A DNA stretch of 64,000 nucleotides, taken from contig NZ_CP032419.1 of the NCBI RefSeq assembly GCF_003595175.1, positions 4,092,001 through 4,156,000 of the forward strand, given 5' to 3'. Under the pieces are notes generated by a model. It did no database searches and was not told where the DNA came from. It saw only the letters and a list, made by a program, of their open reading frames with translations. The position numbers were made by a program, and so were the translations under genes. Shown here piece by piece: positions 1-64,000 of this stretch; the first letter of the stretch is position 1; every line of letters starts with the position of its first letter. Origin of the DNA: Pseudomonas cavernae (GTDB lineage Bacteria; Pseudomonadota; Gammaproteobacteria; Pseudomonadales; Pseudomonadaceae).

Positions 1-538
1 CTACTATGTCATCGCCCCGGCCGAAGCCAGCTCCAACCTGTCGCGCTTCGACGGCGTGCGCTTCGGCTACCGCTGCGCCAACCCACAGAACCTCGAAGAC
101 CTGTACAAGCGCTCGCGCGCCGAAGGCTTCGGCGAAGAGGTCAAGCGGCGCATCATGGTCGGCACCTACGCGCTGTCCGCCGGCTACTACGACGCCTACT
201 ACCTGAAGGCGCAGAAGATCCGCCGACTGATCAAGAACGACTTCGTCAGCGCCTTCAGCGAGGTCGACGTGATCCTCGGCCCGACCACGCCGAACCCGGC
301 CTGGAAGCTCGGCGAGAAGAACAACGACCCGGTCGCCCAGTACCTCGAAGACATCTACACCATCACCGCCAACCTCGCCGGCATCCCCGGCCTGTCGATG
401 CCCGCCGGCTTCGTCGATGGCCTGCCAGTCGGTGTGCAGCTGCTCGCGCCATACTTCCAGGAAGGCCGCCTGCTCAACGTCGCCCATCAGTACCAGCAGG
501 TCACCGACTGGCACAAACAAGCTCCGGCCGGCTTTTAA
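1..538 (+). CDS. gatA: Glu-tRNA(Gln)/Asp-tRNA(Asn) amidotransferase subunit A, 3' part
   Basis: This is the C-terminal part (about 178 residues) of GatA, the amidase subunit that releases ammonia from glutamine for transamidation of misacylated Glu-tRNA(Gln) and Asp-tRNA(Asn). The reading frame is open from base 2 and ends with TAA at 536-538. Visible family features are the segment [20 protein letters not shown], the [12 protein letters not shown] segment and the amidase C-terminal core [13 protein letters not shown] followed by [12 protein letters not shown]. The catalytic Ser-Ser-Lys residues lie upstream of the window. gatB follows 110 bases downstream in the same direction, as usual for gatCAB. 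Confidence 0.97.
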
Positions 539-564
539 GCCATGGCGCAGCCATGCAGCCCTTG

Positions 565-613
565 CCCCTCGCCCTTGCACAGGGAGAGGGTGGCCCGCAG
601 GGTCGGGAGAGGG
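565..613. repeat. CT-rich hairpin repeat (family F) between gatA and gatB
   Basis: A CCCCTCGCCC arm is followed by GGGAGAGGG and a second GGGAGAGGG. The same pattern recurs at 9958, 15759, 22661, 22727 and 24761. Here it sits inside the gatAB operon, upstream of the gatB ribosome binding site. Confidence 0.6.
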
Positions 614-648
614 TTTGCCAAGGCAACACAGGATTGAGGAATACCACC

Positions 649-2094
649 ATGCAATGGGAAACCGTGATCGGGCTGGAAATCCACGCCCAGCTCAGCACCC
701 GCTCGAAGATCTTCTCCGCCAGCGCCACCACTTTCGGCGCCGAGCCGAACACCCAGGCCAGCCTGGTCGACCTCGGCATGCCCGGCAGCCTGCCGGTGCT
801 GAATGAGGAAGCGGTGCGCATGGCCTGCAAGTTCGGCCTGGCCATCGATGCCGAAATCGCCGGCAAGAACGTCTTCGCGCGCAAGAACTACTTCTACCCG
901 GACCTGCCCAAGGGCTACCAGATCAGCCAGATGGACCTGCCGATCGTCGGCAAGGGCCACCTCGACATCACCCTCGAGGACGGCAGCAGCCGGCGCATCG
1001 GCATCACCCGCGCGCACCTGGAAGAAGACGCCGGCAAGAGCCTGCACGAAGACTTCCACGGCATGAGCGGCATCGACCTTAACCGCGCGGGGACCCCTCT
1101 CCTGGAGATCGTCTCCGAGCCGGACATCCGCTCCGCCAAGGAAGCCGTGGCCTACGTCAAGGCGATCCATGCCCTGGTGCGCTACCTGGGCATCTGCGAC
1201 GGCAACATGGCCGAAGGTTCGCTGCGTTGCGACTGCAACGTCTCCGTGCGGCCGAAAGGCCAGGCCGAGTTCGGCACCCGCGCCGAGATCAAGAACGTCA
1301 ACTCCTTCCGTTTCATCGAGAAGGCGATCAACTTTGAGGTGCAGCGGCAGATCGAGCTGATCGAGGACGGCGGCAAGGTGGTGCAGGAAACCCGCCTGTA
1401 CGACCCGAACAAGGACGAAACGCGCTCCATGCGCAGCAAGGAAGAAGCCAACGACTACCGCTACTTCCCCTGCCCCGATTTGCTGCCGGTGGTGATCGAG
1501 CAGAGCTTCCTCGACAGCCTGCGCGCCGGCCTGCCGGAGCTGCCACCGCAGAAGCGCGAGCGTTTCGAGCAGCAGTTCGGCCTGTCCACCTATGACGCCA
1601 GCGTGCTGGCCGCCAGCCGCGAGCTGGCCGACTACTTCGAGGCGGTGCAGCAGACCTGCGGCGACGCCAAGCTGGCGGCCAACTGGGTAATGGGCGAACT
1701 GTCCAGCCTGCTCAACACCGGAAACCTTGCGATCGAGCAGTCGCCGGTCAGCGCCGCGCAACTGGGCGGCATGATCCTGCGTATCAAGGACAACACCATC
1801 TCCGGCAAGATCGCCAAGATGGTGTTCGAGGCCATGGCCGCCGGCGAAGGCAGCGCGGACCAGATCATCGAGGCCAAGGGGCTCAAGCAGGTCACCGACA
1901 GCGGCGCCATCGAAAGCATGCTCGACGAAGTGCTGGCGGCCAACGCCGAACAGGTCGAACAGTACCGCGCCAGCGACGAGGCCAAACGCGGCAAGATGTT
2001 CGGCTTCTTCGTCGGCCAGGCGATGAAGGCCTCGAAAGGCAAGGCCAACCCCGGCCAAGTGAACGAATTGCTGAAGAAGAAGCTCGAAGGCTGA
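649..2094 (+). CDS. gatB: Glu-tRNA(Gln)/Asp-tRNA(Asn) amidotransferase subunit B
   Basis: GatB (481 residues) binds the misacylated tRNA and phosphorylates the aminoacyl side chain so that ammonia from GatA can amidate it. The N-terminus [15 protein letters not shown] is the diagnostic GatB start, followed by [15 protein letters not shown] and the [12 protein letters not shown] motif. The C-terminal 150 residues form the helical and YqeY-like tail ([13 protein letters not shown] at the end). The ATG at 649 is chosen because GAGG lies just upstream and it matches the usual GatB N-terminus; the frame is open 32 codons further upstream, but that stretch is repeat-derived. A strong terminator-like hairpin follows at 2108. 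Confidence 0.98.
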
Positions 2095-2107
2095 GTTGCT
2101 CACCCTA

Positions 2108-2135
2108 AACAACGCCGGGCTAGCCCGGCGTTGTT
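2108..2135 (+). terminator. Hairpin downstream of gatB
   Basis: Perfect inverted repeat AACAACGCCGGGC / GCCCGGCGTTGTT with a TA loop, 14 bases after the gatB stop. The T-rich end of the right arm fits an intrinsic terminator, although the T-run is short. Confidence 0.7.
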
Positions 2136-2155
2136 CTATCCGGAGACCTTCCGCA

Positions 2156-2539
2156 ATGCCACGCCTGCTCTGCCTCGTTGCCTGTGCCGTACTGCTGGCC
2201 GGCTGCTCCACCAACCCCTTCGGTACGGGCTCTTCCTCACTCGGTGACTACAGCGCCGAAGGCAAGGCCTCCTATTACGGCAAGCGCCATCACGGCAAGA
2301 AGACCGCCAGCGGCGAACGCTTCAACCAGAACGCGCTGACCGCCGCCCATCGCAGCCTGCCATTCGGCACGCGGGTGCAGGTGACCAACCTGAACAACGA
2401 CAAGACGGTGGTGGTGCGCATCAACGACCGCGGCCCCTATGCGCGCGGACGCATCATCGACGTCTCGCGCCAGGCCGCCGAACAACTCGGCATGCTGCGC
2501 GCCGGCGTAGTGCCGGTGCGCGTGCAAAGCCTCGATTAA
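2156..2539 (+). CDS. RlpA-like double-psi beta-barrel lipoprotein
   Basis: A 127-residue predicted lipoprotein. The N-terminus [17 protein letters not shown] carries a lipobox (LAGC) with the lipidated cysteine at about residue 17. The rest is one double-psi beta-barrel domain of the RlpA family: [19 protein letters not shown], then [12 protein letters not shown] and the conserved [15 protein letters not shown] motif. RlpA proteins are septal lytic transglycosylases acting on naked glycan strands; this one is short and lacks the C-terminal SPOR domain of full RlpA, so its septal role is uncertain. The ATG at 2156 is preferred over an in-frame start at 2096 because it begins the signal peptide and has GGAG upstream. 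Confidence 0.88.
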
Positions 2540-2560
2540 GTCAGGACCACGGAGAGCAAG

Positions 2561-2932
2561 ATGAGCGAACAAGCGAAAGCCGGCGAACAAGTGCGCCGCC
2601 AAGTCATGGGCGACGCCTTCGTCGACCGCGCCCTGGACAACGCCACAGAGTTCAGCCAGCCGCTGCAGGATTTCGTCAATGATCACGCCTGGGGTGGCGT
2701 GTGGACCCGTGCCGGCCTGGATCGCAAGACCCGCAGCCTGATCACCCTGGCCGCCCTGACCGCACTGAAATGCCCGCAGGAACTCAAGGGCCACGTGCGC
2801 GGCGCGCTGAACAACGGCTGCACGGTGGCGGAAATCCGCGAGGCGCTGCTGCACTGCGCGGTGTACGCCGGCGTGCCGGCCGCCATCGACGCCTTCCGCG
2901 CGGCGCAGGAAGTGATCGACAGCCAAGCGTAG
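2561..2932 (+). CDS. Carboxymuconolactone decarboxylase family protein (PcaC-like)
   Basis: A 123-residue AhpD/CMD-fold protein. The start has a good ribosome binding site (GGAGAG, 6 bases upstream). Family features are VWTRAGLDRKTRSLITLA and the C-terminal HCAVYAGVPAAIDAF helix that resembles the active site of 4-carboxymuconolactone decarboxylase (PcaC). Only one cysteine lies in that motif, so it is not a CxxC AhpD peroxidase. No other protocatechuate genes are nearby, so the substrate is unknown and the role may differ from PcaC. Its TAG stop codon (2930-2932) is part of the repeat element that begins at 2929. Confidence 0.85.
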   Translation: MSEQAKAGEQVRRQVMGDAFVDRALDNATEFSQPLQDFVNDHAWGGVWTRAGLDRKTRSLITLAALTALKCPQELKGHVRGALNNGCTVAEIREALLHCAVYAGVPAAIDAFRAAQEVIDSQA

Positions 2933-3040
2933 GTTGGCGCTGAGCACAGCGATGCCCAGCACGCGGCGTCAAGCCCAGCCGCGAGGTTGTGACAAGCGCC
3001 GTCCGTTGGGCTTCGGTGCTACGCGCCTCAACCCAACCTA
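2929..3040. repeat. Paired-hairpin intergenic repeat (GTAGG...CCTA family)
   Basis: The left end reads GTAGGTTGGCGCTGAGC and the right end CTCAACCCAACCTA, forming an imperfect inverted repeat that fills the gap between two convergent genes. Its first bases supply the stop codon of the upstream gene. Confidence 0.7.
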
Positions 3041-3044
3041 AAGC

Positions 3045-3986
3045 TCAAATCCAGCCGCCCCACTGCAGCACGAACAGGCCGATATTGGTGGTGATCGCCG
3101 CCGCCAGGGTGGTGATGACGATGATCGCCGCCGCCAGCTGGTGATTACCGCCCGCGGCCTTGGCCATGACGAAGCTGGCCGCCGCCGTCGGGCTGGCGAA
3201 AAACAGGAACAGGATGCCCAGCTCGGCGCCGCGGAAGCCGCAGAGGAAGGCGCCGAGACTGGCCAGCAGCGGCAGCCAGACCATCTTCATCAGGCTGGCG
3301 CTGAGCGCCAGCGCGCCGCTCTCGCGCAGCGCGGCCAGCGACAGGGTGGCGCCGATGCAGATCAGCGCCAGCGGCAGGGTCAGTTGCGCCAGGTACTCGC
3401 CGGAGGTGGTCAGCCAGGCCGGCAGATGCACCTGCCAGTAGGCGAACGGCAGCGCCGCCAGCACGCCGAGGATCAACGGGTTGCGCAGGATGCTCTTGCC
3501 GATGCTCCAGGCACTGGCCTTGGCGTTCGGGTTGTAGACCGCCAGCACCAGCGCCGCCAGGCTGTTGTAGCTGAGAATCACCACCCCGCCGAGCACGCCG
3601 CCGACTGACAGGCCGTAGTCGCCGTACAGGCTGGTGGCCAGGGCCAGGCCGATGATGCCGTTGTTGCCGCGAAACGCCCCTTGCACGTAGACCCCGCGCT
3701 CGGCCCGCGGGCAGCGCCACAGCGCCCAGCCCCAGGCGAGCAGGAAGCCGGTCACGGTCGCCAGCACGAAATAGCCGAGCAGCGCCGGTTGCAGCGCGGT
3801 GCGCAGGTCGGCATGCAGGATGGCGAGAAACAGCATGACCGGCATGCTGACGTTGAACACCAGCGCGGTGGCGGTGTTGATGAAGGCGGCGTCGATCTGC
3901 CCCAGGCGCTTGAGCAGCACGCCGAGAAACAGCATGGCGAACACCGGCGCGGTGATGCCGAGGACCTGCGAGAAGATGGCGAACAT
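3045..3986 (-). CDS. AEC family (auxin efflux carrier-type) permease
   Basis: A 313-residue inner-membrane protein with about ten hydrophobic segments, typical of the AEC family of secondary transporters for organic anions and related solutes. It starts MFAIFSQVLGITAPVFAMLF, and the family motif region NNGIIGLALATSLYG is visible near residues 120-135. The start at 3986 gives the normal family length of about 310; the open frame extends to 4148 but that part is not membrane-like. The conserved second half contains FASPTAAASFVMAKAAGG. It is convergent with the preceding gene. Substrate cannot be told from sequence. Confidence 0.9.
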   Translation of the reverse strand: MFAIFSQVLGITAPVFAMLFLGVLLKRLGQIDAAFINTATALVFNVSMPVMLFLAILHADLRTALQPALLGYFVLATVTGFLLAWGWALWRCPRAERGVYVQGAFRGNNGIIGLALATSLYGDYGLSVGGVLGGVVILSYNSLAALVLAVYNPNAKASAWSIGKSILRNPLILGVLAALPFAYWQVHLPAWLTTSGEYLAQLTLPLALICIGATLSLAALRESGALALSASLMKMVWLPLLASLGAFLCGFRGAELGILFLFFASPTAAASFVMAKAAGGNHQLAAAIIVITTLAAAITTNIGLFVLQWGGWI

Positions 3987-4116
3987 GACGGCAACAGGGC
4001 AGGCCAAGAAGGCCGGCGATGATAACAGGCCGGCGCCGGGCCAGGCTTTCAGCCCGCTTTCAAGCGGTAAAAAATGGCCATGCACCGGCCAAGTGTCGAG
4101 CACAGCTTTTGTACAA

Positions 4117-4219
4117 GGGTGGGTTAGTCGCGTAGCGGCGTAACCCACCAGCGCTGCCGCCCTTGGACCCCGGCGTCCAGCGGGTCGGCGGGTTACGCCT
4201 ATGGCTAACCCACCCTACG
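4117..4219. repeat. Paired-hairpin intergenic repeat, GGGTTAG...CTAACCC type
   Basis: The left hairpin GGGTGGGTTAGTCGCGTAG... runs to CGTAACCCACC, and the inverted right copy ends GGCTAACCCACCCTACG. Each arm is itself a hairpin. Closely similar copies are at 18599, 47046 and 59453. Confidence 0.8.
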
Positions 4220-4234
4220 AATCTGCGTCGCTCT

Positions 4235-4306
4235 CTCCCCCGGCCCCTCGGCTTTGGCTTCCCGCGTCGCCCTACCTCCTGCATCCGTGCAGTCGTCTCC
4301 CATAAA
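4235..4306 (+). repeat. 72-bp dispersed repeat, copy 1
   Basis: This stretch (CTCCCCCGGCCCCTCGGC at its start, GCAGTCGTCTCCCAT near its end) recurs in reverse complement at 15898-15969 with about six mismatches. It runs into a CCCATAAATGGGCGAGAGG hairpin related to family F. Confidence 0.7.
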
Positions 4307-4352
4307 TGGGCGAGAGGAGCAAAACATCGCCCGCCCAAACTAGCGGCTCGAA

Positions 4353-6086
4353 CTAGGCCGGCAGCACTGCCGGCGCTTCGGCCAGATGACGGTTCTCCAG
4401 ACGCAGCTGGCGCGAATGGAAGCGCTTGAGGCTGGAGCGGTGGCCGATGCTGATCAGGCTGGTGTGCGGCAACTGCTCCTGCAGCAGTTGGTAGAGCGCC
4501 GCCTCGTCGGCCTCGTCGAGCGCCGAGGTGGCCTCGTCGAGGAACAGCCAGCGCGGCGCCGCCAGCAGCGCGCGGGCGATGGCCAGGCGCTGCATCTCGC
4601 CCGGCGACAGCACGCGCTCCCAGTGGTCGGCCTGCTCCAGGCGCGCGATCAGCGGCTCCAGCCGGCAACTGCGCAGCGCCTGCTCGATCCGCTCCTGCGG
4701 GTAGCGCTCGGCGTCATGCGGGTAGCTCAGCGCGGCGCGCAGGGTGCCGATCGGCAGATAGGGTTTCTGCGGCAGGAACAGGCTGTCCGCCGGCAGGCTC
4801 AGATGGCCGCTGCCGAACGGCCACAAGCCGCTCAGCGCACGCAGCAGGGTGCTCTTGCCGCTGCCCGAGGCGCCGCTGAGCAGCACGTGTTCGCCCGGCG
4901 CGATGCGCAGCGAGGTCGGCTCCAGCAGGCTGCGGCCATCGGCCAGGCCCAGGCTGAGGCCGTCGAGACTGAGCGCCTCGCCGCTGGCGCGCTGGATCGC
5001 CGGGTGCTCCGCCTGCTCCGCGCCATCGACCAGCGCCTGACGGAAGCTCAGCAGCCGGTCGCAGGTGGCGCGCCAGGCCGCCAGGCTGGCGTAGGCGTCG
5101 ATGAACCAGCTCATGCTCTCCTGCACGTTGCCAAACGCCGAGTTGATCTGCATCAGGTCGCCGAGCTGGATCTTGCCGGCGAAGTAGCGCGGCGCGGCGA
5201 CCACCAGCGGGAAGATGATGGCGATCTGCGAATAGCCGGCGCTGAAGAAGGTCAGGCGCTTCTGCACCTTCATCAGCTCCCAGAAGTTGCTCCACACGTT
5301 GTGGAAACGGCCCATCAGGCGCTGCTGTTCGTTGGCCTCGCCATCGGACAGGGCGATGCTCTCGGCGTGCTCGCGGATGCGCACCAGACCGAAACGCAGG
5401 TCGGCCTCGTAGCGTTGCTGGCGGTTGTTCAGGCCGATCAGACGACGCGCCACCAGGTGCACCAGCCAGCTGCCGACCAAGGCGTAGAGCAGCGCGGCCC
5501 AGAACATGTAGCCGGGGATGTTGACGCCGAACACCTCGATGCTGCCGGACACGCCCCAGAGGATCACCGAGAACGACACCAGGCTGACCAGGTTGCGGAT
5601 CAGCCCGAGGCCGAGGCTGAGGGTGCTGTCGGTGAAGCTGTTGAGGTCCTCGGCCAGGCGCTGGTCGGGGTTGTCGGTATGGCCGCGCTGCTCCAGGCGG
5701 TAGAAGTTCTTGTGCGCCAGCCAGGCACCGAAGTGCTGCTCGGTCAGCCAGCGACGCCAGCGGATGGTCAGCATCTGGGTCAGGTACAGGCGGTACACCG
5801 CGACCAGGATGGCCACCGCGGCGATCCCGCAGAAATACAGAATGAGATGGGTGAAGGCCGCCAGGTCCTTGTTCTGCAGGGCGTTGTAGAACTCGCGGTA
5901 CCAGCTGTTGACCGCCACCGAGATGGCCACGCCGACCAGCGACAGGGCGATCACCACCAGCAGCAGCAACCAGGCCATGCCCTTCTCCTCGCTGCGCCAG
6001 TACAGCGTGGTCAGCCGCCAGACGCGGGCAAAGAACTGGCCCTGCAAGGCATCGTTGGCCGCGGAATATTCGGCGTTGGTCTTCAT
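4353..6086 (-). CDS. ABC transporter, fused permease and ATPase, SbmA/BacA-YddA type
   Basis: A 577-residue half-transporter. Residues about 25-330 form a six-helix membrane domain of the SbmA/BacA-like (YddA) type, with the conserved NSWYREFYNALQNKD and WRRWLTEQHFGAWLAHKNFYRLE segments. The C-terminal ATPase has Walker A (GASGSGKST), signature LSPGEMQRLAIARAL, Walker B LFLDEATSALDE and an H-loop histidine in SIGHRSS. Homologues such as YddA and Rv1819c export or import peptides and vitamin B12; the substrate here is unknown. The start MKTNAEYSAAND at 6086 is chosen because the upstream in-frame extension is not protein-like. The gene stands alone, divergent from the citrate carrier gene. Confidence 0.92.
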   Translation of the reverse strand: MKTNAEYSAANDALQGQFFARVWRLTTLYWRSEEKGMAWLLLLVVIALSLVGVAISVAVNSWYREFYNALQNKDLAAFTHLILYFCGIAAVAILVAVYRLYLTQMLTIRWRRWLTEQHFGAWLAHKNFYRLEQRGHTDNPDQRLAEDLNSFTDSTLSLGLGLIRNLVSLVSFSVILWGVSGSIEVFGVNIPGYMFWAALLYALVGSWLVHLVARRLIGLNNRQQRYEADLRFGLVRIREHAESIALSDGEANEQQRLMGRFHNVWSNFWELMKVQKRLTFFSAGYSQIAIIFPLVVAAPRYFAGKIQLGDLMQINSAFGNVQESMSWFIDAYASLAAWRATCDRLLSFRQALVDGAEQAEHPAIQRASGEALSLDGLSLGLADGRSLLEPTSLRIAPGEHVLLSGASGSGKSTLLRALSGLWPFGSGHLSLPADSLFLPQKPYLPIGTLRAALSYPHDAERYPQERIEQALRSCRLEPLIARLEQADHWERVLSPGEMQRLAIARALLAAPRWLFLDEATSALDEADEAALYQLLQEQLPHTSLISIGHRSSLKRFHSRQLRLENRHLAEAPAVLPA

Positions 6087-6497
6087 CGATAGCGGACTCG
6101 GCTGGGAAGTGGGTAGGCCTGGCGCCCCGGCGGGCAGCTGCTGTGATCCTGGTCGCGGCCGACAGTTCACTGCCTGATGCCACAACAGGACCGGCGGGAT
6201 TGCCGGAGCATACCCGCAGCGCGCGCGCCGGCGGAAGGCCGACCGGCTGCAGGGCGACGAAAGCTGGCTGAAAGCTTGCCTTCGTAGCATCGCCCCACTG
6301 CCGACTCGATTCGGCTACCCCGGTTGACCATCAACCGGGCTACTGACAAAAACAACAACGGTGATTGCTATGTCCATTCAGTCCCTGCTCGACCGCTACG
6401 CCCCACCCCACCTCCGGCCACGCCGAACGCCCGCGCCGCGCTGACCCCCAGCGTCGCTCACTCGCCGTCCGTCCCTGCCCCTGTCCGGAGATTCGCC
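6087..6497. other. Divergent intergenic region of 411 bases
   Basis: The region separates the ABC transporter from the CitMHS gene. Apart from the hairpin at 6314-6343 and the GGAG ribosome binding site just before 6498, I see no gene or RNA. It must hold the promoters of both flanking genes, but none is clear enough to mark. Confidence 0.5.
6314..6343. repeat. Short hairpin related to the TAGCCCGG repeats
   Basis: The stem CCCGGTTGA / TCAACCGGG has a 3-base loop and is flanked by GGCTACC and GGCTACT. The outer part resembles the TAGCCCGG...CCGGGCTA elements at 22600 and 46880. Confidence 0.5.
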
Positions 6498-7805
6498 ATG
6501 CTGACTTTCCTTGGCTTCGCCATGGTCATCACCTTCATGTACCTGATCATGAGCAAGCGCCTGTCCGCGCTGATCGCCCTGATCATCGTGCCCATTCTGT
6601 TCGCCCTGCTCGGCGGCTTCGCCGCCGGCATCGGCCCGATGATGCTGGAGGGCATCGGCAAGCTGGCGCCGACCGGGGTGATGCTGATGTTCGCCATCCT
6701 CTACTTCGCCCTGATGATCGACTCCGGGCTGTTCGACCCGGCGGTGCGGCAGATCCTCAGGCTGGTCAAGGGCGACCCGCTGAAGGTGTCCATGGGCACC
6801 GTCGCGCTGGCGCTGATCGTCTCCCTCGACGGCGATGGTTCCACCACCTACATGATCTGCGTCGCCGCCCTGCTGCCGTTGTACAGTCGGCTGGGCATGA
6901 GCCCGCTGATCATGGCCGGGCTGATCATCCTCGCCGGCGGGATCATGAACATGACCCCCTGGGGCGGGCCCACCGCCCGCGCCGCAAGTGCCCTGCACGT
7001 CGATGCATCGGATATCTTCGTGCCGATGATCCCGACGATGATCGTCGGCGCCATCGCCCTGTTCGGCATCGCCTACCTCTACGGCAAGCGCGAGCGGGCG
7101 CGCCTGGGCGTGCTGCACCTGCCGGACGACCAGCTCGAGCATGCCGAACTCAGCGTCTCGCAATTCCCCGAGGCGCGCCGGCCCAAACTGCTGTGGATCA
7201 ACGGCGCCCTGACCGCGGTGTTGATGACCACCCTGATCGCCGGCCTGCTGCCACTGCCGGTGCTGTTCATGATCGCCTTCAGCATCGCCATGGTCATCAA
7301 CTACCCCTGCCTGCAACAGCAGAAGGAGCGCGTCGCCGCGCATGCCGGCAACGTGCTGGCGGTGGTCGGGCTGATCTTCGCCGCCGGCATCTTCACCGGC
7401 ATCCTCAGCGGCACCGGGATGGTCGAGGCCATGTCGAAGAGCCTGCTGGCGGTGATCCCCGAGGCACTCGGCCCGTACCTGGCGGTGATCACCGCGCTGG
7501 TGAGCATGCCGTTCACCTTCTTCATGTCCAACGATGCCTTCTACTACGGCGTGCTGCCGGTGCTGGCCGAGGCCGCCAGCCACTACGGCATCAGCCCGGT
7601 GGAAATGGCCCGCGCCTCCATCGTCGGCCAGCCGGTGCACCTGCTCAGCCCGCTGGTGCCCTCCACCTACCTGCTGGTGGGCCTGGCCAAGGTCGAGTTC
7701 GGCGACCACCAGCGCTTCACCCTCAAGTGGGCGGTGCTGATCTGCCTGCTGATCCTGCTGGCCGCGCTGCTGCTCGGCACCTTCCCGTTGTTCGGCAGCC
7801 ACTGA
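6498..7805 (+). CDS. CitMHS family citrate/metal-proton symporter
   Basis: A 435-residue inner-membrane carrier with about twelve hydrophobic segments. It matches the CitMHS family, which takes up citrate as a complex with divalent metal ions in symport with protons. Typical features are the start MLTFLGFAMVITFMYLIM, the loop SLDGDGSTTYMI, the glycine-rich ILAGGIMNMTPWGGPTARAA, and the C-terminal FFMSNDAFYYGVLPVLAE. The ATG at 6498 has GGAG eight bases upstream and gives the normal family length; the open frame further upstream is not membrane-like. The nearby tricarboxylate-binding protein, porin and two-component system suggest this carrier may serve citrate use in the same regulon. Confidence 0.94.
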   Translation: MLTFLGFAMVITFMYLIMSKRLSALIALIIVPILFALLGGFAAGIGPMMLEGIGKLAPTGVMLMFAILYFALMIDSGLFDPAVRQILRLVKGDPLKVSMGTVALALIVSLDGDGSTTYMICVAALLPLYSRLGMSPLIMAGLIILAGGIMNMTPWGGPTARAASALHVDASDIFVPMIPTMIVGAIALFGIAYLYGKRERARLGVLHLPDDQLEHAELSVSQFPEARRPKLLWINGALTAVLMTTLIAGLLPLPVLFMIAFSIAMVINYPCLQQQKERVAAHAGNVLAVVGLIFAAGIFTGILSGTGMVEAMSKSLLAVIPEALGPYLAVITALVSMPFTFFMSNDAFYYGVLPVLAEAASHYGISPVEMARASIVGQPVHLLSPLVPSTYLLVGLAKVEFGDHQRFTLKWAVLICLLILLAALLLGTFPLFGSH

Positions 7806-7813
7806 GTCCTGCC

Positions 7814-7841
7814 GCCCGGGCGCGCGCAGGCGCGGCCGGGC
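7814..7841 (+). terminator. GC-rich hairpin after the citrate carrier gene
   Basis: A stem GCCCGG / CCGGGC with an inner CGCGC / GCGCG stem begins 8 bases after the stop and is followed by a pyrimidine-rich stretch. Termination is plausible but the T-run is poor. Confidence 0.45.
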
Positions 7842-7877
7842 TTCCGCTTCCTTCCCCCACACGAGCACCGCTACCGC

Positions 7878-8633
7878 ATGGAATGGCTGAGCAGCCCCGA
7901 ACTCTGGGTCGCCCTGGCGACCCTGACCGCCCTTGAAATCGTCCTCGGCATCGACAACATCATCATGATTTCGATCCTGGTCGGGCGCATGCCCAAGCAT
8001 CTGCAGGCGCGCACCCGGCTGTTCGGCCTGGGCCTGGCGATGGGTACGCGCATCGCCCTGCTGCTGTCGATCACCTGGATCATGGGCCTGACCCGCGACC
8101 TGTTCGTGCTGTTCGGCCAGGGCGTGTCCGGCCGCGACCTGATCCTGTTCTTCGGCGGCCTGTTCCTGCTGTGGAAGAGCAGCAGCGAGATCTTCCAGGG
8201 CCTGGAAGGCGCCGAGGAGCCCGGCGACGGGCCGCGCGGCGCCGCTGGCCACTTCCTCGTCACCATCGTGCAGATCGCCCTGATCGACATCGTCTTCTCC
8301 CTCGACTCGGTGATCACCGCGGTGGGCATGGTCAGCCATGTGCCGGTGATGGTCGCCGCGATCGTCATCGCCGTACTGGTGATGATGGCGGCGGCCGGGC
8401 GCATCAGCGCCTTCATCGACCAGCATCCGTCGCTGAAGATGCTCGCCCTGGCGTTCCTCATGGTGGTCGGCACCGTGCTGATCGCCGAGGCCTGCGACGT
8501 GCACGTGCCCAAGGGCTACGTCTACTTCGCCATGGCCTTCTCGCTGGCGGTGGAAGCGCTGAACATCCGCCGGCGCGGCGCGCGCGAGCGCCAGCAGGCG
8601 GCCCGCGCAGACGAGGAACTGGCCGGCGAATGA
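7878..8633 (+). CDS. TerC family integral membrane protein
   Basis: A 251-residue protein with seven or so transmembrane helices. It has the TerC signature twice: EIVLGIDNIIMISILVGRMP near residue 20 and IVQIALIDIVFSLDSVITAVGM near residue 135, each with the acidic residue in the membrane. TerC-type proteins (Alx, YgdQ, YoaE relatives) are linked to manganese export and tellurite or pH response. This copy has no CBS or transporter-associated C-terminal domain. It lies 72 bases after the citrate carrier, behind a hairpin, so co-transcription is uncertain. Metal-citrate uptake next to a putative metal exporter is suggestive only. Confidence 0.9.
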   Translation: MEWLSSPELWVALATLTALEIVLGIDNIIMISILVGRMPKHLQARTRLFGLGLAMGTRIALLLSITWIMGLTRDLFVLFGQGVSGRDLILFFGGLFLLWKSSSEIFQGLEGAEEPGDGPRGAAGHFLVTIVQIALIDIVFSLDSVITAVGMVSHVPVMVAAIVIAVLVMMAAAGRISAFIDQHPSLKMLALAFLMVVGTVLIAEACDVHVPKGYVYFAMAFSLAVEALNIRRRGARERQQAARADEELAGE

Positions 8634-8657
8634 CGCGGCCAGATCGGGACGCGGGAG

Positions 8658-9632
8658 TTACTCGAGCACACCGAACTCGCGGCTCAAGCGCCGGTACTCG
8701 GCGACCCGTTCGCGCACATAGGCCTGCAGTTCGGCGCCGGTGAGGGCGAAGGGCAACAGCTGACGCTCGTCGCGCAGGCGGGCGAACTGCGCGGAGGCGA
8801 GCAACTGCTCGAAGCGCTGCTGCCACCAGCGGTAGTCCTCGGCGCTGACCTGGCCGCCGAGGTACAGGCCGCGCACCACCGGGCGGACGATGTCATAGCC
8901 CTGCTCGCGCGCGGTGGGAATCGCCGCCATCGCCGGCTCGGCCAGGCGCTGCTCGGCGAACACCGCGAGCAGGCGCATCTCGCCGCGCTGCACCCTCGGC
9001 ATGGAATCGGCGATATCGGTGCTGGCGACCTGCACGTAGCCACCCTGCAGCGCGGTGGCGATCGCCCCGCCGCCTTCCAGCGCCACGTAGTGCAGGCGCC
9101 GCGGCTCGATGCCGGCGGCCCTGGCCAGCAGCGCGATCTGCATCCAGTCGTTGCTGCCGAGGGTGCCGCTGATGCCGAACACCAGTTGCTCGGGGTTGCG
9201 CTTGAGTGCCACCAGCAGTTCGCCGAGGTCGCGGTAGGGCGAATCGCTGCGCACGGCGATGGCGCCGTAGCTGGTGCCGATGGCCGCCAGCCACTGCACC
9301 GCGTGCTCGTCGAAACGACCGAACTTGCCCTGCGCCAGGTTGAGCAGCGAGCCGCTGGACCAGGCCGTCAGCGTGCCGGCCTCGGCGGCGCGGCTGCCGG
9401 CCATGGCGTTGTAGGCCAGCGCGCCGACGCCGCCGGGCAGATAGCGGATGTGCATCGGCGCCGGCAGCAGGCCGGCCTGCTCCAGGGCACTGCGGGTCAG
9501 CTGGCAAGTCAGGTCGAAACCGCCGCCCGGCGCCGCCGGGGCGATGCACTCGAACTGCTGCGGCGCGGCCGCTGCCGGGCCGGTGAGCAGGCAGAGTCCG
9601 GCGAGCAGCAGGCGGAAAAAGATCAGGTGCAT
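8658..9632 (-). CDS. tctC: Tripartite tricarboxylate transporter substrate-binding protein (TctC/Bug family)
   Basis: A 324-residue periplasmic protein. A Sec signal peptide ends near PAAAAPQQ, and the mature protein begins with the Bug-family pattern FECIAPAAPGGGFD. Other family features are YLPGGVGALAYN, the FGISGTLGSNDWMQ region and GYDIVRPVVRGLY. TctC proteins bind citrate, isocitrate or aconitate and deliver them to the TctA/TctB membrane complex. The start at 9632 has GGAG upstream. The OpdH-like porin lies upstream on the same strand. The tctB and tctA genes that normally follow are absent; a TerC gene on the opposite strand takes their place. Confidence 0.9.
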   Translation of the reverse strand: MHLIFFRLLLAGLCLLTGPAAAAPQQFECIAPAAPGGGFDLTCQLTRSALEQAGLLPAPMHIRYLPGGVGALAYNAMAGSRAAEAGTLTAWSSGSLLNLAQGKFGRFDEHAVQWLAAIGTSYGAIAVRSDSPYRDLGELLVALKRNPEQLVFGISGTLGSNDWMQIALLARAAGIEPRRLHYVALEGGGAIATALQGGYVQVASTDIADSMPRVQRGEMRLLAVFAEQRLAEPAMAAIPTAREQGYDIVRPVVRGLYLGGQVSAEDYRWWQQRFEQLLASAQFARLRDERQLLPFALTGAELQAYVRERVAEYRRLSREFGVLE

Positions 9633-9713
9633 CGGGTTCTCCGGTCGATAGGACAGGCCTGCAGGCGAGTCTAGCGCGGCAGGGCGTTGGGCTGCCCGCG
9701 CATCGGCCTTCCT

Positions 9714-9800
9714 CGTAGGGTGGAAAACCGCGCAGCGTTTTCCACGGGATAGCCATCCCCCCAAAAAGCGGTGGATGAAAAAAGCATCATCCACCCTACG
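9714..9800. repeat. Paired-hairpin repeat, GTGGAAAAC...TTTTCCAC type
   Basis: It begins CGTAGGGTGGAAAACCGCG and ends CATCCACCCTACG, with the left arm forming its own hairpin around GCGCAGCG. A close copy is at 10033-10103 and a related one at 27257. Confidence 0.8.
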
Positions 9801-9813
9801 ACTAACGCGCGAT

Positions 9814-9917
9814 GGTACCCACGCTCCCGCGTGGGCACCAATCCAGGGACGCTCCGCGTTCCGTGGCCTGGACGCAGGAGCGTCCACGGCGGCGTTCCCA
9901 CGCAGAGCGTGGGAACG
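9814..9917. repeat. Composite palindromic repeat, CCCACGC...GCGTGGG type
   Basis: It carries ACCCACGC / GCGTGGG and CGTTCCCACGC / GCGTGGGAACG palindromes at its two ends and the inverted pair GGACGCTCC / GGAGCGTCC in the middle. No other full copy is seen in the window. Confidence 0.65.
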
Positions 9918-9957
9918 ATCAACGCGCGCAGGGATTTGGCGGGGCAGCGGACTGGCT

Positions 9958-9996
9958 CCCCTCGCCCATTTATGGGAGAGGGGCTGGGGGAGAGGG
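9958..9996. repeat. CT-rich hairpin repeat (family F)
   Basis: CCCCTCGCCCATTTATGGGAGAGGGG forms the hairpin and is followed by CTGGGGGAGAGGG. Confidence 0.65.
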
Positions 9997-10032
9997 CAAT
10001 AGGCGGAGGCGTAACCTGAACGCTTCGCCAGT

Positions 10033-10103
10033 CGTAGGGTGGAAAACCACGCAGCGTTTTCCACCAAAAGTCGGTGGATGAAAAAAGCGTCATCCACCCT
10101 ACG
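10033..10103. repeat. Paired-hairpin repeat, GTGGAAAAC...TTTTCCAC type
   Basis: A near-copy of the element at 9714 in the same orientation, with the same CGTAGGGTGG and CCACCCTACG ends but a shorter spacer. Confidence 0.8.
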
Positions 10104-10157
10104 ACCAGCCCTCCCCCTACAAGAGGGATGCCGCCTTCCCCGGCGCCTTCGTGGCGA

Positions 10158-11417
10158 CTACAGCGCCAGGCTGTAACCGACGATCACCCGCGTCTCGTCG
10201 GCGTCGCGGGCGAAGTCGCTGCGGAAGGTGGCGTTGCGCAGCCGCACGAAGAGGTTCTTCAGCGGCCCGCTCTGCACCACGTACTTCACCTCGCTGTTGC
10301 GCTCCCACTCGCCGCCGCGCGCGCTGCTGCCGCTGATGCGCGCATCGTCGCCCTGCACATAGCGGCTCATGAACGTCAGCCCGGGCAGGCCCACGGCCTT
10401 GAAGTCGTAGTCGTAGCGCGCCTGCCAGGAACGCTCGTCGGCGTTGGCGAAGTCGTTGATCTGCACGAAGTTGACCAGGTAGGGGTCGCTGCCGTCGACG
10501 TAGGCGAAGCCGCTATCGCCGCTCATCTTCTGCGCCGCCAGGCTCAGCTTGTGGCCGCCCAGGGTGTAGCTGAGCAGGCCGTTGAGGGCGCGGTTGTCGA
10601 CCTCGCCGCCGAGCGCCGCGCCGTCCTCGTCGCTGAGCGACAGACGCAGGTCGGCGCCGAACACGCCGGGGCCGAGCGGCTGGCTAATGAGCAGGCCGAG
10701 GAACTGCTGGCGGTACACCTCGTCCAGCCGGGCGAAGTGGTAGCGCGCGGTGAGCCCTTCGGCGAACTGGTAATCGCCGCCGGCGAAGTCGAAGTGCTCG
10801 CCGGCGGCGGCGCTGGCGAAGCGGCCGTTCTTGTTGTTCAGGGCGATGTCTTCGCGGTTGCTGGAGTCGCGATCGGTGAACTGGTTCAGGCGACCGCCGC
10901 TGAACTGCAGGCCGGCCAGCTCGGCCGAGTCGAGCTGGGTGCCGAAGAAGGTCTGCGGCAGGATGCGCCCGTCGTTGGGCTGCAGGGTCGGCAGGTCGGG
11001 GATCAGCGTGCCATAGCGCAACAGGCTCTGCGACAGGCGCAGCTTGGCGGTCAGGCCGAGCTTGGAATATTCGTCCGCCGCGCGGCCGTCGTCATGGGTC
11101 GGCAACAGGCCGCTGCCGGTGCGGTCGGGGCTGGAGTCGAGCTTGAGGCCGAGTTGGCCGAGGGCATCCAGGCCGACGCCGACGCTGCCCTCGGTGAAAC
11201 CCGACTGCAGGTCGAGGATCAGGCCCTGGGCCCACTCCTCGCGCCTGGACTGGCCGGTGCCCTCGCGGAAGTCGCGGTTGAAGTAGATGTTGCGCGCTTC
11301 CAGGCGCGCGCTGGCGTCGTCGACAAAGGCCGCCTGACTGAACGGGGCGAAGGCGGAAACACTGCAAGCGAGGCTGATACAGGCGCGCGCGGGGAGCTGC
11401 CGGGAGGCAGAAGACAT
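10158..11417 (-). CDS. opdH: OprD-family outer-membrane porin, OpdH-like
   Basis: A 419-residue beta-barrel porin of the OprD family with a signal peptide ending at SQAAF. Family features are ARNIYFNRDFR near the mature N-terminus, SRREEWAQGLILDLQSGFTEG and the LRYGTLIPDLPTLQPND region (loop 3 side), then strand-like segments up to the terminal VIVGYSLAL. OpdH is the tricarboxylate (cis-aconitate) porin of P. aeruginosa and lies next to tctC and the tctDE pair there; the same order here supports the assignment. The start at 11417 has GGAG upstream. Substrate specificity is inferred from neighbours, not from residues. Confidence 0.85.
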   Translation of the reverse strand: MSSASRQLPARACISLACSVSAFAPFSQAAFVDDASARLEARNIYFNRDFREGTGQSRREEWAQGLILDLQSGFTEGSVGVGLDALGQLGLKLDSSPDRTGSGLLPTHDDGRAADEYSKLGLTAKLRLSQSLLRYGTLIPDLPTLQPNDGRILPQTFFGTQLDSAELAGLQFSGGRLNQFTDRDSSNREDIALNNKNGRFASAAAGEHFDFAGGDYQFAEGLTARYHFARLDEVYRQQFLGLLISQPLGPGVFGADLRLSLSDEDGAALGGEVDNRALNGLLSYTLGGHKLSLAAQKMSGDSGFAYVDGSDPYLVNFVQINDFANADERSWQARYDYDFKAVGLPGLTFMSRYVQGDDARISGSSARGGEWERNSEVKYVVQSGPLKNLFVRLRNATFRSDFARDADETRVIVGYSLAL

Positions 11418-11621
11418 GGGGCGTTCTCCGATCTTGTTGTTATGGTGCGGGGCGCCACCCTGGGCGGCGGCCCATCGTCAGCGGTCGCACGGACCACCGC
11501 GGGCACGAGCCTAAGACCGCCAGCTTTCAGCCGGCTTTCAGCGTGAAAGAAACTCCGCCGGCGGCTCCGGCACCGCGGCGAGCCGTTACACTGCCTGGAA
11601 ACGGGTTGGGGAGGAGTCGCG

Positions 11622-12293
11622 ATGCGCATCCTGCTGGTCGAGGATCATCCGCCGCTGGCCGACAGCGTGGCCGCGGCACTCAAGAGCGGCGGCTGGACGG
11701 TGGACGTGCTGGGCGACGGGGTGGCCGCAGACCTGGCGCTGCAGAGCGAGGAGTATGCCCTGGCGATCCTCGACATCGGCCTGCCGCGGCTGGACGGCTT
11801 CGAGGTGCTGGCGCGCCTGCGCGGTCGCGGCCAGACCCTGCCGGTGCTGCTGCTGACCGCCCGTGGCGAGGTCAAGGACCGCGTGCACGGCCTCAACCTC
11901 GGCGCCGACGACTACCTGGCCAAGCCCTTCGAGCTGGCCGAGCTGGAGGCGCGGGTCAAGGCCCTGCTGCGGCGCAGCCTGCTCGGCGGCGAGCAGAAAC
12001 AGCAGTGCGGCGCGCTGGTCTACGACCTCGGCACGCGGCGCTTCAGCCTCGCCGGCGAATTCCTCAGCCTCACCGCGCGCGAGCAGGCGGTGCTGGAAGT
12101 GCTGATCGCCCGCCCCGGCCGGGTGCTGAGCAAGGAACAGCTGGCCGCCCAGGTGTTCGGCCTGGATCAGGACGCCAGCCCGGACGCCATCGAGATCTAC
12201 GTGCACCGCCTGCGCAAGAAGCTGGAAGGCAGCGAGGTCGCGATCGTCACCTTCCGCGGCCTCGGCTACCTGCTGGAAGCCCGCAATGCCTGA
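11622..12293 (+). CDS. tctD: Response regulator, OmpR/PhoB family (TctD-like)
   Basis: A 223-residue DNA-binding response regulator. The receiver domain starts MRILLVEDHPPLADS, the phospho-acceptor is Asp51 in LAILDIGLPR, and the conserved lysine is in DDYLAKPFE. The C-terminal winged helix ends HRLRKKLEG...TFRGLGYLLE. TctD/TctE regulates tricarboxylate uptake genes; here the gene is divergent from opdH with a 204-base gap that should contain the controlled promoters. It overlaps tctE by eight bases, so the pair is translationally coupled. Confidence 0.92.
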   Translation: MRILLVEDHPPLADSVAAALKSGGWTVDVLGDGVAADLALQSEEYALAILDIGLPRLDGFEVLARLRGRGQTLPVLLLTARGEVKDRVHGLNLGADDYLAKPFELAELEARVKALLRRSLLGGEQKQQCGALVYDLGTRRFSLAGEFLSLTAREQAVLEVLIARPGRVLSKEQLAAQVFGLDQDASPDAIEIYVHRLRKKLEGSEVAIVTFRGLGYLLEARNA

Positions 12294-13707
12294 GCCGGAT
12301 GAAACGCTCGCGGCGCCGCCTACGCGGGCTGGCAGCCTGCGCGGCGGCCTGCTGCGGCGTCTGGCCCTGCTGCTGGTGCTGCTGGTCCTGGCCAGCGGCC
12401 TGAGCGCCTACTGGAACGGCCGCAGCGCCGCCGACACCGCCTACGACCGCACCCTGCTGGCCACCGCGCGGGCGATCGCCGCCGGCCTGCAGGTGCGCGC
12501 CGGCAAGCTGCAGGCCGAGGTGCCCTACGCGGCGCTCGACACCTTCGCCTTCGACAGCGCCGGGCGTCTCTACTACCAGGTCAGCGACCCGCAGCAGCAC
12601 TGGGTGTCCGGCTACGAGAACCTGCCGGCGCCGCCCGCCAAGACCCCGCTGACCCGCGACTACCCGGCGCTGGCGCGCTTCTACGATGCTGACTACCAGG
12701 GCCAGAAGGTGCGCGTGGTCAGCCTGCTGCAACCGATCAGCGAGCCACAGCTCAATGGCATGGCCGAGGTGCGCGTGGCCGAGACCGCCCAGGCGCGCGA
12801 GCGCATGGCCCGCGAACTGGCGCTGGATACCCTGTGGCGCCTCGGTGCGCTCGGTGGCGCCGCGCTGCTGCTGGTGTGGCTGGCGGTGAGCGCCGCACTG
12901 CGGCCGCTGCAGCACCTGCGCCGGGCGGTCGAGGCGCGCCAGCCGGACGACCTGCGGCCGCTGCCGGCGGTCGCGGTGCAGCGCGAACTGCAGCCGCTGG
13001 TGGCGGCGCTCAACCATTTCACCGAACGCCTGCGCGAGCAATTCGAGCGCCAGGCGCGCTTCATCGCCGATGCCGCCCATGAACTGCGCACGCCGCTGGC
13101 GGCGCTCAAGGCGCGCCTCGAGCTGGGCCTGCGCGGCAGCGAACCGCAAGCCTGGCGCAGCACCCTGGAGGAAGCCGGCCGGCACACCGAACGCCTGACC
13201 CAGCTGGCCAATCAGCTGCTGTCGCTGGCACGCATCGAACACGGCGCCCGTGCCATCGCCGAAGGCGGCGCCGCGCGTCTCGACCTCAGCCAGCTGGCCC
13301 GTGAGCTGGGCCTGGCGCTGGCGCCGCTGGCCCATCAGCGCGGCGTCGCCCTGGCCCTGGAAGCCGAGCGGCCGGTGTGGATCCACGGCGAGCCGACGCT
13401 GCTCAACGAACTGCTCAGCAACCTGCTGGACAACGCCCTGGCGCACACCCCGGCGGGCGGCAACGTGGTACTGCGGGTGTTGCCGCCGGCGCGCCTGGAA
13501 GTGGAAGACGACGGTCCGGGGATTCCGCCGGAGGAACGCGACAAGGTGTTCCAGCGTTTCTACCGGCGCCAGCCGCAGAGCGGCGGGGCGGGCCTCGGCC
13601 TGGCCATAGTCGGCGAGATCTGCCGCGCCCACCAGGCCAGCATCAGCCTGGATCAGGGCGCGGCGGGCGGGCTACTGATCCGCATCGAGTTCCCGCCGCT
13701 GTTGTAG
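12286..13707 (+). CDS. tctE: Sensor histidine kinase (TctE-like)
   Basis: A 473-residue membrane sensor kinase. A transmembrane helix spans about residues 25-45, a periplasmic 2CSK-type sensor domain follows, and a second helix lies near residues 185-205. The phospho-acceptor is His265 in IADAAHELRTPL. The N box NLLDNALAHTP, the G1 box DDGPGIP and the F box VFQRFYR are all intact, followed by GAGLGLAIVGEI. It pairs with the upstream TctD-like regulator. The TAG stop codon (13705-13707) is formed by the first bases of the repeat at 13704. Confidence 0.92.
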   Translation: MPEPDETLAAPPTRAGSLRGGLLRRLALLLVLLVLASGLSAYWNGRSAADTAYDRTLLATARAIAAGLQVRAGKLQAEVPYAALDTFAFDSAGRLYYQVSDPQQHWVSGYENLPAPPAKTPLTRDYPALARFYDADYQGQKVRVVSLLQPISEPQLNGMAEVRVAETAQARERMARELALDTLWRLGALGGAALLLVWLAVSAALRPLQHLRRAVEARQPDDLRPLPAVAVQRELQPLVAALNHFTERLREQFERQARFIADAAHELRTPLAALKARLELGLRGSEPQAWRSTLEEAGRHTERLTQLANQLLSLARIEHGARAIAEGGAARLDLSQLARELGLALAPLAHQRGVALALEAERPVWIHGEPTLLNELLSNLLDNALAHTPAGGNVVLRVLPPARLEVEDDGPGIPPEERDKVFQRFYRRQPQSGGAGLGLAIVGEICRAHQASISLDQGAAGGLLIRIEFPPLL

Positions 13708-13790
13708 GTTGGCGTTGAGCGCAGCGATAGCCAACGCGCGGCGGGTCGGGCGGCAGATGATGGGTATCGCTGCGCTCAACCCATCCTACG
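13704..13790. repeat. Paired-hairpin repeat with unlike arms
   Basis: The left arm starts GTAGGTTGGCGTTGAGCGCAG and the right arm ends CTGCGCTCAACCCATCCTACG. The left arm resembles the element at 2929, and the right arm the GATACCC type at 27347 and 46948. It supplies the tctE stop codon. Confidence 0.75.
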
Positions 13791-13801
13791 TCTACCGCTC
13801 C

Positions 13802-13822
13802 GTAGCCCGGATGCAATCCGGG
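13802..13822. repeat. Half element of the TAGCCCGGATGCAATCCGGG family
   Basis: One hairpin arm only; complete pairs of this family are at 22600 and 46880. Confidence 0.6.
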
Positions 13823-13847
13823 AAACCGGCAGCTCCGCTCCCGAATC

Positions 13848-14411
13848 TCAGCGGCGTACCGGGCGCTTCTGCAATTTGCGCTGCAGGGTGCGCCGGTGCA
13901 TGCCCAGGGCGCGGGCGGTGGCGGAGATGTTGCCGTCGTGCTCGGCGAGCACGCGCTGGATGTGCTCCCACTGCAGGCGATCGACCGACATGGGGTTTTC
14001 CGGCACCAGGCTGTCGAGGTCGGCGTGTTCGGAGACCAGGGCGGTGAGCACGTCGTCGGCGTCGGCCGGCTTGCACAGGTAGTTGGCCGCGCCGCGCTTG
14101 ATCGCCTCCACCGCGGTGGCGATGCTCGAATAGCCGGTGAGGATCACCACGCGCATCTCGGCGTCCAGTGCCAGCAGTTGCGGCAGCAGCACTAGGCCGG
14201 AGTCGCCTTCCATCTTCAGGTCGAGCACCGCGTAGTCGGGCAGGTCGGCCTTGGCCACGGCCAGCCCCTCTTCGGCCGAATTGGCGACGCTGACGCGCAG
14301 GCCGCGGCTGGTCATGGCCCGCGCCATGACGCGGGTGAAGGTGGCGTCATCGTCGACCAGCAGCAGATGCGGCTGCTCTTCGCCCTCGGGCAGATTGCTC
14401 TCGTCGCTCAT
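13848..14411 (-). CDS. roxR: Redox response regulator RoxR (RegA/PrrA family)
   Basis: A 187-residue response regulator of the ActR/RegA/PrrA type. The receiver begins HLLLVDDDATFTRVMARAM, the phospho-acceptor is Asp64 in AVLDLKMEGDSGL, and the Fis-like helix-turn-helix at the C-terminus reads DGNISATARALGMHRRTLQRKL. The family controls respiratory oxidases and responds with RoxS to respiratory state and cyanide. The ATG at 14411 is used; the open frame extends upstream but MSDESNLPEGE is the family-like start. It lies 10 bases after roxS in the same operon. Confidence 0.94.
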   Translation of the reverse strand: MSDESNLPEGEEQPHLLLVDDDATFTRVMARAMTSRGLRVSVANSAEEGLAVAKADLPDYAVLDLKMEGDSGLVLLPQLLALDAEMRVVILTGYSSIATAVEAIKRGAANYLCKPADADDVLTALVSEHADLDSLVPENPMSVDRLQWEHIQRVLAEHDGNISATARALGMHRRTLQRKLQKRPVRR

Positions 14412-14421
14412 GCAGGTGTCC

Positions 14422-15669
14422 TCAAGGCAAACGGGGCAGGCGCAGCTCGGTGAGCGTGCCGCCCTCTTCATGGTTATACAACTTCACCGAACCGCCGGCA
14501 CGGGTCACGCTGGCCTGACTGAGGAACAGGCCGAGACCGAAGCCCTTGCCGCCCTTGGTGGTGATAAACGGCTTGCCGATCTGCTCGGCAATCGCCAGCG
14601 GCACCCCGACGCCATGGTCGCGGATGCTCAGCACCAGCGTCTCGGCATCCCAGTCGAGGCGGATGTCGAGCTTATCCGGGCAGGCATCGGCGGCGTTGTT
14701 GAGCAGGTTGAGCAGCGACTGGGTCAGATCGGCCGGCGGCTGCAGGCGCGGCACCGTGCCCTGGCCGAGGCACTGGTAGCGGTAGGTGGCTTCCGGGCGC
14801 ATCAGGTGCCAACGGTTCAGCGTGCTCTCCAGCCACTGCACCACGGGCTGCTCGACCACCGCCTGGCGGCGGTCGGCCTCGGCGGCGCGCACCAGATGCT
14901 GCAGGCTGTCCTTACACAGGCGCACCTGCTCCTGCAGCACACCGAGGTCTTCCTGCAGCAGCGGGTCGGCGTGTTCACGGCGCAGCTCCTTGATCAGCAC
15001 GCTCATGGTCGCCAGCGGCGTGCCCAACTCGTGGGCGGCGCCGGCGGCCTGGGTGGCGACGGCAAGCAGCTGCTGGTCGCGCAGGTCTTCCTCGCGGCGC
15101 TGCGCGCGCACCTGCTCCTGGCGGCGCAGCTCCTCGGCCATCTTCGCGGCGAAGAAGGTGATCAGCGCCGCGGCCATGGCGAAGCTCAGCCACATGCCAT
15201 AGATCAGCAGCTTCTCGCGCTCGATCAGCTGCATCTCCAGCGGGTGGTAGAACACCAGCAGCAGGGTGTAGCTGGCCAGGGCCAGGCCGGAAAGCAGCAC
15301 CGAGTAGAACCACGGCAGGGTCGCCGCGGCAATGGTCAGCGGCACCAGGTAATAGGAGACGAAGGGGTTGGTCGAGCCGCCCGAGTAGTACAGCAGCACG
15401 CTGTGGATGATCAGGTCGCAGGCCAGCTGCACCGCGTATTCCAGCTCGGTGACCGGCCATGGCCCGCGCAGCCGTAGAGCGGTCAACCCGCAGAGCACCG
15501 CCGAGACGCCGAGGGTGACGCTCAATGCCAGCCACGGCAGGTCGAGGAAACCGGAGCGGTAGGCGAAACCCACCGAGCCGGCCTGGGCGGCCAGCACCAG
15601 AATGCGGATCAGGGTCAGGCGCCAGAGGTTCTGGTGGCTGGCGGACAGCAGTTGCGCGGGTTCGAGCAT
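14422..15669 (-). CDS. roxS: Redox sensor histidine kinase RoxS (RegB/PrrB family)
   Basis: A 415-residue membrane kinase with about six N-terminal transmembrane helices. The quinone-sensing heptapeptide GGSTNPF of the RegB family is at residues 98-104. The H box has His213 in AGAAHELGTPLAT, and the ATPase part shows NLLNNAADACP, RDHGVGVP and KGFGLGLFLS. The kinase senses the quinone pool or respiratory flux and phosphorylates RoxR. The start at 15669 has GGAG upstream. A perfect hairpin lies in the leader at 15721. Confidence 0.94.
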   Translation of the reverse strand: MLEPAQLLSASHQNLWRLTLIRILVLAAQAGSVGFAYRSGFLDLPWLALSVTLGVSAVLCGLTALRLRGPWPVTELEYAVQLACDLIIHSVLLYYSGGSTNPFVSYYLVPLTIAAATLPWFYSVLLSGLALASYTLLLVFYHPLEMQLIEREKLLIYGMWLSFAMAAALITFFAAKMAEELRRQEQVRAQRREEDLRDQQLLAVATQAAGAAHELGTPLATMSVLIKELRREHADPLLQEDLGVLQEQVRLCKDSLQHLVRAAEADRRQAVVEQPVVQWLESTLNRWHLMRPEATYRYQCLGQGTVPRLQPPADLTQSLLNLLNNAADACPDKLDIRLDWDAETLVLSIRDHGVGVPLAIAEQIGKPFITTKGGKGFGLGLFLSQASVTRAGGSVKLYNHEEGGTLTELRLPRLP

Positions 15670-15720
15670 AGGGTCTCCGAGTCTCGAACGAGTATACCCA
15701 AGCCCCCGGAGCTGCCGCCC

Positions 15721-15743
15721 GTCTGCGGCAAAGCGCCGCAGAC
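15721..15743 (-). promoter_or_regulatory. Perfect hairpin in the roxS leader
   Basis: A nine-base perfect stem GTCTGCGGC / GCCGCAGAC with a 5-base loop lies about 50 bases upstream of the roxS start. It could be an operator, an mRNA structure or a chance palindrome; no known motif is recognised. Confidence 0.35.
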
Positions 15744-15758
15744 GATTGGGCCAAACAG

Positions 15759-15797
15759 CCCCTCTCCCTAACCCTCTCCCGTAAACGGGAGAGGGGG
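15759..15797. repeat. CT-rich hairpin repeat (family F)
   Basis: CCCTCTCCCTAACCCTCTCCC is followed by GTAAACGGGAGAGGGGG, giving a strong CCCTCTCCCGT / ACGGGAGAGGG hairpin. Confidence 0.65.
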
Positions 15798-15897
15798 CTG
15801 GTAAGGAGGTGACTGCGAGCAACCCGACCATATAGGCCCATGCGCCGCTCGGGCTGTCCTATCGATACCCCCCTGAACCACTCGCCCCCTCGACTAT

Positions 15898-15969
15898 TGA
15901 TGGGAGACGACTGCATGGATGCAGTAGATAGGGCGACGCAGGAAGCCAAAGCCGAGGGACCGGGGGAGC
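15898..15969 (-). repeat. 72-bp dispersed repeat, copy 2
   Basis: Reverse complement of the sequence at 4235-4306 with about six mismatches in 72 bases. Both copies lie in non-coding DNA. Confidence 0.7.
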
Positions 15970-16090
15970 GGGCAAGCCGGCAGCACCACGCCAGCCCTGC
16001 GAAAAAACCCAAAAGAATTGAACCCGCGTTAACCCGGACAGTCCCAACGCCCCGTCTAAGCTCGGGTAGTCCCAATTACAGGAGTTCGTT

Positions 16091-16804
16091 ATGCCCACTC
16101 TCACCCGCCTGACCGCCGCCCTGGCGCTCTGCGCCGCCACCCTCGCCAGCCTGCCGCTGCACGCCGAAGAGCTGCGCTACAACCAGATCGCCCTGCGTGC
16201 CGAGGTCAGCCAGGACGTCGCCCACGACCTGATGCACGTCACCCTCTACAGCGAGGCGCAGGACAGCGATCCGGGCAAGCTCGCGGCGACCGTCACCGCC
16301 AACCTCAACCGCGCCGTGGAGCGGGCCCGCAAGGAGCAGAAGGTCAGCGTCAGCCTCGGCAGCCGCAACAGCTACCCGATCTACGACAAGGACGGGCAGA
16401 AGATCACCGGCTGGCGCGAACGCGCCGAGCTGCGCCTGGAAAGCGCCGACTTCGCCGCGCTGTCGCAGCTCACCGGCGAACTGCTCGGCGAGCTGAAGAT
16501 GGCCAGCATGGACTTCGCCATTTCCAAACCGAGCCGCAAGAAGAGCGAGGACGCCTTGCTCAAGCAGGCCGTGACTGCCTTCCAGGAACGCGCCCAGCTG
16601 GCCACCGCGGCGCTCGGCGGCAAGGGCTACAAGCTGGTCAGCCTCAACCTCAACAGCGCCGGCTTCCGCCCGTTGATGGTGCAGCGCATGGATGCGGCGC
16701 CGGCGGCCATGTCGATGGGCAAGATGGAGGCCCAGCAGATCGAGGCCGGCACCAGCGAGGTGACGGTCAACGCCGATGGTGTCATCGAGGTGCAGATGCC
16801 CTGA
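16091..16804 (+). CDS. SIMPL-domain (DUF541) periplasmic protein
   Basis: A 237-residue exported protein with a signal peptide ending at PLHAEEL and a single SIMPL/DUF541 domain. Visible family pattern includes YNQIALRAEVSQDV, the central LGSRNSYPIYDKDGQKITGWR and a C-terminal SEVTVNADGVIEVQ strand. SIMPL proteins are periplasmic or surface proteins of poorly known function; E. coli YggE is linked to oxidative stress. GGAG lies eight bases upstream of the ATG. The gene stands between roxS and the dipeptide transporter genes and is probably a single transcription unit. Confidence 0.88.
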   Translation: MPTLTRLTAALALCAATLASLPLHAEELRYNQIALRAEVSQDVAHDLMHVTLYSEAQDSDPGKLAATVTANLNRAVERARKEQKVSVSLGSRNSYPIYDKDGQKITGWRERAELRLESADFAALSQLTGELLGELKMASMDFAISKPSRKKSEDALLKQAVTAFQERAQLATAALGGKGYKLVSLNLNSAGFRPLMVQRMDAAPAAMSMGKMEAQQIEAGTSEVTVNADGVIEVQMP

Positions 16805-16975
16805 GCGAATCCGGGCGCCGCCACGGCTGGCGGCGCCCCGGTCGGCAGCGTTGCCGCACGGCGACAGTCATTTACAGCTTCTACACTCATTCCCTACAGC
16901 GCCTGCAGGCGGCATAGCCCTGCATGGCTTCTCGCAAGACCGCCCTCAAGCTCACCGCCACAAGATGAGGTGAAC

Positions 16976-18577
16976 ATGCGCAAGAATGCCGTCATCCAAG
17001 CGTTGATTGCCGCCGGGCTGCTCGCCAGCGCGCCGCTCGTCAACGCCGCCAGCACCCTGGTGTTCTGCTCCGAAGGCAGCCCCGCCGGCTTCGACCCCGG
17101 CCAGTACACCACCGGCACCGACTTCGACGCCTCCGCCGAAACCGTGTTCAATCGCCTGACCCAGTTCGAGCGCGGCGGCACCGCGGTGATTCCCGGCCTG
17201 GCCGAGAAGTGGGAAGTTTCCACCGACGGCAAGCGCTACACCTTCCACCTGCGCCCGGGCGTGAAGTTCCACACCACCGAGTACTTCAAGCCGACGCGCA
17301 CGTTCAACGCCGACGACGTGCTGTTCACCTTCCAGCGCATGCTCGACAAGAACCACCCGTTCCGTAAGGCCTACCCCACCGAATTCCCCTACTTCACCGA
17401 CATGGGCATGGACGCCAACATCGCCAAGGTCGAGAAAGTCGATGACCTGAGAGTGCAGTTCAGCCTCAACCAGGTGGATGCCGCCTTCATCCAGAACCTG
17501 GCGATGAGCTTCGCCTCGATCCAGTCCGCCGAGTACGCCGAGCAGTTGCTGAAAGCCGGCAAGGCCGCCGACATCAACCAGAAGCCGGTCGGCACCGGCC
17601 CCTTCGTGTTCAAGCGCTACCAGAAGGACGCGCAGATCCGCTTCAGCGCCAACAAGGACTACTGGATCCCCGACGAGGTGAAAGTCGACAACCTGATCTT
17701 CGCCATCAACACCGACGCCTCGGTGCGCATGCAGAAGCTCAAGGCCGGCGAATGCCAGGTCACCCTGTTCCCCCGCCCGGCCGACCTGGAAGCGCTGAAG
17801 AAAGATCCGAAGCTGAACATGCCGTCACAGCCCGGCTTCAACCTCGGCTATATCGCCTACAACGTCACCCACAAGCCGTTCGACCAGCTCGAAGTGCGCC
17901 AGGCGCTGGACATGGCGGTGAACAAGCAAGCCATCATCGGCGCCGTCTACCAGGGCGCCGGCCAGCTGGCGGTGAACGGCATGCCGCCGACCCAGTGGTC
18001 CTACGACGAGACCATCAAGGATCCCGCCTACAACCCGGCCAAGGCCAAGGTGCTGCTGCAGCAGGCCGGCCTGGCCGAAGGCACCGAGATCACCCTGTGG
18101 GCCATGCCGGTGCAGCGCCCGTACAACCCCAACGCCAAGCTGATGGCCGAGATGCTGCAGGCCGACTGGGCCAAGATCGGCATCAAGGCGAAGATCGTCA
18201 GCTACGAATGGGGCGAGTACATCAAGCGCGCCAAGGGCGGCGAGCATGACGCCATGCTGATCGGCTGGAGCGGCGACAACGGCGACCCGGACAACTGGCT
18301 GGGCACCCTCTACGGCTGCGACGCGGTGGCCGGCAACAACTTCTCCAAGTGGTGCGACCCCCTCTACGACAAGCTGATCAAGGAAGCCAAGGCCACCTCC
18401 GAGCAGGCCAAACGCATCGAGCTGTACAAGCAGGCCCAGCACATCCTCAAGGAACGGGTGCCGATCACCCCGATCGCCCACTCCACGGTGTACCAGCCGA
18501 TGCGCAAGAACGTGCAGGACTTCAAGATCAGCCCGTTCGCGCTGAACGCCTTCTACGGCGTCAGTCTCGGCAAATAA
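16976..18577 (+). CDS. dppA: Dipeptide ABC transporter substrate-binding protein (first copy)
   Basis: A 533-residue periplasmic binding protein of the SBP_bac_5 family with a signal peptide ending at PLVNAAS. The mature start STLVFCSEGSPAGFDPGQY and the C-terminal AHSTVYQPMRKNVQDF are typical of DppA, the dipeptide/heme-binding protein of the Dpp system. The ATG at 16976 is preferred to a GTG two codons earlier because GAGG sits seven bases upstream. It is the first gene of the dpp cluster. A paralogue of nearly equal length follows at 18759. Confidence 0.94.
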   Translation: MRKNAVIQALIAAGLLASAPLVNAASTLVFCSEGSPAGFDPGQYTTGTDFDASAETVFNRLTQFERGGTAVIPGLAEKWEVSTDGKRYTFHLRPGVKFHTTEYFKPTRTFNADDVLFTFQRMLDKNHPFRKAYPTEFPYFTDMGMDANIAKVEKVDDLRVQFSLNQVDAAFIQNLAMSFASIQSAEYAEQLLKAGKAADINQKPVGTGPFVFKRYQKDAQIRFSANKDYWIPDEVKVDNLIFAINTDASVRMQKLKAGECQVTLFPRPADLEALKKDPKLNMPSQPGFNLGYIAYNVTHKPFDQLEVRQALDMAVNKQAIIGAVYQGAGQLAVNGMPPTQWSYDETIKDPAYNPAKAKVLLQQAGLAEGTEITLWAMPVQRPYNPNAKLMAEMLQADWAKIGIKAKIVSYEWGEYIKRAKGGEHDAMLIGWSGDNGDPDNWLGTLYGCDAVAGNNFSKWCDPLYDKLIKEAKATSEQAKRIELYKQAQHILKERVPITPIAHSTVYQPMRKNVQDFKISPFALNAFYGVSLGK

Positions 18578-18598
18578 GCCTGGACGGAGACAAGTACC

Positions 18599-18701
18599 GG
18601 GGGTTAGCCGCGCAGCGTCGTAACCCACCATCGATGGCACGAGGGGTTGCCGACCTGACGGCCTGGTTGGTGGGTTACGCCTTCGGCTAACCCACCCTAC
18701 G
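18599..18701. repeat. Paired-hairpin intergenic repeat, GGGTTAG...CTAACCC type
   Basis: The left arm GGGGGTTAGCCGCGCAGCG runs to CGTAACCCACC and the right arm ends GGCTAACCCACCCTACG. It fills the gap between the two dppA genes. Confidence 0.8.
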
Positions 18702-18758
18702 CGTTGCAGGCGACGACCCACCCTTAGCGCCCTGCGCCAACACCCGCAAGGATTGCCC

Positions 18759-20372
18759 ATGCCCCGAAGTTTGCTGTGCCTGGCGCTGTGTCTGCCCCTG
18801 CAGCTGTGGGCCGGGCAGTCCCTGGTGGTGTGCACGGAAGCGGCGCCGGAAGGCTTCGACATCGTCCAGTACACCGCCGCCACCACTGCCGATGCCGCCG
18901 CGGAGACGCTGTTCGACCGCCTGGTGCAGTTCGCCCCCGGCACCACGCGGATCGTGCCGGCGCTGGCGCAAAGCTGGGAAATCTCCGCCGATGGTTTGAG
19001 CTACACCTTCCGCCTGCGCGCTGGCGTGCAGTTCCATCACACGCCCTGGTTCACCCCGAGTCGGCCGTTCGACGCCGACGACGTGCTGTGGAGTTTCCAG
19101 CGCCAACTCGACCCGCAGCACCCCTGGCACACGCTGTCGCCGCGCGGTTTTCCCTATGTCGAGTCGATGGCCCTCGGGCAGCTGATCGCGCGCATCGACA
19201 AGCTCGACGCCCAGCACGTGCGCTTCGTCCTCAAGCACCCCGAGGCGCCATTCCTCGCCGACCTGGCGATGGGCTTCGCCTCGATCTACTCGGCCGAATA
19301 CGCCGCACAGCTGCTGCAGGCCGGCACGCCCGAACGGCTCAACAGCCAGCCGGTCGGCACCGGTCCGTTCGTCTTCGAGCGCTACGCCAAGGACGCGCAG
19401 ATCCGCTATCGCGCCAACCCGGACTACTGGGCCGGCAAGCCGCCGCTCGACAAGCTGCTGTTCGCCATCACCCCCGATCCCAACGTGCGCGTGCAGCAGG
19501 TCAAGGCCGGCGCCTGCCAGGTGGCGCTGTACCCCAAGCCCACCGATGTGCCGGCGCTGCGCCAGGAGCCCAAGCTGCGCCTGGGCGAGCAGGAGGCGCT
19601 GATGATCGCCTACGTCGCCCTCAACACCCGTCATCCGCCGCTGGATGACGTGCGCGTGCGCCAGGCCATCAACCTCGCCTTCGACAAGCAGGCCTATATC
19701 CGCGCCCAGTACGGCGAGGGCGCCGCCAGCCCGGCGGTGAACCCCTACCCGCCGAGCCTGCTCGGCTACAACGGCGCGATCGCGCCCTGGCCGCACGACC
19801 CCGCACGCGCCAAGCGCCTGCTGGCCGAAGCCGGGCACGCGAGCGGCTTGAAGCTGTCGATCTGGACCCGCCCCGGCGGCGGGCCGACCAACCCCAACCC
19901 CGGCATCGGCGCGCAGATGCTGCAGGCCGACCTCGCCGCCATCGGCATCCAGGCCCAGATCCGCGTCTACGAGTGGGGCGAGCTGATCAAGCGCGCCAAG
20001 CACGGCGAGCACGATCTGGTGTTCATGGGCTGGGTCGGCGACAACGGCGATCCGGACAACTTCCTCACCCCCAACCTGTCCTGCGCCGCGGCCAAGAGCG
20101 GAGAGAATCAGGCCGGCTGGTGCAACCCGCAATTCGACGCGCTGATCCGCCAGGCCCGGCAAAGCCGCGAACAGGGCGAACGCGCCGCGCTGTATCGTCA
20201 GGCCCTGGAAATCTTCCACGAGCAGGCACCGTGGATTCCCCTCGCCCATCCGAAGCTGTTCATCCTGTTCAGCCCGGAGGTCGAGGGCTTGCGCATGAGC
20301 CCGCTCGGCTCGAACAATTTCGCCAGAGTTAGGCGACAATCGCCGCCGCCCGCGGTCGACCATAACCCCTAG
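18759..20372 (+). CDS. dppA: Dipeptide ABC transporter substrate-binding protein (second copy)
   Basis: A 537-residue SBP_bac_5 protein. A short signal peptide (MPRSLLCLALCLPLQLWA) precedes GQSLVVCTEAAPEGFDIVQY. It shares the layout and many motifs of the first copy (QPVGTGPFVFERYAKDAQIR, VYEWGELIKRAKHGEHD, GDNGDPDNF). Tandem binding proteins for one permease are common in Pseudomonas and widen the range of peptides taken up. AAGGA lies seven bases upstream of the ATG. The TAG stop codon (20370-20372) is the start of the repeat that follows. Confidence 0.93.
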   Translation: MPRSLLCLALCLPLQLWAGQSLVVCTEAAPEGFDIVQYTAATTADAAAETLFDRLVQFAPGTTRIVPALAQSWEISADGLSYTFRLRAGVQFHHTPWFTPSRPFDADDVLWSFQRQLDPQHPWHTLSPRGFPYVESMALGQLIARIDKLDAQHVRFVLKHPEAPFLADLAMGFASIYSAEYAAQLLQAGTPERLNSQPVGTGPFVFERYAKDAQIRYRANPDYWAGKPPLDKLLFAITPDPNVRVQQVKAGACQVALYPKPTDVPALRQEPKLRLGEQEALMIAYVALNTRHPPLDDVRVRQAINLAFDKQAYIRAQYGEGAASPAVNPYPPSLLGYNGAIAPWPHDPARAKRLLAEAGHASGLKLSIWTRPGGGPTNPNPGIGAQMLQADLAAIGIQAQIRVYEWGELIKRAKHGEHDLVFMGWVGDNGDPDNFLTPNLSCAAAKSGENQAGWCNPQFDALIRQARQSREQGERAALYRQALEIFHEQAPWIPLAHPKLFILFSPEVEGLRMSPLGSNNFARVRRQSPPPAVDHNP

Positions 20373-20463
20373 GGTGGATTAGCCGCGCAGCGGCGTAATC
20401 CACCGCCGCGCCAGGAGAGTCGCCAGCCAACCATTGACGGATTAGGCTGCGCTAATCCGCCCC
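20370..20463. repeat. Paired-hairpin repeat, GGATTAG...CTAATCC type
   Basis: TAGGGTGGATTAGCCGCGCAG runs to CGTAATCCACC, then an inverted arm GGATTAGGCTGCGCTAATCCGCCCC. It supplies the stop codon of the upstream dppA gene and separates it from dppB. Confidence 0.75.
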
Positions 20464-20486
20464 ACATGACTGGAGTAGCCGTCACC

Positions 20487-21497
<1,011 letters not shown>

Positions 21498-21538
21498 GGA
21501 GCGTCGCATGCCCATCCAGCCACGCCAAACCGCTCTAT

Positions 21539-21609
21539 GTAGGAGCGAATTCATTCGCGATCAGGCCGCCACCGCGTGGCCTAGCTTCGCGGATAAATCC
21601 GCGCCTACA
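21539..21609. repeat. GTAGGAGC...GCCTACA repeat
   Basis: TGTAGGAGCGAATTCATTCGCG at the left and GCGGATAAATCCGCGCCTACA at the right form two inner hairpins and an outer inverted pair. A related element is at 27186. It lies between dppB and dppC. Confidence 0.75.
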
Positions 21610-21677
21610 AGGGCCCGCAGCGCCGCGCAAACACGGGTTGCACCGGGCTGTTTCAGCTTCGATCGGGAGACCCTGCG

Positions 21678-22577
21678 ATGACTTCTGCGGTGACCGATCA
21701 GGCCCTGCTCTACCCCTCGCCGTTGAAGGAGTTCTGGCAGGCCTTCGCGCATAACAAGGGCGCCGTCGGCGGGCTGGCCTTCATGCTCTTGATCCTGATC
21801 TGCGCGCTGTTCGCGCCGTGGCTCGCCCCGCACGATCCCAGCGAGCAGTTCCGCGACTTCCTCCTCACCCCGCCGGCCTGGCTGGAGGGCGGCCAGGCGC
21901 AGTTCCTGCTCGGCACCGACGAGCTCGGCCGCGACCTGCTCTCCAGGCTGATCCACGGCGCGCGCCTGTCGCTGCTGATCGGCCTGAGCTCGGTAGTGCT
22001 GTCGCTGCTGCCCGGCGTGCTGCTCGGCCTGGTCGCCGGTTTCTTCCCGCGCCTGCTCGGCCCGGCGATCATGCGCCTGATGGACATCATGCTGGCCCTG
22101 CCGGCGCTGCTGCTGGCGGTGGCCATCGTCGCCATCCTCGGCCCCGGGCTGATCAACACGGTGATCGCCATCGCCGTGGTGTCGCTGCCGTCCTACGTGC
22201 GCCTGACCCGCGCCGCGGTGCTGAGCGAACTGACCCGCGACTACGTCACCGCCGCGCAGTTGGCGGGAGCGGGCCCAATGCGCCTGATGTTCGTCAGCGT
22301 GCTGCCCAACTGCATGGCGCCGCTGATCGTGCAGGCCACCCTGAGCTTCTCCTCGGCCATTCTCGATGCCGCCGCGCTGGGCTTCCTCGGCCTCGGTGTG
22401 CAGCCGCCGACGCCCGAGTGGGGCACCATGCTGGCCTCGGCGCGCGACTACATCGAGCGCGCCTGGTGGGTGGTGTCGCTGCCCGGCCTGACCATCCTGC
22501 TCAGCGTGCTGGCGATCAACCTGATGGGCGACGGCCTGCGCGACGCGCTCGACCCGCGCCTGAAGAATGTCCAGTGA
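21678..22577 (+). CDS. dppC: Dipeptide ABC transporter permease DppC
   Basis: A 299-residue permease, the partner of DppB. The N-terminus contains LKEFWQAFAHNKGAVGGLAF, typical of the OppC_N segment, followed by LLGTDELGRDLLSRLIHGAR and the ATPase-contact loop ELTRDYVTAAQLAGAGPMRLMF. The start has GGGAG upstream. A 180-base gap containing a repeat separates it from dppB, which is longer than in a tight operon, but order and direction are those of dppBCDF. Confidence 0.95.
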   Translation: MTSAVTDQALLYPSPLKEFWQAFAHNKGAVGGLAFMLLILICALFAPWLAPHDPSEQFRDFLLTPPAWLEGGQAQFLLGTDELGRDLLSRLIHGARLSLLIGLSSVVLSLLPGVLLGLVAGFFPRLLGPAIMRLMDIMLALPALLLAVAIVAILGPGLINTVIAIAVVSLPSYVRLTRAAVLSELTRDYVTAAQLAGAGPMRLMFVSVLPNCMAPLIVQATLSFSSAILDAAALGFLGLGVQPPTPEWGTMLASARDYIERAWWVVSLPGLTILLSVLAINLMGDGLRDALDPRLKNVQ

Positions 22578-22599
22578 GGTGCCAGGGATGAACAGTCGA

Positions 22600-22659
22600 G
22601 TAGCCCGGATGCAATCCGGGGGAACCAGGCCCCAAAGTCCCGGATTGCATCCGGGCTAC
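22600..22659. repeat. TAGCCCGGATGCAATCCGGG paired repeat
   Basis: GTAGCCCGGATGCAATCCGGG at the left faces CCCGGATTGCATCCGGGCTAC at the right: two hairpins in inverted orientation. Confidence 0.8.
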
Positions 22660-22660
22660 C

Positions 22661-22700
22661 CCCCCTCTCCCGTTTACGGGAGAGGGGCCGGGGGAGAGGG
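22661..22700. repeat. CT-rich hairpin repeat (family F), first of a pair
   Basis: CCCCTCTCCCGTTTACGGGAGAGGGG forms a strong hairpin and is followed by CCGGGGGAGAGGG. The partner at 22727 is in the opposite orientation. Confidence 0.7.
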
Positions 22701-22726
22701 CAAACCGGCGCCTGAGTCGCCAGCCG

Positions 22727-22764
22727 CCCTCTCCCCAGCCCTCTCCCATGAATGGGCGAGGGGG
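22727..22764. repeat. CT-rich hairpin repeat (family F), inverted partner
   Basis: CCCTCTCCCCAGCCCTCTCCC is followed by ATGAATGGGCGAGGGGG. Together with 22661 it forms a larger inverted pair just before dppD. Confidence 0.7.
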
Positions 22765-22790
22765 CAGTCCGTGCATAAGAGAACGCCCTG

Positions 22791-23765
22791 ATGAGCCTCC
22801 TCGATATCCAAAACCTCAGCGTGCGCTTCGGCGACGCCAGCGCCGTGCCGGTGGTCGACGGCCTCGACCTCAGCGTCGACCAGGGCGAGGTGCTGGCCAT
22901 AGTCGGCGAGTCCGGCTCCGGCAAGTCGGTGACCATGCTCGCCCTGCTCGGCCTGATCGACCCGCCCGGCCGGGTGACGGCGGACGCCCTGCGGTTCGAC
23001 GGCACCGACATGCTGCGCCTCAAGGGCAGGCAGCGCCGGCACATAGTCGGCAAGGACCTGGCGATGATCTTCCAGGACCCGATGAGCGCGCTCAACCCCA
23101 GCTATACCGTGGGTTTCCAGATCGAGGAAGTGCTGCGCCAGCACCTCGGCCTCAAGGGCCAGGCCGCCCGCCAGCGCGCCCTGGAACTGCTCGAGCGGGT
23201 GGAGATCCCGGCCGCCGCCAGCCGCCTGCGGGCCTACCCGCACCAGCTCTCCGGCGGCATGAGCCAGCGCGTGGCGATTGCCATGGCGATCGCCGCCGAA
23301 CCCAAGCTGCTGATCGCCGACGAACCGACCACCGCGCTGGACGTGACCATCCAGGCGCAGATCATGGATCTGCTGCTCGACCTGCAGCGCGACCGGGGCA
23401 TGGCCCTGGTGCTGATCACCCACGACCTCGCCGTGGTCGCGGAAACCGCCCAGCGCGTGTGCGTGATGTACGCCGGCCAGGCGGTGGAAATCGGCGAGGT
23501 GCCGCGCCTGTTCGACGCGCCGACCCACCCCTATACCGAGGCGCTGCTCAAGTCGATTCCCGAGCACTGCCTGGGCGACCGCCGGCTGTCGACCCTGCCC
23601 GGCATAGTCCCCGGCCGCTACGACCGCCCGCACGGCTGCCTGCTGGCACCGCGCTGCCCCTATGCGCAGGCCCACTGCCACGCCCAGCGTCCGACTCTGG
23701 ACGCCCACGCCCATGGCGCGGTGCGCTGCTTCTATCCGCTCAACCTCAGCGAGGAGGCCCGATGA
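22791..23765 (+). CDS. dppD: Dipeptide ABC transporter ATP-binding protein DppD
   Basis: A 324-residue ATPase of the Opp/Dpp type. It shows Walker [10 protein letters not shown], the Q-loop [12 protein letters not shown], signature [15 protein letters not shown], Walker [13 protein letters not shown] and a switch histidine in [11 protein letters not shown]. The C-terminal oligopeptide-transport extension has the cysteine pattern [15 protein letters not shown]. It energises uptake with DppF. Its TGA overlaps the ATG of dppF (ATGA). The ribosome binding site is weak, and three repeat elements precede the gene. Confidence 0.95.
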
Positions 23766-24751
23766 CCGGTGTACCGACCCCCGAAGTGGTGCTCACCGCC
23801 CGCGAGCTGACCCGCCACTACGAAATCTCCCGCGGCCTGTTCAAGCCGCACGCCACGGTGCGCGCGCTGAATGGCGTGTCCTTCGAATTGACGGCGGGCA
23901 AGACCCTGGCGGTGGTCGGCGAATCCGGCTGCGGCAAATCCACCCTGGCGCGCGCCCTGACCCTGATCGAGCAACCGACTTCCGGCTCGCTGCAGATCGC
24001 CGGCCAGGAGGTCACCGGCGCCAGCAAGGCCGAGCGCAAGCAGCTGCGCCGCGACGTGCAGATGGTGTTCCAGAACCCCTACGCCTCGCTCAACCCGCGG
24101 CAGAAGATCGGCGACCAGCTGGCCGAGCCGCTGCTGATCAACACCCCGCTGTCGCGCGCCGAGCGCCGCGAGCGGGTGCAGGCGATGATGCAGCAGGTCG
24201 GCCTGCGCCCCGAGCATTACCAGCGCTACCCGCACATGTTCTCCGGCGGCCAGCGCCAGCGCATCGCCCTGGCGCGGGCGATGATGCTCAATCCCAAGGT
24301 GCTGGTGGCCGACGAACCGACCTCGGCGCTGGACGTGTCGATCCAGGCCCAGGTGCTCAACCTGTTTATGGACTTACAAGAGCAGTACGGCACCGCCTAC
24401 GTGTTCATCTCCCACAACCTGGCGGTGGTCCGCCACGTGGCCAACGAGGTGCTGGTGATGTACCTCGGCCGCCCGGTGGAGATCGGCTCCAGCGCGCGCA
24501 TCTATGCCCGCCCGCTGCACCCCTACACCCAGGCGCTGCTGTCGGCGACCCCGACGATCCATCCCGATCAGCTGAAGCCGAAGATCAAGATTGTCGGCGA
24601 ACTGCCCAACCCCCTCGACCCGCCGCCCGGCTGCGCCTTCCACAAGCGCTGCCCCTATGCGACCGAGCGCTGCCGGGTCGAAGTGCCGGAACTGCGCCTG
24701 CTGGATGCGCGGCAGGTGGCCTGCCACCATGCCGAGACGATCAACGCCTGA
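23762..24751 (+). CDS. dppF: Dipeptide ABC transporter ATP-binding protein DppF
   Basis: A 329-residue ATPase, the second of the Dpp pair. Walker A is GESGCGKST, the Q-loop [12 protein letters not shown], the signature [15 protein letters not shown], and Walker [13 protein letters not shown]. The C-terminal extension contains [15 protein letters not shown]. The start overlaps the dppD stop by four bases, so the two are translationally coupled. It is the last dpp gene; the pxp operon converges on it. Confidence 0.95.
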
Positions 24752-24760
24752 CGGACAACG

Positions 24761-24794
24761 CCCTCTTCCTCCGGGAGAGGGCTGGGGTGAGGGG
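24761..24794. repeat. CT-rich repeat (family F), partial
   Basis: CCCTCTTCCTCCGGGAGAGGG is followed by CTGGGGTGAGGGG, ten bases after the dppF stop, between convergent genes. It may serve as a terminator hairpin. Confidence 0.55.
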
Positions 24795-24810
24795 TGAAAA
24801 GCGGTGCTGC

Positions 24811-25734
24811 CTACGGGCGGCCGAAGAACCGATAGAACTCGCGCAGTTCCGCCTGGGCGTCGGCGATGCTCACCTGGGTGAAGCGCAGCCTCTGCTGTGC
24901 CGGGCATTGCGCCAGGCGGTTGAGATCGAGCGGGTGCAGCCAGCCGAGCACGGGATAACCGCCCATGGTCTGGTGGTCGGCCAGGAGGATGATCGGCTGG
25001 CCGTCCGGCGGCACCTGGATGGCGCCGCGGCTCATGCCCAGGGACCACTGCCGCTGCGGCGCCTGTAGCGGCTCGCCCTGCAGGCGCGCGCCCATGCGAT
25101 CGGACTGTGGGCTGAGCCGCCAACCCTGGCTAAAGAAGGCCCGCAGCTGCTCGGCGGCGAACTCCAGCGCATCGCCACCGGTGATCACCCGCAGCAATGG
25201 CGCCACGCGATAGTCCGGCTGGTAGGGCCAGGGTACGCTGGCCGTGCACTCGAAACTGGCCGCCGCACAGGGCAGCAGATCGCCGGTGGCCAGCTTGGCG
25301 CCCTGCCCTGCCAAACCGCCCAGGCCTTCACGCACCTGGGTGCTGACACTGTCGAGCACCAGGCTGACGCGAAAGCCACCCGCCACCGCCAGGTAGGCAC
25401 GCTGGCCGCTGCGGGCAAAACCCAGCTTGAGGCGCTGGCCGGCGCGCAGCGGAAAGCGCGACCAAGCCGGCAGCGGCACGCCATCGACAGTGGCCGGCAA
25501 CTCGGCTCCGGTCAGTGCCAGCCAGGTATCGACCCGGCTCTGCAACTCCACATCGCCCAGGGCGATCTCCAGCAACGGCGTGCCCCAGGGGTTGTCCAAC
25601 AGGCGATTGGCCCAGGCCGCGGCATGCCAATCCAGCGCTCCGCTCGGCGACACGCCGAGATGCTGCCAGCCGTGCCGGCCGCCGTCTTGCAACAGGCTCA
25701 GCGGCCCCGGCCTGAGCACCAGCAGGCCACTCAC
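24811..25734 (-). CDS. pxpC: 5-oxoprolinase subunit C
   Basis: A 307-residue protein of the PxpC (KipA/YbgK, allophanate hydrolase subunit 2-like) family. The start [20 protein letters not shown] leads into GVSPSGALDWHAAAWANRLL, and the middle holds TGAELPATVDG and the late ILLADHQTMGGYPVLGW segment. PxpABC hydrolyses 5-oxoproline (pyroglutamate) to glutamate with ATP. Its ATG overlaps the pxpB stop by four bases, so it is translationally coupled. Confidence 0.93.
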   Translation of the reverse strand: MSGLLVLRPGPLSLLQDGGRHGWQHLGVSPSGALDWHAAAWANRLLDNPWGTPLLEIALGDVELQSRVDTWLALTGAELPATVDGVPLPAWSRFPLRAGQRLKLGFARSGQRAYLAVAGGFRVSLVLDSVSTQVREGLGGLAGQGAKLATGDLLPCAAASFECTASVPWPYQPDYRVAPLLRVITGGDALEFAAEQLRAFFSQGWRLSPQSDRMGARLQGEPLQAPQRQWSLGMSRGAIQVPPDGQPIILLADHQTMGGYPVLGWLHPLDLNRLAQCPAQQRLRFTQVSIADAQAELREFYRFFGRP

Positions 25735-26408
25735 GACTGGCCGCCTGCGGCGCGGTAAGTGGCCTCGTCGATGGGCAGGAAACGCACTCGATCACCCACG
25801 GCCAGCGGACAGGGCGGCGTCGCGTGCACATCGAACAGCGTCCAGGGGCACAGACCGAGCAGATGCCAGCCACCGGGCGAGGCCTGCGGATAGATCGCCG
25901 TCTGCCGTTCGGCGATGGCCAGGCTGCCGGCCGGCACCCGCGTGCGTGGCGTGGCGTGGCGCGGCAAAACCAGGCGCGGGTGCAGTTCGCCGAGATAGGC
26001 AAAGCCCGGGGCGAAGCCGATGGCGCCGACGCGGTACTCGGTGGCACTGTGCAGCTCGATCACCTGGCCGATGCTCAGACCACAGGCGCTGGCCACTTCG
26101 GCCAGGTCCGCGCCGGCGTACCACACCGGTATCTCGTGCAGCCGCGCCGGTGTGGCGGCCGGCGGTTCGGCCATCCAGCGTTCCAGCAGCGGGGTCAGGC
26201 GCTCGGCCAGTTGCACATGGTCGGTACGCAACAGGTCGTAGTGCAGCAGCAAGGTGGTCCAGCCGGGCACCAGGTCGGTGAGCAGCGGCCCCAGCTCACG
26301 GCGGACATGTTCGGCCAGCGCGGCGATGCGTTGCGGCAGATGCACGTCCGGCGCCTCGGCCAGCACCAGCAACAGGGCCTCGGCCCCGGCCGGCTCCAGG
26401 CGGATCAT
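25731..26408 (-). CDS. pxpB: 5-oxoprolinase subunit B
   Basis: A 225-residue protein of the PxpB (KipI/YbgJ, allophanate hydrolase subunit 1-like) family. Family motifs are [12 protein letters not shown] near residue 50, [14 protein letters not shown] near residue 110, and [16 protein letters not shown] followed by [27 protein letters not shown]. It forms the ATP-dependent 5-oxoprolinase with PxpA and PxpC. Both ends overlap its neighbours by four bases (ATGA), giving a fully coupled operon pxpA-pxpB-pxpC. Confidence 0.94.
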
Positions 26409-27151
26409 GCGGCGTCCAGTTGCGCGCGCAGGCGGCGCAGCACGGCCAGTGACTCGGGGTTGTCGCCATGCACGCAGAGGCTGTCGGCCTGGAGCTGCAA
26501 GGGCTTACCGTCGAGATCGGCGAACGGCTGACCACGGGCGATGCTCAGGGCCTGGCTGAGAGTCCGCTCGGGGTCCTGGTGCACCGCCCCGGCCAGGCGC
26601 CGCGGCGCCAGCTGGCCGTCAGCCAGGTAGGCGCGGTCGGCGAAGGCTTCGAACAACAGCGGCACGCCGACCGCCGCGGCCAGGCGCCGCTCGCGGCTGT
26701 TGTCGGCCAGGGCCAGGACCATCAGCGGCAAGTCCCGGCGGAAACTGGCGCAGGCGCGCAACACCGCGTCGAGCAACTCGTCGTCGCGCACCAGGTCGTT
26801 GTACAGCGCGCCATGCGGCTTGACGTAGGCAAGCTGGGTGCCGGCGGCCTGGCAGAAGGCGTCCAGCGCGCCGAGTTGGTAGAGCACCAGGGCCTCCACT
26901 TCCTCCGCCGAGCAGGCCAGGTGGCGGCGACCGAAGCCGGCCAGGTCGGGGTAGGACGGGTGGGCGCCGATGCTCACCCCGTGCTGCACCGCCAGGGCGA
27001 CGGTGCGCTGGATGGTCAGCGGGTCGCCGGCGTGAAAGCCGCAAGCCAGGTTGGCCTGATCGATCAGCGGCATGGCATGGGCGTCGTCGCCCATGCGCCA
27101 GGCGCCGAAACTTTCGCCCATGTCGCAGTTGAGAAGAATGCGGGTAGTCAT
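26405..27151 (-). CDS. pxpA: 5-oxoprolinase subunit A (LamB/YcsF family)
   Basis: A 248-residue PxpA protein. The start reads [23 protein letters not shown], the family hallmark, followed by [41 protein letters not shown] and [17 protein letters not shown]. It binds 5-oxoproline and forms the hydrolase complex with PxpBC. The ATG at 27151 gives the usual length; a GTG eight codons upstream (27175) is possible, and neither has a good ribosome binding site. It is the first gene of the operon, preceded by three repeat elements. Confidence 0.93.
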
Positions 27152-27185
27152 GGGGAGAATTATGGCGGAATTCACCGCAGCGCGG

Positions 27186-27252
27186 TTGTAGGAGCTGGCT
27201 GGCGATCAGCGACCACACAAGCGCATCGCCAGCGAGCGGGCGGGCTCCTACA
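27186..27252. repeat. GTAGGAGC...GCTCCTACA repeat
   Basis: TGTAGGAGCTGGCTGGCGAT at the left is matched by ATCGCCAGCGAGC and GGCTCCTACA at the right. It is of the same type as the element at 21539. Confidence 0.75.
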
Positions 27253-27256
27253 GTTT

Positions 27257-27327
27257 CGTAGGGTGGATGGCGCTTTGCACATCCACCGGCTTTTGGTGGA
27301 AAACGCTGCGCGGTTTTCCACCCTACG
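27257..27327. repeat. Paired-hairpin repeat with mixed arms
   Basis: The left arm CGTAGGGTGGATGGCGC...CATCCACC differs in stem sequence from the right arm GGTGGAAAACGCTGCGCGG...CCACCCTACG, yet both keep the common outer ends. Confidence 0.75.
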
Positions 27328-27346
27328 GCGTACGGAAACCACAGCC

Positions 27347-27419
27347 CGTAGGATGGGTTGAGCGTAGCGATACCCATCATGGCGTTTCGATGGGTATCGC
27401 AGGCTCAACCCATCCTACG
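27347..27419. repeat. Paired-hairpin repeat, GGGTTGAGCG...GATACCC type
   Basis: CGTAGGATGGGTTGAGCGTAG runs to GATACCCATC, then the inverted arm GATGGGTATCGC...CTCAACCCATCCTACG. It ends two bases before the piuB stop codon. Confidence 0.8.
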
Positions 27420-27421
27420 AC

Positions 27422-29806
27422 TCAATAGACGTCGCGGCGGTAACGGCCTTCCTCGGTCAATTGCTGGACGGCGACATCGCCCAGCACTTTGCGCAGCACT
27501 TGGTCGACGCCAGCGGCCATGCCTTCGAGGCTGCCGCAGACATAGATCGCCGCGCCGTCAGCCACCCAGTTGCACAGCTCAGCAGCGGCTTGGCGCAGAT
27601 CGTCCTGCACGTAGCGCTTCTGCGCCTGATCGCGGGAGAAGGCCAGATCCAGGCGCGCCAAGGATCCATCCGCCAGCCAGCCCTGCAGCTCATCGCGGCA
27701 GTAGAAATCGTGGGCGGCGTTGCGCTCGCCGAACAGCAGCCAGTTGCGCGACTGTCCGGCGGCGATGCGCGCCTTGAGCAGGGCGCGCAGACCCGCCAGG
27801 CCGCTGCCGTTGCCGATCAGCAGCAGCGGACGGTCGTCTTCCGGGGCATGGAAGGCGCTGTTGCGCCGCACCCGGGCTAGCAACTCGTCGCCCAGCCCTG
27901 CCTCGCGGGTTAGCCAGCCGGAGCCGAGGCCGAGGCGGCCGTCGGCATGCCGCTCCTGACGCACGATCAGCTCCAGCGCGCCGTCCGCAGGCAACGAGGC
28001 GATCGAGTAGTCGCGCGCGCCCAGTTCGGCCCGGTTGCGCGGCAGTACTTCGAGCAGGTCGCCGGCCTGCCAGTCGGCGCCGGCCGGCGCCTGCAGACGC
28101 AGCAGATAGGTCGGCGCGCCGGCGCTGCCAGGGTTCAGGCAGGCGCGACCGAGCAGGCGCCAGGCAGCGAAGGGCCGTTCGGCCGGCACCTGCAGGGCCA
28201 CGCCGCTGAGCTGGCCAAGCTGGCGCTGCCAGGCGTCGAGCGCCGCGGCATCGCCGCTGTCCACCTCCACCGGGGCGAACAGGCTGCTGGCGCCCTGACG
28301 ACCGAGCCAGTCGTGCAGGCGGCGGGCGAAGCCGCAGAAGTCCTGGTACTGGCGATCACCGAGGGCGAGCACGGCGTAACTGAGGTGGCCCAGGCCGAGC
28401 TCGCGGCCGAGCAACTGGCGCTCGAAGCCGCGGGCGCTGTCCGGCGACTCGCCATCGCCGAAGGTGCTGACCACGAACAGCGCCTTGTGCGCCTGGCGCA
28501 GGCCCTGCGCGTCCAGCTTGGCCAGCGGCCGCACCTGCACCGGTTGACCGGCGGCCTGCAGCTGGCCGGCGGCCTGCCAGGCCAGCTGCTCGGCCAGGCC
28601 ACTCTGGCTGGCGAAACCGATCAGCCAACCCTCACCGTCGCTGCGGACATCGCCACGCGCCGCGCGGATCGCGCGCTTCTTGCGCCGGCGGTCGAGATAC
28701 AGCAGCCAGCCGGTGATGGCGAACAGCGGCATCGCCGCGCTGGCGAGCAGCATCAGGATGCGCCCGGGCAGGCCGAAGTATTCGCCGACGTGCAAGGCAT
28801 AGACGCTGGTCAGCAGCTGCGCCTTGAAGCTCTTGTCGGCGTAGCGCTCGTGGCGGGCGACCTGGCCGCTGGCCGGGTCGAGCTGGATCTGGTTGAGCGC
28901 GCGCGGGTGCTCGGCATCGGCGAGCAGGTAGAACACCGTCGCCGGTTGCCCGCCGACCGGCGGCAGGCGCAGGTTGTAGGCGGTCATCTGCGGCCCGGCG
29001 GCAGTCTGGATGCTCTGCCACACTGCCGCATAGTCGACCACCAGCGGCGGCCCGGACGGCGCCGGCATGCCGCGCCCGCCCTGGCGGCCCTCGCCGCGAC
29101 GCTCGCCGGGCTTGCCGCGCTGTTCGCCGGCCGGCGCATCGGCGAGCAGCTTGTTCAGCCCCTCGCGATACCAGTCGTAGGACCAATACAGGCCGGTCAC
29201 GGCGGCCAGCAGGTAGAACAGCAGGCACCAGGTGCCGGCCACCGCGTGTAGGTCCCAGTTGAAGCTGCGGCCCTTGCGCGCCCAGTCCAGGGTCAGCCAG
29301 GCGCGCCAGTTGCCGGCCTGGCGCGGCCAGCGCAGGTACAGCCCGGACAGGCAGAAGAACAGCAGCGCCAGGGTGCTGGCGGCGGTGATCTGCTTGCCGG
29401 TCTCGCCCATGGCGAGGAAGCGGTGCAGCTGCAGCATCAGCTCGAAGAACTGCTGGCCCGTGGGCTCACCGAGCAGTTCACCGCTGTAGGGATCGAAATA
29501 ACGCATCGGCCCGCGCCGCTCGCCCGCGGGCGGGGTGAAGAACACTCGCGCGGCGCTGTCGCCGCGGGGGTCGACCCACAGCCCGGACACCGTCTTGCCG
29601 GCCGCCGCCTCGAGCTTGGGCACCAGCTCGGCCGGCGGCAGCACGCCGGACTCACGGACCTGGACGCGCAGGGTGTCCGGGTTGAGCGCGCGCATGATCT
29701 CGCCCTCGAAGCTGTAGAGGGCGCCGGTCACGCCCATCAGGGCGAGGACCAGACCGGCGGTGATGCCGAAGAACCAGTGCAGTTGGAAGAGGATTTTCTT
29801 GAACAC
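27422..29806 (-). CDS. piuB: PepSY-domain siderophore reductase with flavodoxin and FAD/NAD(P) reductase domains (PiuB)
   Basis: A 794-residue inner-membrane flavoprotein. Residues 1 to about 370 form a PepSY transmembrane domain (first helix in [21 protein letters not shown]). A flavodoxin domain follows ([12 protein letters not shown] near residue 440), then FAD- and NAD(P)-binding reductase domains ([36 protein letters not shown]). This architecture fits periplasmic/inner-membrane reduction of ferric siderophores. The start codon is GTG with AAGGTGA upstream; the truncated paralogue at 34372 also starts with GTG at the matching codon. The divergence of piuC from piuA and the Fur-like site at 29852 indicate iron regulation. 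Confidence 0.9.
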
Positions 29807-29851
29807 GACGCCTTCACCTTGATCTGTCCTGCCGACATAACAGGACGGTGC

Positions 29852-29870
29852 AAATTCTATTTGAGAACTT
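29852..29870 (-). promoter_or_regulatory. Candidate Fur box upstream of piuB
   Basis: AAATTCTATTTGAGAACTT lies about 50 bases before the piuB start. The core ATTCTATTTGAGAA (29854-29867) is repeated exactly upstream of the second receptor gene (37864-37877). The match to the Fur consensus is partial. Confidence 0.4.
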
Positions 29871-29919
29871 CTTGCACTTGGGAGCCTTTACCGAATGCTT
29901 ACTCAACGCCACAAAAATG

Positions 29920-29950
29920 AAAAAACCCGCCAGACATGCTGCCTGGCGGG
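29920..29950 (-). terminator. Intrinsic terminator of piuA
   Basis: The stem CCCGCCAG / CTGGCGGG is followed on the minus strand by a run of six T, 20 bases after the piuA stop. Confidence 0.9.
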
Positions 29951-29969
29951 GCTTGTGTATCAACTCGCG

Positions 29970-32300
29970 TTAGAAGTGCACGTTGGTGCTGAACAACGCG
30001 GTACGCCCGGCCGCCTGGTTGGCGAAGTGGCTGGTGAAGGCCTTGTCGTAGTAGACCTCGTCGGTGAGGTTCTGCACGTTCAGCTGCAGGTCGACGTTCT
30101 TGGTCAGCTGGTAGCTGGCCATTGCGTCGTAGCGCCAGTAGGACTCGACGTACAGGGTGTTGGCGACGTTGCCCCACACATCGTCGACGTAGAACGCACC
30201 GCCGCCGACGGTCAGCTTCGGCATGAGCTCGTAGGTGGTCCACAGGCTGAAGCTGTTCTTCGGCACGTTGGGGATTTCGTTGCCGTTGCTGGTGTTGGTC
30301 ACGAAGATCGGCGCGGCGGTGGTGCCGATATTCAGGTTGCCGCCATCGACCAGTTCGCTGTCGAGGTAGCTGTAGCCAGCGAACACTTGCCACTTGTCGG
30401 TCAGCTTGCCGGTGGCGCTCAGCTCGATGCCGTCAACCCGCGTCGTGCCAGCGTTCTGGAAGGTGTTGGCGTCAATCTGGATGCGCGCGTTGTCCTTCTC
30501 GGTACGGAAGATCGCTGCAGTCAGCGACAGGCGATTGTCGAGCACGTCCCACTTGGTCCCCAGCTCGTAGTTCTTGGTGTCTTCCGGCTCCAGTTCGTTG
30601 TTCACCGTGGACGCAGTCAGCGGGTTGCCGTCGGTGCCTTCGCCGATCATCGCGCCGGGCGGCGTCGACGAGGTGGCGTAGGACACGTAGACGCTGCCGT
30701 TCTCGCGCGGTTTCCAGACCAGGCCGATCTGGCCGTTCCAGAAATTGCTGTCGTTGGAGAGCTTGGTCACGCCGGTCGCCGCGGTGGTCTTGGCGTCCGT
30801 ATCGAAACTGTCGTAGCGCAGGCCGAGGTTGAGCAGCCACTGCGGATCCAGCTCAATGGTGTCGAAGCCATAGATGGAGCGGGTATCGGCAGTGGTGTCG
30901 GTGCCCAGATAGTTGCGCGCGACACTGCCGTTCCACGGATCGTCCGGGTTGGGATTGCTCAGCGAGGTGCAGTTGTAGCCGCTGGGCGCGCCGATTGTGG
31001 CCAGGGTGCAGTTGGTGCTGGAAGGCACTGCGGCGGTGATCGGAGTCCGCGGCGTGGTATCGGTGTTCACCGTGTAACTGGAACGGTCCGATTCTTCGCG
31101 GCTGAACTCGATGCCGGTCGAGAAGCTGTTATTGAAGCCGGCCAGCTGGAATTCGCCGAACAGATCGGTCTGGTTGGTGGTGGTCGCGGTATTGCCGACG
31201 CGGCTGTTGGCGCGGCGCCACAGCGAGCCGTTGCGCACGTTGCCCTTGCTATCGTCCGGCTGGGTCAGGATGTAGTCCTGCATGCTGTTGCCGTGGCGCA
31301 GGGTGTTCTTGATGGTCAGCGAATCGTTGAGGTCGTGCTCGATGGCGAAGGTGGCGATGTCCGCGCGGGTCTTGCGGAAGTCGCGGTTGGTCAGGCCATA
31401 GAAATTGCTGCTGTCGCCGCCGTCGGTGGGTTTGTCCGGGCTCGCCGCGGTATGCGTGGTACCCACGGAGTAACCATAGGGGATCCCCGAATCGGGCAGG
31501 TCGTTGCTTTCCATGTGGTAGAAGTCGAGGTTCACCCGGGTCGGTGTACCCAGCCCGAAGGCCAGCGACGGTGCGATGCCCCAGCGGTCGTAGTTGACCT
31601 TGTCACGCCCCGCCACGTTGCTCTCGTGGCTCATCAGGTTGAGACGGCCCGCGGCGGTATCGGTGAACTGGTAATTGCCATCCAGGGTGTAGCGCTGAGT
31701 CTGGTCGGATCCCCAGGTAAAACCGCCATCGAAGGAATTGCCGAGGTGGGCCTTCTTGCTCACCAGGTTGATGCTGCCACCGGCCGAGCCGCGACCGCCC
31801 ATGGAGGAGTTCGGGCCCTTGCTGACCTCGATCGACTCCACGGCAAAGATCTCGCGGGTCTGCGCACCGGCGTCGCGCACGCCATCCAGGTAGGTATCGC
31901 CCTGCGCGTCGAAGCCACGAATGAACGGCCGGTCGCCCTGCGGGTTACCACCCTCACCGGCGCCCATGGTGATGCCTGGCACGGTGCGCAGCGCGTCTTG
32001 CAGGGAAACTGCAGCGGTGTCTTTCAGCACTTGCTGCGGCACCACGGTGACCGAGCGCGGGGTATCCACCAATGGCGCGGTGTATTTCGACGACTGCGCC
32101 TTCTCGACCTGATAGCTGGTCCCTTCCGCCTGCTCGCCAACCACGCTGGTGGCATCCAGCGACACGCTCTGCTTCTTCGCGGCAGCGGCATCGGCGGCCT
32201 GCGCCAGCGGCGCGGCGGACAGGGTGGAAATGGCGACGCCGATTGCCGTGGCAAGCAGACGCGGCGAGGAGACTGTGGTTTCCGTGGACGTGCAAAACAT
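29970..32300 (-). CDS. piuA: TonB-dependent siderophore receptor (PiuA-like)
   Basis: A 776-residue outer-membrane receptor. A signal peptide ends at PLAQAAD; the plug domain contains DTPRSVTVVPQQVLKD and VSLQDALRTVPGITMGAGEGG, and the barrel ends with a terminal phenylalanine (LFSTNVHF). The family is the Fiu/PiuA group for catechol-type ferric siderophores, supported by neighbours piuB and piuC. The start at 32300 has GGAGGGAAG upstream, a strong ribosome binding site. It is divergent from piuC across a 222-base region with two Fur-like sites. Confidence 0.92.
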   Translation of the reverse strand: MFCTSTETTVSSPRLLATAIGVAISTLSAAPLAQAADAAAAKKQSVSLDATSVVGEQAEGTSYQVEKAQSSKYTAPLVDTPRSVTVVPQQVLKDTAAVSLQDALRTVPGITMGAGEGGNPQGDRPFIRGFDAQGDTYLDGVRDAGAQTREIFAVESIEVSKGPNSSMGGRGSAGGSINLVSKKAHLGNSFDGGFTWGSDQTQRYTLDGNYQFTDTAAGRLNLMSHESNVAGRDKVNYDRWGIAPSLAFGLGTPTRVNLDFYHMESNDLPDSGIPYGYSVGTTHTAASPDKPTDGGDSSNFYGLTNRDFRKTRADIATFAIEHDLNDSLTIKNTLRHGNSMQDYILTQPDDSKGNVRNGSLWRRANSRVGNTATTTNQTDLFGEFQLAGFNNSFSTGIEFSREESDRSSYTVNTDTTPRTPITAAVPSSTNCTLATIGAPSGYNCTSLSNPNPDDPWNGSVARNYLGTDTTADTRSIYGFDTIELDPQWLLNLGLRYDSFDTDAKTTAATGVTKLSNDSNFWNGQIGLVWKPRENGSVYVSYATSSTPPGAMIGEGTDGNPLTASTVNNELEPEDTKNYELGTKWDVLDNRLSLTAAIFRTEKDNARIQIDANTFQNAGTTRVDGIELSATGKLTDKWQVFAGYSYLDSELVDGGNLNIGTTAAPIFVTNTSNGNEIPNVPKNSFSLWTTYELMPKLTVGGGAFYVDDVWGNVANTLYVESYWRYDAMASYQLTKNVDLQLNVQNLTDEVYYDKAFTSHFANQAAGRTALFSTNVHF

Positions 32301-32361
32301 GACGCTTCCCTCCCCTTGGGATTGCAAAGGCGGCGGAAGTTATTTCAATAAGGACACATTT

Positions 32362-32383
32362 GCAATTGATACAAATTCGCATT
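32362..32383. promoter_or_regulatory. Candidate Fur site in the piuA-piuC divergent promoter
   Basis: GCAATTGATACAAATTCGCATT resembles overlapping GATAAT-type hexamers in both orientations. It lies 60-80 bases before the piuA start in an AT-rich stretch. The match is loose. Confidence 0.35.
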
Positions 32384-32470
32384 CGCCGAATTTACCAAGT
32401 CCTTACATTCCTGTTGGCGCGAATGGCGGCCGCCGCTGCGGAGCCGGACGGACACGCGTTTTACAGATCC

Positions 32471-32489
32471 AATGAGAATCTCTAACATT
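32471..32489. promoter_or_regulatory. Candidate Fur box before piuC
   Basis: AATGAGAATCTCTAACATT matches the AATGAGAATnnTTCTCATT pattern common in Pseudomonas Fur boxes in its left half. It is 34 bases upstream of the piuC start. Confidence 0.45.
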
Positions 32490-32522
32490 GGCGGCCGAAT
32501 TTCATTCGCGCCCGGTAACGCC

Positions 32523-33203
32523 ATGCTTTTGCACATCCCCGGCATCTTCAATCGCGAAGAAGTCCACCGTATCCGCCAGGCCCTGGAACAGGCACAGTGG
32601 GTCGACGGCAAGTCCACCGCCGGCTACCAGTCGGCCAAGGCCAAACGCAACCTGCAGTTGACCGACGACAACCCGCTGGCTCGCGAGATCAGCGAAGTGA
32701 TGCTGCAGCGCCTGTGGCAGAACCCCTTGTTCATGTCCGCGGCGCTGCCGCACAAGGTGTTTCCCCCGCTGTTCAATTGCTACACCGGTGGCGGCGCGTT
32801 CGACTTTCATATCGACAACGCCATCCGCCAGGTGAAGAACAGTCCGGAGCGCGTGCGCACCGATCTGTCCTCCACGCTGTTCTTCAGCGACCCGGACGAC
32901 TACGCCGGTGGCGAGTTGGTGATCCAGGACACCTACGGCAGTCAGCGGGTCAAGCTGCCGGCCGGCGACCTGCTGCTGTATCCGGCCAGCAGCCTGCACA
33001 AGGTCGAAGCCGTCACCCGTGGCGCCCGCTACGCCTCGTTCTTCTGGACGCAGAGCCTGGTACGCGAGGACAGCCAGCGCACCCTGCTGTTCGAGATGGA
33101 CCAGGCCATCCAGCGCCTGACCGTGGATGTGCCCGACCACCCGGCGTTGATCCAGTTGACCGGCAATTATCACAACCTGCTACGCCGCTGGGCGGACGTG
33201 TGA
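32523..33203 (+). CDS. piuC: Fe(II)/2-oxoglutarate dioxygenase PiuC (PKHD-type hydroxylase)
   Basis: A 226-residue PKHD-type hydroxylase, the usual PiuC length. The iron ligands are His96 and Asp98 (FHIDNA) and His159 (SSLHKVEAV), with a 2-oxoglutarate-binding arginine in [11 protein letters not shown]. PiuC-type enzymes accompany siderophore receptors; their substrate is unknown. The ATG at 32523 ([10 protein letters not shown]) is chosen because it gives family length; an upstream ATG at 32472 lies inside the Fur-like site. The stop overlaps the start of the Sel1 gene (GTGA). Confidence 0.93.
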
Positions 33204-33994
33204 GCCATGTCCTGCGCCGCCGTGAGTCGGTCGACGGCGCGCAACTCGCCGAGCAGCTGGACAGCGATCCGCAGCGTGCCGCGCGGGCGATTCTCAGCGC
33301 CGCCGCCGCGGGTATGCTCGACGCGCAGACCCTGCTCGGGCAGATCCTCCTGCAAGGCCGTGGCATAGCGCGCGACGAGCCGCTGGCGCGGCAATGGTTT
33401 CGCATCGCCGCCCAGGCCGGCGACGCCATGGCGCACAACATGCTCGGCCGCTGCCTGGAGCATGGCTGGGGCGGCCACGCCGACCTGGCGGCGGCGGCCC
33501 AGCACTATCGGCAGGCGGCGGAGGGCGGACTCGACTGGGGCCTGTACAACCTCGCCAACCTGCTGGCCACCGGACGCGGCGTCGCTCAGGATCACACCCA
33601 AGCCCTGCAGCTGTACCTGCGCGCCGCCGAACAAGGGCATGCCAAGTCGATGAACCTGGTCGGCCGTTACCATGAGGAAGGCCTCGGCGTCGCAGCCGAC
33701 CCGGCCTTGGCCTTGCACTGGTATCAACGCTCCGCGGCGGGTGGCGATTTCCGCGGCCAGTTCAGCCTGGCGGCGGTCCTGGCCGCGCAGGGCCAGGTTG
33801 TGGAAGCCGAACACTGGCTGCGCCAGGCACTCGCCGGCGGCAATCTGAATTTCTTCCGCGCGACCCGCGCCGCCCTGCTCGCGGCCGCTCAACCGCCGCT
33901 GCGTGCCCTGGCCCTGGACTACCACCGCCGCGCCGCCGAACTCGGCGACGAAAACGACCGCGAAGCCCTCGCCGCACTGCTCGAAAGCGCCTGA
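33200..33994 (+). CDS. Sel1-repeat (TPR-like) protein
   Basis: A 264-residue protein of tandem Sel1-like repeats (for example [59 protein letters not shown]), five or six units of about 36 residues. Such proteins are scaffolds for protein-protein contacts. It starts with GTG overlapping the piuC stop by four bases, so its translation is coupled to piuC. No signal peptide is seen, so it is probably cytoplasmic. The pairing piuC-Sel1 in this order is conserved in Pseudomonas as far as I recall. Confidence 0.88.
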
Positions 33995-34000
33995 CCACAA

Positions 34001-34021
34001 AAAAACCCCGCAGATGCGGGG
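34001..34021. terminator. Bidirectional hairpin after the Sel1 gene
   Basis: The stem CCCCGC / GCGGGG is preceded by a run of seven A, so it has a good T-run for minus-strand transcripts (the speC fragment) and a weaker one for the Sel1 gene. Confidence 0.8.
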
Positions 34022-34041
34022 CTTGTTCGTTGCAGCTCGGC

Positions 34042-34375
34042 TTACAGGTAGAAGGCCTTCAACGGCGGGAAGCGGTTGAACTCCACCATGCTGTAGCTGG
34101 TGGTGTAGGCGCCGGTGGACAGCCAGTACAGGCGGTCGCCGATGGCCAGGTTGAGCGGCAGGCCGTACTTGTACTGCTCGTACATGATGTCGGCGCTGTC
34201 GCAGGTCGGGCCGGCGATCACCACTTCTTCCATCTCGCCCTTCTTCTCGGTCCAGATCGGGAACTTGATCGACTCGTCCATGGTTTCGATCAGGCCGGAG
34301 AACTTGCCGACATCGGTGTACACCCAGCGCTCAACGGCAGTACGCGACTTACGCGCGACCAGCACCACTTCGCTG
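34042..34375 (-). pseudogene. 3' fragment of a second speC (ornithine decarboxylase) copy
   Basis: The last 109 codons of an ornithine decarboxylase gene, ending with the same LKAFYL and TAA as the intact speC at 38015. The protein matches intact residues 279-387 except for about eight changes, and DNA identity by eye is near 88 percent. The active-site cysteine segment GPTCDSADIMY is kept. The 5' part is missing: at 34372-34375 the sequence switches to piuB DNA with four shared bases (CAGC on the minus strand). Reading upstream in this frame gives only out-of-frame piuB sequence. No function is expected. Confidence 0.9.
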
Positions 34376-34735
34376 CCCCGTCGGCTCGGCCAGCAACTCG
34401 CCGCTGTAGGGGTCGAAATAACGCATCGGCCCGCGCCGCTCGCCCGGCGCTGGGCTGAAGAACACCCGTGCAGCGCTGTCGGCGCGGGTATCGACCCACA
34501 GGCCGTTGACCGTCTTGCCGGCCGCCGCCTCGAGCTTGGGCACCAGCTGCGCCGGCGGCAGCACGCCGGACTCGCGCACCTGAACCCGCAAGGTATCCGG
34601 GTTGAGGGCGCGCATGATCTCGCCTTCAAAGGAATACAGCGCGCCGATGACGCCCATCAACGCCAGCACCAAGCCGGCGCTGATGCCGAAGAACCAGTGC
34701 AACTGGAACAGAATTTTTTTCAACACGTGGATCAC
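34372..34735 (-). pseudogene. 5' fragment of a second piuB (PepSY siderophore reductase) copy
   Basis: About 121 codons match the N-terminus of the intact PiuB (27422-29806) at roughly 90 percent, from the GTG start through [14 protein letters not shown]. After that the frame enters the speC fragment and stops a few codons later (34349). The first transmembrane helix and part of the PepSY periplasmic region remain; the flavodoxin and reductase domains are gone. It lies just downstream of the piuC paralogue on the same strand, as expected for the third gene of a receptor-piuC-piuB unit. Confidence 0.9.
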
Positions 34736-34772
34736 CTTGGTGTCGCCCAGACAGGCGGCTTTGGCTTTTACC

Positions 34773-35456
34773 CTACACTTCGGCCCAGCGCCGCAGCAGG
34801 TTGTGATACACGCCGGTCAACTGCACGCTGCTGGCGTGCCCGGCGCCCAGCTCCCGATTGAGTTGCTGGATGCTCGAATCCAGATCGAACAGAAGGCTGC
34901 GCTGACCGTCATCGCGGACCATGCTTTGCAGCCAGAAGAACGAGCAGACGCGCGCCCCGCGAGTGACCGGATTGACCCGGTGCAGGCTGGTGGACGGATA
35001 GAGGATCAAATCGCCGGCCGCCAGCTTGACGCTGTGGGTGCCGTAGGTGTCCTCCACCAGCAGCTCGCCGCCGTTGTACTCGTCCGGATGGGTGAAGAAC
35101 AGGGTGGCGGACAGGTCGGTGCGGATGCGCTCGCCCGTGCTACGCACTTCGCGCACGGCGTTATCCACATGCAGGCCGAACGACTGGCCGCCCTGGTAGC
35201 AGTTGAACAGCGGCGGGAACACCTTGCTCGGCAGGGCTGCGGAGATAAACAGCGGATTGCGCCCGAGCGCCTGCAGAATCAGTTCGCCCATCTGCCGGCC
35301 CTCGGGGCTGTCCTCGGGCAGCTGCAGGTTGTCCTTGGCCAAGGCCGACTGGAAACCGGCGGTGGCCTTGCCATCGATCCACTGCGCCTGTTGCAGCAGG
35401 CGCCGGCAGTCGGTGACCTGTTCGGGGGTCAACACCTTGGGGATATGCACCATCAT
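34773..35456 (-). CDS. PiuC-type Fe(II)/2-oxoglutarate dioxygenase, second copy
   Basis: A 227-residue PKHD-type hydroxylase, clearly paralogous to PiuC at 32523 but well diverged. The iron ligands are kept at the same positions: His96 and Asp98 (LHVDNA), and His159 (TSLHRVNPV), with [11 protein letters not shown] after it. AGGAG lies nine bases upstream of the ATG at 35456; a second ATG follows directly. It is downstream of the second TonB receptor on the same strand, with a terminator-like hairpin between them. Confidence 0.92.
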
Positions 35457-35478
35457 CGCGACTATCTCCTGATACGCC

Positions 35479-35505
35479 AAAGCCCCGCCGAATGGGCGGG
35501 GCTTT
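35479..35505 (-). terminator. Intrinsic terminator between the second receptor and piuC copy
   Basis: A perfect stem AAAGCCCCGCC / GGCGGGGCTTT with a four-base loop lies 20 bases after the receptor stop and just before the ribosome binding site of the next gene. It may attenuate rather than stop read-through into the piuC paralogue. Confidence 0.8.
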
Positions 35506-35525
35506 GATTGCAACGGTTTAAGGCT

Positions 35526-37832
35526 TTAGAACTCGTAGCTAGCGGACAGCACCGCGCTGCGACCGTCGCCCGGTACCAGCGAGGAGGAGCGACCCGTCGT
35601 ACCCGCGGTGGTGCGGATGCGGTCGTAGTACTCCTTGTCGAACAGGTTGTAGAGGTTCAACTGCAGGTTGAGCTCATTGTTGACCTCGTAACCCACCAGC
35701 GCGCTGTGCAGCCAGTAGGCCGGCACCTTGGCGCTGCCGGTGTTGGCGACGTTACGCTGGTCGACGAACTGCGCGCCATAGCCGACTTCCCAGCCCTGCG
35801 GCAGGTCATAGCTGGTCCACAGGCTGAAGGAGCGCGGCGGCGTGTTGGCCAGCGCCTGCCCTTCCTCGGCCAGATCGCTCGCGGAAGCGCCGGTCTTGCG
35901 AATCTCGCTGCGCAGCTGGGTGTAGTTGGCGAAGGCCTCCCAGTTGTCGGTGAGCTTGCCGGACAGCCCCAGCTCGAAACCCTCCACGCGCTGCTCGCCG
36001 TCCAGCTGGTAGCTCACCCCGGCACCGCTATCCACATCGACCCGACCATTGGTCTTGTCGACCCGGAACAGCGCGGCATTGACCGCCAGCCGCTGATCCA
36101 GCAGATCCCACTTGGTACCCAGCTCCCAGGTTTCGTTCTTCTCCGGATCCAGATTCTGCGTCTTGTCGTTCAGGCCGGTTCCGCTGGTGCCGCCCAGATT
36201 GCCGCTGCCGGTCAGGCTCTCCGCCGAAGGGTTGTAGGAGTTACCCCAGGCGACATAGATGGCGCCGTTCGTCGCTGGCTTGAACACCAGGCCGGCGCGG
36301 CCGCTGAACATGTCATCCGAGGAGTCCTGCTTGCCGCTCCAGGCGTACTGGCTGCCGTAACCCGGTACCACTGCTACGGTGGCGGTCTTGCCCTCACCCT
36401 CGTAGTGCTCGTAACGCAGGCCCAGGTTCAGCTCCCACTGCTCGCTCAACTCTAGGGTGTCGAAGGCGTAGAGCGCCCGGCTATCCAGCTCGGACTCGGC
36501 GCGGCCGGTATCCTGCTTGTTGGTCGGCCCGCTGTAATAACCCTCGGGATTGTGCAGGTCGAACAACTGGTTGGCGGCCAGGGTGTTGTAGCTGAAAGTG
36601 GTGCGCTCGTATTTCTCCTGAAAAATCTCGGCCCCAGTGACCAGGGTGTGGGCGATGAAGCCCGTATTGAAGTTCCAGGTCAGGTTGGTCTGATTGATCG
36701 CCAGCTTGGTGCTGTAATCGCGACCGAAGCCCGCCGCGCCGCCATAGGTGTATTTGCCGGCCGGCACGGGTCGAACCCCACCGGGCAACGAGCCGTTGGA
36801 GTCATAGGTGCCGGTGTTGAGCTGCGCGGCGGTGACCACGGTGGTGCGATCGGTTTCCGAGTAACGGGCGCTGTTGGACAGGCTGACCAGGTCGTTGAAG
36901 TCGTGCTCCAGCTTGACGGTGAAGCTGTCGATATCGGTTTCCTCGGTGTCCAGGTTGCGGAAACCGTAGTAGTTGTCGCGATCGACACCCGCCAACACCT
37001 TGCCGTTGAGGGCTGGCAGGCCGTAGTCCGGCAGATTGTCGTCGGACTGATGGAGATAGCTCAGAGTCAGGCGGGTCGGCGTGCCCAATCCGAAGCTGAG
37101 GGACGGCGCGATGCCCCAGCGGTCGTAATCGATCTGGTCGCGACCGGCCACATCGTTCTGATGGGCCATCAGGTTGAGCCGGAAGGCCGCCCCTTCGATG
37201 CCGTCCAGCTGCTGATTGGTGTCGGCGGTCAGGCGCTTGTAGTCATCGGTGCCGAGGCCGGCGCCGAGGGTGGTTAAGGTGCCGAAGTGCGGAGTCTTGC
37301 TGACCAAGTTGATCGAGCCACCCGTGGTGCCGGCGCCGGAGTAGACCGAGCTCGGGCCCTTGACCACTTCCACCGACTCTAGGTTGAAGGTATCGGAACG
37401 GCTGGTCTGGGCGCTGTCGCGCAGGCCATCGATCATGATGTTGTTGTTGGCGCTGAAACCGCGAATATTGATGCTGTCGCCCAGGCCGCCACCGCCCTCG
37501 CCGGCGGCGAAGGTGATGCCGGAAACGTTCGACAGCACCTGGCGCAGGCTCAGGGCGCCCTGCTCCTGAATGACCTCCTGCGGCACCACGGTGATGGTCT
37601 GGGGAGTGTCCAGCAGCGGCGCGGTGTACTTCGGCGAAGAGGCTTGCTCGACCTTGTAGCTTTTCGCCTTCTCCTGCTTGCCTTGCACATTCACCGCGCC
37701 CAGCTCCACCACTTGGCTCTTGCTGCTCTCTGCCGCCAGGCCAGTACAGGCGAAGGACGCAATGGCAAGACCGATAGCGGAAGCCAGCAGACGAGGCTGT
37801 GGCAAATTGGAGGACATCGCTTTCTTGTTCAT
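35526..37832 (-). CDS. TonB-dependent siderophore receptor, second copy
   Basis: A 768-residue outer-membrane receptor of the same group as PiuA. A signal peptide ends at GLAAES; the plug has DTPQTITVVPQEVIQEQG and SNVSGITFAAGEGGGG, the barrel shares NLMAHQNDVAGRDQIDYDRWGIAPS with the first copy, and the end is VLSASYEF. The C-terminal phenylalanine is typical of BAM substrates. The ATG at 37832 has GGGGAG upstream. It heads the second, partly broken iron module and is preceded by a good Fur-like palindrome. The ligand cannot be told from sequence. Confidence 0.93.
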   Translation of the reverse strand: MNKKAMSSNLPQPRLLASAIGLAIASFACTGLAAESSKSQVVELGAVNVQGKQEKAKSYKVEQASSPKYTAPLLDTPQTITVVPQEVIQEQGALSLRQVLSNVSGITFAAGEGGGGLGDSINIRGFSANNNIMIDGLRDSAQTSRSDTFNLESVEVVKGPSSVYSGAGTTGGSINLVSKTPHFGTLTTLGAGLGTDDYKRLTADTNQQLDGIEGAAFRLNLMAHQNDVAGRDQIDYDRWGIAPSLSFGLGTPTRLTLSYLHQSDDNLPDYGLPALNGKVLAGVDRDNYYGFRNLDTEETDIDSFTVKLEHDFNDLVSLSNSARYSETDRTTVVTAAQLNTGTYDSNGSLPGGVRPVPAGKYTYGGAAGFGRDYSTKLAINQTNLTWNFNTGFIAHTLVTGAEIFQEKYERTTFSYNTLAANQLFDLHNPEGYYSGPTNKQDTGRAESELDSRALYAFDTLELSEQWELNLGLRYEHYEGEGKTATVAVVPGYGSQYAWSGKQDSSDDMFSGRAGLVFKPATNGAIYVAWGNSYNPSAESLTGSGNLGGTSGTGLNDKTQNLDPEKNETWELGTKWDLLDQRLAVNAALFRVDKTNGRVDVDSGAGVSYQLDGEQRVEGFELGLSGKLTDNWEAFANYTQLRSEIRKTGASASDLAEEGQALANTPPRSFSLWTSYDLPQGWEVGYGAQFVDQRNVANTGSAKVPAYWLHSALVGYEVNNELNLQLNLYNLFDKEYYDRIRTTAGTTGRSSSLVPGDGRSAVLSASYEF

Positions 37833-37867
37833 AAGAATCACTCCCCAAGCAAAATGAGGCGCGATTC

Positions 37868-37890
37868 TATTTGAGAAACAATCTCAATCA
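37868..37890 (-). promoter_or_regulatory. Candidate Fur box upstream of the second receptor gene
   Basis: TTGAGAAACAATCTCAA is a clean inverted repeat (TTGAGA / TCTCAA) resembling TGAGAATnATTCTCA. It overlaps the ATTCTATTTGAGAA block shared with the piuB promoter and is about 40 bases from the start codon. Confidence 0.55.
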
Positions 37891-37971
37891 ACGATGGATC
37901 GTAACCTTTACAAACTCTTTACATATCTCCACGGAACTGCGCGAACCCAGCGGTTTCCCTAGGCCATAACG

Positions 37972-37999
37972 ACGAAACCCCGGCAAGCCGGGGTTTCGT
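37972..37999 (-). terminator. Intrinsic terminator of speC
   Basis: A perfect stem ACGAAACCCCGG / CCGGGGTTTCGT with a four-base loop lies 15 bases after the speC stop. It is symmetrical and may act in both directions. Confidence 0.8.
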
Positions 38000-38014
38000 T
38001 AGCTGACACAAGGC

Positions 38015-39178
38015 TTACAAATAGAACGCCTTCAGCGGCGGGAAGCCGTTGAACTCCACCGCGCTGTAGCTGGTGGTGTAGGCACCGGTGGACAGCCAGT
38101 ACAGGCGGTCACCGATCGACAGGTTCAGTGGCAGGCCGTACTTGTAGTTCTCGTACATGATGTCGGCGCTATCGCAGGTCGGCCCGGCGATGATGACTTC
38201 CTCCATCTCGCCCTTCTTCTCGGTCCAGATCGGGAACTTGATGGCTTCGTCCATGGTTTCGATCAGGCCACTGAACTTGCCCACGTCGGTGTACACCCAG
38301 CGCTCCACCGCGGTACGCGACTTACGCGCGATCAGCACCACTTCACTGACCAGGATGCCGGCGTTGGCGATCAGCGAACGCCCCGGCTCGAGGATGATTT
38401 CCGGCAACTCGTCGCCGAAGTCCTCCTTGAGGAAGCGGATGATTTCCTCGGCGTAGGTTTCCAGGCTGTTGGTGCGCTGGATGTAGTTGGCCGGGAAGCC
38501 GCCCCCCATGTTGATCATCTGCAGGGTGATGCCGTCTTCTTCCTTGAGGCGCTCGAAGATCACCTTGACCTTGGCGATGGCCGCGTCCCACACGTCGATG
38601 TCACGCTGCTGCGAGCCGACGTGGAACGACACGCCGTAGGGCACCAGGCCCAGCTGCTTGGCCAGGATCAGCAGATCGAGGGCCATGTCCGGGTTGCAAC
38701 CGAACTTGCGCGACAGCGGCCAGTCGGCCGAAGTGGAGCCTTCGGTGAGAATGCGCACATAGATCTTGGCGCCCGGCGCGGCCTTGGCGATATTGCGCAG
38801 GTCGGCTTCCGAGTCGGTGGCGAACAGGCGCACGCCTTTGTCGAAGAAATAACGGATGTCGCGGGCTTTCTTGATGGTGTTGCCGTAGCTGATGCGCTCC
38901 GGGCCGACACCGGTGGCCATCACCTTGTCCAGCTCGTAGATCGAGGCGATGTCGAAGTTCGAGCCCTTGTCGCGCAGCAGTTCGATGATTTCCACGGCCG
39001 GGTTGGCCTTGACCGCGTAATACACCTTGGCGAACTCGAACCCGGCGCGCAGGTCGTCATAGGCCTGGCTGATGATCTGCGTGTCGATCACCACGAACGG
39101 GGTTTCTTGCTTGTCGGCGAAGGCCTTCATCTTCTGGAAGGTTTCGCGCGGGTAGTAGTCTTCGACCTCAATCGACAT
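38015..39178 (-). CDS. speC: Ornithine decarboxylase (PLP-dependent, alanine-racemase fold)
   Basis: A 387-residue type III-fold PLP enzyme making putrescine from ornithine. The PLP lysine is Lys57 in YYAVKANP; the glycine-rich phosphate loop is NMGGGFP; the active-site cysteine is Cys335 in GPTCDSADI. Length and start (MSIEVEDYYPRETF) match Pseudomonas SpeC; GGAG lies ten bases upstream of the ATG at 39178. Some members also accept lysine. A diverged copy of its last 109 codons is found at 34042. Confidence 0.94.
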   Translation of the reverse strand: MSIEVEDYYPRETFQKMKAFADKQETPFVVIDTQIISQAYDDLRAGFEFAKVYYAVKANPAVEIIELLRDKGSNFDIASIYELDKVMATGVGPERISYGNTIKKARDIRYFFDKGVRLFATDSEADLRNIAKAAPGAKIYVRILTEGSTSADWPLSRKFGCNPDMALDLLILAKQLGLVPYGVSFHVGSQQRDIDVWDAAIAKVKVIFERLKEEDGITLQMINMGGGFPANYIQRTNSLETYAEEIIRFLKEDFGDELPEIILEPGRSLIANAGILVSEVVLIARKSRTAVERWVYTDVGKFSGLIETMDEAIKFPIWTEKKGEMEEVIIAGPTCDSADIMYENYKYGLPLNLSIGDRLYWLSTGAYTTSYSAVEFNGFPPLKAFYL

Positions 39179-39619
39179 GCGTGGGACTCCAAATGGCAAA
39201 ACAAACGAAAGTGCTTAGGGGTGGCGTGCGAAAGAAATCGCGATGCCTGAACGCCTGATCAGTTTCCCCACTTTGGTTCGCCTACTTCCCAAGGCATGTC
39301 GCCGAGAACGGGCCTGTGGCTCGCCTCTCGTCGTCAGTACTTGAGCCGGATGGATCGTTGCCAGCATGGACGTTCGGGCGCGAACTTTAGGACCATGGGG
39401 GCCTGAGATCAATCAAAAATTGCCGCAGTTTTGCCCCCTTTTGTCGCCAGTACGATTGACCGTTTCGGATTCAAAACAAAACGTCCGGAATGCTGCACAA
39501 ATCCGTATTTTCCGCGGCCAAAACCGTTGCGCCGACCGGGCGCCGCGCGAGGGCGGTTTACCGATATAATCGCCGCCATTTTTGACAGACCGACTATTCG
39601 TCGACGGGTTCCCCTTGCC
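39179..39619. other. Divergent intergenic region of 441 bases (speC / prfC)
   Basis: It contains the speC leader, an AT-rich core near 39410-39500 and the prfC promoter near 39565. No gene, RNA or repeat of the window's families is seen. Confidence 0.5.
39565..39570 (+). promoter_or_regulatory. Probable -10 box of the prfC promoter
   Basis: A perfect TATAAT stands 50 bases upstream of the prfC start; no convincing -35 box is seen at 16-18 bases. Confidence 0.4.
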
Positions 39620-41203
<1,584 letters not shown>

Positions 41204-41211
41204 GTCGCACT

Positions 41212-41234
41212 GCGGGCTGCTGCTTGCAGCCCGC
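41212..41234 (+). terminator. Hairpin after prfC
   Basis: The stem GCGGGCTGC / GCAGCCCGC with a five-base loop follows the prfC stop by eight bases but has no T-run, so it may be a weak terminator or a processing site before tatD. Confidence 0.4.
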
Positions 41235-41258
41235 CGCCCGGCGGTCGACACTGGCCGC

Positions 41259-42059
41259 ATGCAGCTGATCGACACTCATACCCACCTCGACTTCCCCGAT
41301 TTTGACGCCGACCGCGCCGAACTGCTGGCACGCAGCCGCGCCTTGGGCGTCGAGCGGCTGGTGGTGCTCGGCGTCTACCAGAACAACTGGCAGCGCCTGT
41401 GGCAGCTGGTACAGCAGGACGACAGCCTGTACGCCGCCTTCGGCCTGCACCCGGTCTACCTCGACCAGCACCGCCCCGAACATAGGGATGAGCTGCGCGA
41501 CTGGCTGCAACGCCTGGCCGGCCATCCCAAGCTCTGCGCGGTGGGCGAGTTCGGCCTCGACTACTACCTCGACAGCCTCGACCGCGACGCCCAGCAGGCG
41601 CTGTTCGAAGCCCAGCTGGCACTGGCCGCCGAGTTCGAACTACCGGTGCTGCTGCACGTGCGCCGCGCCCATGCGCCGACCATCGCCACGCTCAAGCGCG
41701 TTCGCCTCAAACGCGCCGGCATCATCCACGCCTTCGCCGGCAGCGCCGAGGAAGCCAAGGAGTACCTCAAGCTCGGCTTCAAGCTCGGCCTCGGCGGCGC
41801 CGCCACCTGGCCGCAGGCCAACCGCCTGCGCAAGACAGTCGCCGGCTTGCCGCTGGACGCCGTGGTGCTGGAGACCGACGCCCCCGACATGGCCCCGGCG
41901 ATGCACCCACAGCAGCGCAACAGCCCCGAGTACCTGCCGGAGATCTGCGCCGCGATGGCCGAGCTGATGGGGGTCAGCGCGGACGAATTGGCCAGGAGCA
42001 GCAGCGAGAACGCGCGAGCACTGTTCGGCTGGACGGGTATCGGTCGTAGGGTGGGTTGA
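41259..42059 (+). CDS. tatD: TatD family metal-dependent hydrolase (DNase)
   Basis: A 266-residue TIM-barrel hydrolase. The metal ligands are visible as DTHTHLD at the start, GEFGLDYY near residue 95, LLHVRRAH, IIHAFAGS and ETDAPDM. TatD-type enzymes act as magnesium-dependent 3'-5' exonucleases or deacylases. The gene is 55 bases after prfC. The last residues (RRVG) and the TGA stop are encoded by the repeat element that starts at 42045, so the native C-terminus has been replaced by repeat sequence. Confidence 0.92.
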   Translation: MQLIDTHTHLDFPDFDADRAELLARSRALGVERLVVLGVYQNNWQRLWQLVQQDDSLYAAFGLHPVYLDQHRPEHRDELRDWLQRLAGHPKLCAVGEFGLDYYLDSLDRDAQQALFEAQLALAAEFELPVLLHVRRAHAPTIATLKRVRLKRAGIIHAFAGSAEEAKEYLKLGFKLGLGGAATWPQANRLRKTVAGLPLDAVVLETDAPDMAPAMHPQQRNSPEYLPEICAAMAELMGVSADELARSSSENARALFGWTGIGRRVG

Positions 42060-42122
42060 GCGCAGCGATACCCATCGATGATTCGCACCGCGTGGGTATC
42101 GCTGCGCTCAACCCACCCTACG
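42045..42122. repeat. Paired-hairpin repeat, GGGTTGAGCG...GATACCC type, overlapping the end of tatD
   Basis: CGTAGGGTGGGTTGAGCGCAG runs to GATACCCATCG, then the inverted arm CGTGGGTATCGCTGCGCTCAACCCACCCTACG. It codes for the last four residues and stop of tatD. Confidence 0.85.
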
Positions 42123-42174
42123 AAAACGGCAAGGCCCGCCATTGGGCCGGCCTTGTCACTACAGCTCCAGGGGC

Positions 42175-44205
42175 TCAGACGCGGAAGGCGCTGATCAGCT
42201 GCTTGAGCTGCGCCACCTGGCCGCTCAGCTCACGACTGGACTGCTCGGTCTGGCTGGCACCCTCGGCGGTGCGCTCGCCGGCGCGGTTGATCTCGACGAT
42301 GTTCTGGTCGATGTCATGCGCCACCGCGGTCTGCTGCTCGGCGGCGGCGGCGATCTGCTGGTTCTGGTCGACGATCATGCCCACCGCGCCGAGGATGTTC
42401 TCCAGCGCCTGCTGCACCTTGCCCGACTCGCTGACCGTGCCGTCGGCCATCTGATGGCTGACGCTCATGGTCTTCACCGCCGCGCCGACGCCGCCCTGCA
42501 GCTTGGCGATCATCTTCTCGATTTCTTCGGTCGACTGCTGGGTACGCTTGGCCAGGTTGCGCACCTCGTCGGCCACCACGGCAAAGCCGCGGCCCTGCTC
42601 ACCGGCGCGCGCGGCCTCGATGGCGGCGTTGAGGGCCAGCAGGTTGGTCTGCTCGGCAATGCCCTTGATCACGTCGAGCACCTGGCTGATCGAGGCGCTG
42701 TCGCTGGCCAGTTGGTTGATCACCGCCACCGACTGGTCGATTTCGCTGGCCAGCCGCTGGATGCTGCCGACTTGCGACTCCACCAGGGCCCGGCCGCTGA
42801 CGGTCTCCTGATTGACGCTCTGCGCGCTGCCGACCGCGGCTGCCGCGCTGCGGGCGACCTCCTGGGCGGTGGCGGACATCTCGTTCATCGCCGTCGCCAC
42901 CTGCTCGATCTGGCTGCGCTGACCGGCGACCGCCTGGTTGCTCTCGCCGGACACCGACTCGACGCGGCCGGCCTGGCGCTCGACTTCGACCACGGTGCGG
43001 CCGACCCGCTCGATCAGGTGGCGGATCTTCGCCACGGTGCCGTTGAACAGCTCGCCCAGTTCGCCCAACTCGTCGCGGCTCTGCGCCTGGAAGCTGACGG
43101 TCATGTCGCCGGCGGCAACCTTGTCCATCACCAGGCCGAGACTCTTCAGGGTGGTGCGGGTGGAAACATAGAAGGCGGCGTACAGGTAGCCGATCAGCAC
43201 GAACACCAGCACCAGTGCCGCAATCAACGCGAACATCTGCACACGCTTCTGCGCCAGGCGCTGCTGCAATTGCTGATCGAGGAACACCAGTACCGCATCG
43301 TTGAGCTGGTAGGTCTTGTCCATCGCCACGCTGAGCTGGTCGTAGAATGACTGCCAAGGCATGTCGAGGGTGTCGGCCACCACCACCTTGTCCTCGATCA
43401 GCGTGGCGCTGTCCTTCAACGTCGCCTGGCTGGCGGCGGCCAACGCCTGCAGGGCATCGCGCGCGGCCGGGCTGCCGGCGAAAGCGTTCTGCAAGTCCAG
43501 GCCGTACTCGGCGTGCCGCTTCTCAAGGGTCTGCAGCAATTCATCGAGCTTGCCGCTGGAAGAGGAGTTGAGGAAGCCCTGCCCAAGGGCGGAGGCACCG
43601 ACCGAGCGGCCGGTGCTCAACGCCGCCGTGATCTGCGGCGTCACCGCGATGACCAGCTCGCTGACCTGGCGCACTTCAATCTGGCTGTCCTGGGTGAAAC
43701 CCGCCTGGGTCGCCACCAGCTGGATGAACACCTGGGCGTTGCCGAGCAACTTCTCGACCTGGGCGCTCTTGCTCTGCAGCGAGGTTTCCGCCTGCACGGC
43801 CTTCAACGCCGCCAACAGCTCGTCGCGCTTGGCATTGAAGGTTTCCACCTGCTCGGCGTCACTGACCACCGGCGCCAAGCCCTGTAGCAGGCCGACCAGT
43901 TGCTGCTGCAGCTGGCTGATGCGCGACTCGAGATCGCCGGCCTTACCGGACTGGCCGATCTGGGCGTTGATCTCCACCTGGTCATTGAGGCTTTCCAGGT
44001 CGCGGCGCAGCTTGAGGCTGGCACCCAGCAAGTCAATGCTCTCGAGCTCGGCGCGGGTGGCGACGTTCTGGCGATAGGAGTCGCGGACCAGGTAGAAGTT
44101 GGTGACCAGCATCGGCAGGAAGAACAGCACACTGATCAGGCTGAATTTCATACCGAAACTAAGACGATTCATCAGCGCGATGGCCGGATACAGCACGGTC
44201 TTCAC
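42175..44205 (-). CDS. Methyl-accepting chemotaxis protein
   Basis: A 676-residue chemoreceptor. TM1 is near residues 20-42 ([20 protein letters not shown]), a long helical periplasmic sensor covers about 45-325, TM2 is near 326-350 ([20 protein letters not shown]), then a HAMP domain ([20 protein letters not shown]) and the methyl-accepting signalling domain with the conserved hairpin tip [21 protein letters not shown]. The start codon is GTG with AGGAG seven bases upstream. The ligand is unknown; the helical-bundle sensor of about 280 residues does not match PAS or Cache folds by eye. Confidence 0.93.
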
Positions 44206-44401
44206 AAGACGTCTCCTGTTCGCATTATTGTTATGTGTCCGCGACGGGTGGCGAAAACCTTCTTAAGGCAAGCCCACTCCGTCCAGGCGAGTCGAACTGT
44301 GCCCGTCGATCAGGCAGATCGGCGTGACAGATGGCACGGGGCCAGTTCGGGTGTTCTGTATACCTAATATCGACCAGCCGCTCTGTAACTTAAGGTTAAA
44401 G

Positions 44402-45292
44402 ATGCCCCCATCCCTGCGCCTCGGTGTCGACCTCGGCGGCACCAAGATTGAAATCATCGCCCTGGAAAACGGCCGCGAGCGTCTACGCCGGCGCCTACCC
44501 ACCCCGCAAGGAGACTACGCGGCGACCCTGGCCGGCATCGTCCGCTTGGTCCAAGAGGCCGAAGCCCAGCTGGGGCGCCAGGGCAGCCTGGGCGTGGGCA
44601 TTCCCGGCACCCGTTCGCCCGATCACGGGCGGATCAAGAATGCCAATTCGGTGTGCCTGATCGGCCAGGACCTGCAGGGTGATCTCGAACAGCGGCTGCA
44701 ACGCCCGGTGCGCCTGGCCAACGATGCCGACTGCTTCGCCCTGTCGGAAGCCGCCGATGGCGCCGGTGCCGGGGCGGGCACGGTGTTCGCCGCCATCCTC
44801 GGCACCGGCGTGGGCGCCGGAGTGGTCATCAACGGCCGGTTACTCGGCGGGCCGAACGGCATCGCCGGCGAATGGGGGCACAACCCACTGCCCTGGCGCA
44901 GCCCCGCGGACGGCCCGCCACGGCGCTGCTACTGTGGCCTCGACGACTGCCTGGAAACCTTCCTCAGCGGTCCCGGCTGGGCCGCACGCAGCGGTCTGGA
45001 GCTGGACGCCGACGCCATCGCCCGCGCCGCCGGGCGAGGCCAGCCGGCTGCCGAAGCGGCACTGGTGCGTTACTGCGAGCAACTGGCCCGCGGTCTGGCG
45101 GCGGTGATCAACCTGCTCGATCCGCACGTGATCGTGCTCGGCGGCGGCCTGTCGAACATCGCCGCGCTGTACCAGCGCGTGCCATTGCTGCTGCCACACC
45201 ATGTGTTTTCCGACCGGGTCAACACCCGCCTGCTGCCCGCCCGCCACGGCGACTCCAGCGGCGTGCGCGGCGCCGCCTGGCTATGGAATTGA
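44402..45292 (+). CDS. ROK family sugar kinase (fructokinase / N-acetylglucosamine kinase-like)
   Basis: A 296-residue ROK kinase. The ATP-binding motif LGVDLGGTKIEIIAL is at the start, followed by LGVGIPGT, the catalytic base region NDADCFALSEA, and GTGVGAGVVINGRLLGGPNGIAGEWGH. The zinc-binding ROK signature is GHNPLPW...CYCGLDDCLETFLSGPG. It phosphorylates a free hexose, perhaps fructose or mannose (Mak-like). AAGG lies seven bases upstream of the ATG at 44402. It is a stand-alone gene between the chemoreceptor (divergent) and ampE (convergent). Confidence 0.92.
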   Translation: MPPSLRLGVDLGGTKIEIIALENGRERLRRRLPTPQGDYAATLAGIVRLVQEAEAQLGRQGSLGVGIPGTRSPDHGRIKNANSVCLIGQDLQGDLEQRLQRPVRLANDADCFALSEAADGAGAGAGTVFAAILGTGVGAGVVINGRLLGGPNGIAGEWGHNPLPWRSPADGPPRRCYCGLDDCLETFLSGPGWAARSGLELDADAIARAAGRGQPAAEAALVRYCEQLARGLAAVINLLDPHVIVLGGGLSNIAALYQRVPLLLPHHVFSDRVNTRLLPARHGDSSGVRGAAWLWN

Positions 45293-45310
45293 ACGCCCGA
45301 GGCAGCCTGC

Positions 45311-45352
45311 AGGATGGGGTTGAGCGAAGCGATACCCATCGCTCGACCCCAT
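45311..45352. repeat. Single-arm GGGTTGAGCG...GATACCC repeat
   Basis: AGGATGGGGTTGAGCGAAGCG runs to GATACCCATCGCTCGACCCCAT; only one hairpin remains, between the convergent ROK kinase and ampE genes. Confidence 0.65.
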
Positions 45353-45383
45353 AAGGATTTCGCCGCCGGCTAAACAGATACCT

Positions 45384-46220
45384 TTAGAGGAACAGCGTCC
45401 ACAAGGCCAAGGCGGCGTACCAAAGCACCGCGGCACGCACCAGTAACTGCCAGAGCTCGTCCAGGCTGGCGACGCCGGCCTCACCGAGCACCAATTCCGG
45501 CAGATCGCCGGCCGCGCGGCCCACTTTGACCATCAGCTGCGCGGCGGAAACCTCCCAGCTGAGCAACTCATGCAGCAATACCCGACTGACCGCGACGAAG
45601 TTGCCCACCAGCGCGAAGCTGGCCGCCAGCACCCGCACCGGCACCCAGTCGAAAGCATGGCGCAGCTGCAGCGCCCGCTCGCGCAGGGCCGGCAGCTGCG
45701 CATGCTCGCCCGTCAGCGCCAGCAACCGATAAGCCAGCGCCGCCACCGGCCCGAGTAGCGCGTACCAGAAGATCACCGCGAAAAAGCTCTGATAGGCCTG
45801 CCATACCAGATAGCCCTGCACGCGCAGCAGCAGCGCGCTGCTCTCCTCGGCCTCCAGCGCCAGATCGCGCTCGGCGACGTGATAGGCCGCCTGGCTGTCA
45901 CCCCGACGCCAGGCATCGCGGAACGGCCCGAGCGCGGCCAACAGATCGCCACGGCCGAGGCTGTAGATCAGCACCAGCAGGTGCACCGGCAACGCCAGCC
46001 AGCCATGTGCCAGCGGCTGCAGAGTCAGCAGCAGCGCAGTCAACAGCGCCAACGGCAGCAGCACCAGCAAAGCCAGGCTCAGCCAGGGCAAGGCGGCCAG
46101 CCCCGGGTTGGCTTCGACCCTGGCCAGCTCGCGCAGCCAGGGCCCGTCATGCTGCACACGCCGGCGCCAGGCGGAAAACTTCTCCACCCACAGCACCAGC
46201 AGAAGCACCAGAAAACTCAT
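45384..46220 (-). CDS. ampE: AmpE inner-membrane protein
   Basis: A 278-residue membrane protein with four or so transmembrane helices. It starts MSFLVLLLVLWVEKFSAWRRRVQ and has the AmpE/CobD-like features DWVPVRVLAASFALVGNF near residue 195. AmpE forms the ampDE operon with AmpD and is thought to act as a sensor in induction of the AmpC beta-lactamase. GAGGGGG precedes the ATG, and the gene starts 10 bases after ampD. Confidence 0.92.
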   Translation of the reverse strand: MSFLVLLLVLWVEKFSAWRRRVQHDGPWLRELARVEANPGLAALPWLSLALLVLLPLALLTALLLTLQPLAHGWLALPVHLLVLIYSLGRGDLLAALGPFRDAWRRGDSQAAYHVAERDLALEAEESSALLLRVQGYLVWQAYQSFFAVIFWYALLGPVAALAYRLLALTGEHAQLPALRERALQLRHAFDWVPVRVLAASFALVGNFVAVSRVLLHELLSWEVSAAQLMVKVGRAAGDLPELVLGEAGVASLDELWQLLVRAAVLWYAALALWTLFL

Positions 46221-46230
46221 CGTTACCCCC

Positions 46231-46779
46231 TCAATCTGTCAGCGCGGCACGCAGCCGCGCCCAATCGAAACACGGCCCCGGATCGGTCTTGCGCCCCGGC
46301 GCGATATCGCTGTGACCGCAAATGCGCGCCACGGTGATCGCCGGATAAGCCTGCTGCAGCTGCCGCGCCAGGTCGATCAGCGCCGCATACTGGGCCTCGC
46401 TGAACGGCTGGTCATCGGTGCCTTCCAGCTCGATGCCGAGGGAAAAGTCATTGCAGTTCTCGCGCCCGTCGAACCGCGAAACCCCGGCATGCCAGGCCCG
46501 CTCCCGACAGGAGACAAACTGGGTGACCCCGCCGTCACGCTCGATGAGAAAATGCGCCGACACTGTCAGCGCCGCGATGCCGGCGAAATACGGATGCTCA
46601 TCCGCCCGCAGGCGGTTCTGGAAAAACTCCTGCACCTTGCCCGTGCCGAACTGCCCGGGCGGCAGACTGATGTTGTGAATCACCAGCAGAGACACCTCGT
46701 CCTGCGGGCGCGCATTGCAATTGACCGAGGGGCAGTGGCGAATGCCCTGACACCAGCCCGTATGAGGATCCAGCTGCAT
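46231..46779 (-). CDS. ampD: 1,6-anhydro-N-acetylmuramyl-L-alanine amidase AmpD
   Basis: A 182-residue cytoplasmic zinc amidase that removes peptide from anhydromuropeptides during peptidoglycan recycling; its loss derepresses AmpC. The zinc ligands are His35 (LLVIHNIS), His156 and Asp166 (CGHSDIAPGRKTDPG), and the catalytic glutamate is Glu117 in SLGIELEG. The ATG at 46779 has AAGGAG upstream and gives normal length. It is followed by ampE. Confidence 0.96.
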   Translation of the reverse strand: MQLDPHTGWCQGIRHCPSVNCNARPQDEVSLLVIHNISLPPGQFGTGKVQEFFQNRLRADEHPYFAGIAALTVSAHFLIERDGGVTQFVSCRERAWHAGVSRFDGRENCNDFSLGIELEGTDDQPFSEAQYAALIDLARQLQQAYPAITVARICGHSDIAPGRKTDPGPCFDWARLRAALTD

Positions 46780-46879
46780 AAGAACTCCTTGCGTTGCCCC
46801 CACTCTAGAGCAGCGCCCCCGCCCGGCCAAGCGCTGACCGGCAATCCCCTGCCCCGGCAGCGTCTGGACGGTGGATACC

Positions 46880-46936
46880 TAGCCCGGATGCAATCCGGGC
46901 GCAGACGCCGCCGCTTCCCGGATTGCATCCGGGCTA
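46880..46936. repeat. TAGCCCGGATGCAATCCGGG paired repeat
   Basis: TAGCCCGGATGCAATCCGGG faces CCCGGATTGCATCCGGGCTA across a short spacer, as at 22600. Confidence 0.8.
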
Positions 46937-46947
46937 GGTAGCTAATT

Positions 46948-47021
46948 CGTAGGATGGGTTGAGCCTGTGATACCCACCGAGCTGCTAATGATGGGTATCG
47001 CTACGCTCAACCCATCCTACG
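46948..47021. repeat. Paired-hairpin repeat, GGGTTGAGC...GATACCC type
   Basis: CGTAGGATGGGTTGAGCCTG faces GCTACGCTCAACCCATCCTACG. The left arm has lost a few bases of its hairpin. Confidence 0.8.
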
Positions 47022-47045
47022 GGCCTAAGTGTTGAGCAGCGTTTT

Positions 47046-47152
47046 CGTAGGGTGGGTTAGCCGCGTAGCGGCGTAACCCACCAGCGCTGTCGCCACGAAC
47101 ATCGGCGTCCGGCAGGGTCGGTGGGTTATGCCTACGGCTAACCCACCCTACG
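47046..47152. repeat. Paired-hairpin repeat, GGGTTAG...CTAACCC type
   Basis: CGTAGGGTGGGTTAGCCGCG runs to CGTAACCCACC and the inverted arm ends GGCTAACCCACCCTACG. It is very close to the elements at 4117 and 59453. Confidence 0.85.
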
Positions 47153-47164
47153 AAAACTGCCCCC

Positions 47165-47197
47165 AAAAACGACAACGCCCGGCGGGTTGGCCGGGCG
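47165..47197 (-). terminator. Intrinsic terminator of the DUF1631 gene
   Basis: The stem CGCCCGGC / GCCGGGCG with a six-base loop is followed on the minus strand by GTTGTCGTTTTT. Confidence 0.8.
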
Positions 47198-47217
47198 CTG
47201 CATGGGCGGGCTGGGAC

Positions 47218-49524
47218 TCAGGCGCCCTTGAGCCGGCGCAGGTTACCGATCACCGACTCCAGCGCCCGATCGAACAGCAGCGCATCGTCGAGCAAGCGGA
47301 TGGCGCCGTGACGGAATTCCACCGCCAGGCCCATGCGGGTCTTCTCCAGCACCTTCATGCCGGTGCGATTGACGAACACATACTTGCCGGTCGGCTTGAT
47401 CAGCGCCGCCAACTTGCAGCGCAGCTTGTGCTCCTCGTCTTCCTGGAACTCGACCCAGCTGCCCACCCGCAGGTTGTCCACCTGCAACAAGGCCTCGTCG
47501 TCATCCGCCAGGCAGACTTCCGGTTCCGCCAGCCGGCTCTCGCCGGGCGCCAGCAGGACGATTTCTTCGACCACCGCGATCATCGCCGGCAGCTCGACCG
47601 CAACCGCGACCTCTTCAACCGGCGGCAACTCCAGCAACGGCGCCTCCGGCGCGGCACCAGCGGCCTCTGCCACAATCTCGACGGCGGCCTCAGGCTGCTC
47701 GGCCTCTGACAGCTGCCGCTTGAAACGCTGGAACGCCTGCACGTGCAGGGCTTCCAGGCGGCTGAAGAACTCGCTGGTGGAGAATGGGTCGAACGCCGCG
47801 CTGGCCATGCCCTCACGCAGCGCCTTGAGCAATCCCGGCACCAGTTCGAGCAGGCGCAGACGGGCTTCCGGGTCCTCGTGCGGTTCGACGCTCCACACCA
47901 GGTCATCCATGGTCGCCAACGCCGCCTGCCACTCCGCCGAGTCCGTCCCATGCTTGAGGCAGGTCAGCATCAGCACCTTGCTCCAGGCCTCCTGCAGCAA
48001 ACGCACCACCACCTCGGGCAGGGTCTTGCCCAGCAGGCGCTCGTTCAGCGCCTGCTCGACTTGTCGGCGGGCCAGTTCGGCGCGGGCCCTGCCCTCTTCG
48101 GCATCGCGGGTGCGCTGCTCGAGCAACTCGCTGCGCCGCCGCTCGGCGCCGGTGAAGGCGAGGAAGTCGGCGAGCAGCTCGGAGAAAATGCCCGGGTCAT
48201 CGACAAAATCGTTGAGCAAACGCTGCACCACCTGCTCGATCTTCTGATACAGGCTGTCGCGCTGAGTGTCGTCCTGCTCGCCCCAACCCAGGGCCGCCGA
48301 GGCGATTTCATTGAGCAAGCGTCGCGCCGGATGGCTGCCGCGGCCGAAGAAGGTCTTGTCCAGCACCGCGACCTTGAGCATGGGGATCTGCAGCCGGCCG
48401 ATCAGGGCCTTCAGCGAATCCGGCAAGCTGCGGTCATCGAGAATGAACTCGAACAGCATGGACACCAGGTTGATGACATCCTCGTCCACCTCGCCCACCA
48501 CCCGCGCCCGACCGCTCTTGGCGCTGGCGCGCCCGAGCAGCTGCTCCAGTTGGTGATGCAGATCGAAGTCGGCCGCCGCCTGCGTCGGCAGGCGTTGCTG
48601 CAGGTGCGACAGCAGGCGCATCAGGTCGTTGCTGGAAATCGGCACGGCATCGGCCGGCAGCTCACGGCGCGGCATACCGGCGCCACGGACCTCGGACAGC
48701 AGCGCCTGCAGCGCCCCGAACACCTCCTGCATGCCCTCGTCGGCATAGCCAGCCACGCCGGCAAGCACCGCCGCGCCGCCCTGGCCTGCACGGCCGCCTG
48801 CATGCTGCGCACCTGGGCGGCGCGGCGCCGGCGCGGACTTCAGCTCCGGCAGCACTCCGGCCGCGACCAGCGCTTGGTTGGCCTCGCCATACAGCTGGTC
48901 GAGATCGCTGAGCACGTACTTCTCGAACAGCTTGAGAATGATCAGCTTGACCCGGATTTCCACCCCGAGGCCGCCGCAGGCCTCGAGGAACAACCCGCAG
49001 AGCGACATGGGCCCGAGCGGGTTGCTCTTGTCGTCGAGCTTCTTGCTGACCAGCGCGTTCAGGCGCGTGGTCAGGTGGCTGACGGCGACGCCGTCGCGGC
49101 TCATCACCTTGGCGACCATCGAGTCCAGCGCCACCCGTTCCTCCAGCTCGTCGTTCTGGATCAGCGCCAAGCTGTCAAACGACAGCGTACCCAGCTGCGG
49201 CACCCGGCCGATTTCGTACTGATTGAGGGTGGAGAACGACTCGAAGATTTTCTGCAGGAAGCCACGCTCGATATTTTTGCGCTTCAGGCGCAGATCGCGC
49301 ATGGCCTCGAAGAAGCCGCTCTGCTCGGCATTGCTGGTCGCCCGGTCGGCCATCTCGAACAGCGTGTCGTCGGCGTTATCGAACAACGCCTGCAGCGCCT
49401 GCTTGAGTTGCTGCGCAGCCCTGTCACGCAGATTAATCAACGCCACGGGCAGTCGTCCTACCGGCGAGTTCGGCGAGTGCTCAGGGGCGACCTTGTTGAG
49501 GTGCACCACTTTCGCGTCGGTCAT
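47218..49524 (-). CDS. DUF1631 family protein with PilZ-like C-terminus
   Basis: A 768-residue cytoplasmic protein. It matches the DUF1631 family of Pseudomonas proteins located beside nadC and ampD. The N-terminal 600 residues are mainly helical (LIKLILKLFEKYVLSDLDQLYGEA-like segments, a charged coiled-coil near ERRRSELLEQRTRDAEEG). An acidic, proline-rich linker follows, then a beta-rich end, VGSWVEFQEDEEHKLRC and ALIKPTGKYVFVNRTGMKV, that looks PilZ-like. It lacks a clear RxxxR motif, so c-di-GMP binding is doubtful. AGGAG lies eight bases upstream of the ATG at 49524. Function unknown. Confidence 0.85.
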   Translation of the reverse strand: MTDAKVVHLNKVAPEHSPNSPVGRLPVALINLRDRAAQQLKQALQALFDNADDTLFEMADRATSNAEQSGFFEAMRDLRLKRKNIERGFLQKIFESFSTLNQYEIGRVPQLGTLSFDSLALIQNDELEERVALDSMVAKVMSRDGVAVSHLTTRLNALVSKKLDDKSNPLGPMSLCGLFLEACGGLGVEIRVKLIILKLFEKYVLSDLDQLYGEANQALVAAGVLPELKSAPAPRRPGAQHAGGRAGQGGAAVLAGVAGYADEGMQEVFGALQALLSEVRGAGMPRRELPADAVPISSNDLMRLLSHLQQRLPTQAAADFDLHHQLEQLLGRASAKSGRARVVGEVDEDVINLVSMLFEFILDDRSLPDSLKALIGRLQIPMLKVAVLDKTFFGRGSHPARRLLNEIASAALGWGEQDDTQRDSLYQKIEQVVQRLLNDFVDDPGIFSELLADFLAFTGAERRRSELLEQRTRDAEEGRARAELARRQVEQALNERLLGKTLPEVVVRLLQEAWSKVLMLTCLKHGTDSAEWQAALATMDDLVWSVEPHEDPEARLRLLELVPGLLKALREGMASAAFDPFSTSEFFSRLEALHVQAFQRFKRQLSEAEQPEAAVEIVAEAAGAAPEAPLLELPPVEEVAVAVELPAMIAVVEEIVLLAPGESRLAEPEVCLADDDEALLQVDNLRVGSWVEFQEDEEHKLRCKLAALIKPTGKYVFVNRTGMKVLEKTRMGLAVEFRHGAIRLLDDALLFDRALESVIGNLRRLKGA

Positions 49525-49942
49525 TGCGAGTCTCCTGCAGGCCACCCCAGCTAGGGATCAGCAGCCTGCACAACAATCAATTGAGCGTCATCCTAACGTC
49601 AAAGGGCCGGCGTCAAAAAACAGAAGTCATTATAGAGAGCAAAACCCGGGCTCCAAGCAGACTTTCCCTCCGGACATGACTCGCGTCACAGATGGCTCTT
49701 GACCTGCCGATTACCGCCACTGCGGCCAAAACCCGAGTTGGCAGCAGAAATACCATGGCGCCTAGCAATCACGCTGCACCAGCCGTCGGCTATCCCTATA
49801 ATCGCCACGCCCGGGAAGCCATGAGTCGCGAGCGCTGCCATCATTAGGCGGAGTGCGGGCATTCTCGCCATCGCCACCCGAAGACTCATCGCCCCGAACC
49901 CAAGCACGATTCACTCGCGCAGATGCCACAGCGGAGCCCAGC
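49525..49942. other. Divergent intergenic region of 418 bases (DUF1631 / nadC)
   Basis: It holds an AT-rich part near 49600-49640 with a TATAAT on the minus strand (49629-49634) that could serve the DUF1631 gene, and a TATAAT at 49797 for nadC. No gene or repeat is seen. Confidence 0.45.
49797..49802 (+). promoter_or_regulatory. Possible -10 box of the nadC promoter
   Basis: A perfect TATAAT stands 140 bases upstream of nadC; the -35 region is not clear. Confidence 0.35.
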
Positions 49943-50791
49943 ATGCCCAACCTGACCCTTGCCAACCTGAGCGCCGAGATCGAGGCCAACGTCCGCCGCG
50001 CGCTGGCCGAAGACCTTGGCAGCGGCGACATCACCGCCCAGCTGATTCCCGCCGAACGCCTGGCCCACGCCACCATCATCACCCGCGAAGCGGCGGTGAT
50101 CTGCGGCACCGCCTGGGTCGATACGGTATTCCGCCAGCTCGACCCGCGCGTGGCGGTGCACTGGCAGGTGCGGGACGGCGAGCGGGCGGCGGCGAACCAG
50201 CCGCTGTTCCACCTCGAAGGCCCGGCCCGCGCCCTGCTCAGCGGCGAACGCAGCGCCCTGAACTTCTTGCAGACCCTCTCCGCCGTCGCCACCCGCTGCC
50301 GCCACTACGCCGACCTGGTTATCGACACCCAGGTCAAGCTGCTCGACACCCGCAAGACCTTGCCCGGCCTGCGCCTGGCGCAGAAATACGCGGTCACCTG
50401 CGGCGGCTGCCACAATCACCGCATCGGCCTCTACGACGCCTTCCTGATCAAGGAAAACCACATCGCCGCCTGCGGCGGCATCGCCCAGGCTATCGCCGCC
50501 GCGCACAAGATCGCCCCCGGCAAACCGGTGGAAGTGGAAGTGGAAAGTCTGGAGGAACTAAAAGAGGCGCTGGAGGCCGGCGCCGACATCGTCATGCTCG
50601 ACGAACTGAGCCTGGACGACATGCGTACCGCGGTTCAGCTCACCGCCGGGCGCGCCAAGCTGGAGGCCTCGGGCGGAATCAACGAAAGCACCCTGCACAC
50701 CATCGCCAAGACCGGGGTGGATTACATCTCGATCGGCGCGCTGACCAAGGACGTGAAGGCGGTGGATCTGTCGATGCGCTTGAGCTTGTAA
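49943..50791 (+). CDS. nadC: Nicotinate-nucleotide pyrophosphorylase (quinolinate phosphoribosyltransferase)
   Basis: A 282-residue enzyme of de novo NAD synthesis that converts quinolinate and PRPP to nicotinate mononucleotide. Family motifs are [53 protein letters not shown], and [20 protein letters not shown]; the end has [29 protein letters not shown]. The ATG at 49943 has GCGGAG upstream; an earlier in-frame start at 49853 adds 30 non-conserved residues. It is next to the pilin cassette, as in other Pseudomonas. Confidence 0.97.
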
Positions 50792-50836
50792 GAGGGCTGG
50801 CGCCGATAGCATCCCGTGCGCGCAACTGCTGTTTTT

Positions 50837-50912
50837 GTAGGATGGTTAGCCGCAGGCGTAACCCATCGATGCAAGGTCGTTATGGGTATTGCTGCGCTCA
50901 ACCCATCCTACG
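50837..50912. repeat. Paired-hairpin repeat with mixed arms
   Basis: The left arm TGTAGGATGGTTAGCCGCAGG runs to CGTAACCCATC; the right arm is of the other type, TATGGGTATTGCTGCGC...CAACCCATCCTACG. Confidence 0.75.
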
Positions 50913-51012
50913 GCTTAACGCGATAGCCCCGGCGATACATCGCGATAACGAAGCTTACTTGATAACCAGCCAGGCCGTTATTGAACCGCCAGCAAGATCA
51001 ATGCATTCACCC

Positions 51013-51921
51013 TCAGACAGTCTTACCAGCAGACCCTTCAAGGATTTTGAAAAATACGGTCTCCAGCGAGACCGCTGGCTTGATAGTCAGCAGATGGCCG
51101 CCCAGCTGATTGAGCTGGGCGATAAAAGCCGGCAGCTCGGCCTGGGCCACCTCGCACTCGTACTCACCCACGCGCAACGCCTTGGCGTCAACCGCTATGG
51201 GCTGGTCGGCGCTGTAGCGCACGCTCATCTGGTCGGCACGCTCCGCGACCAACTCCCGCGGCGAGCGCACGGTGAGCAGTTCACCCTTGTTGATGAAACC
51301 GAACCGGTCGGCGATGCGCTCGACATCATGCAGTACGTGGGAGGTGAAGAAGATCGCGCCGCCCTGATGCTTGTATTCGTTGAGGATATCGACCACATCC
51401 TTGCGCCCGACCGGATCGAGGCCGGATAGCGGCTCGTCGAGCACCAGCAGCTTGGGCTGCACCACCATGGCATGAGCCAGCGCCACGCGCTGCACCGTGC
51501 CCTTAGACAGCTCGCGAATACGCCGCTTGGCCGAAGCCGCCACCGAGAAACGCTCCAGCCACTGCAAGCACCAAGCGTCGGCATCCTTGCGTTTGATGCC
51601 GTACATGGACAGACCCATGCGCAGGATTTCCAGCGGCGTGAACTGCTCGTAGAGTGCCGGCGCCTCCGGCACGTAGGCCAGATCTCGACGCGCCTCGGCG
51701 CGATGGGCGTCGATGCCGTACAGGCGCACCTCGCCCTGGTAATCGTTGATGATGTCGAGCATCACCTTGATGGTGGTGGACTTGCCGGCACCGTTGGGCC
51801 CGACGAAGCCGAACACCTCGCCCTCCACCAGGTTGAAACTGACGTCGCGCAGGGCGCGCACGTGCTTACCCTTGACGTGATACGTCTGGCTGACCCCTTT
51901 GAATTCCAGCGCCGCAGTCAA
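51013..51921 (-). CDS. ABC transporter ATP-binding protein (pilus-locus cassette)
   Basis: A 302-residue ATPase of the ABC-2/NatA type: Walker A GPNGAGKSTTI, signature LSKGTVQRVALAHAM, Walker B LLVLDEPLSGLDPVG, and switch histidine in FTSHVLHDVE. The C-terminal 80 residues form an accessory domain. The start is TTG overlapping the stop of the upstream gene (TTGA), with GGAG eight bases upstream. It is the last of three coupled genes with a permease. Position beside the pilin genes suggests a link with pilus assembly, comparable with the PilH ATPase of Myxococcus, but an unrelated efflux role is possible. Confidence 0.9.
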   Translation of the reverse strand: MTAALEFKGVSQTYHVKGKHVRALRDVSFNLVEGEVFGFVGPNGAGKSTTIKVMLDIINDYQGEVRLYGIDAHRAEARRDLAYVPEAPALYEQFTPLEILRMGLSMYGIKRKDADAWCLQWLERFSVAASAKRRIRELSKGTVQRVALAHAMVVQPKLLVLDEPLSGLDPVGRKDVVDILNEYKHQGGAIFFTSHVLHDVERIADRFGFINKGELLTVRSPRELVAERADQMSVRYSADQPIAVDAKALRVGEYECEVAQAELPAFIAQLNQLGGHLLTIKPAVSLETVFFKILEGSAGKTV

Positions 51922-52757
51922 GGCTGATTCTCCATCCCGGCAATCTTCAATTTCTTCAATTCGATACGCCCCTTGCTCAGCTCGTAGCCGAGGCGCAACG
52001 GGTCTTCCGGCAACGCCGACAATTCATGAGCGGCCACCAGCTGCTGCAGATCGGTCAGCGCACCATGGACCCGCTCGTAACGGCGCTGCGCATCGCGCAG
52101 GGCGACCAAGCCTTGCAGGCGAACGACGCGCTTGTCGAGCATACCGCGCAGCTTGGAGTCACTAGCGGCATCGCGCTGTTGAATCAAGTAATCCAGGGCC
52201 AACTTTTCATCCCTGAAGGTTTCCGCCTGCAGCATCACCGCCAGCTTGCGAAAACCTGCCGCATTGTTGGTCGCGCGCTGAGCCGCCAGTTCCAGCGCAC
52301 GGCTGGCCTCGGCAATATCCTTATTGAAAAACGCCTGGTTGAAGCCATAAAAAAACGCCGGCAGCTCATCCCAGAAACGGCACTGCATGGCCCGGCGCAG
52401 CACCTCAGTGCCCTCACGATCCGCCCCGCCCCAGGTGAGCAGACCGTTGGCCAGATAGTAGTTGTCTTCATGGCAGGGATTGAGCTCGGCCACCTCCTGC
52501 TGGGCACGGACCAGGTAGCCGGTATCCGCCTGCCCCCAGTCCACCCCGGTGGCGGCCAGGCGCATGGTTTCCAGGTTGGCCGCCAGGAAGCGGTCACCAC
52601 CGAACAGCGCCAGCAACACAGGCGCGGCGATCACCACCCGCCCCTCGATGACCGGCGCCGCCTGCTCGGGCACTTGGGCGCGCCACTGCGAGGCCACGGA
52701 AAACACACCAAACCCGAGCAGGGCCAGCAACAGGGGCAAGAGAGGTCGGCAGCGCAT
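51918..52757 (-). CDS. Membrane-anchored helical (TPR-like) protein of the ABC cassette
   Basis: A 279-residue protein with an N-terminal membrane anchor (LLPLLLALLGFGVFSVAS) and a periplasm-side or outside helical region. The repeats are loose TPR-like helices (for example DTGYLVRAQQEVAELNPCHEDN, RALELAAQRATNNAAGFRKLAV). I do not recognise a named family. It begins two bases after the permease stop and its stop overlaps the ATPase start, so the three are one operon. By position it could be an accessory subunit of the transporter, as PilG is proposed to be in Myxococcus. Confidence 0.75.
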   Translation of the reverse strand: MRCRPLLPLLLALLGFGVFSVASQWRAQVPEQAAPVIEGRVVIAAPVLLALFGGDRFLAANLETMRLAATGVDWGQADTGYLVRAQQEVAELNPCHEDNYYLANGLLTWGGADREGTEVLRRAMQCRFWDELPAFFYGFNQAFFNKDIAEASRALELAAQRATNNAAGFRKLAVMLQAETFRDEKLALDYLIQQRDAASDSKLRGMLDKRVVRLQGLVALRDAQRRYERVHGALTDLQQLVAAHELSALPEDPLRLGYELSKGRIELKKLKIAGMENQP

Positions 52758-52759
52758 GA

Positions 52760-53569
52760 TCAGCTGAATCGCTTGCGTTGCAGCGCCCACATCGACAGCG
52801 CCAGCAGGGCGATTGCATAGCCCAGGCTGGAGAGCAGCAACCAGGGCCAGTCGGCGGGGAGAAACTCCAGCTTGCCGTAGAGCGCGACCATGCGCACATC
52901 CAGCGCACCGAGATCCGGCAGCAGATAGCCCAGCACGCCCAGGCTGGCGCGATAGCCCCCGGCGTTGCTCACCAGCCCGGCATCGCGGCCGAGCAACTCG
53001 ACGATGGCGCCGTAGGAGCGCGCCACCAGCATAAAACCGAAGGTGCCGATCAAGACGAAGCTCGACGTCGAGGCCACCACCGCCAGCAGGGTCGCCAGCG
53101 CGGTTAGCACCAGCAGGTCGAGCGCGATGAAGACGCTGACGATCAGGTAGGGCTGGCCCAGCGCCACCGGCGTGGCCTGCGGGTAGATGCCAGCGATAAA
53201 TTGCACCAGGCCGACCTGCAACACGCCCAATGCCAGCAACAGGCCCAGCACCAGTGCCAGCACCGCGGCGAAACGGCCGAGCAACAGGTTGCGGCGTGCT
53301 CGCGGGTAGGTCAGCGAGCAGAGGTAATAGCGCTTGTCAAACTCGCGCGACAGCAGCTCCTGCACCAGCAGCACGATCAGCAGCGGCACCAGCAGGCGGA
53401 TGGTGGAAAAGCCCACATCCAGCGCCACAGTGACCGACTGGCGACCGCCGAAATAGGCGGACAACAGCGTGGCCAGCGTTACAACAATCAGGACGCCAGC
53501 AGCCATCCAGGCGAACTTCGCCTTAAGTGCCAGACGCAGTGCATTGAGGAAATCGCGAAAGATCGGCAT
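52760..53569 (-). CDS. ABC-2 type transporter permease (pilus-locus cassette)
   Basis: A 269-residue membrane protein with six hydrophobic segments. It begins MPIFRDFLNALRLALKAKFAWMAAG, has the ABC-2 permease pattern with a cytoplasmic loop LSREFDKRYYLCSLTYPRARRNLLLGRF after the second helix, and ends with a helix and WALQRKRFS. It is the first gene of the three-gene ABC operon (permease, helical protein, ATPase). The upstream 240 bases are AT-rich and contain the terminator of the preceding pilin-associated gene, so it probably has its own promoter. Confidence 0.87.
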   Translation of the reverse strand: MPIFRDFLNALRLALKAKFAWMAAGVLIVVTLATLLSAYFGGRQSVTVALDVGFSTIRLLVPLLIVLLVQELLSREFDKRYYLCSLTYPRARRNLLLGRFAAVLALVLGLLLALGVLQVGLVQFIAGIYPQATPVALGQPYLIVSVFIALDLLVLTALATLLAVVASTSSFVLIGTFGFMLVARSYGAIVELLGRDAGLVSNAGGYRASLGVLGYLLPDLGALDVRMVALYGKLEFLPADWPWLLLSSLGYAIALLALSMWALQRKRFS

Positions 53570-53765
53570 ATTTGACAGGGCAGAGTCTGGATAAAATAAA
53601 AATCGACGTAAGCGTGGGGCTTTGCGCCGAATGCATTAAAAGAAAAAATAACAGCCTGATTTATGCAAACGGAGAATATCGGGATTGGTGCCGGCGCGCG
53701 GTAAACGACGGAAGCGCCTTCGACGCCCCACCCTACAAGCCTCCAATCTGATTTTTACAAAACCA

Positions 53766-53790
53766 ATAAAAAGGGAGAGTTACCTCTCCC
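53766..53790 (-). terminator. Intrinsic terminator after the pilin pair
   Basis: A perfect stem GGGAGAG / CTCTCCC with a four-base loop and a T-rich tail on the minus strand lies 20 bases after the stop of the 145-residue gene. It ends the short-pilin transcript before the ABC operon. Confidence 0.9.
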
Positions 53791-53810
53791 ATCAGCAAGA
53801 AGATCAAAGA

Positions 53811-54248
53811 TCAAGGTATTGCAGGCAAGTTCGCAGTTGCACGACCTTCCGCAAGAGCAGCAGTGCAAGCTGCGCCACCCGGATACTGCGACGTAACAGT
53901 GCCCGCCAAAGTGGTTGCAGAGGCATAAGCTGGCCCTGTCGTCACAGTTGGGGCAGTAGTTGTGCAGTCTTCATTGCCGTTAAGACCAGTAGCAGCATTA
54001 CCATCAGTATTAACGCACACAGGAACAGAGCGCTGAGTCGTTCGACCGGCCGTATGGCATGCAGATATTGCAACTGCACGAGCATTACAGGAAACACCCG
54101 CCGCGACCCCGCTGCTCACACTTATAGACACGTCCTCGTTCAAAAGAGCGCAATCAGCAATACGAACAACCCCAGTAGCTGGAAGCTGTACAGCAGACGC
54201 TGCTCCAGACGCCATCAGACCTGCAAGCAACAAAGTAATTTTTTTCAT
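53811..54248 (-). CDS. Sec-exported six-cysteine protein next to the short pilin (candidate pilin globular domain)
   Basis: A 145-residue protein with a clear Sec signal peptide (MKKITLLLAGLMASGAASA) and a mature part of about 126 residues. It has six cysteines, at IADCALL, VSCNARA, SACHTAG, VPVCVNT, EDCTTTA and AACTAAL, an even number fitting three disulfides. The mature part is rich in Thr, Ala, Gly and Val and looks beta-strand-forming; no membrane helix is left after cleavage. I know no named family. It starts 22 bases after the short pilin stop with its own GGAG site, and is followed by a terminator, so the two are one transcript. By layout it resembles PilA-C, the partner of a helix-only pilin. 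Confidence 0.8.
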   Translation of the reverse strand: MKKITLLLAGLMASGAASAVQLPATGVVRIADCALLNEDVSISVSSGVAAGVSCNARAVAISACHTAGRTTQRSVPVCVNTDGNAATGLNGNEDCTTTAPTVTTGPAYASATTLAGTVTSQYPGGAACTAALAEGRATANLPAIP

Positions 54249-54270
54249 TTCTATGTCTCCAGAGTACTGA

Positions 54271-54456
54271 TTAGCGCAGCGATGAAATAATTGCGGTAAT
54301 ACCATTCTTAGCATCAGCTACCGCGGACGTATCGTTAGCCTTGGCGCGATATTCATTGAACTGCGGAATGGCGATAGCGGCCAGAATGCCGATGATCGCG
54401 ATCACGATCATCAGCTCGATCAGGGTAAAGCCTTTTTGCTTCTTGAGGGACTTCAT
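54271..54456 (-). CDS. pilA: Short type IVa pilin consisting of the N-terminal helix only
   Basis: A 61-residue prepilin. The leader MKSLKKQKG is nine residues, and PilD is expected to cut before [20 protein letters not shown]; Glu5 of the mature protein is present. The mature chain is about 52 residues, so it is the alpha1 helix without the globular head. Normal Pseudomonas PilA is about 140-150 residues. The stop is a true TAA; downstream comes a new ribosome binding site and a separate signal peptide, so this is not a frameshifted pilin. AGGAG lies before the ATG, and a sigma-54-type promoter before that. It is divergent from pilB, the normal position of pilA. Confidence 0.9.
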
Positions 54457-54501
54457 GGAAATGCTCCTATGTAGTTAAGGTCGGCGACCCGCGATCTGCG
54501 A

Positions 54502-54517
54502 TGCAGGTGCCATGCCA
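54502..54517 (-). promoter_or_regulatory. Sigma-54 (RpoN) promoter of the short pilin gene
   Basis: On the minus strand TGGCATGGCACCTGCA matches the -24/-12 consensus TGGCACGnnnnTTGCA, with GG and GC twelve bases apart. It lies about 45 bases before the pilA start. pilA genes of Pseudomonas use RpoN with PilSR, which supports the call. Confidence 0.75.
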
Positions 54518-54682
54518 ACACCCAACAACCCAGCCAACAGACACTTCGGCATTTCGCCCCTCACCGCTAGCCACTCAACGAAGTCATCAACTGACACTTT
54601 TGGTCACCTCAAATTGCAGCGCTTGGGCTTTACTGCCTCATTGGGCTATAACAGCGCCATCCTCCTCCTTGCGTATACACAA

Positions 54683-56386
54683 ATGAACGACAGCGTCTCT
54701 CTCTCAGGCCTGGCCCGGCAGATGGTGCTGGCCGAATTGCTGGATGAAAAAAGCGCACAGCAAGCCCAGCAGCAGGCCCAGCGCAACAAGCTGCCGCTGG
54801 TCACCTACCTGGTGCAGAACAAGCTGGTGAAGAGCCGTGCCCTGGCCGAACTGGCCGCCGAGCAGTTCGGCGTGGCCTTCGTCGACCTCAACTGCATTGA
54901 TAAAGAGGGGCAGCCCAGGGAACTTGTCAGTGAGAAGCTGATCCGCCAACACCGCGCGCTGCCACTCTGGCGGCGCGGCAACAAGCTGTTCGTCGCCCTG
55001 TCCGACCCCAGCAATCACCAAGCGGTCACCGATATCCAGTTCAGCACCGGGCTGACCACCGAAGCCATCCTGGTGGAGGACGACAAGCTGGGCGACGCCA
55101 TCGAGAAATTTTTCGAGACCGCCAACAGCGGCCTGGAGGAACTCGCCGATGTCGATCTGGACGGCCTGGATATCGAAGCGGTCGATGATGACAAGCAAGA
55201 CAGTGTCGCCGGTCAGGACGCAGACGACGCTCCGGTGGTGCGCTTCGTCAACAAGATGCTGCTGGACGCCATCAAGGGCGGCTCGTCCGACCTGCACTTC
55301 GAGCCCTACGAGAAGGCCTATCGTGTCCGCTTTCGCACCGACGGAATCCTCCACGAAGTGGCCCGCCCGCCAATCCAGCTGGCACCGCGCATCTCCGCCC
55401 GCCTCAAGGTGATGGCGGCGCTGGACATCTCCGAGCGGCGCAGGCCGCAGGACGGCCGGATCAAGATGAAGGTGTCGAAGACCAAGGCCATCGACTTCCG
55501 CGTCAACACCCTGCCGACCCTGTGGGGCGAGAAGATCGTGATGCGGATCCTCGACCCCACCAGCGCGCAGATGGGTATCGATGCACTGGGTTACGAGGAA
55601 AACCAGAAAGACCTGTACATGGCCGCTCTCAAGCAACCGCAGGGCATGATCCTGGTCACCGGCCCCACCGGCTCGGGCAAGACCGTGTCGCTTTATACCG
55701 GCCTGAATATTCTCAACACGATCGACGTGAACATCTCCACCGCCGAAGACCCGGTGGAAATCAACCTGGAGGGGATCAATCAGGTCAACGTCAACCCCAA
55801 GCAGGGCATGGACTTCTCCCAGGCCCTGCGCGCCTTCCTGCGCCAAGACCCGGACATCATCATGGTCGGCGAGATCCGCGACCTGGAAACCGCGGAAATC
55901 GCCATCAAGGCCGCGCAGACCGGCCACATGGTGATGTCGACCCTGCACACCAACAGCGCCGCGGAGACCCTGACCCGCCTGCGCAATATGGGGGTGCCGT
56001 CATTCAACATCGCCACCTCGGTCAACCTGATCATCGCCCAGCGTCTGGCGCGCAAGCTGTGCAGCCACTGCAAGAAGGCCGTCCAGATCCCTCACGAAGC
56101 ACTGCTTCACGAGGGCTTCCCGGAAGACAAGATCGGCAGCTTCAAGCTCTATGGCCCGGTCGGCTGCGAGAATTGCAAGGGTGGCTACAAGGGCCGAGTC
56201 GGGATTTATGAAGTGGTTAAAAACACCCCGGCGCTGCAGCGGATTATCATGGAAGAAGGCAACTCCATCGATATTGCCGCGCAGATGCGCCAGGATGGCT
56301 TCAACGACTTGCGCGCATCCGGTTTGCTGAAAGCCATGCAAGGCATCACCAGCCTCGAAGAGGTCAACCGCGTGACCAAGGACTAA
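54683..56386 (+). CDS. pilB: Type IV pilus assembly ATPase PilB
   Basis: A 567-residue extension ATPase. The N-terminal domain spans about 1-170, followed by the core: Walker A GPTGSGKT, Asp box region and Walker B IIMVGEIRDLETAEIAIKAA, His box HMVMSTLHTNSAAETLTRL. The zinc-binding cysteines are CSHC and CENC. The start at 54683 (MNDSVSLSGLARQM) gives family length; the frame is open further upstream into the pilA promoter. It powers pilus extension at the inner membrane with PilC. Confidence 0.96.
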   Translation: MNDSVSLSGLARQMVLAELLDEKSAQQAQQQAQRNKLPLVTYLVQNKLVKSRALAELAAEQFGVAFVDLNCIDKEGQPRELVSEKLIRQHRALPLWRRGNKLFVALSDPSNHQAVTDIQFSTGLTTEAILVEDDKLGDAIEKFFETANSGLEELADVDLDGLDIEAVDDDKQDSVAGQDADDAPVVRFVNKMLLDAIKGGSSDLHFEPYEKAYRVRFRTDGILHEVARPPIQLAPRISARLKVMAALDISERRRPQDGRIKMKVSKTKAIDFRVNTLPTLWGEKIVMRILDPTSAQMGIDALGYEENQKDLYMAALKQPQGMILVTGPTGSGKTVSLYTGLNILNTIDVNISTAEDPVEINLEGINQVNVNPKQGMDFSQALRAFLRQDPDIIMVGEIRDLETAEIAIKAAQTGHMVMSTLHTNSAAETLTRLRNMGVPSFNIATSVNLIIAQRLARKLCSHCKKAVQIPHEALLHEGFPEDKIGSFKLYGPVGCENCKGGYKGRVGIYEVVKNTPALQRIIMEEGNSIDIAAQMRQDGFNDLRASGLLKAMQGITSLEEVNRVTKD

Positions 56387-56515
56387 CGACCCTGATTGCT
56401 GCATGAACGCATCCCGACGGGGCTGAGGATGCGGTAACCAAGCCGATAACAACTAAACACTGAGAACTACCTGCTCAGGACACCCAGAGACAGGTTCTCC
56501 AGCTAGGGCGCAGAG

Positions 56516-57733
56516 ATGGCTGAAAAAGCATTAAAAACCAGTGTGTTTACCTGGGAAGGTACAGACAAGAAGGGCGCCCGCATCAAGGGTGAACTGAGAG
56601 GTCAAAATCCCGCCCTGATCAAGGCACAGTTGCGCAAACAGGGCATCAACCCGACCAAGGTGCGCAAGAGGTCCGTCTCGCTGTTCGGCGCCGGCAAGAA
56701 GATCAAGCCCATGGATATCGCCCTGTTCACCCGGCAGATGGCGACCATGATGAAGGCCGGTGTACCGCTGCTGCAGAGTTTCGACATCATCGGCGAAGGT
56801 TTCGACAACCCCAACATGCGCAAGCTGGTGGACGAGCTCAAGCAGGAAGTGGCCGCAGGCAACAGCTTCGCCAGTTCCTTGCGCAAGAAGCCCGAATACT
56901 TCGACGATCTCTACTGCAACCTGGTGGACGCAGGCGAGCAGTCTGGCTCCCTGGAAGCGCTGCTCGATCGCGTCGCCACCTACAAGGAGAAGACCGAGGC
57001 GCTCAAGGCCAAGATCAAGAAGGCGATGAACTATCCGATTGCGGTGATCGTGGTGGCCGTCATCGTTACTGCCATTCTGTTGATCAAAGTGGTGCCACAG
57101 TTCAAGGCGGTATTCGAGGGCTTCGGGGCCGAACTGCCAGCATTTACCCTTATGGTGGTGGGCGCTTCCGAATTCCTTCAGGAATGGTGGTTTCTTTTCT
57201 TGGCCGCCATCATTGGCGCGGTGTTTGTGTTCAAGGAGGCACACAAACGCTCGGAGAAATTCCGCAACTGGGTAGACCGCACCCTGCTCAAACTGCCCAT
57301 CGTCGGCGACATCCTCTATAAATCGGCGATAGCCCGTTTCGCACGAACGCTCTCCACCACCTTCGCCGCCGGCGTACCGCTGGTCGATGCACTCGATTCG
57401 GTGGCCGGTGCCACCGGCAACGTGGTTTTCCGCACCGCCACCAACAAAGTCAAAAGCGACGTGTCGACCGGCATGCAGCTCAACTTCTCCATGCGCACCA
57501 CCGGCGTCTTTCCCTCCATGGCAATACAAATGACCGCCATCGGCGAAGAATCCGGTGCGCTGGATGAGATGCTCAGCAAGGTAGCGACATTCTACGAGGA
57601 CGAAGTGGATAACATGGTCGACGGCCTGACCGCGCTGATGGAGCCCATAATCATGTCCGTGCTCGGCGTGCTGGTCGGCGGCCTGGTGATTGCCATGTAC
57701 CTGCCCATCTTCCAACTCGGCAACGTTATCTAA
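56516..57733 (+). CDS. pilC: Type IV pilus inner-membrane platform protein PilC
   Basis: A 405-residue GspF-family platform protein with three transmembrane helices. It has the N-terminal FTWEGTDKKGARIKGELRG, the two cytoplasmic T2SSF domains (first MDIALFTRQMATMMKAGVPLLQSFDII, second SAIARFARTLSTTFAAGVPLVDALD), and ends with IAMYLPIFQLGNVI. It connects PilB to the pilin subunits. The ATG follows an AGGGCGCAGAG site. A 129-base gap follows pilB; pilD begins two bases after its stop. Confidence 0.96.
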   Translation: MAEKALKTSVFTWEGTDKKGARIKGELRGQNPALIKAQLRKQGINPTKVRKRSVSLFGAGKKIKPMDIALFTRQMATMMKAGVPLLQSFDIIGEGFDNPNMRKLVDELKQEVAAGNSFASSLRKKPEYFDDLYCNLVDAGEQSGSLEALLDRVATYKEKTEALKAKIKKAMNYPIAVIVVAVIVTAILLIKVVPQFKAVFEGFGAELPAFTLMVVGASEFLQEWWFLFLAAIIGAVFVFKEAHKRSEKFRNWVDRTLLKLPIVGDILYKSAIARFARTLSTTFAAGVPLVDALDSVAGATGNVVFRTATNKVKSDVSTGMQLNFSMRTTGVFPSMAIQMTAIGEESGALDEMLSKVATFYEDEVDNMVDGLTALMEPIIMSVLGVLVGGLVIAMYLPIFQLGNVI

Positions 57734-57735
57734 AA

Positions 57736-58608
57736 ATGCCTGTTCTCGACCTTCTGGCCAGCCATGTGCTGGCCTTTGTTTTGTGCGCCCTGGTGCTCGG
57801 CCTGCTGGTCGGTAGCTTCCTCAACGTGGTGATCCACCGCCTTCCGAAGATGATGCTCAGCGACTGGAAGGCTCAGGCCCGGGAAGTGCTCGACCTGCCT
57901 GCCGAATCGAGCGGCGCCCGCTTCAACCTGATCCTGCCGAACTCGCACTGCCCGGCCTGCGGCCACGAGATCAAGCCGTGGGAAAACATCCCGCTGTTGA
58001 GCTATCTGGCCCTGCGCGGCAAATGCTCGGCCTGCAAGGCGCCCATCAGCCCGCGCTACCCCCTGGTGGAGCTGGCGTGCGGCCTGCTGTCGGCCTATGT
58101 CGCCTGGCACTTCGGTTTCAGCTGGCAGGGCGGCACCATGCTGCTGCTGACCTGGGGGCTGTTGGCGATGAGCCTGATCGATGCCGACCACCAATTGCTG
58201 CCCGATGCCCTGGTGCTGCCGCTGCTGTGGCTGGGCCTGATCCTCAACCAGTTCGGCCTGTTCGCCAGCCTGGCGGATGCTTTGTGGGGGGCGATCGCCG
58301 GCTATCTCAGCCTGTGGTCGGTGTACTGGCTGTTCAAGCTGGTCACCGGCAAGGAAGGCATGGGCTATGGCGACTTCAAGTTGCTGGCCATGCTCGGCGC
58401 CTGGGGCGGCTGGCAGATCCTGCCGCTGACCATCCTACTGTCCTCGCTGGTCGGTGCGGTGCTGGGGGTGATCATGCTGCGCCTGCGCAATGCCGAAACC
58501 AGCACGCCCATCCCGTTCGGCCCCTACCTGGCAATTGCCGGCTGGATCGCTTTGCTCTGGGGTGATCAAATAACCGGAACCTATCTCCAGTTCGCCGGTT
58601 TCAAATAA
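57736..58608 (+). CDS. pilD: Prepilin leader peptidase / N-methyltransferase PilD
   Basis: A 290-residue membrane aspartyl protease that removes class III leader peptides and methylates the new N-terminal phenylalanine. The zinc cysteines are Cys72, Cys75, Cys97 and Cys100 (HCPACGHE and KCSACKAP). The catalytic aspartates are Asp149 (SLIDADHQLLPD) and Asp213 (MGYGDFK). It would process the short pilin and type II secretion pseudopilins. It starts two bases after the pilC stop. Confidence 0.97.
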   Translation: MPVLDLLASHVLAFVLCALVLGLLVGSFLNVVIHRLPKMMLSDWKAQAREVLDLPAESSGARFNLILPNSHCPACGHEIKPWENIPLLSYLALRGKCSACKAPISPRYPLVELACGLLSAYVAWHFGFSWQGGTMLLLTWGLLAMSLIDADHQLLPDALVLPLLWLGLILNQFGLFASLADALWGAIAGYLSLWSVYWLFKLVTGKEGMGYGDFKLLAMLGAWGGWQILPLTILLSSLVGAVLGVIMLRLRNAETSTPIPFGPYLAIAGWIALLWGDQITGTYLQFAGFK

Positions 58609-58611
58609 TTG

Positions 58612-59229
58612 ATGACACAGCCAACCCCCTGGATTCTCGGCCTCACGGGCGGCATCGGCAGCGGCAAAAGCGCGGTCGCCCAGCACTTCATCGACCTCGG
58701 CGTGCATGCCGTGGATGCCGACCACGCCGCGCGCTGGGTGGTCGAGCCCGGCCGGCCGGCGCTGGCGCAGATTGCCGAGCATTTTGGCGAGGCGGTATTA
58801 CTGGCGGACGGCCAACTGGATCGCGCCGCATTGCGCACGCGGATTTTCCAGAATCCGGAGGAGCGCCGCTGGCTGGAAGCCTTGCTGCATCCATTGATTC
58901 GCCAGGAGATCAGCGAACATCTGGCCCGCGCCGATTCGCCCTACGCCATTCTGGTGTCGCCACTGCTGATCGAATCCGGCCAACATCAAATCACCCAGCG
59001 CATACTGGTGGTAGACACCTCCGAGGAGCTGCAGGTGCAACGCACCATGCTGCGCGACCGCACCTCAGCCGAACAGGTGCAGGCCATCCTCGCCGCCCAG
59101 GCCAAACGCGAGGAGCGCTTGCGCCATGCCGATGACGTGCTGGTCAACGACCGCGACTTGGGCTGGCTGCACACCGAGGTCGAACGCCTGCACCGTTTCT
59201 ATCTGACCTTGCGCGGAGGCCAAGCATGA
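58612..59229 (+). CDS. coaE: Dephospho-CoA kinase
   Basis: A 205-residue kinase for the last step of coenzyme A synthesis. Walker A is [16 protein letters not shown], the substrate-binding [17 protein letters not shown] follows, and the lid region has [10 protein letters not shown] and [10 protein letters not shown]. The ATG at 58612 is preferred to the adjacent TTG. It lies three bases after pilD and overlaps yacG by four bases, forming the conserved pilD-coaE-yacG unit. Confidence 0.96.
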
Positions 59230-59426
59230 GCCAGTCCCCCATCATCAAATGCCCGACCTGCGGCGCACCCGTCGAATTTGGCCCGCAGAGCCCACACCGG
59301 CCCTTCTGCTCGGAGCGCTGCAAGCTGATCGATCTCGGCGCCTGGGCCGCCGAGGAGCACGCGATTCCCGGCGACCCGCTGGAAGACGAACTGTTTTCCG
59401 GCCAGCTGCCGCCGCGCGAGCACTGA
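59226..59426 (+). CDS. yacG: DNA gyrase inhibitor YacG, zinc-binding
   Basis: A 66-residue zinc finger protein. The four zinc cysteines are in [12 protein letters not shown] and [14 protein letters not shown]. The acidic C-terminal tail ends [12 protein letters not shown]. YacG binds GyrB and inhibits gyrase. The start overlaps the coaE stop (ATGA). Confidence 0.95.
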
Positions 59427-59452
59427 GAGCCCACGGCGGAGCCGTTCAGATT

Positions 59453-59553
59453 CGTAGGGTGGGTTAGCCGAAGGCGTAACCCACCAACCCTGCCGAACAC
59501 CGGAGTCCAGGGCGGCAGCGCTGGTGGGTTACGCCGCTACGCGGCTAACCCAC
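59453..59553. repeat. Paired-hairpin repeat, GGGTTAG...CTAACCC type
   Basis: CGTAGGGTGGGTTAGCCGAAGG runs to CGTAACCCACC and the inverted arm GGTGGGTTACGCC...GCTAACCCAC closes it. It lies between convergent genes. Confidence 0.8.
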
Positions 59554-59585
59554 AAAAGCCGTGCCCTAAAGCCAACCAGGGCCAC

Positions 59586-60275
59586 TCAGCGCGGCGGCTC
59601 GTCGTCCTTCCAGGGCGCTTGCAGATAGCGCGTGCGATTGAAGGTTTCCAGCCATTCCGGCTGGAACACCACCAAGGCGCTGATCACCATGCCGTTGATA
59701 AAGGCCTCGGGAAACATCACCAGCCACAGATAGCCGGCAAAGTCCTCCAGCCAGGGCGGCAGCGGAAAGCGTCCGTCGACCACCAGCACCGCCAGCCCAG
59801 CCAGCAGGCAGGCCAACGCCGTCAGCGCCGCCGGAAAGAACCCGCAGCAGAAGATGTAGACGAACAGGTTGCGTGGCTGCCGGCGCTCGACCCACTGCGC
59901 ACAGGTTTCGGCGATCAGCACCGGGATGCCCACCAGCAGTAGGCCGTTCAAGCCCACGGCGAGGAAGTCCTGGCGCCCGATCGCCACCAGCCCCAACTGC
60001 GCCACCAGCCCGCCGAGCAGCGCCAGCGGCCAGTCGAGCAGCAAGGTCACCGCCGTCATGCCGATGAAATGAAAGGACAGGCCCGAGGCGAAGTCCCGGC
60101 GCACCAACCACAGCATAAACAGCAGGAATACGGCGCCGAGCAGCAGATGCTGCCGACGGGTATCGCTGAACAACTCCAGCCACGGCGCCCGCCAGATCGC
60201 CCAGAGCAGCGCCGGCAGATAGAGCCCCCAGCCGATCGTCATGCTCGCGGCAGACAACAGTTCGGCAGCAATCAT
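59586..60275 (-). CDS. Predicted membrane protein, ECF-permease/CbiM-like
   Basis: A 229-residue protein with about six transmembrane helices. It resembles the predicted membrane-protein family (COG3235) near energy-coupling factor permeases; a histidine-rich first loop typical of CbiM is not seen. It starts with MIAAELLSAASMTIGWGLYLP and ends with a charged tail. Its ATG overlaps the stop of the acetyltransferase gene by four bases, so the pair is co-translated. Function unknown. Confidence 0.75.
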   Translation of the reverse strand: MIAAELLSAASMTIGWGLYLPALLWAIWRAPWLELFSDTRRQHLLLGAVFLLFMLWLVRRDFASGLSFHFIGMTAVTLLLDWPLALLGGLVAQLGLVAIGRQDFLAVGLNGLLLVGIPVLIAETCAQWVERRQPRNLFVYIFCCGFFPAALTALACLLAGLAVLVVDGRFPLPPWLEDFAGYLWLVMFPEAFINGMVISALVVFQPEWLETFNRTRYLQAPWKDDEPPR

Positions 60276-60697
60276 GGCGATTCCTCGCTGTGCGAGTAGA
60301 CCTGAATGTCGCCGCGCGCCTCCCAGGCCGCCTGCGCCGACCAGAAGGCCAGCGACTCCGGGGTGTCACGCAGAACGAAGACGTGGGATTTCTGCACCCC
60401 CAGCCCGGCCAACTGCTCCAGCGCCCGCCGCAACAGGGCGCGCGCAACGCCCTGGGCCCGATAGGGCTGATCCACCACCAGGTGCTGGAGATAGCCACGC
60501 CGTCCGTCATGCCCCACCAGCACACAGCCCAGCAACCGCCCCTGCCGCTCGCAGAGCAGGCTCAGCCCCGGGGTACGCTGCAGATAGGCGCAAAACGGCA
60601 CGAACTCATCCTCGGGACGCAGACGCAACCCCGGCGTCCGCCGCCACAGTGCGAGCAGAGCCGCGTGGTCATCGGGCTCGATGGGACGGATCGACAT
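60272..60697 (-). CDS. GNAT family N-acetyltransferase
   Basis: A 141-residue GNAT enzyme. The acetyl-CoA binding motif A is DQPYRAQGVARALLRRALEQL near residues 78-98, preceded by LLGCVLVGHDGRRGYLQHLVV. The N-terminus MSIRPIEPDDHAALLALWRR is usual for the family. The substrate cannot be told. It is coupled with the downstream membrane-protein gene. Confidence 0.9.
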   Translation of the reverse strand: MSIRPIEPDDHAALLALWRRTPGLRLRPEDEFVPFCAYLQRTPGLSLLCERQGRLLGCVLVGHDGRRGYLQHLVVDQPYRAQGVARALLRRALEQLAGLGVQKSHVFVLRDTPESLAFWSAQAAWEARGDIQVYSHSEESP

Positions 60698-60812
60698 CGC
60701 AGTATTCCAAAACCTCTTTGCCGCCAGTCTACACCGCGCAAAGAGCGGACATAGAGCGCTCGCCTGACGATCGCCACCTGCACCGGCGAAAGCTGCGGGC
60801 TAAGCTGGAGGC

Positions 60813-61439
60813 ATGGAAGAATCGGACTACCTGCGCCTGCTCACCTACCAGGCCGAACAAGCCAATCTGCTGCTCTCCAATGGCCGCAAGTGGGAGCGCG
60901 AGCGCTGGGTTTGTCAGCGCCTGCTGCAGGCGCTGAACGTCAGCCATCGCAGCGAAGAGTTCAACAGCGGCCAGGAGCCGCCCGACGTGCTGTTCCGCGA
61001 CGCCTGCTTCGAGGTGTTCTTCGTCCTCGATGCCGGCCGCCGCCTGAACGAAGAGTGGCGCGAAGAACTGCAGCGCCGCCGCCGGGCCTTCTCGCTGAGC
61101 CAACTGATCCGCCGCGAGGCACGCCCGAAACGGATTTCCGCCGCCGAACTGCAGGCGCTGCTGGCCCCGACACTGCGCAAGAAGGCCCACAACTACCGCG
61201 AACGGGGCCTGGATCTGAGCGAGCTGGACATGCTCGCCTACGTCAACCTGAAACTCGCGATTCCCGATTTCAACACCGGCTTTCCACCGCCCAGCGAGTA
61301 TCTGCGCCAAGGTTGGCGCTCGCTGTCGCTGGTCGGCCCGACCTTCGCCCGCGTGCTGTTCGCCCACACCGATGCCCCCGATTTCCTGCGCAGCAACCTG
61401 GGCCGTAGCGTGCTGTTCGATCTCGGCATCAGCCTATGA
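60813..61439 (+). CDS. DUF1780 family protein
   Basis: A 208-residue soluble protein with the start MEESDYLRLLTYQAEQANLLL and the GQEPPDVLFRDACFEVFFVLDAGRRLN segment. I assign it to DUF1780, a family found in Pseudomonas near ndh; function unknown. The PPDVLF-x-FEV pattern is reminiscent of nuclease folds, but catalytic residues are not assigned. Its stop overlaps the MOSC gene start (ATGA), so they are co-translated. Confidence 0.8.
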   Translation: MEESDYLRLLTYQAEQANLLLSNGRKWERERWVCQRLLQALNVSHRSEEFNSGQEPPDVLFRDACFEVFFVLDAGRRLNEEWREELQRRRRAFSLSQLIRREARPKRISAAELQALLAPTLRKKAHNYRERGLDLSELDMLAYVNLKLAIPDFNTGFPPPSEYLRQGWRSLSLVGPTFARVLFAHTDAPDFLRSNLGRSVLFDLGISL

Positions 61440-61930
61440 GTTCGCTGCAGGAGCTGCTGGCCGATGTGCCGCAGCGCGGCCGGGTGCGCTGGCTCGGCGT
61501 GCGTCCGCAGGCACGCGCGCCGATGCTCGAACTGCAGGCAGTCGAAGCCCGCCGCGACGCCGGCCTGACCGGCGATCACAGTCGCCCCGGCCCGCGCAAC
61601 ACGCGACAAGTAACGCTGATCCAGTGGGAACACCTGGCGGTGATTGCCGCCCTGCTCGGCCGCGCGGCGGAACAACCGCTGCGGCCCCAGGAGCTGCGCC
61701 GCAATATCGCCATCAGCGGTATCAACCTGTTCAGCCTCAAGGGCCGGCGCTTTCGCATCGGTCAGGCGGTGCTGGAAACCACCGGCTGGTGCCAGCCTTG
61801 CGCACGCCTGGAACAGCATCTGGGCCATGGCGCGTTCCAGGCCGTGCGCGGGCACGGCGGCATCACCGCCCGGGTCCTGTGCAGCGGCATTATTCGCCTG
61901 GATGACGAAGTCTACGTTGAGGCGCCGTGA
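61436..61930 (+). CDS. MOSC-domain protein
   Basis: A 164-residue MOSC-domain protein. The region GLTGDHSRPGPRNTRQVTLIQWEHL and the later LRRNIAISGINLFSLKGRRFRIGQAVLE fit the fold, and the conserved cysteine region is GWCQPCARLEQ. MOSC domains bind sulfur or molybdenum cofactor groups. The start overlaps the DUF1780 stop. A redox or sulfur role is inferred from the family only. Confidence 0.88.
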   Translation: MSSLQELLADVPQRGRVRWLGVRPQARAPMLELQAVEARRDAGLTGDHSRPGPRNTRQVTLIQWEHLAVIAALLGRAAEQPLRPQELRRNIAISGINLFSLKGRRFRIGQAVLETTGWCQPCARLEQHLGHGAFQAVRGHGGITARVLCSGIIRLDDEVYVEAP

Positions 61931-61971
61931 AACGGCCGGCTAGAATGCCGACAGCCCTTAGCGAGGTTTCC

Positions 61972-62145
61972 ATGACCAGCCGCCTCAGCCCCGAAGACCA
62001 AGCCCGAGTCGACCACTACCTGAGCGCGCCGCAGCATCAGGTCGAACGCAAGCCGTTCCGCCCCTGGTTGCTCCTGGCGATCGTCCTCGCCAGCGTCATC
62101 GGATTAGGCCTGCTAAGCCGTCTTTTGAGCCGTTTAGTGCTATGA
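61972..62145 (+). CDS. DUF3094 small membrane protein
   Basis: A 57-residue protein with a polar N-terminus (MTSRLSPEDQARVDHYLSAP), a basic stretch (ERKPFRPW) and one C-terminal transmembrane helix (LLLAIVLASVIGLGLLSRLL). GAGG precedes the ATG. The family is DUF3094, found in Pseudomonas; function unknown. It is 41 bases after the MOSC gene and 63 bases before ndh. Confidence 0.8.
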   Translation: MTSRLSPEDQARVDHYLSAPQHQVERKPFRPWLLLAIVLASVIGLGLLSRLLSRLVL

Positions 62146-62208
62146 GCTGCCTCGCGCTCGCCTTCTCGGCCGTCCACAGCATTCCCCAAAGCCTTGTGAG
62201 ACTGTGCC

Positions 62209-63510
62209 ATGTCCCATCGTATTGTGATTGTCGGCGGCGGCGCCGGCGGCCTGGAGCTTGCCACCCGCCTGGGTAGAGCCCTGGGTAAACGCGGCCTAGC
62301 CAAGATCGTGCTGGTCGACGCCAACCTGACCCATATCTGGAAACCACTGCTGCACGAAGTGGCGGCCGGGTCGCTGAACTCCTCGGAAGACGAACTCAAC
62401 TACGTCGCCCAGGCCAAGTGGAATCATTTCGAATTTCAGCTCGGGCGCATGGCTGGGCTGGATCGCCAGCACAAGCGCATCCGCCTGGCCGCCACCCGCG
62501 ACGAGGATGGTGGCGAACTGCTGCCCGAACGCAATCTGGACTACGACAGCCTGGTGCTGGCAGTCGGCAGCACCACCAACGACTTCGGCACCCCCGGTGC
62601 CGCCGAGCATTGCCTATTTCTCGACACCCGCGCCCAGGCCGAGCGCTTCCACCGCCAGCTGCTCAACCATTACCTGCGCGCCCATGCCGAGCCGGGCCGG
62701 ACCAGCGAACAGATCAGCGTCGCCATCGTCGGCGCCGGCGCCACCGGCGTGGAACTGGCCGCCGAGCTGCATCATGCCGCGCGCGAGCTGGCCGCTTATG
62801 GACTGGATCGCATCCAGCCGGAGAACATGCGCATCACCCTGATCGAGGCCGGCCCACGGGTACTGCCGGCGCTGCCGGAGCGCATCAGTCAGCCGGTGCA
62901 TCGGCGCCTGGAACAGCTCGGCGTGACCGTGCTGACCAATGCGGCAGTCAGCACGGTCACTGCCGAACAGCTGCATACCAGTCAGGGCCAGGTGATTCCG
63001 GCCAGCCTCAAGGTCTGGGCCGCCGGTATTCGCGCCCCGTCCTTCCTGCAGGACCTGGATGGTCTGGAAAGCAACCGCATCAACCAGCTAGTGGTACGCC
63101 CGACCCTGCAAACCACTCGCGACGACGACATCTTCGCCCTGGGCGACTGCGCCGCCTGCCCGCAACCCGGCAACGAGGGACGCAACGTGCCGCCGCGCGC
63201 CCAGGCCGCGCACCAGCAGGCATCGCTGCTGGTGAAGAGCTTCAAGCAGCGGCTGGCCGGGCAAGCGCTGCCGGAATACCACTATAAGGATTACGGCTCG
63301 CTGATCTCCCTGTCGCACTTCAGCGCCGTCGGCAATCTCATGGGCAGCCTGATGGGCAGCGTCAAACTCGAAGGCTGGCTGGCGCGGATGTTCTACATCT
63401 CGCTGTACCGCATGCACCAGATGGCCTTGTATGGCGTATCCCGCACCCTGCTGCTGATGCTCAGCGACCGCATCGGCCGCAGCACCGAACCACGCCTGAA
63501 GCTGCACTGA
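62209..63510 (+). CDS. ndh: Type II NADH:quinone oxidoreductase
   Basis: A 433-residue FAD enzyme of the Ndh (non-proton-pumping) type. The FAD-binding Rossmann motif is IVIVGGGAGGLELATRLG at the start; the NADH-binding motif is VAIVGAGATGVELAAEL near residue 170. FALGDCAACPQPG marks the second FAD contact. The C-terminus is amphipathic (RMFYISLYRMHQMALYG), used to sit on the membrane. It feeds electrons from NADH to quinone. Confidence 0.95.
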   Translation: MSHRIVIVGGGAGGLELATRLGRALGKRGLAKIVLVDANLTHIWKPLLHEVAAGSLNSSEDELNYVAQAKWNHFEFQLGRMAGLDRQHKRIRLAATRDEDGGELLPERNLDYDSLVLAVGSTTNDFGTPGAAEHCLFLDTRAQAERFHRQLLNHYLRAHAEPGRTSEQISVAIVGAGATGVELAAELHHAARELAAYGLDRIQPENMRITLIEAGPRVLPALPERISQPVHRRLEQLGVTVLTNAAVSTVTAEQLHTSQGQVIPASLKVWAAGIRAPSFLQDLDGLESNRINQLVVRPTLQTTRDDDIFALGDCAACPQPGNEGRNVPPRAQAAHQQASLLVKSFKQRLAGQALPEYHYKDYGSLISLSHFSAVGNLMGSLMGSVKLEGWLARMFYISLYRMHQMALYGVSRTLLLMLSDRIGRSTEPRLKLH

Positions 63511-63582
63511 GGCGCAGGCCCGCCGCGCATGGGCTCAGCCATGCGCGGTGAACAGCGCAAATCCTGAAATGCAGACATAGCA

Positions 63583-63616
63583 AAACCCCCTCGAGGCTTG
63601 CGCCTGGAGGGGGTTG
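63583..63616. terminator. Terminator between ndh and the tRNA cluster
   Basis: An AACCCCCTC / GAGGGGGTT hairpin with an inner GAGGC / GCCTG stem; a T-run is present for the minus strand, so it mainly ends the tRNA transcript. Confidence 0.75.
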
Positions 63617-63621
63617 CTGAA

Positions 63622-63697
63622 TGGTGGGTCGTGTAGGATTCGAACCTACGACCAATTGGTTAAAAGCCAACTGCTCTACCAACTGAGCTAACGACCC
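63622..63697 (-). tRNA. tRNA-Lys (anticodon TTT)
   Basis: A 76-base gene with encoded CCA. Acceptor stem GGGTCGT / ACGACCC, anticodon loop CTTTTAA with anticodon TTT, and T-arm GTTCGAATC. Confidence 0.97.
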
Positions 63698-63702
63698 AAA
63701 AA

Positions 63703-63779
63703 TGGTCGGGGTAGGGGGATTCGAACTCCCGACATCCTGCTCCCAAAGCAGGCGCGCTACCGGACTGCGCTATACCCCG
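63703..63779 (-). tRNA. tRNA-Pro (anticodon TGG)
   Basis: A 77-base gene with encoded CCA. Acceptor stem CGGGGTA / TACCCCG, anticodon loop TTTGGGA with anticodon TGG, T-arm GTTCGAATC. Confidence 0.97.
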
Positions 63780-63788
63780 GCTGGAATT

Positions 63789-63864
63789 TGGCTCCGCGAC
63801 CTGGACTCGAACCAGGGACCCAATGATTAACAGTCATTTGCTCTACCGACTGAGCTATCGCGGA
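63789..63864 (-). tRNA. tRNA-Asn (anticodon GTT)
   Basis: A 76-base gene with encoded CCA. Acceptor stem TCCGCGA / TCGCGGA, anticodon loop CTGTTAA with anticodon GTT, T-arm GTTCGAGTC. It is the first gene of the Asn-Pro-Lys transcript. Confidence 0.97.
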
Positions 63865-63978
63865 ACTACGTATTCCAAGCTCTGCTGCGTGGATTCGCGC
63901 TTCAGAGGCGCGCCATTTTACGTTTCGCGGCGAGCCTGTCAACCCTCTAAACGTCTTTTAAGACAAGGATTTGCTGCA

Positions 63979-64000
63979 ATGCGCTGGGCGACTATATTCT
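63979..64000 (+). CDS. Possible start of a further gene, cut by the window end
   Basis: An ATG at 63979 (MRWATIF...) has AAGGA nine bases upstream. Only seven codons are in the window, so no product can be named and the call may be wrong. Confidence 0.3.

Follow-up and report, generated by a model that had tools for sequence, protein, structure and literature searches.

The window analysed here, a 64,000-nucleotide stretch of a single-contig genome (4.95 Mb, rated 100% complete), carries a short pilin gene, a gene for a cysteine-rich partner and an ABC module on one strand, beside pilB, pilC and pilD on the other. The features are the following:

54503 to 54518, minus strand: RpoN (sigma-54)-type promoter candidate TTGGCAT-GGCAC-CTGC (TTGGCATGGCACCTGC), about 61 nt before the pilA-N start, by motif match
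54271 to 54456, minus strand: pilA-N, 61-residue helix-only major prepilin (N_methyl, 45.7 bits in Pfam; PDB matches to Geobacter PilA-N)
53811 to 54248, minus strand: pilA-C-like partner, 145 residues, six cysteines, predicted beta-sheet domain (profile and AF2 matches)
53773 to 53790, minus strand: intrinsic terminator-like hairpin with T-run, 3' of the partner (terminator scan)
52760 to 53569, minus strand: ABC-2-type permease-like membrane protein (ABC2_membrane_4, E 2.2e-5, 25 bits, under the Pfam cut-off of 27)
51918 to 52790, minus strand: third gene of the ABC module, coding for 290 residues that start, by eye, with a hydrophobic segment (no Pfam match at E 0.1)
51013 to 51921, minus strand: ABC transporter ATPase (ABC_tran, E 1.3e-28, above the Pfam cut-off)
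54683 to 56386, plus strand: pilB, divergent from pilA-N (TIGR02538, 858 bits, above cut-off, in the enclosing reading frame 54512-56386; start by eye)
56516 to 57733, plus strand: pilC (T2SSF, two stretches, Pfam)
57736 to 58608, plus strand: pilD prepilin peptidase (A24_N_bact and Peptidase_A24, Pfam)
63625 to 63864, minus strand: three consecutive tRNA genes

In the pilA-N product, a class III leader of nine residues precedes a mature part of 52. N_methyl is its sole Pfam domain and the globular pilin domain is absent from the polypeptide; its best PDB matches are the Geobacter 'Geopilin domain 1' chains 7tgg_A, 9egp_A and 2m7g_A. The partner starts 22 nt past the pilA-N stop codon, on the same strand, with GGAGA as its own ribosome site. 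By eye, its N-terminus is a Sec-like signal, MKKITLLLAGLMASGAASA, and all six cysteines lie downstream of the presumed signal cleavage site. These observations confirm the first-pass annotation, which had described an alpha1-only prepilin of 61 residues at the pilA position, followed 22 nt downstream by a Sec-exported, six-cysteine protein of 145 residues and by a terminator. The terminator corresponds to a hairpin with a T-run at 53790-53773 on the minus strand. Three such sites were found in 1.3 kb against 1.6 expected in shuffles, so the hairpin is credible as a terminator because of its position and not its rarity.

The pilA gene is under RpoN control, and canonical Pseudomonas pilA has an RpoN-type promoter. 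The candidate upstream of pilA-N was called against the RpoN consensus. The pattern TTGGCAYNNNNNYTGC matches the window once; 26 of 100 shuffles also have one match. A similar motif lies 5' of 34 of the 45 short-pilA genes described below, mostly at 61-66 nt, compared with 2 of 2250 mononucleotide-shuffled controls; it was picked after inspecting two of these upstream regions.

The pair recurs in other genomes. Homologues of the 145-residue protein were found in 13 of 298 genomes of the same genus, this one included (E 0.001), and since all 13 have a 61-residue pilin directly upstream, the pairing is beyond chance. Searching with the short pilin instead gave matches in 64 of the 298 genomes (E 1e-13): 22 with a pilin of 60-61 residues and 42 with a longer frame. 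Here, 'longer pilin' means an open frame of at least 121 residues; seven were translated (113-144 residues), with L063 missing, and a match in an 81-residue frame (G846) lies outside the locus counts. Wider searches added 18 short-pilin loci from 198 genomes of the family, 3 from 398 genomes of the phylum and 2 from named genome contigs, whose other 6 loci repeat genomes already counted. In all 45 loci, which come from Pseudomonadaceae and a second family of the phylum, the short pilin is 56-65 residues long and near-identical in length and sequence, and a partner begins 11-35 nt downstream, which answers the proposal to look for the 145-residue protein beside short pilins elsewhere. The partners look exported, measure 135-206 residues and are distinct in sequence in 43 of 45 cases; the 206-residue one (L096) contains a masked or unread stretch, and two starts were shifted by hand from an upstream ATG to an MKK start. 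Their cysteines number two to eight, against six here.

Several loci depart from this arrangement. In 10 of the 45, the partner is followed by another helix-only pilin, 546-665 nt past the end of the first (L051, L052, L053, L054 in the genome of L029, L057 in that of L027, L058 in that of L028, L076, L078, L079 and L082). In L031 (genome G317), two tandem partner genes (1501-1965 and 2044-2472) lie behind one short pilin. Another type of partner, which has just two cysteines (L059-L062, L084, L085, L087 and L088), pairs with a distinct short pilin, AIPQFQ[DE]YQAKGYDKS, and the RpoN-type motif is missing from seven of these eight loci. In Stutzerimonas balearica, the gene upstream of pilB is described as only 39% identical to PilAI in the accessible text of PMC10234333; it may be a split pilin of the same kind.

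Both genes are under purifying selection. Across 15 nearby loci (105 pairs), PilA-N has a median identity of 90% and a dN/dS of 0.07 (91 pairs usable), and the partner a median identity of 47% (range 36-83%) and a dN/dS of 0.25 (75 pairs usable). On these values, both are real proteins, the helix evolving like a buried core and the partner like an exposed surface. The helix alone is left in the 61-residue product, as it would be if a full-length pilin had decayed next to an unrelated secreted protein. We give almost no credence to this explanation: the length, the sequence and the kind of neighbour recur in 45 of 45 loci and the median dN/dS of the short gene is 0.07. On this conservation, the reading of the short pilA as a pseudogene was rejected. 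A dedicated periplasmic chaperone or stabiliser of a helix-only pilus would produce the same genetic linkage. However, a protein chaperoning a 90%-conserved helix should itself be conserved, whereas the partner falls to 36-83% identity, and Geobacter filaments containing both chains have been solved (7tgg and 9egp; PMC12954529, as far as its accessible text goes). A chaperone role for the partner is therefore unlikely.

The partner has escaped sequence-based classification. The 145-residue protein has no Pfam and no NCBIfam match, and Pfam, NCBIfam and single-sequence PDB searches gave no convincing family for the partners in general; a tblastn search of plasmids with the window partner found no match. 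A combined family profile (A6) has as its top PDB match 9egp_B, 'Geopilin domain 2' (Geobacter PilA-C), at E 0.0056, the next and unrelated match being at 0.014. When the signal peptide is left out, 5-7 of 2000 shuffles reach the same score. Neither partner type reached Geobacter PilA-C directly when searched alone: not the first, and not the two-cysteine type (L059 and relatives, KGYxVFTGSSVGGSxSQCG); only the combined profile did. Among a limited set of solved proteins, VIA-align placed 7tgg_a first for the AF2 model of the partner and 9egp_B first for that of its homologue in L037, and Foldseek alone found no significant PDB match to the predicted structures. With two predicted structures pointing the same way, each by a match that is modest alone, the partner is predicted to have the PilA-C fold. 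The earlier description of the globular partner as unrelated-looking is thus corrected, since the profile and both predicted structures have Geobacter PilA-C as their top match among the solved proteins compared. By hhalign, the two partner types match with 86% probability over 25 columns at full length and with about 15% as mature sequences (0 of 100 column shuffles as high), and the partner matches one-piece pilins from family f78, in their C-terminal domains, with 10-13% (0 of 100 shuffles as high). We take these matches as hints. A variable, exported-looking protein might also be a pilus-borne adhesin or a substrate secreted by the pilus instead of a structural cap. This is very improbable, as the partner lies 3' of every one of the 45 short pilins examined and its top matches are to PilA-C, a structural subunit.

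The genome supplies the machinery of a type IV pilus. Besides pilB, pilC and pilD, it encodes PilQ and three PilT-family ATPases over the cut-off, of which two form an adjacent pair at 313-315 kb and the third lies apart at C1:2435924-2436943. PF00114, the model of one-piece pilins, has no match in the complete genome. Of its 16 N_methyl proteins, three PilE-sized pilins are ComP_DUS minor pilins and the rest are, by eye, minor pilins or pseudopilins. Among them, also named by eye, are two clusters of minor pilins and, apart from these, a T2SS-like pseudopilin set; minor-pilin clusters and a separate pilin pair lie at C1:4171090-4184837 and 656942-657420. A full-length pilA elsewhere in the genome, which would have told against the short gene as the major pilin, was thus not found by PF00114 or by inspection of the N_methyl proteins. 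For Geobacter PilA-N/PilA-C, Gu et al. 2021 proposed a short periplasmic secretion pseudopilus instead of a surface pilus (as relayed in the accessible text of PMC8844916), and the ABC module adjoining the operon would suit the same proposal here. Against it, the T2SS-like pseudopilin set is separate, PilT-family ATPases and PilQ are present, no other major pilin was found, and the operon occupies the pilBCD locus and carries an RpoN motif of the pilA type. We regard a pseudopilus as quite improbable. The reading of the pair as a two-part pilin, which the first-pass annotation had put forward, is supported by the linkage in 45 of 45 loci, by the finding of no full-length major pilin in the complete genome and by the contrast between the conserved helix and its faster-evolving partner.

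In Myxococcus, pilG, pilH and pilI adjoin pilA. The ATPase, the permease and the third protein at 51013-53569 form an equivalent set beside pilA-N. This likeness to Myxococcus xanthus PilGHI is at the level of the gene set; the PilA of M. xanthus, unlike the split pilin here, is large and made in one piece. According to the accessible text of PMC3724824, PilG, PilH and PilI make up an ABC system that is essential for pilin translocation and needed together with pilA for pilus biogenesis. Another survey, as far as its accessible text goes, lists PilGHI-like matches in almost all bacteria studied and notes a lack of supporting experiments (PMC6060248). In Pseudomonas, a homologue of the permease was found in all 22 short-pilin genomes versus none of the 42 longer-pilin genomes. 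By locus, it lies within 44 of the 45 short-pilin loci, the exception being the stretch examined of L086; among 32 longer-pilin loci with flanks of up to 1.5 kb, none has it. This tight association offers a candidate for a concrete role of a Myxococcus-type module.

The distribution of pilin types suggests exchange at a fixed locus. Trees of gyrB were built from 30 hand-picked genomes, 15 of the 22 with split and 15 of the 42 with longer pilins, and pilB was found by search in the same 30. On the gyrB trees, the split pilins fall inside one 18-genome clade that also includes three longer-pilin genomes. The pilin-type label changes four times, compared with about ten times when labels are shuffled, and well-supported branches force at least four changes (protein) or at least three (DNA); these may be one gain and three reversions. 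The pilB tree requires only two changes, and the PilB of the three longer-pilin genomes stays within the same clade. Together, these two features of the pilB tree suggest that the pilin type was swapped at a pilB locus that itself stayed in place. The split pilin may have a single origin on the pilB tree, and its swapping with one-piece pilins within the genus is the best reading of the trees. In another family of the phylum, split pilins (L095-L097) and one-piece pilins (L098-L119) with similar helices also occur; these loci are mostly from f78 and from small genomes. Since this family holds both forms, it is a natural setting for studying pilin fission or fusion.

The aromatic residues of mature PilA-N are limited to F1, F24 and Y27. 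For Geobacter short pilins, the accessible text of PMC5174107 gives aromatic mature positions 1, 24, 27, 32 and 57; PilA-N has aromatics only at the first three. Two of the five listed aromatics are thus missing from the mature helix of 52 residues, so by sequence the pilus would not be expected to conduct, in line with the earlier doubt about a conductive pilus. The conductive reading was dropped on these residues: mature position 32 is Asn and the protein ends at 52.

The closest known system is Geobacter PilA-N/PilA-C (GSU1496/GSU1497; PDB 7TGG, 9EGP and 6VK9), in which a helix-only prepilin and an exported globular partner are likewise encoded side by side (PMC5174107). Geobacter belongs to another genus and a different phylum-level lineage. 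The mature chains measure 52 and 126 residues here versus 61 and 104 in Geobacter (PMC11046646, accessible text). The partner here has six cysteines, whereas Geobacter PilA-C has none in the mature stretch of the profile match. The helix has fewer aromatics than that of Geobacter, and a further difference is that 10 of the 45 loci encode an additional helix-only pilin. In the available text of PMC12954529, the cryo-EM filament of Geobacter contains PilA-N and PilA-C in equal parts. Acinetobacter genomosp. 16, the host of phage AP205, also has a filament pilin of two chains, one helical and one globular, but there a single gene product is cut between Gly78 and Ser79 (PMC10980823, accessible text). 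Canonical Pseudomonas PilA shares the locus by pilB, pilC and pilD and the machinery, but is one-piece. Truncated Pseudomonas pilins appear in a 2016 survey (PMC5174107); as far as its accessible text goes, the partner analysis there covers eight Geobacter genomes and names no Pseudomonas partner. In a 2024 collection of 1,955 T4a major pilins (PMC11046646, in part), mature lengths run from 42 to 297 residues, and the G. sulfurreducens pilin is called heterodimeric. Among open-licence full texts, to the extent accessible, we found no description of a PilA-C partner or a split pilin in Pseudomonas. The two-gene pilin design was thus already known from Geobacter; new here are the lineage, the cysteine-rich partner, the tight link to an ABC module and, in some loci, the second helix-only pilin.

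Our analysis makes it highly probable that the major pilin of this operon is a two-part type IVa pilin like Geobacter PilA-N/PilA-C, whose heterodimer would be polymerised by PilB and PilC into a retractile surface pilus; docking, stoichiometry and retraction are inferred, largely from Geobacter. The 61-residue PilA-N would insert in the inner membrane and be trimmed by PilD. The 145-residue PilA-C would be exported by Sec, lose its signal and fold in the periplasm into a beta-sheet domain that is probably disulfide-bonded. By binding the periplasmic half of the PilA-N helix, PilA-C would complete the pilin fold. PilB and PilC would then polymerise the heterodimer, with PilA-N as the core and PilA-C as the variable surface, and PilT-type ATPases would retract the pilus. 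The PilGHI-like ABC transporter is probably required for the two-part pilin to be exported, kept stable or assembled.

More tentatively, and at somewhat less than even probability, these results may be generalised. A gammaproteobacterial lineage would build retractile surface pili from two exported proteins that need a dedicated PilGHI-like ABC transporter, and the cassette of pilA-N, pilA-C and ABC genes would interchange with one-piece pilA at pilBCD. The second helix-only pilin in about one fifth of the loci may share the partner, perhaps giving a mixed filament.

The Geobacter filament has been argued over for years as a true pilus, a pseudopilus or a mutant by-product, and the dispute is entangled with the nanowire question (PMC8844916 and PMC9207759, each as far as accessible). 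A two-gene pilin in an easily grown bacterial group outside the metal-breathing Geobacter would provide a clean test system. The Pseudomonas version lacks some of the conduction-linked aromatics and comes with twitching-type machinery, so a two-chain pilin would be separable from electron transfer. With no model in Pfam or NCBIfam, the partner is probably annotated as hypothetical, so that in these bacteria the main surface of the pilus would go unrecognised.
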